From Candidatus Aminicenantes bacterium (lineage in GTDB: Bacteria; Acidobacteriota; Aminicenantia; Aminicenantales; UBA4085), in assembly GCA_026393855.1 (NCBI GenBank), contig JAPKZJ010000108.1, forward strand, positions 80,600 through 112,962: 32,363 bases of DNA, given 5' to 3'. Shown here in pieces: positions 1 to 32,363 of the stretch. Position numbers and translations under genes: made by a program. The notes under the pieces are model-generated. The model made no database searches. It was not told the DNA's origin and was given only the letters and a program-made list of their open reading frames with translations. Position 1 is the first letter of the stretch; each line of letters begins with the position of its first letter.

Positions 1-785
1 AAGGGATACTCCGCGCGGACGTAGACGTATCCTTCCGAAGCGCCCACGGCATAAGCCCCGATGATCATCCCCTCCAAGACCGAATGCGGGTTTCCCTCCA
101 GCAGGCCCCGATCCATATAGGCGCCCGGGTCGCCCTCGTCGGCGTTGCAAACGACATATTTCGGGCGTCCGGCCGCATCCCGGCCAAGCTGCCATTTGAT
201 CCCGGTCGGAAAGCCCGCGCCTCCCCGGCCGCGCAGGCCCGAGGCTTTGATCTCATCGATGACGCCGGCGGCGGACATCTCGAAGAAAGCCTTGGCCAAG
301 GCCCCATAGCCGCCTTGTTGGACATAGTCTTCGATCCGCTCGGGGTCGAGCCGCAGGTTGGCTTCGGTCAGGCGCCGCAGCTGCTTGCGGTAGAAGGGCA
401 GGTCGGCCAGATGGGTCACCGCCTTCGACCGCGGCCCTTCCTTATAGACCAACCGCTCGACGATCCGGCCCTGGAGCCCGGTCTTCTCCACAATTTCGGC
501 CGCGTCGGCAGGCCCGAGGCGGCCGTAGAAGTAGCCTTCCGGTTGAACGACAAGGCTGGGTTCCCATTCGCAATAGCCGTGGCAGCCCGTGATCAGAAGT
601 CCGATCCGGCCGGAGAGGCCGCGGCTTTCGATGGCCGCCCGAACCGCCTCGGCCAGCTCCATGGCTCCCGAGGCCCGGCCGCAGGTCCCCGCCGTAACGA
701 CGATCGTTCGGGCCGGGGACGAGGCCTCCTCGCGCAGGCGCGCCCGCCAATCCTCCAAATGGCCGGGATGGGCCAGACGCATCAT
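1..785 (-). CDS. NADH-binding NuoF/HydB/HndC-like subunit (partial, 3' end outside window)
   Basis: This is the first 261 residues of a flavoprotein subunit that oxidises or reduces NAD(P)H with FMN, as in complex I NuoF or the HydB/HndC subunit of NAD(P)-linked [FeFe]-hydrogenases. Residues 25-85 form a thioredoxin-like [2Fe-2S] domain (GTCG at Cys35; Cys68 and Cys72 in TGCHGYCE). That domain is typical of HydB/HndC-type subunits rather than proteobacterial NuoF. The glycine-rich NADH/FMN loop GLRGRGGAGFPTG is at 183-195, followed by CNADEGDPGAYMDR. The ATG overlaps the nuoE stop as ATGA, so the two are translationally coupled; a second ATG follows at once. The partner enzyme (hydrogenase, formate dehydrogenase or respiratory complex) lies outside the window. 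Confidence 0.9.
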   Translation of the reverse strand, partial: MMRLAHPGHLEDWRARLREEASSPARTIVVTAGTCGRASGAMELAEAVRAAIESRGLSGRIGLLITGCHGYCEWEPSLVVQPEGYFYGRLGPADAAEIVEKTGLQGRIVERLVYKEGPRSKAVTHLADLPFYRKQLRRLTEANLRLDPERIEDYVQQGGYGALAKAFFEMSAAGVIDEIKASGLRGRGGAGFPTGIKWQLGRDAAGRPKYVVCNADEGDPGAYMDRGLLEGNPHSVLEGMIIGAYAVGASEGYVYVRAEYP

Positions 786-1255
786 GCCTTCCGCTCGACC
801 CGCCGCAGGCCGAGGACGATCTCGCGGGCCCGGCCCGCGGTCACCCGGGCTTCGAAGCGGCCGTCCACGTGCAGGACGGGGCCGATGGCGCAGCAGCCCA
901 GGCAGTTGACAGTTCTCAAGTCGATCTGGCCGTCGGTCGTCGTCTCGCCAGGCCGAATGGCCAGGGTTCGTCCCAGCTCCTCGGCCACGGCATCGCCGCC
1001 GCGGACATGACAGGCCGTGCCCAGGCAGACCTCGACGACATGGCGGGCCGGAGGCCGGAGATGAAAGCGGGGGTAAAAGGACAGGACGCCGTAGACTTCG
1101 CTGGAGGTCATTCGAACGTGTTTGGCCACCGCCGGCAGGACCGAGGCCGGGACATGGCCGAAACGGTCCTGGATGCGGTGGAGGATGCCGACAAGGTCCC
1201 GCGGCCGCGAGCCCGCCTCGTGCAGGATGTCGCGGATATCGAACGAGTCGCTCAT
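782..1255 (-). CDS. nuoE: NuoE-like [2Fe-2S] thioredoxin-fold subunit
   Basis: A 157-residue subunit that carries one [2Fe-2S] cluster and relays electrons to or from the NuoF flavin. Cluster ligands are Cys77 and Cys82 (CLGTAC) and Cys118 and Cys122 (CLGCC), the family's C-x4-C...C-x3-C pattern. The N-terminal helical segment (RDLVGILHRIQDRFGHVP) and the segment VYGVLSFYPRF are also typical. The start is the ATG at 1255: the frame is open further upstream, but that part has no NuoE similarity and runs into the amidohydrolase gene. A good promoter lies just upstream, so the pair may be expressed apart from the amidohydrolase. It could equally be called HydC or HndA; the partner is not visible. 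Confidence 0.92.
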   Translation of the reverse strand: MSDSFDIRDILHEAGSRPRDLVGILHRIQDRFGHVPASVLPAVAKHVRMTSSEVYGVLSFYPRFHLRPPARHVVEVCLGTACHVRGGDAVAEELGRTLAIRPGETTTDGQIDLRTVNCLGCCAIGPVLHVDGRFEARVTAGRAREIVLGLRRVERKA

Positions 1256-1276
1256 CGCTTCTTGCCGGCGGAAAAA

Positions 1277-1305
1277 AATATAGCAGAATCGAAAGGCTTC
1301 GGCAA
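1277..1305 (-). promoter_or_regulatory. Sigma-70-type promoter of nuoE-nuoF
   Basis: On the minus strand TTGCCG (1305-1300) is followed after 17 bp by TATATT (1282-1277) with a TGC extension before it (extended -10). The predicted start near 1270 gives a leader of about 15 nt. Read by eye. Confidence 0.6.
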
Positions 1306-1316
1306 ACGGCCGGGCT

Positions 1317-2996
1317 TCACCGCCGATAGACCACGGTCCCGCCGCAGATCGTCGCCCGGACCCGGATGTCCTTGATCGCGGCCGGCGGCCCGGCCAAGGG
1401 GTCCTTGTCCAGGACGACCATGTCGGCCAGGCGGCCCGCCGCCAGGACGCCCTTGCGGGACTCGGCGAATTCGGCGTAGGCGCCGCCCTGAGTGAAGGCA
1501 CGGACGGCCTCCATGAGACCGATCTTCTGCTCGGGCACCCACCCTCCGGGCCGCGAGCCGTCGATCGGGGCCCGGGTCACGGCGGCGTAGAGGCCCTGAA
1601 TCGGGTCCATCGGCGCCACCGGCCAATCCGAGCCGAAGGCCAGCCGAACGCCTTGATCGAGAAAAGTCCGGAAGGCATAGGTCGTCCGGGCCCGCTCCGG
1701 CCCGATGCGCGCTTCGGCCCAGCGGCCGTCGTCGATGGCGTGATAGGGCTGGACCGAGGCGATCACACCCAGGCGGGCGAAGCGGGCGAAATCGGCCGGC
1801 CGCAGGTGCTGGGCGTGTTCGATCCGGAAGCGGCGGTCGCGGGTCGGGCCGGCGCCAGCGGCCTTCTCGAAGGCGTCCAGAATGACCGCGACGGCCCGAT
1901 CGCCGATGGCGTGGATCGCCACCTGAAGCCCTCCCGCGTCGGCGGCCGCGATGCGGGCGGCCATGACCCCCTCGGGAAACATCTCGCCGTGGAAGAGGCC
2001 CTTGTTGCCCGGTTCGTCGCTGTACGGTTCGAAGAATGCCGCCGTGCCCGAACCCAGCGAGCCGTCGGCGAAGCCTTTCAGGCCGGCGAAGCGCAGCCAG
2101 TCGTCGCCGAACCCGCTCTGCAAGCCGAGCCGGAGGACTTCGTCGACCCGTGCGATCGGGACATAAAAGTAGATGCGCGTCGTCAGGCGCCCGGCCCGCC
2201 GGTATTCCTGGTAGAGGTCGAACCCGGCCTCGCCCGAGACGTCGTGGACCGAGGTGACGCCTTTCTCCGCCGCGTAGCGGAGGGCGGCGTCGAGGGCCCG
2301 CCGTCGCTCGGCCTCGGCCGGCGCCGGGACGACTCGAAAAACGAGGTCCATGGCCGCGTCCTTGAGGATGCCGGTCGGTTCGCCGCTCCTGGGATCGCGG
2401 ACGATCTCTCCCCCGGGCGGCGCCGGTGTCGTCCGGGTGACGCCGGCCATGGCCAAGGCCAGGCTGTTGCAGAGCACCATGTGGCCGTCCAGCCGGTTGA
2501 CGCAGACGGGATGATTGGGTGTGGCGGCATCGATCCACTCCCGCCGCGGCAGCTCGACCGGCCGGAACAGCTGATGATCCCAATCCCCGTTCAGGATCCA
2601 TTCCCCTTTGGGCCGGGCCTTGGCCTCGGCCGCGATCCGGGCCGTGAACTCCTCCCGCGAACCGGCGTCCCGGAGCTTGACGGAGAGGAGGGCCAGGCCG
2701 CCGTTGAGGAAGTGAACGTGGCTGTCGACGAATCCGGGCAGGACGAAGCCTCCGCCCAGATCCTCGCGCCGGGTTTGCGGTCCGGCCAGGGCCAGGATCT
2801 CAGCCTGCGTCCCCACCGCCGCGATCTTCCCGTTCCACACAGCCACGGCCTCGGCTCGGGGCTTCTCCGGGTCCAGAGTGAGGAAGGAACCATTCAGGTA
2901 AACCGCGTCCGCCTTCATGACCGCTCCCTTCCGGCAGGCCTCGCCGCCGATCACCAGTCCGATGACCGCCGCCGCGATAAGAATCCGTTGCTTCAT
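1317..2996 (-). CDS. YtcJ-like amidohydrolase (Amidohydro_3), exported
   Basis: A 559-residue metal-dependent hydrolase of the YtcJ/N-substituted formamide deformylase group, which cleaves C-N bonds in amides or related compounds; the substrate cannot be told. After an N-terminal hydrophobic segment (residues 4-20) with Cys21 in a poor lipobox (GGEAC), the small beta domain is followed by the metal motif DSHVHF (His93, His95). Later come KGFADGSLGSGT, VAIHAIGDRA, RIEHAQHL and FGSDWP, the other conserved barrel segments. The ATG at 2996 is preceded by GGGAGAGAG. A longer frame upstream is only open reading through the promoter. If the Met at residue 27 were used, the protein would be cytoplasmic. 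It probably stands alone on its own promoter; the nuoEF genes follow 61 bp later with a promoter of their own. Confidence 0.88.
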   Translation of the reverse strand: MKQRILIAAAVIGLVIGGEACRKGAVMKADAVYLNGSFLTLDPEKPRAEAVAVWNGKIAAVGTQAEILALAGPQTRREDLGGGFVLPGFVDSHVHFLNGGLALLSVKLRDAGSREEFTARIAAEAKARPKGEWILNGDWDHQLFRPVELPRREWIDAATPNHPVCVNRLDGHMVLCNSLALAMAGVTRTTPAPPGGEIVRDPRSGEPTGILKDAAMDLVFRVVPAPAEAERRRALDAALRYAAEKGVTSVHDVSGEAGFDLYQEYRRAGRLTTRIYFYVPIARVDEVLRLGLQSGFGDDWLRFAGLKGFADGSLGSGTAAFFEPYSDEPGNKGLFHGEMFPEGVMAARIAAADAGGLQVAIHAIGDRAVAVILDAFEKAAGAGPTRDRRFRIEHAQHLRPADFARFARLGVIASVQPYHAIDDGRWAEARIGPERARTTYAFRTFLDQGVRLAFGSDWPVAPMDPIQGLYAAVTRAPIDGSRPGGWVPEQKIGLMEAVRAFTQGGAYAEFAESRKGVLAAGRLADMVVLDKDPLAGPPAAIKDIRVRATICGGTVVYRR

Positions 2997-3051
2997 GCCG
3001 TCTCTCTCCCCGGCCGGACGGCTTGACGCCGCGGCCCGTCCGCCCGCGGTC

Positions 3052-3080
3052 ACTATAGGTTCCGAGGGGAAGGAAGTCAA
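3052..3080 (-). promoter_or_regulatory. Promoter of the amidohydrolase gene
   Basis: Minus-strand TTGACT (3080-3075), 17-bp spacer, TATAGT (3057-3052). Its -35 lies 9 bp from the -35 of the divergent kinase promoter, so the two polymerases probably compete or share a regulator. The leader would be about 50 nt. Confidence 0.7.
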
Positions 3081-3089
3081 CGGCGTCGG

Positions 3090-3118
3090 TTGACTGGCGG
3101 CCCGTCTTCGGCTAATAA
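3090..3118 (+). promoter_or_regulatory. Promoter of the GHMP kinase-efp operon
   Basis: TTGACT (3090-3095), 17-bp spacer, TAATAA (3113-3118). The expected transcription start falls at or next to the ATG at 3127, so the message would be leaderless. No Shine-Dalgarno sequence is correctly placed. Confidence 0.6.
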
Positions 3119-3126
3119 CATAGGAT

Positions 3127-4203
3127 ATGAATCCATCCACGCTCAGTGTCTCCTCCCCCGGCCGCATGTGCCTCTTCGGCGAACACCAGGACTACTTCGG
3201 CTTGGCCATCATCGCCGCCGCCCTCGATCTGCGCATCACCATCGCCGGGACGCGCCGGACGGACGGACGGATCATCATCGACATGCCCGATTTGGGTGAG
3301 CGGGAGGAGCTGACGGCGACCGCCGAGATGCCCTACGACAAGAAGCGCGACTACCTGAAAAGCGCCGTCAACATCCACCGCCGGGCCGGCCTGCCCCTCT
3401 CGGGCTGGGATTGCCGCATCACCAGCACCATCCCGATCAACGCCGGAACCTCCAGCTCCTCGGCCATGGTTGTAGCCTGGAACAAGTTCTTGCTGGAGGC
3501 GGCCGGCGATCCCCGGGCCGCCGACCCGCGAGCTCTGGCCGAGCTGGGCTTCGACACCGAAGTGGCCGAGTTCCGGGAACCGGGCGGCAAGATGGACCAT
3601 TACGCCTCCGCCTTCGGCGGTGTGGTCTGGATCCGCTTCGACACCCCCATGGGCTTCGACCAGTTGCGCAATCCCCTGGGGACGTTCGTCCTGGCCAATT
3701 CCCTTCAGAAGAAGGACACCACCGGGACACTGGGCTTCATCAAGTCTCACGTCCTGGCCGGCGCCGCCCGCGTCGCCGAGCGCATCCCCGGCTTCGATCT
3801 CAAGTCCCCTCTCAGCGGCGAAGTCCGGCGGGAGATCGAGCTCCTGCCGGCCGACGAAAGCCGGTTGCTCCTGGGCACGCTGCTGACCCGCGACCTGACC
3901 CGGGAAGGCGCCCACTTGTTCCAAGCCCCGGCCTTCGATCACCGCCGCTTCGGCGGCCTGCTGACGGCCCAGCACGCCGTGCTGCGCGACCGTCTCCGCA
4001 TCTCGACCGACAAGATCGAGGCCCTGATCGCGGCGGCCCTTGACGCCGGGGCCTTTGGTGCTAAAATAAACGGCTCCGGCGGCGGCGGCTGCATGTTCGC
4101 CTATGCGCCCGTCAATCCCGACCGCGTCGCCGCGGCCGTGGCCGAGGCCGGAGGCCAGGCCTTCGTCGTCCGAGTGGACGAAGGGGCTCGGCGCGAATCC
4201 TGA
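3127..4203 (+). CDS. Galactokinase-like GHMP-family sugar kinase
   Basis: A 358-residue kinase of the galactokinase/mevalonate kinase superfamily, expected to phosphorylate a sugar with ATP in the cytoplasm. All three family motifs are visible: SPGRMCLFGEHQDYFG at 10-25 (compare the GRxNLIGEHxDY of galactokinase), the phosphate-binding loop NAGTSSSSA at 105-113, and GAKINGSGGGGC at 311-322. Asp157 in GGKMDHYAS sits where galactokinases have the catalytic Asp. The galactose-contacting segment is not canonical, so the substrate may be arabinose, a uronate or another sugar. The gene lies 13 bp ahead of efp on the same strand and should share its transcript. Its ATG appears to coincide with the transcription start. 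Confidence 0.85.
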   Translation: MNPSTLSVSSPGRMCLFGEHQDYFGLAIIAAALDLRITIAGTRRTDGRIIIDMPDLGEREELTATAEMPYDKKRDYLKSAVNIHRRAGLPLSGWDCRITSTIPINAGTSSSSAMVVAWNKFLLEAAGDPRAADPRALAELGFDTEVAEFREPGGKMDHYASAFGGVVWIRFDTPMGFDQLRNPLGTFVLANSLQKKDTTGTLGFIKSHVLAGAARVAERIPGFDLKSPLSGEVRREIELLPADESRLLLGTLLTRDLTREGAHLFQAPAFDHRRFGGLLTAQHAVLRDRLRISTDKIEALIAAALDAGAFGAKINGSGGGGCMFAYAPVNPDRVAAAVAEAGGQAFVVRVDEGARRES

Positions 4204-4216
4204 TTCCGGAGCCCCC

Positions 4217-4780
4217 ATGATCGACGCCACGCATATCCGCAAGAACATGATCCTGAAGATGGAGGACGGCCAACTCTGGCGGGTCGTCGAGATGCAGCTG
4301 ATCACACCCGGCCGCTGGAAGGCCATGGTCCAGACAAAGCTACGGAGCCTGAAGGACAATTCGGTCAAGGACCACCGCTTCCGCTCGGTCGACCGGGTCG
4401 AACAGATCCACCTCGACGCCGTCGATATGGAGTTCATGTACCAGAACGGCGACGAATACGTCTTCATGAACCACCAGACCTACGACCAGGTCCAGCTCAC
4501 CGCCGAGGCCATCGGCGACTCCGTCAAGTATCTGGTCCCCAACGTCGTCTTCAGCATCGAGAGCTTCGACGGCCTGCCCGTCAACGTCATCCCCCCGACG
4601 TTCATGGAGATGAAGGTCGCCTCGACCGAGCTGTCGATGAGGGGCGCCACGGCCGCCGCCTCCTACAAGCCGGCCACCATGGAGAACGGGCTGATTGTTC
4701 CCGTCCCCCCGTTCGTCAACGACGGCGACGTCATCCGCATCGACACCCGGGAGGACAAATACCTGGAGCGGGTCAAGTAA
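4217..4780 (+). CDS. efp: Translation elongation factor P
   Basis: EF-P (187 residues, the usual length) binds the ribosome between P and E sites and relieves stalling at polyproline. All three beta-barrel domains are present, including VNVIPPTFMEMKV in domain II and the C-terminal GLIVPVPPFVNDGDVIRIDT. The domain I tip that reaches the peptidyl-transferase centre reads TPGRWKA (30-36): the modified position holds Arg33, not the Lys34 of E. coli, and a tryptophan follows. CCGGAG precedes the ATG at 4217; the frame is open further upstream but only inside the kinase gene. No modification enzyme (EpmA, EarP or YmfI type) is in the window. Confidence 0.96.
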   Translation: MIDATHIRKNMILKMEDGQLWRVVEMQLITPGRWKAMVQTKLRSLKDNSVKDHRFRSVDRVEQIHLDAVDMEFMYQNGDEYVFMNHQTYDQVQLTAEAIGDSVKYLVPNVVFSIESFDGLPVNVIPPTFMEMKVASTELSMRGATAAASYKPATMENGLIVPVPPFVNDGDVIRIDTREDKYLERVK

Positions 4781-4807
4781 CGTCGGCTCGCCCCGCCGGG
4801 CCGGAGC

Positions 4808-7018
4808 TCAGATCGCCCGTTTGAAAGTCGCGGTGTTCCCGGCCGCATCCCTGACCAGGATCGTGACCAGATTGTCGCTCCCCGCCGCCAGCGGAATCTT
4901 CAGCTTGAAGCTTTCGGTCCGGCCGTCGCAGATCCCATCCTCGGGAAAGACGATCCGCCAGTCGTCCGGCCGCAGCAGGTAGCGAACTTCCTTGACGGCC
5001 GAAAACTCGTCCTCGACCGCGAAGCTCAGCAACAGGGCCCCGGCTTCTTTCCGCGTCTGCAGGTCCTTGACGACCGGGGCCGCGTTGTCGACCAGGAAGG
5101 CGGAGCTCGTCTTCTCGACGGAGCGGGCCGTCTCGGCCGGGTTGGAGGGCAGGTCCGTGGCGACGATTTTCAGGGCATAGATGCCGTCGGCCAATGGAGT
5201 CGTGGCGAAGGCATAGAGCGTTTCCGTCCAATGATCCTCGAGCAGGCGCCAGCCGGCCTCGCCGTCGGCCCGAAGCCAGACGGAGTACGACAGCGCATCG
5301 GCGTTTTCATCGTCCGCCTCCCAGACCGCGGTCTGGTAGCCGCGCCGCTCGACCTTCTTGGCCATGGCGAACTTGAGGTCGTCGTGTCGGCCCGAGGGGG
5401 CGTCGGGCGCCCGCCGCTCCAATCCCCAGATGATCTCGTCCTGATCGATCGGCTTGAGATAGACTTCGCCCGGCGGCAGAAGATCGAGCTTACCGATGGC
5501 CGGAGGCATATTGGCTTGGAGGTAGGCCATCGTCAGCCGGGCCAGCGAAGGCGTCCCTCGCGCCGTGCCTGTCTTGAGCAAGGCCCGGAGCTGGAGGTAT
5601 CGGCCGCGGGGGCTGAGGACGGGCTCGCCATCCGCCTTGGCATAGGGCGGCGACCAGTCCGACCAGGACGGGCCCGGCTCGGCGGTGTTGCCGCTGCGGG
5701 ACAGGATCTGGACGACCGCCCCCTGGGGCAAGACCGCCTCCCATTGGACGCGGCCCCAGGCCGCCGGCGTCCTGGCGTCCAGCACGGGGCCCAGGTACTC
5801 GCCTTCGGAGCGGGGCTCGGGGGAAAGGACGGAGATCTCGGGCGGGTTGTTGGACAGGAGATGGAGCTTCGTCTCCACTGGGATCAGAGCGAAAATTTGT
5901 TCGGATTCCTTTTGCAGGACAAGCGACAGCTTCTCGTCCTTGTCGACACCGTAGAGCCGTCCCTTGGGGCCCGTCCCGATGAAGAGCTTCTGCTCGGTCT
6001 CGCTCCAATGGAGGGCATAGACCATCTCGTCGGCCGAACTCCAGATCCGCCGGACCAAACCATCGGGGCCGATCTTGAAGACCGCGCCGGGCTCTTTCAC
6101 AGGTGCCCCGGCGATCGCCGGGCGGGCCGACGGAGCGGTCTCGGGAGCGGCCGCGACCGACGCTGTCGACGCTGTCCCGGCGCTGGCCGAAACGGAGATG
6201 ACGACATCGGTCTGGACGGGCGGGGCGACGGCCGCCGGCTCCTCCTTGTGCGACCGGGATGTTCCGCCCGCCCCGGCCAGGATGGCGCCCTGGGCGTCGA
6301 TAGCCAGGGCCCGAACTTCTTCGAACGGAGTCTCGAACAGGACTTGGCCGCGCCCGTTGCGGCCGATTTTATAGACGACGCCCGGTCCGCCGCTGCCCGC
6401 GATCAGGTCGCCGCCGCGGTCGCGGCGCAGGCAAAGGATGTGGTTCTCGGCCGACTTGAAAACCATCCGGCCCTGGCCCTCGGGCAAGATCTCATAGATT
6501 CCGCCGGCCTCGCCCACGGCGGCCAGGAGGTTCCCGGTGCCCTCGAACTCGAGATCCCAGATGTACTTCTCAGCCGGATTGAAGAACTCCGTTCCCTTAC
6601 CCTTCTCGGGAATCCGGTAGATCTTGCCCTGCGGCGAAGTGGCTGCGAACAGAACGCCCTTCGGATCGACGGCCAAGGCCGTGACATCCATCTCGGCGGT
6701 CTGGAAATAGAGCTCGTTCGGGCCGTTCTTGGCCCGCCGGAAGACACGCCCGCCATGGCCCGTCCCGATGAAGACGGCCCCGTCCGGAGCGGCCAGGTAA
6801 GACAGATAGAACTCTTCCGTCGGCCCGGCGATTTTCTCTTCGCGCGGGGCCAGGGTCAGAGACCCTTCGGCCGAAAGCGAGACGCCGTTGGATTTGCCGC
6901 GCAGCCAGTCGTCGTAGGTCCGGAGGGTCCATCGCTGGGGAGCGACGGCCCAAGTCCAGGTCGCGGCGGCGACGACTGCCGAAACGAATGTCAACAGGGC
7001 TATCGAGTTCTTTCTCAT
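4808..7018 (-). CDS. Secreted beta-propeller protein of unknown function
   Basis: A 736-residue exported protein not tied to a characterised family. Residues 1-26 form a signal peptide (MRKNSIALL...). The N-terminal half holds repeated blades of the kind 'value, GxGxxGxVYKI, GRGxxLFE, VRALAIDAxGxILAG', recurring at roughly 40-50 residue intervals, as in two-component-regulator or NHL-like propellers. A Pro/Ala/Thr/Ser-rich stretch interrupts the propeller around the middle. The C-terminal half looks like beta-sandwich modules, ending in an Ig-like domain (AAPVVKDLQTR...VRDAAGNTATF). The ATG at 7018 follows AGGAGA at good spacing. It is the second gene after the S55 peptidase, 44 bp downstream, so the two are probably co-transcribed and may act together in the envelope. 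Confidence 0.75.
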   Translation of the reverse strand: MRKNSIALLTFVSAVVAAATWTWAVAPQRWTLRTYDDWLRGKSNGVSLSAEGSLTLAPREEKIAGPTEEFYLSYLAAPDGAVFIGTGHGGRVFRRAKNGPNELYFQTAEMDVTALAVDPKGVLFAATSPQGKIYRIPEKGKGTEFFNPAEKYIWDLEFEGTGNLLAAVGEAGGIYEILPEGQGRMVFKSAENHILCLRRDRGGDLIAGSGGPGVVYKIGRNGRGQVLFETPFEEVRALAIDAQGAILAGAGGTSRSHKEEPAAVAPPVQTDVVISVSASAGTASTASVAAAPETAPSARPAIAGAPVKEPGAVFKIGPDGLVRRIWSSADEMVYALHWSETEQKLFIGTGPKGRLYGVDKDEKLSLVLQKESEQIFALIPVETKLHLLSNNPPEISVLSPEPRSEGEYLGPVLDARTPAAWGRVQWEAVLPQGAVVQILSRSGNTAEPGPSWSDWSPPYAKADGEPVLSPRGRYLQLRALLKTGTARGTPSLARLTMAYLQANMPPAIGKLDLLPPGEVYLKPIDQDEIIWGLERRAPDAPSGRHDDLKFAMAKKVERRGYQTAVWEADDENADALSYSVWLRADGEAGWRLLEDHWTETLYAFATTPLADGIYALKIVATDLPSNPAETARSVEKTSSAFLVDNAAPVVKDLQTRKEAGALLLSFAVEDEFSAVKEVRYLLRPDDWRIVFPEDGICDGRTESFKLKIPLAAGSDNLVTILVRDAAGNTATFKRAI

Positions 7019-7062
7019 CGTCGTTCTCCTTGCTCCCGAAGGCGGGAGGGCGGCCAGCGGGG

Positions 7063-8880
7063 TCATTTGCGGATCTGGATCGGCACGACGGCCTGTCCGG
7101 CGAAGACGAACGGGACGGGCACCTGATATTCGGTCAGAGTCGAGGTGGAGAGGTCCGTCGGGGCGGAGGCCGCGGATCGCGGCGAAGTGAACATGGACTT
7201 CAAGCCGGGCGGCAGGTTGGGCATCTCCTCGCCCCGCAGGAACAGGCCCGGCTTGGAGGTCAGGATCTTGAAATAGATCCGGTTGCTCTTGCGCAGCCCG
7301 CCCAGCAGGCGGATGAGCTGGGCCAGGCTTCGCGGCATCAGGCCCCGGGACCGGTACTGGCCCGATTCGATTTGGGCCATGGAGGCCGCGTCGCCGACGA
7401 TCAGGTGCATTTCCGAGCCGGCCGGGAGCCGAGGCGCCTGGAACGGGATCTCTTCCATCTGCGACTCGCCCCGGTAGCTTCGGTAATAGACGCGGAGCGT
7501 GATCATTTCCCCGGGCGATGCCTCGTACTTGTCCAGCCAGATCCGCTCCAGCCGGGCCAGGCGCAGCCCCTCGATCGCCCGGACGTTGATGTCGATGCGG
7601 TGGATCCCGACCTCGGCCCATTCGTTATTGGTCAGGAAGTAGGTCACGGCCGTGGCCAAGCCGGACAGATCCGTGACGGCCGCGCCGAGAGTGGCGGAAA
7701 ACATGTCCTCCAGGTGGACGCTCTGCCCGTCGTTGAGGAAGATGTCGCCCTGCAGCTCGAGGGTCAGATCGCCCAACGACCGCTCCTCCGAGCCCAGCAG
7801 CGCGGCCAGGCTCATGTTCAGCAGCAGGGGCGTGAGGAGCTTGTCGGCGACGAGGCCCAGCTTGAACTCTCGGAGCTTGCCGCCGTCCCCGATCAGGTTG
7901 ACGTTGACCGGGACGAACTTGGGCGGCCGGCTAAGTAGGCCGCGGGCCCCGGCTGTCCGGTCCTGGACGAACGATCCGACCTGCCCTCCCGCGACGGCCA
8001 GCTTGGAGGGATTGTCGAGGGTCGGGATGATCGTGATGACTCTGGCCTTGGCCATTCCGTATCCGACGCCGCCGAGGTTGTAGAGAGGATGGCCGAAAGC
8101 CAGGACTTTGTCGCCGTCGACATAGGTGACCGTACCGACGGCCGAGACGTCCAGATCGCCGGTCACGAGCTGGAGGGCGACCGCGTCGCCCTCGCGGAGC
8201 GTCAAGTCGGCGGCCAAAGGCTTCTCGGCGGACTGGACGCCGCCGCCGAGCATGGGTTGGAAGCCCAGCGGGCCGAGGAGGGTCCGCACCCGGTCGAGCT
8301 GCCCCGGGGCGAACCCGCCCAGAAGGAGCGGCACCTTGAGCGGCGACAATCCGCCCGTCGAGCCGGCCGCGGCCGGACCGAGGCGGGAGCCCGGCGCAGA
8401 CAGCAGATCCTCCAAGCTCAACCGGGAAGCAAGAGCCAACGAAGGCGGGCCCGGCGAGGCGGGCTTGGCGGATTCGGCCGGGATGGCCAGCATCTCTTCG
8501 ATCGGAGTCAGGCCGGCAATAGGTTCCTTGGAGTAGGGAAAGCCGTAGGCCACCGCGCCGACGAGCTTGCCGTCGATATAGACGGGGCTTCCGCTCATGC
8601 CGGCGATGATGCCTCCTCCGGCCAGGGCCTTGTGCCCGGAGAGGCGGGCGATGATGATGCTCCGCTTGGGATTCGGATTCGAGAGGATGCCCAGGATTTC
8701 GACGTCGAACTCCTCGATGGCCGTCCCCGCGAATACGGAGCGGCCCTTCCCTTTCATGCCCGCCCTGACTTGATCCAGCGGCAGAATCGGCGTCGCCGCG
8801 CCGGCCGCCATGGCGGCCAGGAGGAGCCAGGCGACGGCCGCCGCGACGCGACGAGGGGCTGCGGTCACGAGCGTCTCCAT
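7063..8880 (-). CDS. SpoIVB-type (S55) serine peptidase domain protein, exported
   Basis: A 605-residue protein with a signal peptide (about 1-29) and an S55-type fold. The nucleophile motif GMSGSP is at 94-99 (Ser96), within FDVEILG...IIAGMSGSPVYIDG. The histidine motif VLAFGHPLYNLGG comes later, at 259-271 (His264). In Bacillus subtilis SpoIVB, as I remember it, the GH segment precedes GMSGSP, so the order here is reversed. The C-terminal 300 residues hold additional beta-rich domains and no PDZ domain that I can recognise. GAGGAGGAA precedes the ATG. It is probably an envelope protease or a sensor of periplasmic state; sporulation is not implied. It is followed closely by the propeller gene. 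Confidence 0.82.
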   Translation of the reverse strand: METLVTAAPRRVAAAVAWLLLAAMAAGAATPILPLDQVRAGMKGKGRSVFAGTAIEEFDVEILGILSNPNPKRSIIIARLSGHKALAGGGIIAGMSGSPVYIDGKLVGAVAYGFPYSKEPIAGLTPIEEMLAIPAESAKPASPGPPSLALASRLSLEDLLSAPGSRLGPAAAGSTGGLSPLKVPLLLGGFAPGQLDRVRTLLGPLGFQPMLGGGVQSAEKPLAADLTLREGDAVALQLVTGDLDVSAVGTVTYVDGDKVLAFGHPLYNLGGVGYGMAKARVITIIPTLDNPSKLAVAGGQVGSFVQDRTAGARGLLSRPPKFVPVNVNLIGDGGKLREFKLGLVADKLLTPLLLNMSLAALLGSEERSLGDLTLELQGDIFLNDGQSVHLEDMFSATLGAAVTDLSGLATAVTYFLTNNEWAEVGIHRIDINVRAIEGLRLARLERIWLDKYEASPGEMITLRVYYRSYRGESQMEEIPFQAPRLPAGSEMHLIVGDAASMAQIESGQYRSRGLMPRSLAQLIRLLGGLRKSNRIYFKILTSKPGLFLRGEEMPNLPPGLKSMFTSPRSAASAPTDLSTSTLTEYQVPVPFVFAGQAVVPIQIRK

Positions 8881-8926
8881 GCGTTCCTCCTCGGGTCCGT
8901 CGGCGGACCCGGCCGGACCGGCCGGT

Positions 8927-8955
8927 TTGACCGGGCGCCGGCGCCGGTTTAGAAT
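8927..8955 (+). promoter_or_regulatory. Promoter of the SDR epimerase gene
   Basis: TTGACC (8927-8932), 17-bp spacer, TAGAAT (8950-8955). The predicted start near 8962 leaves about 9 nt of leader with no Shine-Dalgarno sequence. Confidence 0.6.
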
Positions 8956-8970
8956 GGGTCGGCGCACGCC

Positions 8971-9939
8971 ATGAAAGTCCTGCTGACCGGCGGAACCGGG
9001 TTCATCGGAAGCCACCTGGCCGAAGCCTTGACGGCCTCGGGGCACGAGGTCTATGCGCTCGTCCGCGATCCCGGAACCCTCAAGTTCCTGAAAGGGATCC
9101 CGATCCGACTCGTGCCGGGCGGCCTTCTCGATGCGCCGGCCTTCCCGCCCGGCCTCGACCGGGTCTTCCATCTCGCGGGCCTGACGAAAGCCTTGAAAAC
9201 CGAAGCGTATTTTAGCGTAAACCGTTTCGGCACGGCAAGCTTGTTGGAAACCCTGGCCGCCCAAGGCCAATTCCCGCGCCTCATCCACTTGTCCAGCATG
9301 GCCGCCGCGGGCCCCTCCATCGGCGGCCGTCCCCGCCGGGAAGACGACCCCCCGGCCCCCGTCTCGCCATACGGCCGCAGCAAGCTTGCGGGTGAAGCCG
9401 AGGTCCTGGCCCGGGCCGATCGGTTCCCTTCGGTCATCATCCGGGTCGGCGCCGTGTACGGACCGCGGGACGAGGAGTTCGCCCGCTTCTTCCGGATCCT
9501 CAAGCGCGGCATCCTGCCCTGCTTCGGGCCCGGGCGGCAGCCGATCTCGATCTGCTATGTCAAGGACCTCGTCCGGGCTTTGATCCTGGCGGGCGAAGCC
9601 GGGGTGCGATCCGGCGAAATCTTCCAAGTCGGAAATCCGGACGCCTCGAGCTTCGAGGAAATCGGCCGGCTGGCCGCCCTCCATCTTGGTCGCCGGGCTC
9701 GCCGCCTCCGCATCCCGATGGCCGCCGTCAAGGCCGCGGCCCGCCTCTCGGACGCAAGGTCGCGCCGGACGGGCCGGGCCAGCCTCATCAACCGGCCCAA
9801 AGTCGCCGAGCTCGAACAAACGGGTTGGGAGGCGGATGTCGGGAAGGCCCGCGCCGAATTGGGCTTCGAGACGACATATTCCCTGGACGCGGGGCTGGCC
9901 GAGACCCTGGACTGGTGCTTGGCTCAGGGCCGGATCTGA
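8971..9939 (+). CDS. NAD(P)-dependent epimerase/dehydratase (extended SDR)
   Basis: A 322-residue extended short-chain dehydrogenase/reductase. The nucleotide-binding loop GGTGFIG is at 7-13, the serine segment HLSSM at 106-110, and the catalytic YxxxK is Tyr134...Lys138 (YGRSK). RVGAVYGPRD and ISICYVKDLVRAL are typical of the substrate-side region. Such enzymes act on NDP-sugars, sterols or flavonoid-like substrates; no motif fixes the substrate here. The gene is monocistronic: its 3' end overlaps the convergent small exported protein by 16 bp. The ATG at 8971 begins directly with the Rossmann strand. Confidence 0.88.
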   Translation: MKVLLTGGTGFIGSHLAEALTASGHEVYALVRDPGTLKFLKGIPIRLVPGGLLDAPAFPPGLDRVFHLAGLTKALKTEAYFSVNRFGTASLLETLAAQGQFPRLIHLSSMAAAGPSIGGRPRREDDPPAPVSPYGRSKLAGEAEVLARADRFPSVIIRVGAVYGPRDEEFARFFRILKRGILPCFGPGRQPISICYVKDLVRALILAGEAGVRSGEIFQVGNPDASSFEEIGRLAALHLGRRARRLRIPMAAVKAAARLSDARSRRTGRASLINRPKVAELEQTGWEADVGKARAELGFETTYSLDAGLAETLDWCLAQGRI

Positions 9940-10418
9940 ATGTCCGGGGAGACCAGGGCGGTGCGGGTGGAATAGGTGGCCCGGAAGCGGACCGCTCCCT
10001 TGCGGCACCACCCTTCGGCCCGGGAGACGGCGTAGAATCCGACCTTGCCTGTCAGGACATGCACGCCTCGCGGCGCCCGGGCCGCCACGGTGAAGGGGAC
10101 CTGCAGAGGCTTTTTGAAGCTAAGAACTTGGCGGCCGTCGATCGTCACGACTTCGGCGTCGAGGTCGGTGGCGCTGAAGAAGGGCTTGGGGAAGACTAAT
10201 ATTTCGCTGGGCTCGAATTCGATGGTGAAGGACGGGTGAGGACTGATCGAGAGCCCGCTTTTGACCACGACCTTAAGCAGGACCTTGCCCTCCTGGCCGC
10301 GGACGAGCCGCAGCGGAGTGATGCCGGCCTCGACGCGGACCAGCCCGCCCGCCGTCTGCCCGGAGAGGCCCCCCCCCGTCGCAAGGGCGAGTCCCAGCAG
10401 GAAGCTTCGGCGGCGCAT
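9924..10418 (-). CDS. Small exported protein with Tat-like signal
   Basis: A 164-residue protein that I do not recognise. It begins MRRRSFLLGLALATGGG, a twin-arginine-like signal (RRxFL followed by a hydrophobic stretch), so it is probably folded before export. The mature part is predicted beta-rich, of the type seen in small protein-disulfide-reductase-like N-terminal beta domains (PLRLVRGQEGKVLLKVVV; SPHPSFTIEF...). There is one cysteine in the C-terminal half (EGWCRKG). AAGGAGA precedes the ATG, although the best promoter predicts a transcription start only a few bases before it. The 3' end overlaps the convergent epimerase gene by 16 bp. Confidence 0.75.
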   Translation of the reverse strand: MRRRSFLLGLALATGGGLSGQTAGGLVRVEAGITPLRLVRGQEGKVLLKVVVKSGLSISPHPSFTIEFEPSEILVFPKPFFSATDLDAEVVTIDGRQVLSFKKPLQVPFTVAARAPRGVHVLTGKVGFYAVSRAEGWCRKGAVRFRATYSTRTALVSPDIQIRP

Positions 10419-10427
10419 GGTCTCCTT

Positions 10428-10456
10428 AGTTTAGGAGCCGCCCGAAGCCGAGTCAA
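10428..10456 (-). promoter_or_regulatory. Promoter of the small Tat-type exported protein
   Basis: Minus-strand TTGACT (10456-10451), 17-bp spacer, TAAACT (10433-10428). The predicted start is within a few bases of the ATG at 10418. Confidence 0.5.
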
Positions 10457-10478
10457 GCGGTTCAGCCGGATTCTCCGC

Positions 10479-10508
10479 TTTACATTTCGATTTTGCCTTC
10501 ATTATAAT
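10479..10508 (+). promoter_or_regulatory. Promoter of the KAS III-like gene
   Basis: TTTACA (10479-10484), 18-bp spacer, a perfect TATAAT (10503-10508). The leader of about 17 nt contains GAGGT ahead of the ATG at 10532. Confidence 0.7.
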
Positions 10509-10531
10509 GAGCGGCATCTCCGAGGTAACCT

Positions 10532-11533
10532 ATGACCCGACGCACGATCATCACCGGGACCGGCCATTACGTCCCGCCCCGCATCGTCACCAACTTCGAC
10601 CTGGAAAAGCTGATGACGACTTCCGACGAATGGATCCAGCAAAGGTCGGGCATCAAGACCCGCCATCACGTCGACTTGGGCGTCGGAAGCTCGGACCTGG
10701 GAGTCGAGGCGGCCGCCCGGGCGATCGAGAGCGCCGGGATCGACAAAGCCGGCCTCGACTTCATCATCGCCGCCACGGTTTCGCCGGACTACCTGTTCCC
10801 CGGCATCGGTGTCCAGATCGGGGCCAAGCTGGGCCTCCCCGGCATCCCGGCCTTAGACGTCCGGGATCAATGCAGCGGCTTCCTCTACGGCCTCTCCGTC
10901 GCCGATCAGTACATCCGGACCGGAACCTACAAACGCATCCTGCTCGTGGCTTCCGAGGTTCAATCCACCAATCTCGATTTCTCCGATGAAGGCCGGGATC
11001 TCGCGGTCTTGTTCGGCGACGGCGCCGCGGCCGTCATCTGCGAGCCGTACGACGGGGACGACGGCCGCGGCCTGCTCTCGACCCATCTCTGGGCGGACGG
11101 CCGCTTCGTCGAGGAGCTCTGGCAGCCTTTTCCCACGGTCAAGGACAAGCATTACATCCACCAGGGCTTGATCGACAACCATCTGGCCGTTCCTCATATG
11201 GACGGCAAACGCGTCTTCATGAACGCCTGCGAGCGGATGCCCGAAGCCGTTATGACCGCCCTCGAAGCCAATGGGCTGACGATCGGCGATGTCTCCCTGC
11301 TCATCCCCCACCAGGCCAACGACCGCATCTCGCAGATGGTGGCCAAGAAGCTTCAGATCCCTCTCGACAAGGTCGTCCGCAATATCGAGCGGTTCGGCAA
11401 CACCACCGCCGCCTCGATTCCCATCGCTCTGGACGAATCGGTCCGTGAGGGCCGCCTCAAGCCCGGCGACATCCTGGTCTTGACCGCGTTCGGCTCGGGC
11501 TTCACCTGGGCGTCCGCGGTCATCCGATGGTGA
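10532..11533 (+). CDS. 3-oxoacyl-ACP synthase III (FabH/KAS III family)
   Basis: A 333-residue thiolase-fold condensing enzyme. The Cys-His-Asn triad is complete: Cys114 (DQCSGF), His260 (PHQAND) and Asn290 (FGNTTAAS). DEWIQQRSGI near residue 32 and the C-terminal GSGFTWAS complete the family signature. FabH starts fatty-acid synthesis by joining acetyl-CoA to malonyl-ACP. This copy differs from housekeeping FabH around 195-220 (WQPFPTVKDKHYIHQG), so it may take other acyl-CoAs. It stands alone, with no fab genes around it, which argues for a specialised role. It has a clear promoter and SD. Confidence 0.88.
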   Translation: MTRRTIITGTGHYVPPRIVTNFDLEKLMTTSDEWIQQRSGIKTRHHVDLGVGSSDLGVEAAARAIESAGIDKAGLDFIIAATVSPDYLFPGIGVQIGAKLGLPGIPALDVRDQCSGFLYGLSVADQYIRTGTYKRILLVASEVQSTNLDFSDEGRDLAVLFGDGAAAVICEPYDGDDGRGLLSTHLWADGRFVEELWQPFPTVKDKHYIHQGLIDNHLAVPHMDGKRVFMNACERMPEAVMTALEANGLTIGDVSLLIPHQANDRISQMVAKKLQIPLDKVVRNIERFGNTTAASIPIALDESVREGRLKPGDILVLTAFGSGFTWASAVIRW

Positions 11534-11656
11534 ACCCCGGATTTCCGCCGCGCCCCATCTCTGGCACGATAATTGCTGCTTTATCAAGCGTGAACACAGG
11601 TCCGGCTTCGTCCACCTGGAGCCGATCCCGCGCCGGATGGCCGCCGCCCCTGGAAA

Positions 11657-11686
11657 TTGCATTTTTCGACTTATCTGTGCTAGGAT
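11657..11686 (+). promoter_or_regulatory. Promoter of the DUF885 gene
   Basis: TTGCAT (11657-11662), 18-bp spacer, TAGGAT (11681-11686), in an AT-rich patch between two GC-rich genes. The leader would be about 54 nt and ends in a strong GGAGGAGGAGG Shine-Dalgarno run. Confidence 0.5.
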
Positions 11687-11746
11687 GCCCAAGATATCCC
11701 AAGATCTCTTGAATACAAATTTCTTTACAATGAGGAGGAGGAGGTC

Positions 11747-13507
11747 ATGAGGAAAAAGCTTATCCTGCTGCTATGCGGGATCGGTATCCTGGCCGGATCC
11801 GGATGGCTGCTCTCGCAAGCCAGCGGCGAGGATGCCAAGTTCATCAAGATCGTCGATTCGTACCTGGACGAATACTGGAAGTTCTATCCCACGGCCGGCA
11901 CGGCCGTCGGATTCGCCAAGTACGCCGACAAGCTCGAGGATTTCAGCGAGGGCGCCATCGAGAAGCGGGGCACGGCCCTGGACGGATTCAACAAGGATCT
12001 GGTGACCAAGGTCGCCGCCGACAAGCTCAGCCCCGAGACCCAGGTCGACCGCGAGATCCTGCTCGATGCCATCGACTTTGAGCTCTTCCGGCTGGAGAAT
12101 CTCGTTCCCCAGCAGTACAATCCCCTCTTCTACAATGAGATCATTCTCAACAGCCTGCGCGGGCTGCTGGGCAAGGGTGTCACCGACGCCAAGCTCGCCG
12201 CCGCCACGGCCCGGGCCAAGGCCCTGCCCGGCTTCATCAAGCAGGCTAAAGAAAACCTTAAGACTCCGCCCAAGGAGTACACCGATGCGGCCGTCAAGCA
12301 GTTCGCCGCCATCCTCGACTATTACAAGACCGAGCTGCCCAAGGCGATTGAATCCGTCAACGGCGAGGCCAAGGCCAAGTTCCAGGCCGAAGCGGCCAAG
12401 GCCGTGGCCGCGGTCGAGGACTGGGGCAAGTTCCTGGCCGGCGATCTGCTGGCCAAGTCCACCGGCAACTTCCGGCTCGGACCCGAAGGCCACACCAAGC
12501 TCCTCCGTCTGACCGGGCAAAACAATATCCTGGTCCAAGAGCTCATCGATCGCTCCAAGGCCGACATCAATAATATCAAGGTCGAGATGGCCCGGATTTG
12601 CGTGTCCTACTACCCGGTCATGTACCCCGCCATTGATCTGGCCAAGCTCAACGCCGGCAGTGTGGAGGCCGGCCAAAACTATGTCATCAGAGGTGTTTTG
12701 GACAAGATCAAGGGTGATCACATGAACCGGGCCGACTGGGTGGGCCAGGTCAAGGCCTCGGCGGCCGAGATCAAAGAGTTCGTGGCTAAGACCAAACTCC
12801 TCGACGTGCCCGACGTCGACCTGACGATCGACGCAATGGAGCCCTTCCACCAGGGCCTGACCTGGCTGAAGCTCGCCGGCCCCGCTCCCTACGAGACGGC
12901 CGGCCCCTTCAGCGTCCAGGTTCAGCCCATCCCGGCCGACTGGACGGACGAAAAGGCGAATTCCTTTCTCGAGGAGTTCAACCACTACTATCTCCCGTTC
13001 TGGACGATCGAGCGAATCTACCCGGGCTCTTTCTTCCCCGCCGCCATCACCCGCAAGAACGCCAACATCCTGCGCAAGCTTCACCCCAGCCAACCGCTCA
13101 TCGCCGGCTGGCCGCTTTATATCGAAGACACGTTCATCTACGCCGGCTTCGGCGAGTACGATCTGCGCCTGCGCCTGAACCAGCTCAAGCTCATGCTCAA
13201 GGCCGTCATCGACTTCCAGATGGAGCTCAACGTCCATCAGGGCAACATGACCAAGGAGCAGGTCGTCGCCTATATGACCAAGCAGGGCTTCATGACCCCG
13301 GCCGAGGCCGAGCGCAAGTGGGACATGATCGTCCTCAACCCCGGCTTAGCCGTCTATCCCTACATGGGGCTGCAGGAAATTCTGGATCTTGAGAAGGCCG
13401 CCAAGCAGACTCAAGGCCAAGCCTTCAACAAGAAGGAATTCGCGGCCAAGCTGCTGAGCTTCGGACCCATGCCGCTGCGGTCGCTGAAGAACAAGTTCGC
13501 CCAGTAA
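11747..13507 (+). CDS. Exported DUF885-family protein lacking the zinc-site histidines
   Basis: A 586-residue protein with a signal peptide (1-26, MRKKLILLLCGIGILAGSG). It follows the DUF885 layout: N-terminal 'YxxFxPTxGTAVGF' (DEYWKFYPTAGTAVGF), long helices, then the region where active members have HExxPGHH followed about 30 residues later by GWALYxE. Here the first motif reads IERIYPGSFF (421-430), keeping Glu422, Pro426 and Gly427 but with no histidine at either zinc position. The second reads GWPLYIE (454-460). It is therefore probably not a zinc peptidase; it may bind peptides, or use another metal or none. It is preceded by a strong SD and followed by a perfect terminator, so it is monocistronic. 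Confidence 0.85.
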   Translation: MRKKLILLLCGIGILAGSGWLLSQASGEDAKFIKIVDSYLDEYWKFYPTAGTAVGFAKYADKLEDFSEGAIEKRGTALDGFNKDLVTKVAADKLSPETQVDREILLDAIDFELFRLENLVPQQYNPLFYNEIILNSLRGLLGKGVTDAKLAAATARAKALPGFIKQAKENLKTPPKEYTDAAVKQFAAILDYYKTELPKAIESVNGEAKAKFQAEAAKAVAAVEDWGKFLAGDLLAKSTGNFRLGPEGHTKLLRLTGQNNILVQELIDRSKADINNIKVEMARICVSYYPVMYPAIDLAKLNAGSVEAGQNYVIRGVLDKIKGDHMNRADWVGQVKASAAEIKEFVAKTKLLDVPDVDLTIDAMEPFHQGLTWLKLAGPAPYETAGPFSVQVQPIPADWTDEKANSFLEEFNHYYLPFWTIERIYPGSFFPAAITRKNANILRKLHPSQPLIAGWPLYIEDTFIYAGFGEYDLRLRLNQLKLMLKAVIDFQMELNVHQGNMTKEQVVAYMTKQGFMTPAEAERKWDMIVLNPGLAVYPYMGLQEILDLEKAAKQTQGQAFNKKEFAAKLLSFGPMPLRSLKNKFAQ

Positions 13508-13526
13508 GGGCGCGTTGTCCCGCCAT

Positions 13527-13572
13527 CCCCCGCTCATCCTTCCCCGCCGAAGGATGAGCGGGGGTTTTTTTT
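13527..13572 (+). terminator. Intrinsic terminator after the DUF885 gene
   Basis: A perfect 16-bp stem (13527-13542 with 13549-13564), a 6-nt loop and a run of eight T (13565-13572). It lies 20 bp after the DUF885 stop codon and only 10 bp before the tatD ATG. Confidence 0.95.
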
Positions 13573-13582
13573 GAGCCGACCC

Positions 13583-14431
13583 ATGAGCGACGAAAAGACT
13601 CTCCCCTCCGATCCGCATCCCGCGCCCGCGCCGGACTCCATCTTCCCCGATACCCACGCCCATTTGGATATGCCGGAGTTCGACCCGGACCGGAATGAAG
13701 TACTGACCCGGGCCCAAGCCGCCGGCATCGGGGCCATCCTCTGCCCCATCGACATCTCCTCCGAACGGAGCCGGCGAATCACGCTGGAGCTCCTCCGAAC
13801 CCAGGCTTGGATCCGAGCCGCAGCCGGCCTTCATCCTCACCAGGCCAAGGACTGGTCGCCGGCCCGGGCCGAAGAGATCGTCGGCCTGGCCCGATCGGGC
13901 TCTCTCGTCGCGGTCGGCGAGATCGGCCTCGACTATCACTATGATTTTTCCACTCCGGCCGAACAGCGCCGGGCTTTTGCCGAACAGCTCGCCCTGGCCG
14001 AGACCCTCGGCCTCCCGGCGATTATCCACAGCCGCTTGGCCGGGTCGGATATCCGGTCGGCCGTGGACGGGGAAAATTTCTCGCGGGGCGGCATCCTGCA
14101 CTGTTTCACCGAGGACTGGCCGTTCGCCGCGTCCATGATCGACCGCGGCTTTTGGATCTCCTTTTCGGGCATCCTGACTTTTCCGAGCGCCGGGAATCTG
14201 CGCGAAGTCGCCGCCCGGGTCCCCCTCGATCGGCTGCTCGTGGAGACCGACGCGCCGTATCTGGCTCCGGTGCCCTACCGCGGACGCGTCAAGCGCAACG
14301 AGCCGGCCTTCGCCGCGGCGACAGCCCGGTTTCTGGCCGGCTTGCGCGGACTCGATCCGGCCGATCTAGCCCCTTCGCTGCGCCGGAACTACGAAGCCTT
14401 CCTGGTTTCGCGGCCGGCCCCGGCCGTTTGA
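13583..14431 (+). CDS. tatD: TatD-family metal-dependent DNase
   Basis: A 282-residue TIM-barrel hydrolase of the TatD family, a 3'-5' exonuclease linked to DNA repair and D-aminoacyl-tRNA editing in different bacteria. All metal ligands are visible: His25 and His27 (DTHAHLD), Glu113 (GEIGLDYHYD), His149 (IIHSR), His173 (LHCFT) and Asp223 (ETDAPYLAP). The N-terminal 20 residues are Pro-rich and lie outside the barrel. I chose the ATG at 13583; the in-frame TTG at 13571 lies inside the terminator's T-run. No SD is evident. The -35 of the next gene's promoter overlaps the stop codon. Confidence 0.93.
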   Translation: MSDEKTLPSDPHPAPAPDSIFPDTHAHLDMPEFDPDRNEVLTRAQAAGIGAILCPIDISSERSRRITLELLRTQAWIRAAAGLHPHQAKDWSPARAEEIVGLARSGSLVAVGEIGLDYHYDFSTPAEQRRAFAEQLALAETLGLPAIIHSRLAGSDIRSAVDGENFSRGGILHCFTEDWPFAASMIDRGFWISFSGILTFPSAGNLREVAARVPLDRLLVETDAPYLAPVPYRGRVKRNEPAFAAATARFLAGLRGLDPADLAPSLRRNYEAFLVSRPAPAV

Positions 14432-14457
14432 CCCCTTTCCGGGCTCCGTGCTAAGAT
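14428..14457 (+). promoter_or_regulatory. Promoter of the polyprenyl synthase gene
   Basis: TTGACC (14428-14433), 18-bp spacer, TAAGAT (14452-14457) with a TGC extension. It overlaps the tatD stop codon. The predicted start leaves only about 5 nt before the ATG at 14470. Confidence 0.6.
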
Positions 14458-14469
14458 GAACGCCCCGCC

Positions 14470-15465
14470 ATGGATAATTCGCCCGTTGCCGCCGCCCTCA
14501 GCGACCTTTACCGGCCCATCCTCCCCGATCTGGCGCTGGTCGAGGACGAGCTGAGGCGGGTCGTGCCCGCAGCCAATCCCCTGCTGGCGGAGATAGGCGA
14601 CTATCTGTTTCTGCTCGGAGGCAAGCGGATCCGACCCGCGCTTCTTCTCCTCTCGAACCGCCTATTCGGCCTCCCCGACGGAGAATCGGTCTTCTGGTCA
14701 GCCATGATCGAAGTCCTCCATACGGCCAGCTTGATCCACGACGATATCGTCGACAACTCCGACCGGCGGCGCGGCCAGGCCACGGTTCACGCCCGCTGGG
14801 GGGCTAACATCACCGTCCTGCTGGGCGATTTTCTTTACATCCAATCCATCCTGCTGGCGCTGCGCAAGCGCAACTACGCCCTGATCGACATCCTGGCCGG
14901 CGTCACGGCCGCCATGATCGAGGGCGAGCTCGTCGAAACCTCCTGGAGCGGGAAGCCGGATATTCCCGAACCCGTCTACCGTGAGATCCTGAACAAAAAA
15001 ACGGCCTCCCTCTTCGCCGGAGCCTGCCGCATCGGGGCCGAGCTGGGCCATGCGACCCCGGCCCAATCCGAGGCCATGGAGGCCTTCGGCCGCTGCCTCG
15101 GGATGTGCTTCCAGATCGTCGACGATTGGCTCGATTACGCCGGCGACGCCGGCACTCTGGGCAAGCCCGTTCTTTCCGATCTCAGGGAAGGCCGATTCAC
15201 CTTGCCGATTCTGAGGTGTCTCAAACGCCTCGAGGGCGAGCCGAAACGGCGGATCCTGGCGCGGATCGAAAGCTTGGCCTCCGATCCCGAAGTCGGTCCC
15301 GAAATTCTGGACGCGGTTCGAGCCACGGGCGCCCTGGCGGAGACGCTCGAGGAAGCCCGCCGGAGCGCGGCCGAAGCCGAAGCCATCCTCCGAACCCTGC
15401 CCGAAAGCGAGGCCCGAGAGGCGCTACTCGGCTTGATCGGCTTGCTGCTCAACCGGGATAAATGA
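14470..15465 (+). CDS. trans-Polyprenyl diphosphate synthase
   Basis: A 331-residue all-helical prenyltransferase that extends an allylic diphosphate with isopentenyl diphosphate, usually to make the side chain of menaquinone or ubiquinone. The first aspartate-rich motif is DDIVD (91-95), the second DDWLD (218-222). GGKRIRPALLLL at about 51-62 and the segment RRGQATVHARWG are typical. The residues before the first motif are small or aliphatic (VLHTASLIH), which suits a long-chain (C30-C50) product of the IspB/HepT type. The CYTH gene begins one base after its stop, so the two should be translated together. Confidence 0.92.
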   Translation: MDNSPVAAALSDLYRPILPDLALVEDELRRVVPAANPLLAEIGDYLFLLGGKRIRPALLLLSNRLFGLPDGESVFWSAMIEVLHTASLIHDDIVDNSDRRRGQATVHARWGANITVLLGDFLYIQSILLALRKRNYALIDILAGVTAAMIEGELVETSWSGKPDIPEPVYREILNKKTASLFAGACRIGAELGHATPAQSEAMEAFGRCLGMCFQIVDDWLDYAGDAGTLGKPVLSDLREGRFTLPILRCLKRLEGEPKRRILARIESLASDPEVGPEILDAVRATGALAETLEEARRSAAEAEAILRTLPESEAREALLGLIGLLLNRDK

Positions 15466-15466
15466 C

Positions 15467-16180
15467 GTGCTGGAAGTCGAGATCAAGATTCGGATCGGCG
15501 ATCCCAAGGCGATGCGGGACCGCCTGCTCGGACTGGGAGCCGCGCTGCGCCGGGAGCGGCACCGGGAAAACAACGTCCTCTTCGATTTCCCCGACGGTCG
15601 CTTGAAAGCCGGCGGCCGCGCTTTGCGGCTGCGCCTGGCCGGCCGGCGGGCCAGCCTGACCTTCAAAGGTCCGACCCAAAAATCGAGGCGCTTCAAGGTC
15701 CGGGAGGAATTCGAGACCGGGGTCCGCGACCTGGTTCAGGCTCGCAAGATCGTGCGGGCGCTCGGCTTGCGGCCCGTCTTCCGCTACGCCAAGATGCGGA
15801 CCGCTTTCCGGATGGGCAAGGTCTCAGTCTGCCTGGACGAAACCCTGTTGGGCAATTTTCTCGAACTGGAAGGCGAACGGCCGGCCATCGCCAGGCTGGC
15901 CGAAAAATTGGGCTTCCCGTCGCGGGAGTGGATCACCGCAGGCTATGTCCGGATGCTGGCCGAGGCCGGCTATCCGGAAGGGACGACTCACTCCTCGCCG
16001 TGCCCCTCGTCATCCTCATGGGCGGTGTCGTCGAACTCGGCCCCCTCTTCCTCAGCGGCCTCCGCCCCTTCTTCGGCTTCGTCGTCGTCCGCACCGGCGG
16101 CGCCGTCCAAATCGTCGATCTCGTCGTCGGGGGTGAAGACCTGTTCGTCGGCCTCGAGGAGGTCCTCGGGCCGGTCCTGA
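15467..16180 (+). CDS. CYTH-domain protein with antisense-encoded Ser/Ala tail
   Basis: A 237-residue protein that starts with GTG one base after the preceding stop. The first about 175 residues are a CYTH domain (class IV adenylate cyclase/thiamine triphosphatase fold): ExExK at 3-7 (LEVEIKIRI), RxR in ALRLRL, TFKGP, then FRYAKMRTAF and LDET...FLELEGE, all charged strands of the tunnel. Such enzymes hydrolyse or cyclise triphosphates. From about residue 178 the frame enters the antisense strand of rpoZ and becomes a Ser/Ala-rich low-complexity tail of 60 residues. That tail is the mirror of the acidic end of RpoZ and may not be functional. Confidence 0.82.
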   Translation: MLEVEIKIRIGDPKAMRDRLLGLGAALRRERHRENNVLFDFPDGRLKAGGRALRLRLAGRRASLTFKGPTQKSRRFKVREEFETGVRDLVQARKIVRALGLRPVFRYAKMRTAFRMGKVSVCLDETLLGNFLELEGERPAIARLAEKLGFPSREWITAGYVRMLAEAGYPEGTTHSSPCPSSSSWAVSSNSAPSSSAASAPSSASSSSAPAAPSKSSISSSGVKTCSSASRRSSGRS

Positions 16181-16392
16181 ATGATGTCGAAATCGACTAG
16201 GCCCTCGCGGACTTCAGCCTGGGCGATTCGGATGGGATTGCGGGATTTCGTCCGGATCTTCACCTTGGCGCCTTTGAGGAGCTGTTTGGCGCGCTTGGAC
16301 GCCACGATGACGAACCGGAATTTGCTGTCGAGCTTGCCATACGTCTGCAAAGGCGCGATCTCCTTGGGTTGAAAGTGGATGAAGGCGTCCAT
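15988..16392 (-). CDS. rpoZ: RNA polymerase omega subunit with long acidic tail
   Basis: A 134-residue omega subunit, which helps assemble RNA polymerase by clamping beta'. The conserved core is at about 20-65: KFRFVIVASKRAKQLL, then RNPIRIAQAEVREGLVDF. The last about 55 residues are very rich in Asp and Glu (DDEIDDLDG, EEGAEAAEEEGAEF) and make the protein longer than the usual 70-100 residues. I chose the ATG at 16392; a TTG 27 bp upstream would add MSCRADSVK, which has no support. No SD is seen. The 3' end overlaps the CYTH gene tail to tail by 193 bp. Confidence 0.85.
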   Translation of the reverse strand: MDAFIHFQPKEIAPLQTYGKLDSKFRFVIVASKRAKQLLKGAKVKIRTKSRNPIRIAQAEVREGLVDFDIIQDRPEDLLEADEQVFTPDDEIDDLDGAAGADDDEAEEGAEAAEEEGAEFDDTAHEDDEGHGEE

Positions 16393-16421
16393 TTTAACAG
16401 AATCGGCCCGGCAAGACAACC

Positions 16422-16450
16422 TTGAGTTTTAGCCCCGATTTCCCTAAGAT
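16422..16450 (+). promoter_or_regulatory. Promoter of the small acidic protein-uvrA operon
   Basis: TTGAGT (16422-16427), 17-bp spacer, TAAGAT (16445-16450). The predicted start near 16457 makes the ATG at 16461 the first usable codon and rules out the ATG at 16449, which lies in the -10. Confidence 0.6.
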
Positions 16451-16460
16451 GATAGTTTCC

Positions 16461-16706
16461 ATGGACGCCATCGAACGCGACGAGCCCGACCGCGACCCGG
16501 TCCATGCCCGTAAGACATCCCGGCCTTGTGCCATCGAGGACGGCGACGCCCCGGCCGGCGGCTGGACCCGGCTGAAGCGCCTGTTCCGGGGGCGGGCAGA
16601 ACGGCGGGCCGCCGAGATCGAGGCGATCCCTCCCCTGGAACCGGAATCCATCCCCGAGCCGCCCGAGGAGATTCCCCCGGCCGACGATGGCCCCGACTCC
16701 TTCTGA
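16461..16706 (+). CDS. Small hypothetical protein upstream of uvrA
   Basis: An 81-residue protein that I do not recognise. It is hydrophilic: a charged N-terminus (MDAIERDEPDRDPVHARK), a basic middle (TRLKRLFRGRAERRAAE) and an acidic, proline-rich end (PPLEPESIPEPPEEIPP). There is no membrane segment and only one cysteine. The start is set by the promoter just upstream, leaving a 4-nt leader. The uvrA-like gene starts 8 bp after the stop, so the two form an operon. It may be an accessory protein of the UvrA-like ATPase, or simply a short leader gene; coding is supported by position and open frame only. Confidence 0.55.
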   Translation: MDAIERDEPDRDPVHARKTSRPCAIEDGDAPAGGWTRLKRLFRGRAERRAAEIEAIPPLEPESIPEPPEEIPPADDGPDSF

Positions 16707-16714
16707 GCTTTGAT

Positions 16715-19700
16715 ATGACTCCCCCGCTCCCGACTCTCCCGTCGATCCGTGTCCGCGGCGCCCGCCAGAACAACCTGCGTTCGCTGGACACGGACATCCC
16801 CCACGACCGCTTGACGGTCGTCACCGGCGTCTCGGGGTCGGGCAAGTCGTCGCTGGCCTTCGACGTCGTCTTCCGGGAGGCCCAGCGCCGCTATCTGGAG
16901 TCCTTCTCCGCCTCGGCCCGGCTGGTCATGGGCAAGCTCCTGCGGCCGGAAGTGGATCACATCGACGGGCTCCGCCCCGCCGTCGCGGTCTCCCAGCGGA
17001 CGACAGCGTCCGGCCCCCGTTCGACGGTCGGCACCCTGACCGAGCTCCTCGATCTGCTGCGGCTCCTGATGGCCCGGATCGGCCGGCCGCCCGCCGGATT
17101 CCCCCTGAAGCTCGAGCGGAGCCTGTTCTCCTTCAACTCCCCCCGGGGCGCCTGCCCGGCTTGCCGCGGATTGGGGGTCGAGGACGCCATCGATCCCGGC
17201 CTGATCATCGCCGACCCGGCCAAGACCATCCGGCAGGGAGCCTTGGCGTTGACGACCCCGGCTGGTTATATCATCTACAGCCAGGTGACGATGGACGTCC
17301 TCGACGTCGTCTGCCGGGCCCACGGCTTCGACGTCGATACACCCTGGCAGAACCTGGACGAAGAGGCCCGCCGGATCGTGCTGCACGGCTCGGATCGGGT
17401 CCGTATCCCTTTCGGCAAGCATCCCTTAGAATCCAGGCTGCGCTGGACGGGGATTACGGCCCGCCCCAGGCAAGAAGGAACGTACAAAGGCATCCTGCCG
17501 GTCATGGAGGCCATTCTCCGGACCAAGCGAAACGACGGCATCCTGCGCTATGCCCGGACGATGCCTTGCGCCGCTTGCGCGGGCCGACGCCTCCGGCCCG
17601 AAGCCCTCCAGGTTCTTTTCCGGGGTCGTTCGATCGCCGATTGGACCCGCCTGACGATTGGCCGGTTGGCGGCGGACTTCCAAGGCCTGACCTTCGAACC
17701 GGGCGAGGCCGCGGCCGGCGAGGCCGTGCAGCGCGCGTTGATCGAACGGGCCGCAATCCTCCTCCGGCTCGGCCTGGGCCATCTCGCCCTGGACCGGCCG
17801 TCGTCCACCCTGTCGGGCGGAGAGGCGCAAAGAATCCGCCTGGCCGGCCGGGCCGGGAGCGGACTGCGCGGCGTGCTCTACGTGCTGGACGAGCCCACCG
17901 CCGGACTTCATCCGTCCGAGACGGCACGGCTGGTCGACGTCCTGTGGACTCTGCGCGACGCCGGCAATACCGTGCTCGTCGTCGAGCACGACGAGGACGT
18001 CATCCGGGCCGCCGATCACGTCATCGAGCTCGGGCCCGGGCCCGGACCCGCGGGCGGAACCGTCGTGTTCGCCGGCCCGCCCGGCGAAAGGCCCCTCGCC
18101 GTCGCGGCTACCGGGTTCGCGCCGACGCGGCCCGGGACCGGCGCCCTGATCGTCCGCAACGCCCGCCTGCGCAATCTGCGCTCGGTCACGGCGGAGCTCC
18201 TGACCGGCGCCCTCAACGCGGTCTGCGGGCCGGCCGGGTCGGGAAAATCCACCCTCGTCCGTGAGGTCCTGGCCGCCCGCCTGCGGACCGGCGCTTTCGG
18301 GCCGGGCCTGGATGCCGACGGTGTGGACGTCCCCTTCCCCCGCTTCCGGCTCATCGAGATCGACCAGACGCCGATTGGACGGACGCCGCGCTCCAATCCC
18401 GCTACATACACGGGAGTCTCGGACCGGATCCGGGATCTTTTCGCGGCCTCGCCGGAGGCGGTCGCCCGCGGCTTCGGGCGCGGCCGCTTCTCCTTCAACA
18501 CCCCCGGCGGCCGCTGCGAGCGATGCCTGGGCGCCGGCTGGGAATCGGTGGGCATGCATTTCCTGGGCGACGTGGACGTTCCCTGCCCGGCCTGCGAAAC
18601 GCGCCGCTTCAATCCGGCGACCCTCGAAGTCAAAGTCCGCGGCCGGGACATCCACGAAGTCCTGGAGATGACGGTCGACGAAGCCGCCGTCTTCTTCCCC
18701 GAGCCCGAGCGGCTCTCCCGCGACCTCGGCTGGATGTCGCGCCTGGGCCTGGGATATCTCAAGCTCGGGCAAAGCTCCACCACCCTGTCCGGCGGCGAAG
18801 CCCAGCGGGTCCGGCTGGCCGCGGAGCTGATGCGCCCCGAAACCGGGACCATGATCTTCCTCCTCGAGGAGCCGACGACGGGCCTCCACCGGCGGGATAC
18901 AGACGCGCTGCTGACCGCCCTGGACGATCTCGTCCGCCGCGGGCACACCGTCATAGCCATCGAGAACGATCCCTGGTTCTTGAAGTCCGTCGATCGGCTG
19001 ATCGAGCTGGGGCCAGGATCGGGCCCGGACGGCGGATCAATCGTCTTCGCCGGCCGGCCGGCGGACGCGGCCTGCCGGGCCGATTCGCCCATAGGCCGAT
19101 CGCTGGCCGGCCTGTTCGCGGCACCGAAGGACGCGCCTCGGCCGATAGCCCCGCGCCGCACGAAATCGGTCCGGACCGAGACGGCCCGGGAGCCGATCTG
19201 CCTGACCGGCGTCACCACGCATAACCTGCGCTCGATCCGGGCGGAATTCCCGTTCGAGAAGCTGACGGTCGTCGCCGGGCCCTCGGGAAGCGGCAAATCG
19301 TCGCTGGCCTTCGACACCCTGTTCGCCGAATCCCGGCGCTGCTTCCTGGAGAGCTTTTCGACCTATGTCCGGGACCGCCTGGATCCCGGCGAAAAAGCCG
19401 ATTTCGAATCGGCCCGGGGATTGACGCCGCCCCTGGCCGTGGGCCCCCGGACGGCCGGACGCCATCCGCGGTCCACGGTGGGAACGATGACCGAGATCCA
19501 CGACTACGCCCGGCTGCTTTATTCGCGGGCGGGCCGGGACGAAGCGGGGAACGAACCGCCCGGGCTGTCGGCGGCGCATTTCTCCTTCAACACCGAGGAG
19601 GGCGCCTGCCCCTGCTGCGGCGGCCTCGGCCGGCTCGCGGCCGCCGACCCGGAAGCTTTGATCACCGACCCCGCAAAGCCGCTCGTCGACGGGGCTATGA

Positions 19701-21631
19701 ACGGGACGAAGACTGGACGCTTTTATGGCGATCCCTTCGGCCGCCATATCGCCGCGCTGAAGGCCGCCGGTATGGCCGCCGGAATAGATTTCAGCCTCCC
19801 CTACCAGGCGCTCAGCCCGGAAGCCCGGCGCTTGGCTTTTCGAGGCACGGACGATACCGTTTATGACATCGTCTGGTCCTATAAGCGCGGAAATCGCCAG
19901 GGCGATTTTAATTTCCGCGGCCCCTGGCCGGGATTCGCCGGCTTGATCGAGGAGGAATACGCCCGCAAGCACGGGGATTCGCGCGGCGAATCCCTGAAGA
20001 TGTTCCTGCAAAACGCCCCCTGCCCGGAATGCGGCGGCCGCCGGTTGAAACGAGAAGCCCTAGCGGTGACCTTCGGCGGACTCTCCCTGCCCGGGTTCAG
20101 CGCTTTAAGCATCGAGGACGCCGAAGCCCGGCTTTCCGAAAATGAAGTCCTCGATACGCTGGGACCGAAAGCCCGCGCGGCTGCCGAAGCCCTTTGGCCC
20201 GAGATTCTCCGCCGCCTGGGACTTCTGCGGCAGGTCGGCCTGGGCTATCTGTCGCTCGACCGGCGAGCCGAGACTCTATCCGGCGGAGAGCATCAGCGCC
20301 TCCGCCTGGCCTCCCTTTGGGGCGCCCGGCTGACGGGCGTCACCTTCGTGCTCGACGAGCCGACCCGGGGACTCCACGCCCGCGATACCGAGCGCCTGAT
20401 CAGCTCGCTCCGCGGGCTGGTCGGGGCGCGCAACACCGTCGTGGTCGTTGAACACGACCTCGACGTCATCTCGGCGGCCGATCAGGTCATCGAGCTCGGT
20501 CCCGGGGCGGGCAAGGCCGGCGGGCTCATCACGGCGCAGGGCTCGCCCGCCGCTCTGCGAGCCGATCCCGCCTCCTCCACCGGACACGCTTTGCGGTCGG
20601 CCGGGAATCGTCCGGCTCCCCTGCCGGCCGATCCGGCGCCCGGGTTGATCGTTCGCGGCGCCCGGGCCAACAACCTGCACAGGATCGACGTCGAGATACC
20701 GGCCCGGGCCCTGACCGTCGTCAGCGGCGTCTCCGGCAGCGGCAAATCCAGCTTGGTCAAAGGCGTCCTGCTTGCGACCGCCGAGGCCGGGCGGCCCATC
20801 GAGTGTCTCTCCGTCGAAGGCTTGTCCCGGTACGCTCAAGTCGTTTCCGTGGGCCAGGAGCCTCTCGGCGCAAGTCCGCTGGCCACGGCGGCCACCTATT
20901 TGCGGGTCTTCGACCAGATCCGCGGCCTGTTCGCGGAGACAGATGACGCGAGGCGCCTGGGCTTGGGCAAGAGGCATTTTTCCTACCTCACCGCCGCCGG
21001 ACGCTGTCCCGCGTGCGAAGGCTCGGGGGTCATCAGGCCGGGACTCGATTTTCTGGCCGAGACGGAAGCGATCTGCCCTTCCTGCGCAGGCCTGCGCTAT
21101 CGGCCGGAGGTCCTCGAAGCCCGATGCCAAGGGCTTACGATCGCCGACGTCCTGGCGCTGCCCCTTGAGAAGGCCGGCCTCGTTTTTGAGGATCGGCTTG
21201 TGCGGGACGCCGTCCGGGCGGCCGGGGAAACGGGGCTGGGATACCTGCAGCTCGGCCGGACGCTGGACACGCTCTCGGACGGAGAGGCCCAGCGGCTGAG
21301 GTTGACGGAGGCGCTCATGAAGCCTTCCCCCGGCGAGACTCTTTATCTTTTCGACGAGCCCACGGCCGGACTTCAGGCGGCGGAAGTCGAGGGGTTGGCG
21401 AGAATTTTCGCCGGGTTACTTGGCCGAGGCCATACCCTGGTTGCCGTCGAGCACGACTTGGACCTTATCGCCAGGGCTTATCGGATCATCGATCTGGGCC
21501 CGGAGGGCGGGAACGCGGGCGGCCGGATCGTCGCCATCGGCACGCCCTCGGAAGTGGCGGCCGCGGCAGACTCGGCCACCGGAGCTGCCTTGCGGCGTCG
21601 ATTCGGGTACGGTCAGAACGCGCCCAATTGA
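16715..21631 (+). CDS. Fused double UvrA-like ABC ATPase, no UvrB-binding domains
   Basis: A 1638-residue protein with four ABC modules, equal to two UvrA chains in tandem (ordinary UvrA is about 940 residues). Walker A loops are at 38-45, 505-512, 855-862 and 1338-1345. Signatures are at 366-370, 691-695 and 1188-1192 (LSGGE) and at 1520-1524 (LSDGE). Walker B acids are Asp392-Glu393, Glu718-Glu719 (Asp replaced by Glu), Asp1214-Glu1215 and Asp1547-Glu1548. The DNA-contacting zinc modules C-x2-C-x19-C-x2-C begin at Cys601 and Cys1431. In both halves only about 100 residues separate Walker A from FSFNxxxGAC (138 and 956), against about 230 in E. coli UvrA, so the UvrB-binding domain is missing. 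It may act as a UvrA2-type DNA or drug-adduct protein rather than in UvrB loading. Confidence 0.9.
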   Translation: MTPPLPTLPSIRVRGARQNNLRSLDTDIPHDRLTVVTGVSGSGKSSLAFDVVFREAQRRYLESFSASARLVMGKLLRPEVDHIDGLRPAVAVSQRTTASGPRSTVGTLTELLDLLRLLMARIGRPPAGFPLKLERSLFSFNSPRGACPACRGLGVEDAIDPGLIIADPAKTIRQGALALTTPAGYIIYSQVTMDVLDVVCRAHGFDVDTPWQNLDEEARRIVLHGSDRVRIPFGKHPLESRLRWTGITARPRQEGTYKGILPVMEAILRTKRNDGILRYARTMPCAACAGRRLRPEALQVLFRGRSIADWTRLTIGRLAADFQGLTFEPGEAAAGEAVQRALIERAAILLRLGLGHLALDRPSSTLSGGEAQRIRLAGRAGSGLRGVLYVLDEPTAGLHPSETARLVDVLWTLRDAGNTVLVVEHDEDVIRAADHVIELGPGPGPAGGTVVFAGPPGERPLAVAATGFAPTRPGTGALIVRNARLRNLRSVTAELLTGALNAVCGPAGSGKSTLVREVLAARLRTGAFGPGLDADGVDVPFPRFRLIEIDQTPIGRTPRSNPATYTGVSDRIRDLFAASPEAVARGFGRGRFSFNTPGGRCERCLGAGWESVGMHFLGDVDVPCPACETRRFNPATLEVKVRGRDIHEVLEMTVDEAAVFFPEPERLSRDLGWMSRLGLGYLKLGQSSTTLSGGEAQRVRLAAELMRPETGTMIFLLEEPTTGLHRRDTDALLTALDDLVRRGHTVIAIENDPWFLKSVDRLIELGPGSGPDGGSIVFAGRPADAACRADSPIGRSLAGLFAAPKDAPRPIAPRRTKSVRTETAREPICLTGVTTHNLRSIRAEFPFEKLTVVAGPSGSGKSSLAFDTLFAESRRCFLESFSTYVRDRLDPGEKADFESARGLTPPLAVGPRTAGRHPRSTVGTMTEIHDYARLLYSRAGRDEAGNEPPGLSAAHFSFNTEEGACPCCGGLGRLAAADPEALITDPAKPLVDGAMNGTKTGRFYGDPFGRHIAALKAAGMAAGIDFSLPYQALSPEARRLAFRGTDDTVYDIVWSYKRGNRQGDFNFRGPWPGFAGLIEEEYARKHGDSRGESLKMFLQNAPCPECGGRRLKREALAVTFGGLSLPGFSALSIEDAEARLSENEVLDTLGPKARAAAEALWPEILRRLGLLRQVGLGYLSLDRRAETLSGGEHQRLRLASLWGARLTGVTFVLDEPTRGLHARDTERLISSLRGLVGARNTVVVVEHDLDVISAADQVIELGPGAGKAGGLITAQGSPAALRADPASSTGHALRSAGNRPAPLPADPAPGLIVRGARANNLHRIDVEIPARALTVVSGVSGSGKSSLVKGVLLATAEAGRPIECLSVEGLSRYAQVVSVGQEPLGASPLATAATYLRVFDQIRGLFAETDDARRLGLGKRHFSYLTAAGRCPACEGSGVIRPGLDFLAETEAICPSCAGLRYRPEVLEARCQGLTIADVLALPLEKAGLVFEDRLVRDAVRAAGETGLGYLQLGRTLDTLSDGEAQRLRLTEALMKPSPGETLYLFDEPTAGLQAAEVEGLARIFAGLLGRGHTLVAVEHDLDLIARAYRIIDLGPEGGNAGGRIVAIGTPSEVAAAADSATGAALRRRFGYGQNAPN

Positions 21632-22047
21632 CAGTGCCGGATGGGGACGCCCAACGAGTCGGCGACATAGCCAGCCTGGATGCGGTCGACGCCGAACCGT
21701 TCGGCTTCCCGCCAGATCGCCAGGCACGACAGATCGCCGCGGCCGTCGCGTGCCGCGAGCAGCGCTTCCTTCAAGCCGGAGGGGATGGGACGCTCGGTAG
21801 CGCCGGCGGCGGCCCAACCCTTGGCATGCCCAGGGAAGCCGAACAGGCCGAGCTGGCAGCGGGTCAGACGGATGGCCAGCGCGTCGGCCGTGCGCCCGAC
21901 GTCGCCCGGGCCGACTCCCAAGCGCCCCGCGGCGTCGAAAGCGGCCTGACAAGGCAACAGCCCGCTTTCCAGGCGGCCGCGAAAGTCAGCAGCGATCGCC
22001 GGATCGGCCGTCAAGTCGGGAGGTAGCTTTTTATCGTCGAGGGCCAT
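21613..22047 (-). CDS. Twin-repeat CQLG protein, possible Mo/W-linked regulator
   Basis: A 144-residue protein of no family I can name. It contains two copies of one about 40-residue unit (about 31-70 and 106-144): LPCQAAFDAAGRLGV then VGRTADAL, ending RCQLGLFG, and LSCLAIWREAERFGV then AGYVADSL, ending HCQLGAF. Each unit has cysteines at matching places (33/64 and 108/139) and a helix-turn-helix-like centre. Four cysteines suggest metal binding or redox sensing. AAGGAGA precedes the ATG, and a near-consensus promoter lies above it. It is divergent from the riboswitch-led transporter, with an inverted repeat between, so regulation of that transporter is a plausible but unproven role. Its 3' end overlaps the uvrA-like gene by 19 bp. 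Confidence 0.8.
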   Translation of the reverse strand: MALDDKKLPPDLTADPAIAADFRGRLESGLLPCQAAFDAAGRLGVGPGDVGRTADALAIRLTRCQLGLFGFPGHAKGWAAAGATERPIPSGLKEALLAARDGRGDLSCLAIWREAERFGVDRIQAGYVADSLGVPIRHCQLGAF

Positions 22048-22066
22048 GGAAGTCTCCTTGCCCCCT

Positions 22067-22095
22067 ATCCTAGACGAGCCGTCCCGGCGCGTCAA
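22067..22095 (-). promoter_or_regulatory. Promoter of the CQLG protein
   Basis: Minus-strand TTGACG (22095-22090), 17-bp spacer, TAGGAT (22072-22067). The leader is about 13 nt and holds the AAGGAGA Shine-Dalgarno. Confidence 0.7.
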
Positions 22096-22114
22096 TAAAC
22101 CCTGTTAATACTGA

Positions 22115-22159
22115 GCGGCGCTTCATCCCCCGATTTTAAAATCGGGGTTCGAGCGCCGC
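22115..22159. repeat. Bipartite perfect inverted repeat between divergent promoters
   Basis: The inner arms (22128-22137 and 22138-22147) form a 20-bp perfect palindrome, CCCCGATTTT/AAAATCGGGG. The outer arms GCGGCGCT (22115-22122) and AGCGCCGC (22152-22159) pair over 8 bp. The two sets are separated by 5 and 4 bases. The centre lies about 67 bp from the predicted transporter start and about 78 bp from the CQLG-gene start, which suits an activator or shared operator. There is no T-run on either side, so a terminator is unlikely. Confidence 0.8.
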
Positions 22160-22189
22160 GAACGTGCCGGATCGGACCCCGCGTGGCCG

Positions 22190-22198
22190 TGCTATAAT
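22190..22198 (+). promoter_or_regulatory. Extended -10 promoter of the transporter operon
   Basis: TGCTATAAT, a perfect extended -10. No good -35 is found at 16-18 bp, consistent with an activated promoter. The transcription start is predicted near 22205, exactly where the riboswitch-like fold begins. Confidence 0.75.
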
Positions 22199-22204
22199 AC
22201 AGCC

Positions 22205-22320
22205 TGTTCTCCGACCCGCGCGTCCTAAAGGCGAACCCAAGGCGCCCGGGCGAAGCGCCGGCTTCGGCCGGCCAAGGCCTGGAGGGAAACGTCCCGGCCT
22301 CCCGCATCGGAAAGGAGACA
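22205..22320 (+). ncRNA. Moco (molybdenum/tungsten cofactor) riboswitch candidate
   Basis: The 116-nt leader between promoter and ATG has the layout of the Moco RNA motif. The 5' end TGTTCTCC (22205-22212) pairs with GGAGACA (22314-22320), one T bulged, and CGA pairs with TCG next to it. Two hairpins follow: a GCCGGC stem with a TTCG tetraloop (22257-22272), and AGGCC/GGCCT enclosing GGGA/TCCC (22275-22300). After that hairpin comes GCCTCCCGCATCGGAAAGG (22298-22315), almost the same as the 3' part of the E. coli moaA leader as I remember it. The Shine-Dalgarno AAGGAG is inside the closing stem, so ligand binding should block translation. A variant answering tungsten cofactor is possible. Confidence 0.7.
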
Positions 22321-22322
22321 TC

Positions 22323-23429
22323 ATGCCGATCAAGACGATGCGCCGGATCGCCGGCGCGGCAGCCATCCTGGGAGCGTCCCTGGCGCTCCTTCCCGTCGCC
22401 GGGCACGCGAGCGCCATCGGCCAATCGCCCCTCGCCTTCACCGATGCGGCTGGACGCCAAGTCAAGCTGGCCGGCCCTCCCCGCCGGATCGTGGTCATCG
22501 GCGACGGCCCCTACATTCTGGCTCATCTGCTGTATATGTTTCCCGAGGGCCGGGCCCGGATGATCGCCATGGAGAGGAAAGGACGAACGGCCAGCGAATT
22601 CCTTCCGCTCGTCGATCCCGAATTCGCCAAGAAGACGTTCCTCGATCCCAACCCTGGCCCGGAACAGATCGCGGGGCTCCATCCCGACCTCGTCCTGACC
22701 CGCGGCTCCGTTCCCGATCCCAAGGCCGAATCGCTGGCCGCGATCGGCATCCCGGTCGCCCAGCTCGGCCTGGAAACCCCGGCCGAGTACGAGCGCGACT
22801 TGAAGACGCTCGGCCTCCTGCTCGACAATCCCAAACGGGCTGAAGAGATCGCAGCCTACTACCGGGGCCGGCGGACGGCCGTCGAATCCGGTCTGGCCGG
22901 CCTCGCCGACGCGGCTAAGCCGCGCGTTCTCCTGGCCATGGCCATCGCCCGGGCCGGCAAAGTCGCCGTTCAAGTGCCGGCCCGCAGCTGGATGCAGACG
23001 CTTCAAGTTCAGGCTGGGGGGGGGCTCCCGGTCTGGCTCGATTCCGCCCATCCGGCAACCGGCTGGACGGTCATCAATCTGGAACAGATCGCGGCCTGGA
23101 ATCCGGACCAGATCTATATCGTCTTCTGGCATTCCATGGATCCCGGCAAGGCCTTGGAAGACTTCAAGGCCGATTCGCGCTGGGCGGCCTTGAAGGCCGT
23201 TCGGGTAGGCCGCTTGATGGCTTTCCCCGCCGACATCTACGGCTGGGACACGCCGGATCCGCGCTGGATTCTCGGCCTGACCTGGCTGGCCGCTCGGATT
23301 CATCCGGATAAATTCCCAAGCTATGATGCCGGCGCCGAAATGGACCTCTTCTACGGCACTCTCTACGGGATGAATCACGCGGAGGTGGAAGCCAAGATCA
23401 AGCCCGCGGTCAAGACGGATCTGCGCTGA
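22323..23429 (+). CDS. ABC transporter substrate-binding protein (FecB/BtuF/MolA type)
   Basis: A 368-residue periplasmic binding protein of the helical-backbone (TroA/BtuF) class. A signal peptide (about 1-30) is followed by FTDAAGRQVKL and RRIVVIGDGPYI, the standard opening. IAGLHPDLVL and INLEQIAAWNPDQIYIV, both typical of iron-siderophore, cobalamin and molybdate (MolA) binders, mark the two lobes. The Moco-like leader points to molybdate or tungstate as the cargo. The family alone would allow Fe-siderophore or B12. The ATG at 22323 sits right after the SD in the riboswitch stem; the open frame extends upstream only through the leader. It is the first gene of a three-gene operon. Confidence 0.9.
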   Translation: MPIKTMRRIAGAAAILGASLALLPVAGHASAIGQSPLAFTDAAGRQVKLAGPPRRIVVIGDGPYILAHLLYMFPEGRARMIAMERKGRTASEFLPLVDPEFAKKTFLDPNPGPEQIAGLHPDLVLTRGSVPDPKAESLAAIGIPVAQLGLETPAEYERDLKTLGLLLDNPKRAEEIAAYYRGRRTAVESGLAGLADAAKPRVLLAMAIARAGKVAVQVPARSWMQTLQVQAGGGLPVWLDSAHPATGWTVINLEQIAAWNPDQIYIVFWHSMDPGKALEDFKADSRWAALKAVRVGRLMAFPADIYGWDTPDPRWILGLTWLAARIHPDKFPSYDAGAEMDLFYGTLYGMNHAEVEAKIKPAVKTDLR

Positions 23430-23439
23430 AGGGGCCTGG

Positions 23440-24420
23440 ATGAAACGAGCGTTCGCGGTCCTGGCGGCGGGCCTTCTGATCGTCTTGGCCGTTTCCATGC
23501 TGCTGGGGCGCTATCCCGGGCCCGGCTTGAGCTCGCCGGCCGCCATCCTGCACGATCCGTTGGCGCTCGATCTCGTCGCCAGCCTCCGCCTGCCGCGCAT
23601 CGCCGCCGCCGTCCTGCTGGGCATGGTCCTTTCGGCCTCGGGGCTCGTCTTCCAAATGCTCTTTCGCAACCCGCTCGTCGACTCGGGATTCCTGGGCGTC
23701 TCCCAGGGCGCTGCCTTTGGCGCCTCGGCGGCGATCATCTTCGCCGCCGGCTCGGCGGCCGCCGTCCAGGCCGGCGCGGCTCTCTTTGCCTTCCTGGGAT
23801 TGGCCATGAGCTACGCCTTGTCGCGCCGGATCCGATTCGGCGGCGGCATCCTGCGTTTGGTCCTGGCCGGTATCGCCGTAGCTTCGCTCTTTTCGGCCGG
23901 CACGGGCATGCTCAAGTATCTGGCCGACCCGCATCGGCAACTGCCCGACATCACCTTTTGGATGCTCGGCGGGCTCTGGAACATCACCTGGCCGGACGTC
24001 CTGGAGATGCTGCCGGTCAGCCTGGCCGCCCTGACCCTGATGTTTCTGATGCGCTGGCGGCTGAACCTGCTGGCTTTGCTCGAAGAGACGGCCTTCTCAC
24101 TGGGGGCCGCGCCGCGGCGGGAGCGCCTCGTGCTTCTCATCGCCGCAGTCGCCGCGACCGCGGCCGTCGTGGCCAAAGCCGGACAGATCACATGGGTGGG
24201 CTTGGTCATCCCCCATATCGCGCGCCGCCTGGCCGGCTCCGACGCCCAGAAAGCCTTTCCCGTCTCTCTCGTCCTAGGCGGCCTCTTCGTCCTCGTCTGC
24301 GATGACCTTTCGCGCACCCTGCTCAGCGGCGAGATCCCGCTCGGCATCCTGACCTCGCTCTTCGGCACGGTCGCTTTCCTGATCCTGCTCATCAAGCAGC
24401 GCCCGGGAGTCCGCAATTGA
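23440..24420 (+). CDS. FecCD/BtuC-family permease (MolB-like)
   Basis: A 326-residue inner-membrane permease with about nine or ten hydrophobic spans. Family signatures are visible: SLRLPRIAAAVLLGMVLS then FRNPLVDSGFLGVSQGA, GQITWVGLVIPHIAR (the loop that docks with the ATPase), and GEIPLGILTSLFG near the C-terminus. It forms the channel for the substrate handed over by the binding protein. It starts 10 bp after the binding-protein gene and its stop codon overlaps the ATPase start. The MolB assignment rests on the leader; the fold is shared with siderophore and B12 importers. Confidence 0.92.
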   Translation: MKRAFAVLAAGLLIVLAVSMLLGRYPGPGLSSPAAILHDPLALDLVASLRLPRIAAAVLLGMVLSASGLVFQMLFRNPLVDSGFLGVSQGAAFGASAAIIFAAGSAAAVQAGAALFAFLGLAMSYALSRRIRFGGGILRLVLAGIAVASLFSAGTGMLKYLADPHRQLPDITFWMLGGLWNITWPDVLEMLPVSLAALTLMFLMRWRLNLLALLEETAFSLGAAPRRERLVLLIAAVAATAAVVAKAGQITWVGLVIPHIARRLAGSDAQKAFPVSLVLGGLFVLVCDDLSRTLLSGEIPLGILTSLFGTVAFLILLIKQRPGVRN

Positions 24421-25202
24421 ACCCGGCCGATCCGATCGTCGTCGTGGAAGGCGTCTCGTTCGCCTATGGGCCGGGCGCGCCGAGCGTCTTGTCCGGAGTG
24501 TCCTGGCGATTCCGCCGGTCCGCCGTAACGGCCTTGCTGGGTCCCAACGGATCCGGCAAGACGACCCTGCTGAATCTCATCCTGGGCTGGCTGACCCCGG
24601 CGAGCGGCCGCATCATGATCAACGGCCGGGAGCCGGCCTCGTCCACGCGGCGAGAGTGGAGCCGCCAGGTGGGCTTCGTCCCCCAGGACGAGGCTCCCGC
24701 CTTCGAGCTGGAGCTCGGGGAACACGTCCTGCTCGGGCGGGCTCCTCATCTGGCGCTGTTGGAAAGACCGGGCGAAGCCGACCGGGCCGCCGCCGCCGCC
24801 GCCTTGGAACGGACGGGGTTGACAGCGCTTCGAGATCGGGCCGTGCACGCCTTGAGCGGGGGCGAACGGCAGCTGGCCGCGATCGCCCGCGTCCTGGCCC
24901 AGGCTCCCGACGTCTATCTCCTGGACGAGCCCCTATCTCACCTCGACTTGGCCAACACCCGCCGGATTCTGAAGATTCTGGAGTCCATCCGGAAGGAGGG
25001 CCGGACCGTCATCCTGACCACACACGATCCCAATATCGCGGCGCTCGTAGCGGACGAAGCCATTCTCCTGCGCGGCGGCGAGATCGCGGCGGGGGGCCCT
25101 CCCGTCGATGTCTTGACTGAGGAACGGCTGGGGTTTGTTTACGGAGTCCCGGTCGACGTCCGCATGATCGAAGGCCGTCCGGTCGTCCTGCCGCGCCTTT
25201 AA
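24417..25202 (+). CDS. ABC transporter ATP-binding protein (FecE/BtuD/MolC-like)
   Basis: A 261-residue ATPase that powers the importer. Walker A GPNGSGKTT is at 42-50, the Q-loop Gln is 90 (FVPQDE), signature LSGGE is at 146-150, Walker B is Asp170-Glu171 (YLLDEP), and the switch His is 203 (TTHD), so the site is complete. The start is the TTG at 24417, which overlaps the permease stop as TTGA and has GGGAG at good spacing; no ATG exists before the first strand. The weak start may keep the subunit ratio down. It closes the operon; a short gap leads to the convergent hemerythrin gene. Confidence 0.93.
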   Translation: MNPADPIVVVEGVSFAYGPGAPSVLSGVSWRFRRSAVTALLGPNGSGKTTLLNLILGWLTPASGRIMINGREPASSTRREWSRQVGFVPQDEAPAFELELGEHVLLGRAPHLALLERPGEADRAAAAAALERTGLTALRDRAVHALSGGERQLAAIARVLAQAPDVYLLDEPLSHLDLANTRRILKILESIRKEGRTVILTTHDPNIAALVADEAILLRGGEIAAGGPPVDVLTEERLGFVYGVPVDVRMIEGRPVVLPRL

Positions 25203-25223
25203 AAGAGCCGCCCGGGACGACGA

Positions 25224-25784
25224 TCAGGCCGGCGGATAGGCCGCTTCCAAATCGTCCAGGAGGCGGTGGAAGCGCTCGTGGCTCCCTCCCCCGATGATCT
25301 CGTCCTCGACCCGTTCGAACTCCTTCGACAGCCCGGCCTGGACGGACTTCGCCAGAAGCCGATCGGCCATGGGATAGAGGATGAAGTCCTCCTTGTCGAT
25401 GTGCGGGCCGAGGAGTGCGGCGTAGCCGCGAGCCTGGGCGACGAAGTCCGCCGCCGCCGCCCGATCCTTCCGCTTCAGCCCCGGTAGGGCGGCAGCGGCC
25501 TTCCGGACAAGCTCCCGCCCTCGCGTGTGCTCGGCTTTCATGACGCCGATCGGGCCGCCTTGATCGGGGACACCGGCGGCCACCATGGCCGGGAAGAGCA
25601 GGTCCTCTTCCTTGCCGTGGTGGCACTTGTCGGCAAAGACCCGGATAAATTCGACGGCGGCGTCCAGATGGGCCGGATCGACGGGGCTCCCGGCCTCGAT
25701 CCGAGCGCAAGCCCGGGTCAGGATGCCCAGCATACGCTTGATGGCCTGATGTTCAATTTTAAGCTCTTCGGTTGGTGTCGGCAT
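25224..25784 (-). CDS. Hemerythrin HHE-domain protein
   Basis: A 186-residue soluble four-helix protein with a di-iron site. Likely ligands are His12 (EHQAI), His55/His56 and Glu60 (CHHGKEED), His86 (AEHTRG), and His128 with Glu132 (HIDKED). Such bacterial proteins bind O2 or NO, or take part in oxygen sensing and iron-sulfur repair. It begins 12 bp after the cupin gene on the same strand, so the two are probably co-transcribed as a small stress or oxygen-handling operon. The C-terminal 45 residues extend past the last ligand as an additional helix pair. Confidence 0.92.
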   Translation of the reverse strand: MPTPTEELKIEHQAIKRMLGILTRACARIEAGSPVDPAHLDAAVEFIRVFADKCHHGKEEDLLFPAMVAAGVPDQGGPIGVMKAEHTRGRELVRKAAAALPGLKRKDRAAAADFVAQARGYAALLGPHIDKEDFILYPMADRLLAKSVQAGLSKEFERVEDEIIGGGSHERFHRLLDDLEAAYPPA

Positions 25785-25796
25785 GGTCGCCCCCGA

Positions 25797-26135
25797 TCAA
25801 AGGATCTTGCCGCTCGTCGTCGGCTTGGGCGTCTTGACGACGAGGACGCGGACCCGGGTCATGCTTTCGTTCAGGATGCGGTGGGGAACGAGGGCCGGGC
25901 TGTCGACCAGAGTCCACGGCGCAATCGTCCGGCGTTCGCCTCCGACCTCGACCGTGGGCTCTCCTTCCAGGGCGAAGAAGAACGCGTCCACGGGCGTTCT
26001 ATGGAGCTTGAGGGATTGCCCCGGCTCCAGGGTAATCATCACGGCCGCCACGTGCTCGGTATCGTGCAGCGGCCGGACGCTGACTCCGTGCGGGTTTTCG
26101 GCCTCGGGCGCCAGCAGGGCTTGAATCATTTTCAT
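25797..26135 (-). CDS. Small cupin-domain protein
   Basis: A 112-residue single-domain cupin. The first cupin motif lies at about 39-62 (LKLHRTPVDAFFFALEG, with His45) and the second at about 78-92 (DSPALVPHRILNES, with His85). It keeps fewer metal ligands than canonical HxH...E...H cupins, so metal binding and reaction are uncertain. GGAGGA precedes the ATG at 26135; the longer open frame upstream runs antisense to nothing conserved and into dus. It is the first gene of the cupin-hemerythrin pair, about 95 bp after dus on the same strand. I see no strong promoter in that gap. Confidence 0.82.
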   Translation of the reverse strand: MKMIQALLAPEAENPHGVSVRPLHDTEHVAAVMITLEPGQSLKLHRTPVDAFFFALEGEPTVEVGGERRTIAPWTLVDSPALVPHRILNESMTRVRVLVVKTPKPTTSGKIL

Positions 26136-26229
26136 CTTGTCCTCCGAACTTGGGATTTCAAGCCCAGCATAATCCGGAAGCCCGCTCGGGTCTTTGACTT
26201 CGATCAAATCCGGCCGGATCAGGGCCCGT

Positions 26230-27219
26230 TCAGGCGTAATGGGCGTCGAGCACCGCTTTCCACTCCTCGACGGTGCGGACGGCCACGAAGGCCATCCGGA
26301 TGCGCTTGGGATGCGGATGAAGCCGGCCGTAGCTGATGCCGAAATGGCGCATGACGAAAGCCGCCTTGTACTCGCCGTACTGCTCCACGGCCAGGGCGAA
26401 ATGGCGCTCCATGACGGCGCGCTGCTCGGCCAGCGAGGGCACGACCGGCTCCCGGCCGGCGGCCAGGTCCCGGGCTTGGCGGAAGAACCAGGGATTGCCG
26501 ATCGCCCCGCGGGCGGCGGCGACGCCGTCGACGCCGGTCTCGGCAATCATGCGCAGGGCCTCCGCAGGCGTCCGGACATCCCCCGAGCCGATGACGGTCC
26601 GACCGGGAAAGGCCTGCTTGACGCGCCGAAGAAAATCCCAGTCGGCGGGACCCGTATACATCTGCTCGACCGCCCGGGCGTGGACGCAGATGGCGTCCGC
26701 GCCGAGCTCGAAGGCGCCCCGGGCGATCTCCCAAAACGCCGCGCAAGCATCGTCATCCAAGGCAAATGATTTTCGCAGCTTGATCATCAGCGGCCGATCG
26801 GGAACGGCCTCGCGCACCGCCCGGACGACCGCCAGCGTTCCTTCGGCGTCGGCCATCATGTGGCCGCCGCGCTTGCGGGAGACGACCTTTTTAACCGGGC
26901 AGGCGAAATTGAGGTCCACGACGTCGAACCCCAGATCGCACAGGGTGCGGGCCGCCTGGGCCATGAGGTCCGGGGCCGAGCCCATGATCTGCCCCCCGAC
27001 CGGATGATCGCCGGCATCGCTGCGAACGAGATGGCGTCGGAGCTTCCCCTCGTGGAGAAGAAACTTGTCGAGCATCACTTCGGTCGTGGCGAAGGGCGCC
27101 CCGAGATCCCGGCAGATCGTCCGGTATGGTAGATCGCTGTATCCGGCCAGGGCCGCCAGAACAACCGGGAAATCGATCGTCAGCGGTCCGAGGCGGAGGG
27201 GCGGAAGCGGGGCGTTCAC
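26230..27219 (-). CDS. tRNA-dihydrouridine synthase
   Basis: A 329-residue FMN enzyme that reduces uridines in the tRNA D-loop. The barrel start reads VLAALAGYSDLPYR, the product-side segment is QIMGSAPDLM, and the catalytic cysteine is Cys107 in DLNFACPVKKV. ICVHARAVEQMYTGPADW and VIGSGDVRTPAEAL are the usual NADPH/FMN-side motifs. The final helices (KAAFVMRHFGISY) form the RNA-binding domain. The start is the GTG at 27219: no ATG exists before the first strand. It coincides with the predicted transcription start of a good promoter, so the mRNA is probably leaderless. Whether it is DusA, DusB or another class I cannot say. Confidence 0.92.
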   Translation of the reverse strand: MNAPLPPLRLGPLTIDFPVVLAALAGYSDLPYRTICRDLGAPFATTEVMLDKFLLHEGKLRRHLVRSDAGDHPVGGQIMGSAPDLMAQAARTLCDLGFDVVDLNFACPVKKVVSRKRGGHMMADAEGTLAVVRAVREAVPDRPLMIKLRKSFALDDDACAAFWEIARGAFELGADAICVHARAVEQMYTGPADWDFLRRVKQAFPGRTVIGSGDVRTPAEALRMIAETGVDGVAAARGAIGNPWFFRQARDLAAGREPVVPSLAEQRAVMERHFALAVEQYGEYKAAFVMRHFGISYGRLHPHPKRIRMAFVAVRTVEEWKAVLDAHYA

Positions 27220-27225
27220 GGCGGC

Positions 27226-27254
27226 AGTATAGCGGGTCCTCCGGGGAGCCGCAA
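27226..27254 (-). promoter_or_regulatory. Promoter of dus (leaderless)
   Basis: Minus-strand TTGCGG (27254-27249), 17-bp spacer, TATACT (27231-27226). Only six bases separate the -10 from the GTG start. Confidence 0.7.
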
Positions 27255-27275
27255 CTTCCCCGCCGGCGGCGTTTC

Positions 27276-27284
27276 TGCTATGAT
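27276..27284 (+). promoter_or_regulatory. Extended -10 promoter of the ABC-2 export operon
   Basis: TGCTATGAT, with only a weak -35 (TTCCCC). The start near 27291 leaves about 10 nt before the ATG at 27301. This position makes the ATG at 27280 unusable. Confidence 0.5.
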
Positions 27285-27300
27285 AACGCCTCTTCACCCC

Positions 27301-28218
27301 ATGAAAACGATCATCAAGGCCGAGAATCTGGTCAAAAAGTACGGCGACTTTACCGCCGTGGACGGGATTTCGTTCGAAATCCAAGAAGGCGAGTGCTTCG
27401 GGTTCCTGGGGCCCAATGGGGCCGGCAAGACGACCACTATCCGCATGATCCACTGCGTCTCCCCCCTGACCTCGGGCACGATTCTGGTCGACGGCCTGTC
27501 CGCCTCGGTCGACAACCGGGCCATCAAGGCCATGACCGGAGTCATCCCGCAGGAGATCACCCTGGACATCGACCTGACCGTCCGGGAGAACCTGCTGGTC
27601 TTCTCCCGCTTCTTCGACATCCCGCGGCGGGAGGCCCGGACCCGGGTCGACGAGCTTCTTAAGTTCGTCGAGCTCGAAGCTAAGAAAGACAGCAAGATCG
27701 ACCAGCTCTCGACCGGCATGAAGCGCCGCCTGCTGGTGGCCCGGGCCCTGATCAACCACCCCCGACTGATCATCGCCGATGAGCCGACCACAGGACTCGA
27801 TCCGCAGGCCCGCCACCTCATCTGGCAGCGGCTGCGCCAGCTCAAGTCCGACGGCGTGACGGTCATCCTGACCACCCAATACATGGACGAGGCCCAACAG
27901 CTCTGCGACCGCCTGGTGGTCATGGACAAGGGCAAGATCTTCAAGGAAGGTTTGCCCAACCGCCTGATCGAGGAGGAGATCGGCCGCGAGGTCATCGAGA
28001 TCCGGATCGGGCCCGAGGAGGACGAGCGCTTGATCGAGGCTCTCGGCGGCGGCGTCTGCGGCCACGAACGGGTCGGCGACACGCTCTATTTCTACTGCCG
28101 CGACGGCCACGACGTCCGCAAGAAGCTGGTCGAGCTCGACCTGCCCCGCGTCGTCCACCGCCCGGCCACCCTGGAGGACGTCTTCCTCAAGCTGACGGGA
28201 CGGAGCCTCGTCGAATGA
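27301..28218 (+). CDS. ABC-2 type exporter ATPase (NodI/DrrA-like)
   Basis: A 305-residue ATPase. Walker A GPNGAGKT is at 37-44, Q-loop Gln84 is in VIPQE, the signature LSTGM is at 136-140, and Walker B is Asp160-Glu161 (IADEPTTGLD). The switch position reads TTQYMDEA, a Gln193 in place of His; I recall the same in DrrA-type proteins. The C-terminal 90 residues (IRIGPEEDERLIE..., HRPATLEDVFLKLTG) form the regulatory domain of DrrA/NodI/CcmA-type exporters. Substrate unknown (drug, lipid or polysaccharide). The permease gene overlaps its stop codon as ATGA. Confidence 0.92.
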   Translation: MKTIIKAENLVKKYGDFTAVDGISFEIQEGECFGFLGPNGAGKTTTIRMIHCVSPLTSGTILVDGLSASVDNRAIKAMTGVIPQEITLDIDLTVRENLLVFSRFFDIPRREARTRVDELLKFVELEAKKDSKIDQLSTGMKRRLLVARALINHPRLIIADEPTTGLDPQARHLIWQRLRQLKSDGVTVILTTQYMDEAQQLCDRLVVMDKGKIFKEGLPNRLIEEEIGREVIEIRIGPEEDERLIEALGGGVCGHERVGDTLYFYCRDGHDVRKKLVELDLPRVVHRPATLEDVFLKLTGRSLVE

Positions 28219-28982
28219 ACATCTCCTACCGCGTCGGCCACGTCTTTATCCGCAACCTGATCTCGTACAAGCGCTATGTCCTGACCACGTTCATCGCCAG
28301 TCTGGTCCAACCCCTGTTCTACCTGGTCACCTTCGGCATCGGCATGGGCGCCTACATGGGCGCCTTCGGCGGCAAGGGCTACCTGCACTTTCTGGTCCCC
28401 GGCGTCATCATCTCCTCGGTCATGATGTCCGCGACCTTCGAGTGCCTGTTCGGGACCTTCGTCAAGATGGTCCACGAGAAGCTCTACGACTCGCTCGTCG
28501 CGACTCCCGTCTCGGCCGAGGACGCCATCACCGGCGACATCCTGTGGGCCGCCTTCCGGGGCCTCATTTCGGGCGGGCTGATGATGGCCGTCGCCGGCGT
28601 CATGGGCATCTTCCCCGCCTCCCTCTGGAGCTTCCTGCTCGTCCTTGTGGTCGTCCTCCTGGTCGGCGTCCTGTTCGCCTCCCTGGCCATGATCGTGACC
28701 TCCTATGCCCCCAACTTCGATTTCTTCAACTACTACACCGAGCTCGTCATCACCCCGATGCTCTTCTTCTCGGGCGTCTTCTTCCCTCTGGATAACTTCC
28801 CTGCCTGGATGAAGACCCTGGCCCAATTCTTCCCTTTGACCCATGCCGTCAAGATTTCGCGGGCGGTCTATTCGGGCGTCTACCCGACCAGCATCCTGTT
28901 CAACATCGCGGTCGGCGCGGCCCTCGGCACGGTTGCCTTCGTCTTCGGCGTCAAGCGGATGAAGAAGCGGCTGATCAAGTAA
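28215..28982 (+). CDS. ABC-2 type permease (NodJ-like)
   Basis: A 255-residue membrane protein with about six spans, matching the NodJ/DrrB group. FGIGMGAYMG, then YLHFLVPGVIISSVMM, the coupling-helix region (KMVHEKLYDSLVATPVSAED) and the ABC-2 signature LFFSGVFFPLDNFPAWM are visible. With the preceding ATPase it forms an exporter. The ATGA overlap implies translational coupling. The C-terminus ends in a basic tail (KRMKKRLIK) that should face the cytoplasm. The convergent histidine kinase gene ends 20 bp downstream; no terminator hairpin with a T-run is seen between them. Confidence 0.93.
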   Translation: MNISYRVGHVFIRNLISYKRYVLTTFIASLVQPLFYLVTFGIGMGAYMGAFGGKGYLHFLVPGVIISSVMMSATFECLFGTFVKMVHEKLYDSLVATPVSAEDAITGDILWAAFRGLISGGLMMAVAGVMGIFPASLWSFLLVLVVVLLVGVLFASLAMIVTSYAPNFDFFNYYTELVITPMLFFSGVFFPLDNFPAWMKTLAQFFPLTHAVKISRAVYSGVYPTSILFNIAVGAALGTVAFVFGVKRMKKRLIK

Positions 28983-29002
28983 ACGCGGGAGGGGGCTGCC
29001 GA

Positions 29003-31252
29003 TCAGGCCCGGGAGGCGTAAGGCAATTCCCGAAACGCCACGGTAAAGGTGGTCCCGTTCGCCCGCTCCAGTTCGATGGTGGCCTCCAATTGGCCGACCA
29101 GCAGGTTCACGATCTGGAACCCGAAGCTTTTGGCTTGACGAAAGTCCAAGCTTTTCGGAAAGCCGATGCCGTCATCCGCTATCCGGACTACGACGGCCCC
29201 GCCGGGCGCCCGGCGCAATCCGATTTTGATGATCCCCGTCCGACCGTTCGGAAAGGCATGCTTGATGGCGTTGGAAACCAATTCATTGAGAATCAGTCCG
29301 AGGGGATTGGCCGAATTGATATCCAAGGTCATTTCCTCGAATTTGGCGTCCAAGCGGATTTGCCCGGGGTCCACCTTATAGACGTGGAACAAGTGGAGGG
29401 CCAAGCTCTGGATATACTCGGCCAATTCAATTTTTGAAAGATCGCGGGATTTGAAGAGCTTTTCGTGGACGAGGCTCATGGCTTGGATGCGGGTCTGGCC
29501 TTCTTGCAAGATCTCGCGGCACTCCGGGTTTTGGGTGTGCCCCGCTTGAAGACGGAAAAGGCTGGAAATGACTTGCATATTGTTCTTCACCCGGTGGTGG
29601 ATCTCCCGAAGCATCACCTCTTTTTCGCGCAAGGACGCCCGGATGACCTCTTCGGCCTGATGACGGTCGGTGACGTCGGCCAGGAAGTTCAGGGAGGCCG
29701 GACGGCCTTCCCAGTCGATCAGGACGGCGCCGATCTCGACCCATTTGACGACGCCGTCGCGGGCCACCAAGCGGAAAATGTAGCGGGGTAAAATCGCATT
29801 GCCGGCCAGCCGGCTCCGATAATTCGCCACGACCATCTCCCGGTCGTCCGGGTGAATGAACTCGGCAAACGGACGCGCCAGGAGCTCCGACTCCGGATAT
29901 CCGATCATCCGGACGGTGGTCGGATTGACGAATTTCAGGAGCCCCTCCTGGGCCACGATGACGGCTTCGCCGGCGTTTTCCACGAGCTGGCGATAGCGGG
30001 ATTCGGACGCCAGGAGCGCCGCCTCCGCCCGCTTGCGCTCGGTGATATCGTCGATGATGCCGTCAAAATACTTCGCTTGCCCCTGCTCATCTTTGCCGAG
30101 CACCGCCGATACGGAACCGTAGAAAGGGCTGCCGTCCTTCTTTTTCAGCCCCAATTCCTCCCCTCTGACAAATCCCTCTTTGAGCATTTTCTTGTTAAAT
30201 CGGTCCCTGTCGCCCGAAGATTGATAAAGGTCCGATACATTGAGAGCCAGGAACTCCTCTCGATCTTGATACCCGAACATCGCGATGATGGCCGGGTTGG
30301 CCTCAATGAATTTGCCTTCAGGCCCGACCGTGTTCCGATAGATGCCCAAGTTGACGTTTTCCGTCAGGCTCCGATGCTTGGCCTCGCTCTTTCTCAGCTC
30401 ATCTTCCGCCCGATTGCGCTCGGTGACATCGCGAACGATGGCCTGAAGATAGGATTTCCCCCCGATATCAAATGCGTTCAGGCTGACCTCTGCATCAAAC
30501 GGAGTCCCGTCGTTGCGTCTGTGCCGCCACTCGAAAAACTGCCGCCGCCCTCCAAGCGCCGCCTCGATTTTCTCCCGGGCTTTCTCTGAGGATTTCCTCC
30601 CGTCGGGCTGAACATCCGGGGAGAACCGATCGGGAGGTTGCCCGATGATTTGTTCCCGGGTGCAGCCGAACATCTCCAAGGTCTTCTGGTTGCAGTCGTA
30701 GAAGAGGGTCCGGTCCATCAAAAATATGGCATCGTTGGCCGTTTCGAAGAGGAGCCGGAACTTGGACTCGCTCTCCAGCAGAACCTTCTCGGCCTGCTTG
30801 CGCTCGGTCACGTCCGAAACGGCGCCCAGCCACTTCACTGGTTTTCCCGATTCATCCCGAACGACGGTTCCCCAATCATGCCAATAGAGAAAGGTTCCGT
30901 CCTTCCGTCGGACCCGGCATTCCACGGAATACGGCTCCTCGGATTTCAATCGCTTCTCGATGGCCGCTAGAACGCGCTCCCGGTCCTCGGCATGGAACAG
31001 GCTCGTATACCCTTCCCAGGTCCGGGGGATCTCGTTGGGTTGGTAGCCGAGGATCTCGTCGACTTGTCCGAGCCATTCCATGCGCGAACCGAGATCCCAC
31101 TCATAGATCAGATTCGTCGCCGATTCCGCGGCCAGACGGTAGCGCTGGCATTGCGACCTCTCTTGCTCGAGAGCCAAGCGCAGTCTGGCGATCTCGGAAG
31201 CCAATTTTTCCGTTTCCGGGGGCTCGGCTCGACTATTCAATCCATCAGACAT
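29003..31252 (-). CDS. Soluble multi-PAS histidine kinase (HisKA_2)
   Basis: A 749-residue cytoplasmic sensor kinase without membrane spans. A short coiled coil (residues 16-40) is followed by four PAS/PAC domains (about 40-155, 160-285, 290-410 and 415-535), each ending in a DVTER/DITER-type linker. The HisKA_2 phosphoacceptor is His552 in [10 protein letters not shown]. The ATPase domain has its N-box in [13 protein letters not shown] and a G1 box in DDGIGF. Ligands of the PAS domains are not evident; no heme or flavin cysteine motif stands out. No response regulator lies next to it, so it is an orphan. HisKA_2 kinases often work in general stress or phosphorelay systems. Confidence 0.93.
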
Positions 31253-31286
31253 GGGGCATCCGCTTTCCGTCGATCTCTTTATTTAA

Positions 31287-31315
31287 AGAATAGGCCCGCT
31301 TTGTAACAATGTCAA
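31287..31315 (-). promoter_or_regulatory. Promoter of the PAS histidine kinase
   Basis: Minus-strand TTGACA (31315-31310), 17-bp spacer, TATTCT (31292-31287). This is the closest match to the sigma-70 consensus in the window. Confidence 0.75.
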
Positions 31316-31373
31316 ACGAAGAGGCCGGGGCGATCAACCGGAATTCGTTGCAAGACCGTCCTTCACTTGATGT

Positions 31374-31402
31374 TTGCGGTCAGGCGCCGGAACGATTATA
31401 GT
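31374..31402 (+). promoter_or_regulatory. Possible promoter of the lipocalin-like gene
   Basis: TTGCGG (31374-31379), 17-bp spacer, TATAGT (31397-31402). It would give a leader of about 170 nt, longer than for any other gene here. Confidence 0.5.
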
Positions 31403-31580
31403 CGATTAAGGTGTGGTTTGCCCATTGGCCCAATCATCCGTCCGACGGGAGTCTTTTGCGCCGCCAGCGGAAGATCCTGTTCAACGGAATAGGGCGCATC
31501 CCTAACCGGGTGTGTTTTGTCTGTTCGGACGAAAGCAACGCGCGGCCGCCGGGCGGAGTTCTATCAAGATTGGAGGAATC
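31403..31580 (+). other. Long leader of unknown content
   Basis: The 328-bp gap between the kinase and the lipocalin-like gene contains the two divergent promoters and this stretch. I see no gene, no known riboswitch and no terminator in it. The SD GGAGGAATC ends it. Short GC-rich inverted segments exist but are no better than expected. Confidence 0.4.
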
Positions 31581-32099
31581 ATGAGAAAAACCGCTTTGAC
31601 TCTGTTCATTGCATTCGGCCTGGCTGCAGCCGCTGCCTTCGCCCAGACACCCGATTTGAGCGGGGAATGGAAGCTCAATTCCGGACGGAGCGACTTGGGC
31701 GATATGGCCGCGGCCGACCCCAGCATCACCCTGTCGATTCGACAGGAAGCGGGCCTCATCACCATCCGCAAGACCATCTCCATCGTAGGTCGGGAAGTCG
31801 TTAAGAATTTCCGGTACACGCTGGACGGCAAGGAAGCGCTCAACGCGGGCGAGAGCCTCAAGGAGCTCAAAGGGGCCGCAGCCTTTGACAAGGGGATTCT
31901 GCTGGTGCGCTCCGAACAGGAAGGGATGACGATGACCAGCACCGGCGTCGGCGAACCTGAGATCGAATACTTCAAATACAATTCGGTCGAAGCCTTCTCC
32001 TTATCCGCCGACGGGAAGACGCTGACGCTCGTCCATGACCAACAAATGCCCGACGGGGCGCGAAGGCTGACCTACGTCTTCGAGAAGCTCGGGAGCTAG
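31581..32099 (+). CDS. Small exported lipocalin-like protein
   Basis: A 172-residue protein with a clear signal peptide (1-22, MRKTALTLFIAFGL...AFA). The mature part opens DLSGEWKLNSGRSDLG, an opening common in small exported beta-barrel proteins of Acidobacteria and relatives. It continues with alternating strands (ITIRKTISIVG, FRYTLDGKE, LTLVHDQQMPDGARRLTYVFEKL) like a lipocalin or calycin sheet. Ligand and role are unknown. GGAGGAATC gives a strong SD at good spacing and fixes the ATG at 31581. It stands alone. A GC-rich hairpin without a T-run follows the stop. Confidence 0.85.
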   Translation: MRKTALTLFIAFGLAAAAAFAQTPDLSGEWKLNSGRSDLGDMAAADPSITLSIRQEAGLITIRKTISIVGREVVKNFRYTLDGKEALNAGESLKELKGAAAFDKGILLVRSEQEGMTMTSTGVGEPEIEYFKYNSVEAFSLSADGKTLTLVHDQQMPDGARRLTYVFEKLGS

Positions 32100-32224
32100 A
32101 TCCCTTTTTCCTTAGGCCGGGGCTCCGGCCCGACGCCGATGGCGCCTGTAACGATCATCGGCTTTTAACGTGGAACTCCGCGAGGATTGCCGGGCCATCC
32201 GGATTCGAGGGGGGAAATGAAAAA

Positions 32225-32266
32225 TGACCCGTGTAGGACTCGAACCTACAACCCGCAGATTAAGAG
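32225..32266 (-). other. tRNA-Lys(CUU) 3' fragment, likely attachment site
   Basis: The minus strand reads from the anticodon loop CTCTTAA (32266-32260, anticodon CTT) through TCTGC, a 5-nt variable loop, the T-arm GTAGG-TTCGAGT-CCTAC, and the acceptor strand ACGGGTC with discriminator A (32225). No CCA is encoded. Upstream of the loop the sequence (TAGCC...) cannot pair with TCTGC, and there is no D-arm or 5' acceptor strand. This 3' fragment is what remains on one side when an element integrates at the anticodon loop. The chromosome is to the left and the element to the right. Confidence 0.75.
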
Positions 32267-32311
32267 GGCTAGGCTTGAGATACTTTTCATGCTGATAATA
32301 AACGAGTTTCA

Positions 32312-32363
32312 CTAACGACCTTTGGCAATTGTGGCTGATTTGTGGCTGTCGGTACGGATTTGG
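32312..32363 (-). CDS. Possible C-terminal tail of an integrase (partial)
   Basis: The minus strand enters the window in an open frame of 16 codons, QIRTDSHKSATIAKGR, ending in TAG at 32314-32312. Tails of the form SHKSATxxKG are, as I recall, common at the end of tyrosine recombinases. The position, about 45 bp from a tRNA attachment site and reading towards it, is where integrase genes usually sit. Too little is visible to show any catalytic residue. Confidence 0.4.
   Translation of the reverse strand, partial: QIRTDSHKSATIAKGR

Follow-up and report, generated by a model that had tools for sequence, protein, structure and literature searches.

Two described systems come closest to the locus analysed here, one in regulation and one in transport. 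The Moco RNA of Regulski et al. 2008 has been described before moa operons, ModABC transporters and Mo enzymes, and that report associates P3-containing RNAs with Moco genes and P3-lacking RNAs with tungsten-cofactor genes, a rule that was itself a hypothesis of 2008 (PMC2408646). In the Escherichia coli moaA leader, the Shine-Dalgarno sequence lies within the closing stem P1. On the transport side, MolBCA of Haemophilus influenzae (HI1470-1472) is a type II importer with a class III substrate-binding protein (SBP), and its MolA binds molybdate and tungstate (PMC4031551). The same role would be served by TupABC, WtpABC and ModABC, which differ from the system described below in having unrelated permease and SBP families.

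Our locus lies in a window of 32,363 nucleotides (the whole stretch of DNA that was analysed) from a Candidatus Aminicenantes genome, G000, and joins an RNA of the first kind to an operon of the second. Its features, all in window coordinates, are the following.

22190..22198, + strand: extended -10 promoter element TGCTATAAT (TG-n-TATAAT type), from the sequence
22197..22333, + strand: Moco RNA (RF01055), P3-containing subtype, from cmscan and the orthologous leaders
22209-22212, + strand: 5' strand of P1, CUCC, which pairs with the Shine-Dalgarno GGAG at 22314-22317
22257..22272, + strand: P3 hairpin GCCGGC-UUCG-GCCGGC, from the leader fold
22309..22317, + strand: conserved GGAAAGGAG, 3' strand of the closing stem P1, containing the Shine-Dalgarno sequence, from cmscan and the fold
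22323..23429, + strand: class III (Peripla_BP_2) SBP, 368 aa (PF01497, 63 bits), MolA-like by structure
23440..24420, + strand: FecCD/BtuC-type permease, 326 aa (PF01032, 250 bits)
24417..25202, + strand: ABC ATPase, 261 aa (PF00005, 117 bits), whose TTG start overlaps the permease stop

A cmscan of the whole window matched RF01055 at 22197-22333 (+) with 57.0 bits (E 2.5e-11; the gathering score is 36 bits) over model positions 1-135 of 135, and no other Rfam family came near its own cut-off. The original prediction had placed a Moco-type riboswitch at 22205-22320, which differs from the cmscan match only in lacking a few flank positions of the model; it had also seen the extended -10 before the leader, here TGCTATAAT, from which we predict a +1 near 22205, and a Shine-Dalgarno inside the pairing ends, which is the GGAG paired with CUCC in P1. 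Unconstrained folding of this single leader recovered P1, P2, P3, P4 and P5 in the arrangement of the family, and the leader has the GGAAAC loop and the 3' GGAAAGGAG conserved with them, so that the RNA of the 2008 report is matched in full model, P1-P5 and P3 subtype. Since GGAAAGGAG ends at 22317, the gap to the ATG at 22323 is five bases, and the Shine-Dalgarno, placed within P1 like that of the E. coli moaA leader, points to an expression platform acting by translational control. Folding energy alone was rejected as a sign of a structured leader: its z of -0.98 is unremarkable, and it is the covariance model that marks the structure. The evidence for a riboswitch is thus the covariance model together with conservation, with two-sided changes at 10 of the 31 alifold consensus pairs in an alignment of six leaders. 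Judged by sequence, the leader is a genuine Moco riboswitch.

The RNA and the operon have stayed together in related genomes. Among 396 genomes of the phylum, SBPs with >50% identity occur in G000 itself, in G312 of the same genus (55%) and in G256 of another family of the same order (51%), and RF01055 lies directly upstream in all three (57.0, 42.0 and 56.2 bits, respectively); three distant SBPs (28-32% identity) have no RF01055 directly upstream. A scan of public genomes for the homologous operon returned 22 loci, of which L126 (60.2 bits) and L130 (46.6 bits) in Aminicenantes and L129 (69.0 bits) in Chloroflexi also carry the RNA, while L127, with the same RNA, is apparently G312 again. 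This gives six operons with the RNA above the cut-off, five from Aminicenantes (G000 included) and one from Chloroflexi, and every close SBP homologue found in Aminicenantes has it directly upstream. The leader is therefore conserved in relatives with the same operon, five homologous leaders scoring above the cut-off, and both checks named with the original prediction (covariance-model hit and leader conservation) gave a positive result. A promoter precedes the same RNA in G312 (TGGTATAAT), L126 (TGATACAAT), L130 (TGATATAAT) and L129 (TTGACA-17-TATATT). The other homologous loci of Chloroflexota weigh against our reading, as RF01055 was not seen upstream of them, though several have short upstream flanks. 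A PadR-like regulator precedes the importer instead of the riboswitch in the Chloroflexota loci L135, L137, L140, L141 and L142 (PF03551 was tested in L135 and L142, the other three being called by eye).

The operon itself combines a BtuC/FecCD-type permease, a class III SBP and an ATPase, which is the architecture of MolBCA; its Peripla_BP_2 and FecCD proteins place it outside the ModABC, TupABC and WtpABC families. Every name proposed by the NCBIfam equivalogs is one for iron, haem or B12, and a routine pipeline would thus label the operon as iron or B12 uptake, just as the original prediction had supposed. We rejected the names BtuF, IsdE and FhuB because all matches fall far below the curated cut-offs: the SBP reaches at best 44 bits where 325 are needed, and the permease 163 bits with the FhuB model (cut-off 849) and 159 with BtuC (cut-off 461). 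The immediate surroundings hold a 145-aa ORF at 21613-22050, which matched no family in Pfam, and a hemerythrin-domain protein on the opposite strand directly 3' of the operon (25224-25784, -). At 16721-21631 (+) lies a UvrA-like protein with ABC and UvrA DNA-binding domains that, at 1636 aa, is far longer than usual UvrA, and such a long protein is found upstream of the operon in G312 too.

The comparison with solved transporters leans towards MolBCA to different degrees for the two proteins. The best solved sequence match of the permease is MolB (HI1471, 175 bits, the next reaching 143). For the SBP, an AlphaFold model (built from 19 relatives; pLDDT 85.6, pTM 0.81) has as tied top structural matches 4hn9 (Z 30.1), 4ovk (Z 29.6) and MolA (3psa, Z 29.5), the first two being orphans whose titles say no more than iron-ABC or periplasmic solute-binding protein; for the majority of siderophore, haem and B12 binders, Z is ~21-23. 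Two results weigh against our reading here: the iron-siderophore binder YiuA comes close (Z 28.7), and by sequence the SBP is closest to 4ovk, not to MolA, with which its identity is low (17%, structural). Hence, the fold that the modelled SBP has in common with MolA is no proof of the ligand, and orthology with MolBCA is without evidence; the operon differs from MolBCA, too, in standing under a Moco RNA. The automatic family names and YiuA would agree with an iron, haem or B12 importer of the usual kind that has come under Moco control, e.g. for the iron supply of Mo enzymes. We consider this highly improbable given how far below their cut-offs those names score, the sharing of the riboswitch slot with Mo/W importers and the recurrence of Mo/W genes next to the operon in another phylum. 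Its Chloroflexota homologues adjoin TupA, MoaA and MoaC (L143), the FAD subunit of a molybdopterin dehydrogenase, i.e. a Mo hydroxylase (L129), or, in L133, a GntR regulator that has a PBP_like domain. A homologous operon from a Syntrophaceae genome (L145) is near FmdE.

The position of the operon behind the riboswitch is informative across the phylum, where RF01055 occurs in 40 of 297 genomes with 55 copies. The genes behind it are moaA, moaC or moeA, TupA/WtpA-type transporters, TonB-dependent receptors and the FecBCD-type operon. In sister genomes the same slot is occupied by tupABC, wtpABC or modAB, and their leaders head tupABC-moeA-moaC-MOSC-moaA. TupA is present in 14 of the 24 genomes of the order and in none of the three with the FecBCD-type operon, an exclusion that is weak alone (Fisher P 0.06, the genomes being non-independent); one of these three, G312, moreover has modAB behind a further RF01055, which weighs against our reading. 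In G000, a 95% complete genome, a search for TupA, ModA, WtpA and MOT1 found none, and the FecBCD-type operon therefore appears to be the only dedicated Mo/W ABC importer found there. Three PF13531 hits in G000 were rejected as ModA or WtpA, as they belong to two PstS operons and a PotD-like protein, and those of G256 were rejected as PstS. The Mo/W enzymes of G000 comprise four AOR matches and six PF00384 matches (molybdopterin-type).

A number of arguments thus favour the original prediction of a molybdate or tungstate importer. First, the slot is common with tupABC, wtpABC and modAB. Second, no TupA, ModA, WtpA or MOT1 was found in the genome. Third, the genome encodes molybdopterin-type and AOR enzymes. 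Fourth, MolA is close in structure and MolB in sequence. The prediction gains in support without being proved. In our view, the operon is very probably a type II (BtuCD/MolBCA-type) molybdate importer, which may also take tungstate, under feedback from a P3-containing Moco riboswitch. By analogy with the E. coli moaA leader, plentiful Moco would make the aptamer close P1, hiding the Shine-Dalgarno sequence and repressing translation of the SBP; when Moco is low, P1 would open and the importer would be made. As the presumed ligand would hide the ribosome-binding site in this way, synthesis of the importer would be confined to times of cofactor shortage.

The choice between the two metals turns on the P3 helix. 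It is present in six of six leaders of the FecBCD-type operon and in one of 36 leaders of TonB-receptor, Tup, Wtp and Mod genes (Fisher 1.3e-6, with related genomes and with P3 scored by eye from folds and alignments), and in G312 a P3-lacking modAB leader occurs alongside a P3-containing leader of the FecBCD-type operon. The presence of P3 assigns the operon leaders to the Moco subtype and not to that of the tungsten cofactor, so that, as far as leader sequences can tell, a Moco signal and molybdate as cargo are favoured over tungstate. If the P3 rule were invalid in this phylum, tungstate could be the main cargo, destined for AOR-type enzymes: G000 has four AOR genes and no other W importer was found there, the slot is held in sister genomes by the tungstate transporters TupABC or WtpABC, and tungstate is, besides molybdate, a ligand of MolA (PMC4031551). 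We regard tungstate as the main cargo as rather unlikely, because P3, which marks Moco-linked genes in PMC2408646, is kept in all the operon leaders, because the tup and wtp leaders of the same order are without it, and because G312 has both types of leader.

The second Moco RNA of G000 (63.2 bits) lacks P3 and immediately precedes a TonB-dependent receptor, with an AOR gene close by.

L003 6833-8889 (G000:C114:10835-12888), - strand: 646-aa TonB-dependent receptor with a P3-lacking Moco RNA

In the phylum, about 21 leaders form such a pair with a receptor, which suggests TonB-dependent acquisition of tungsten or molybdenum. A search of the open-access literature found neither a TonB receptor nor a FecBCD operon previously described under a Moco riboswitch; the reference list of PMC2408646 includes a FhuD structure paper, so that a siderophore-type neighbour may have been noticed in 2008. 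Other genes accompany the RNA or the receptor. Similar-looking membrane proteins of ~209-227 aa adjoin the TonB receptor in two genera (L003, 9001-9630, +, and L042, where it lies downstream of the receptor), the L003 copy giving no Pfam match. A probably secreted protein of ~340 aa with ENNDFYDN near its N terminus follows the receptor in L045, L044, L047, L048 and L054 and lies directly behind the Moco RNA in L056; the one copy tested gave no Pfam match. A P3-lacking Moco RNA directly precedes an NAD-type aldehyde dehydrogenase in L061 (by PF00171), L062, L068 and probably L082 (by eye). The enzyme may be a metal-independent isozyme expressed during shortage of the tungsten cofactor that AOR needs.

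The receptor raises the question of whether importer and receptor handle the same substrate. Chelates are the usual cargo of FecBCD/BtuCD importers and of TonB receptors, and operon and receptor are both under Moco-type RNAs in G000, G256 and G312, which would suit a Mo/W-siderophore chelate passed on by the receptor to the importer. We find this improbable: MolBCA carries the free oxyanion, and the receptor is present too in genomes using TupABC while the importer is present in Chloroflexota relatives, which argues that the two are not tied together.

The synthesis of the cofactor bears on a further alternative. The MoaA C-terminal domain PF06463 was sought in G000, G312 and G256 and gave no match, despite the presence of AOR and PF00384 enzymes; this domain matches sister MoaA proteins well, and a short MoaA type found elsewhere in the class matches it weakly and could be missed. 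A tblastn search for MoaA, MoaC and MoeA that covered a quarter of the G000 genome (~0.9 Mb) gave only weak radical-SAM matches, which are not decisive. De novo Moco synthesis in these three genomes is therefore not demonstrated, which weighs against a molybdate importer: either the synthesis genes were missed or the cofactor is obtained otherwise. BtuCD importers usually carry cofactors or chelates, and with no MoaA domain found in the three genomes with the operon, the importer might carry a pterin (Moco, Tuco or a precursor) or a metal-chelate together with the TonB receptor, i.e. salvage a cofactor or molybdophore. Such salvage would concern genomes without the tup-moeA-moaC-moaA operon of their sisters, and we deem it quite improbable, as the operon beside moaA and moaC in L143 speaks against it.

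Our analysis joins a riboswitch class and a transporter class that were both known, in a pairing that is new. The recurrent RNA-receptor pairs suggest a role of TonB-dependent receptors in Mo/W acquisition, on which the open-access papers searched gave no earlier report, and the distribution of P3 suggests that Mo and W uptake may be sorted by riboswitch subtype inside one genome. By default, annotation calls a FecBCD-type importer iron or B12 uptake, and a cofactor riboswitch offers a clue to the substrate beyond sequence similarity. With this clue, an operon family of Aminicenantes and Chloroflexota would be re-assigned to molybdenum or tungsten uptake.
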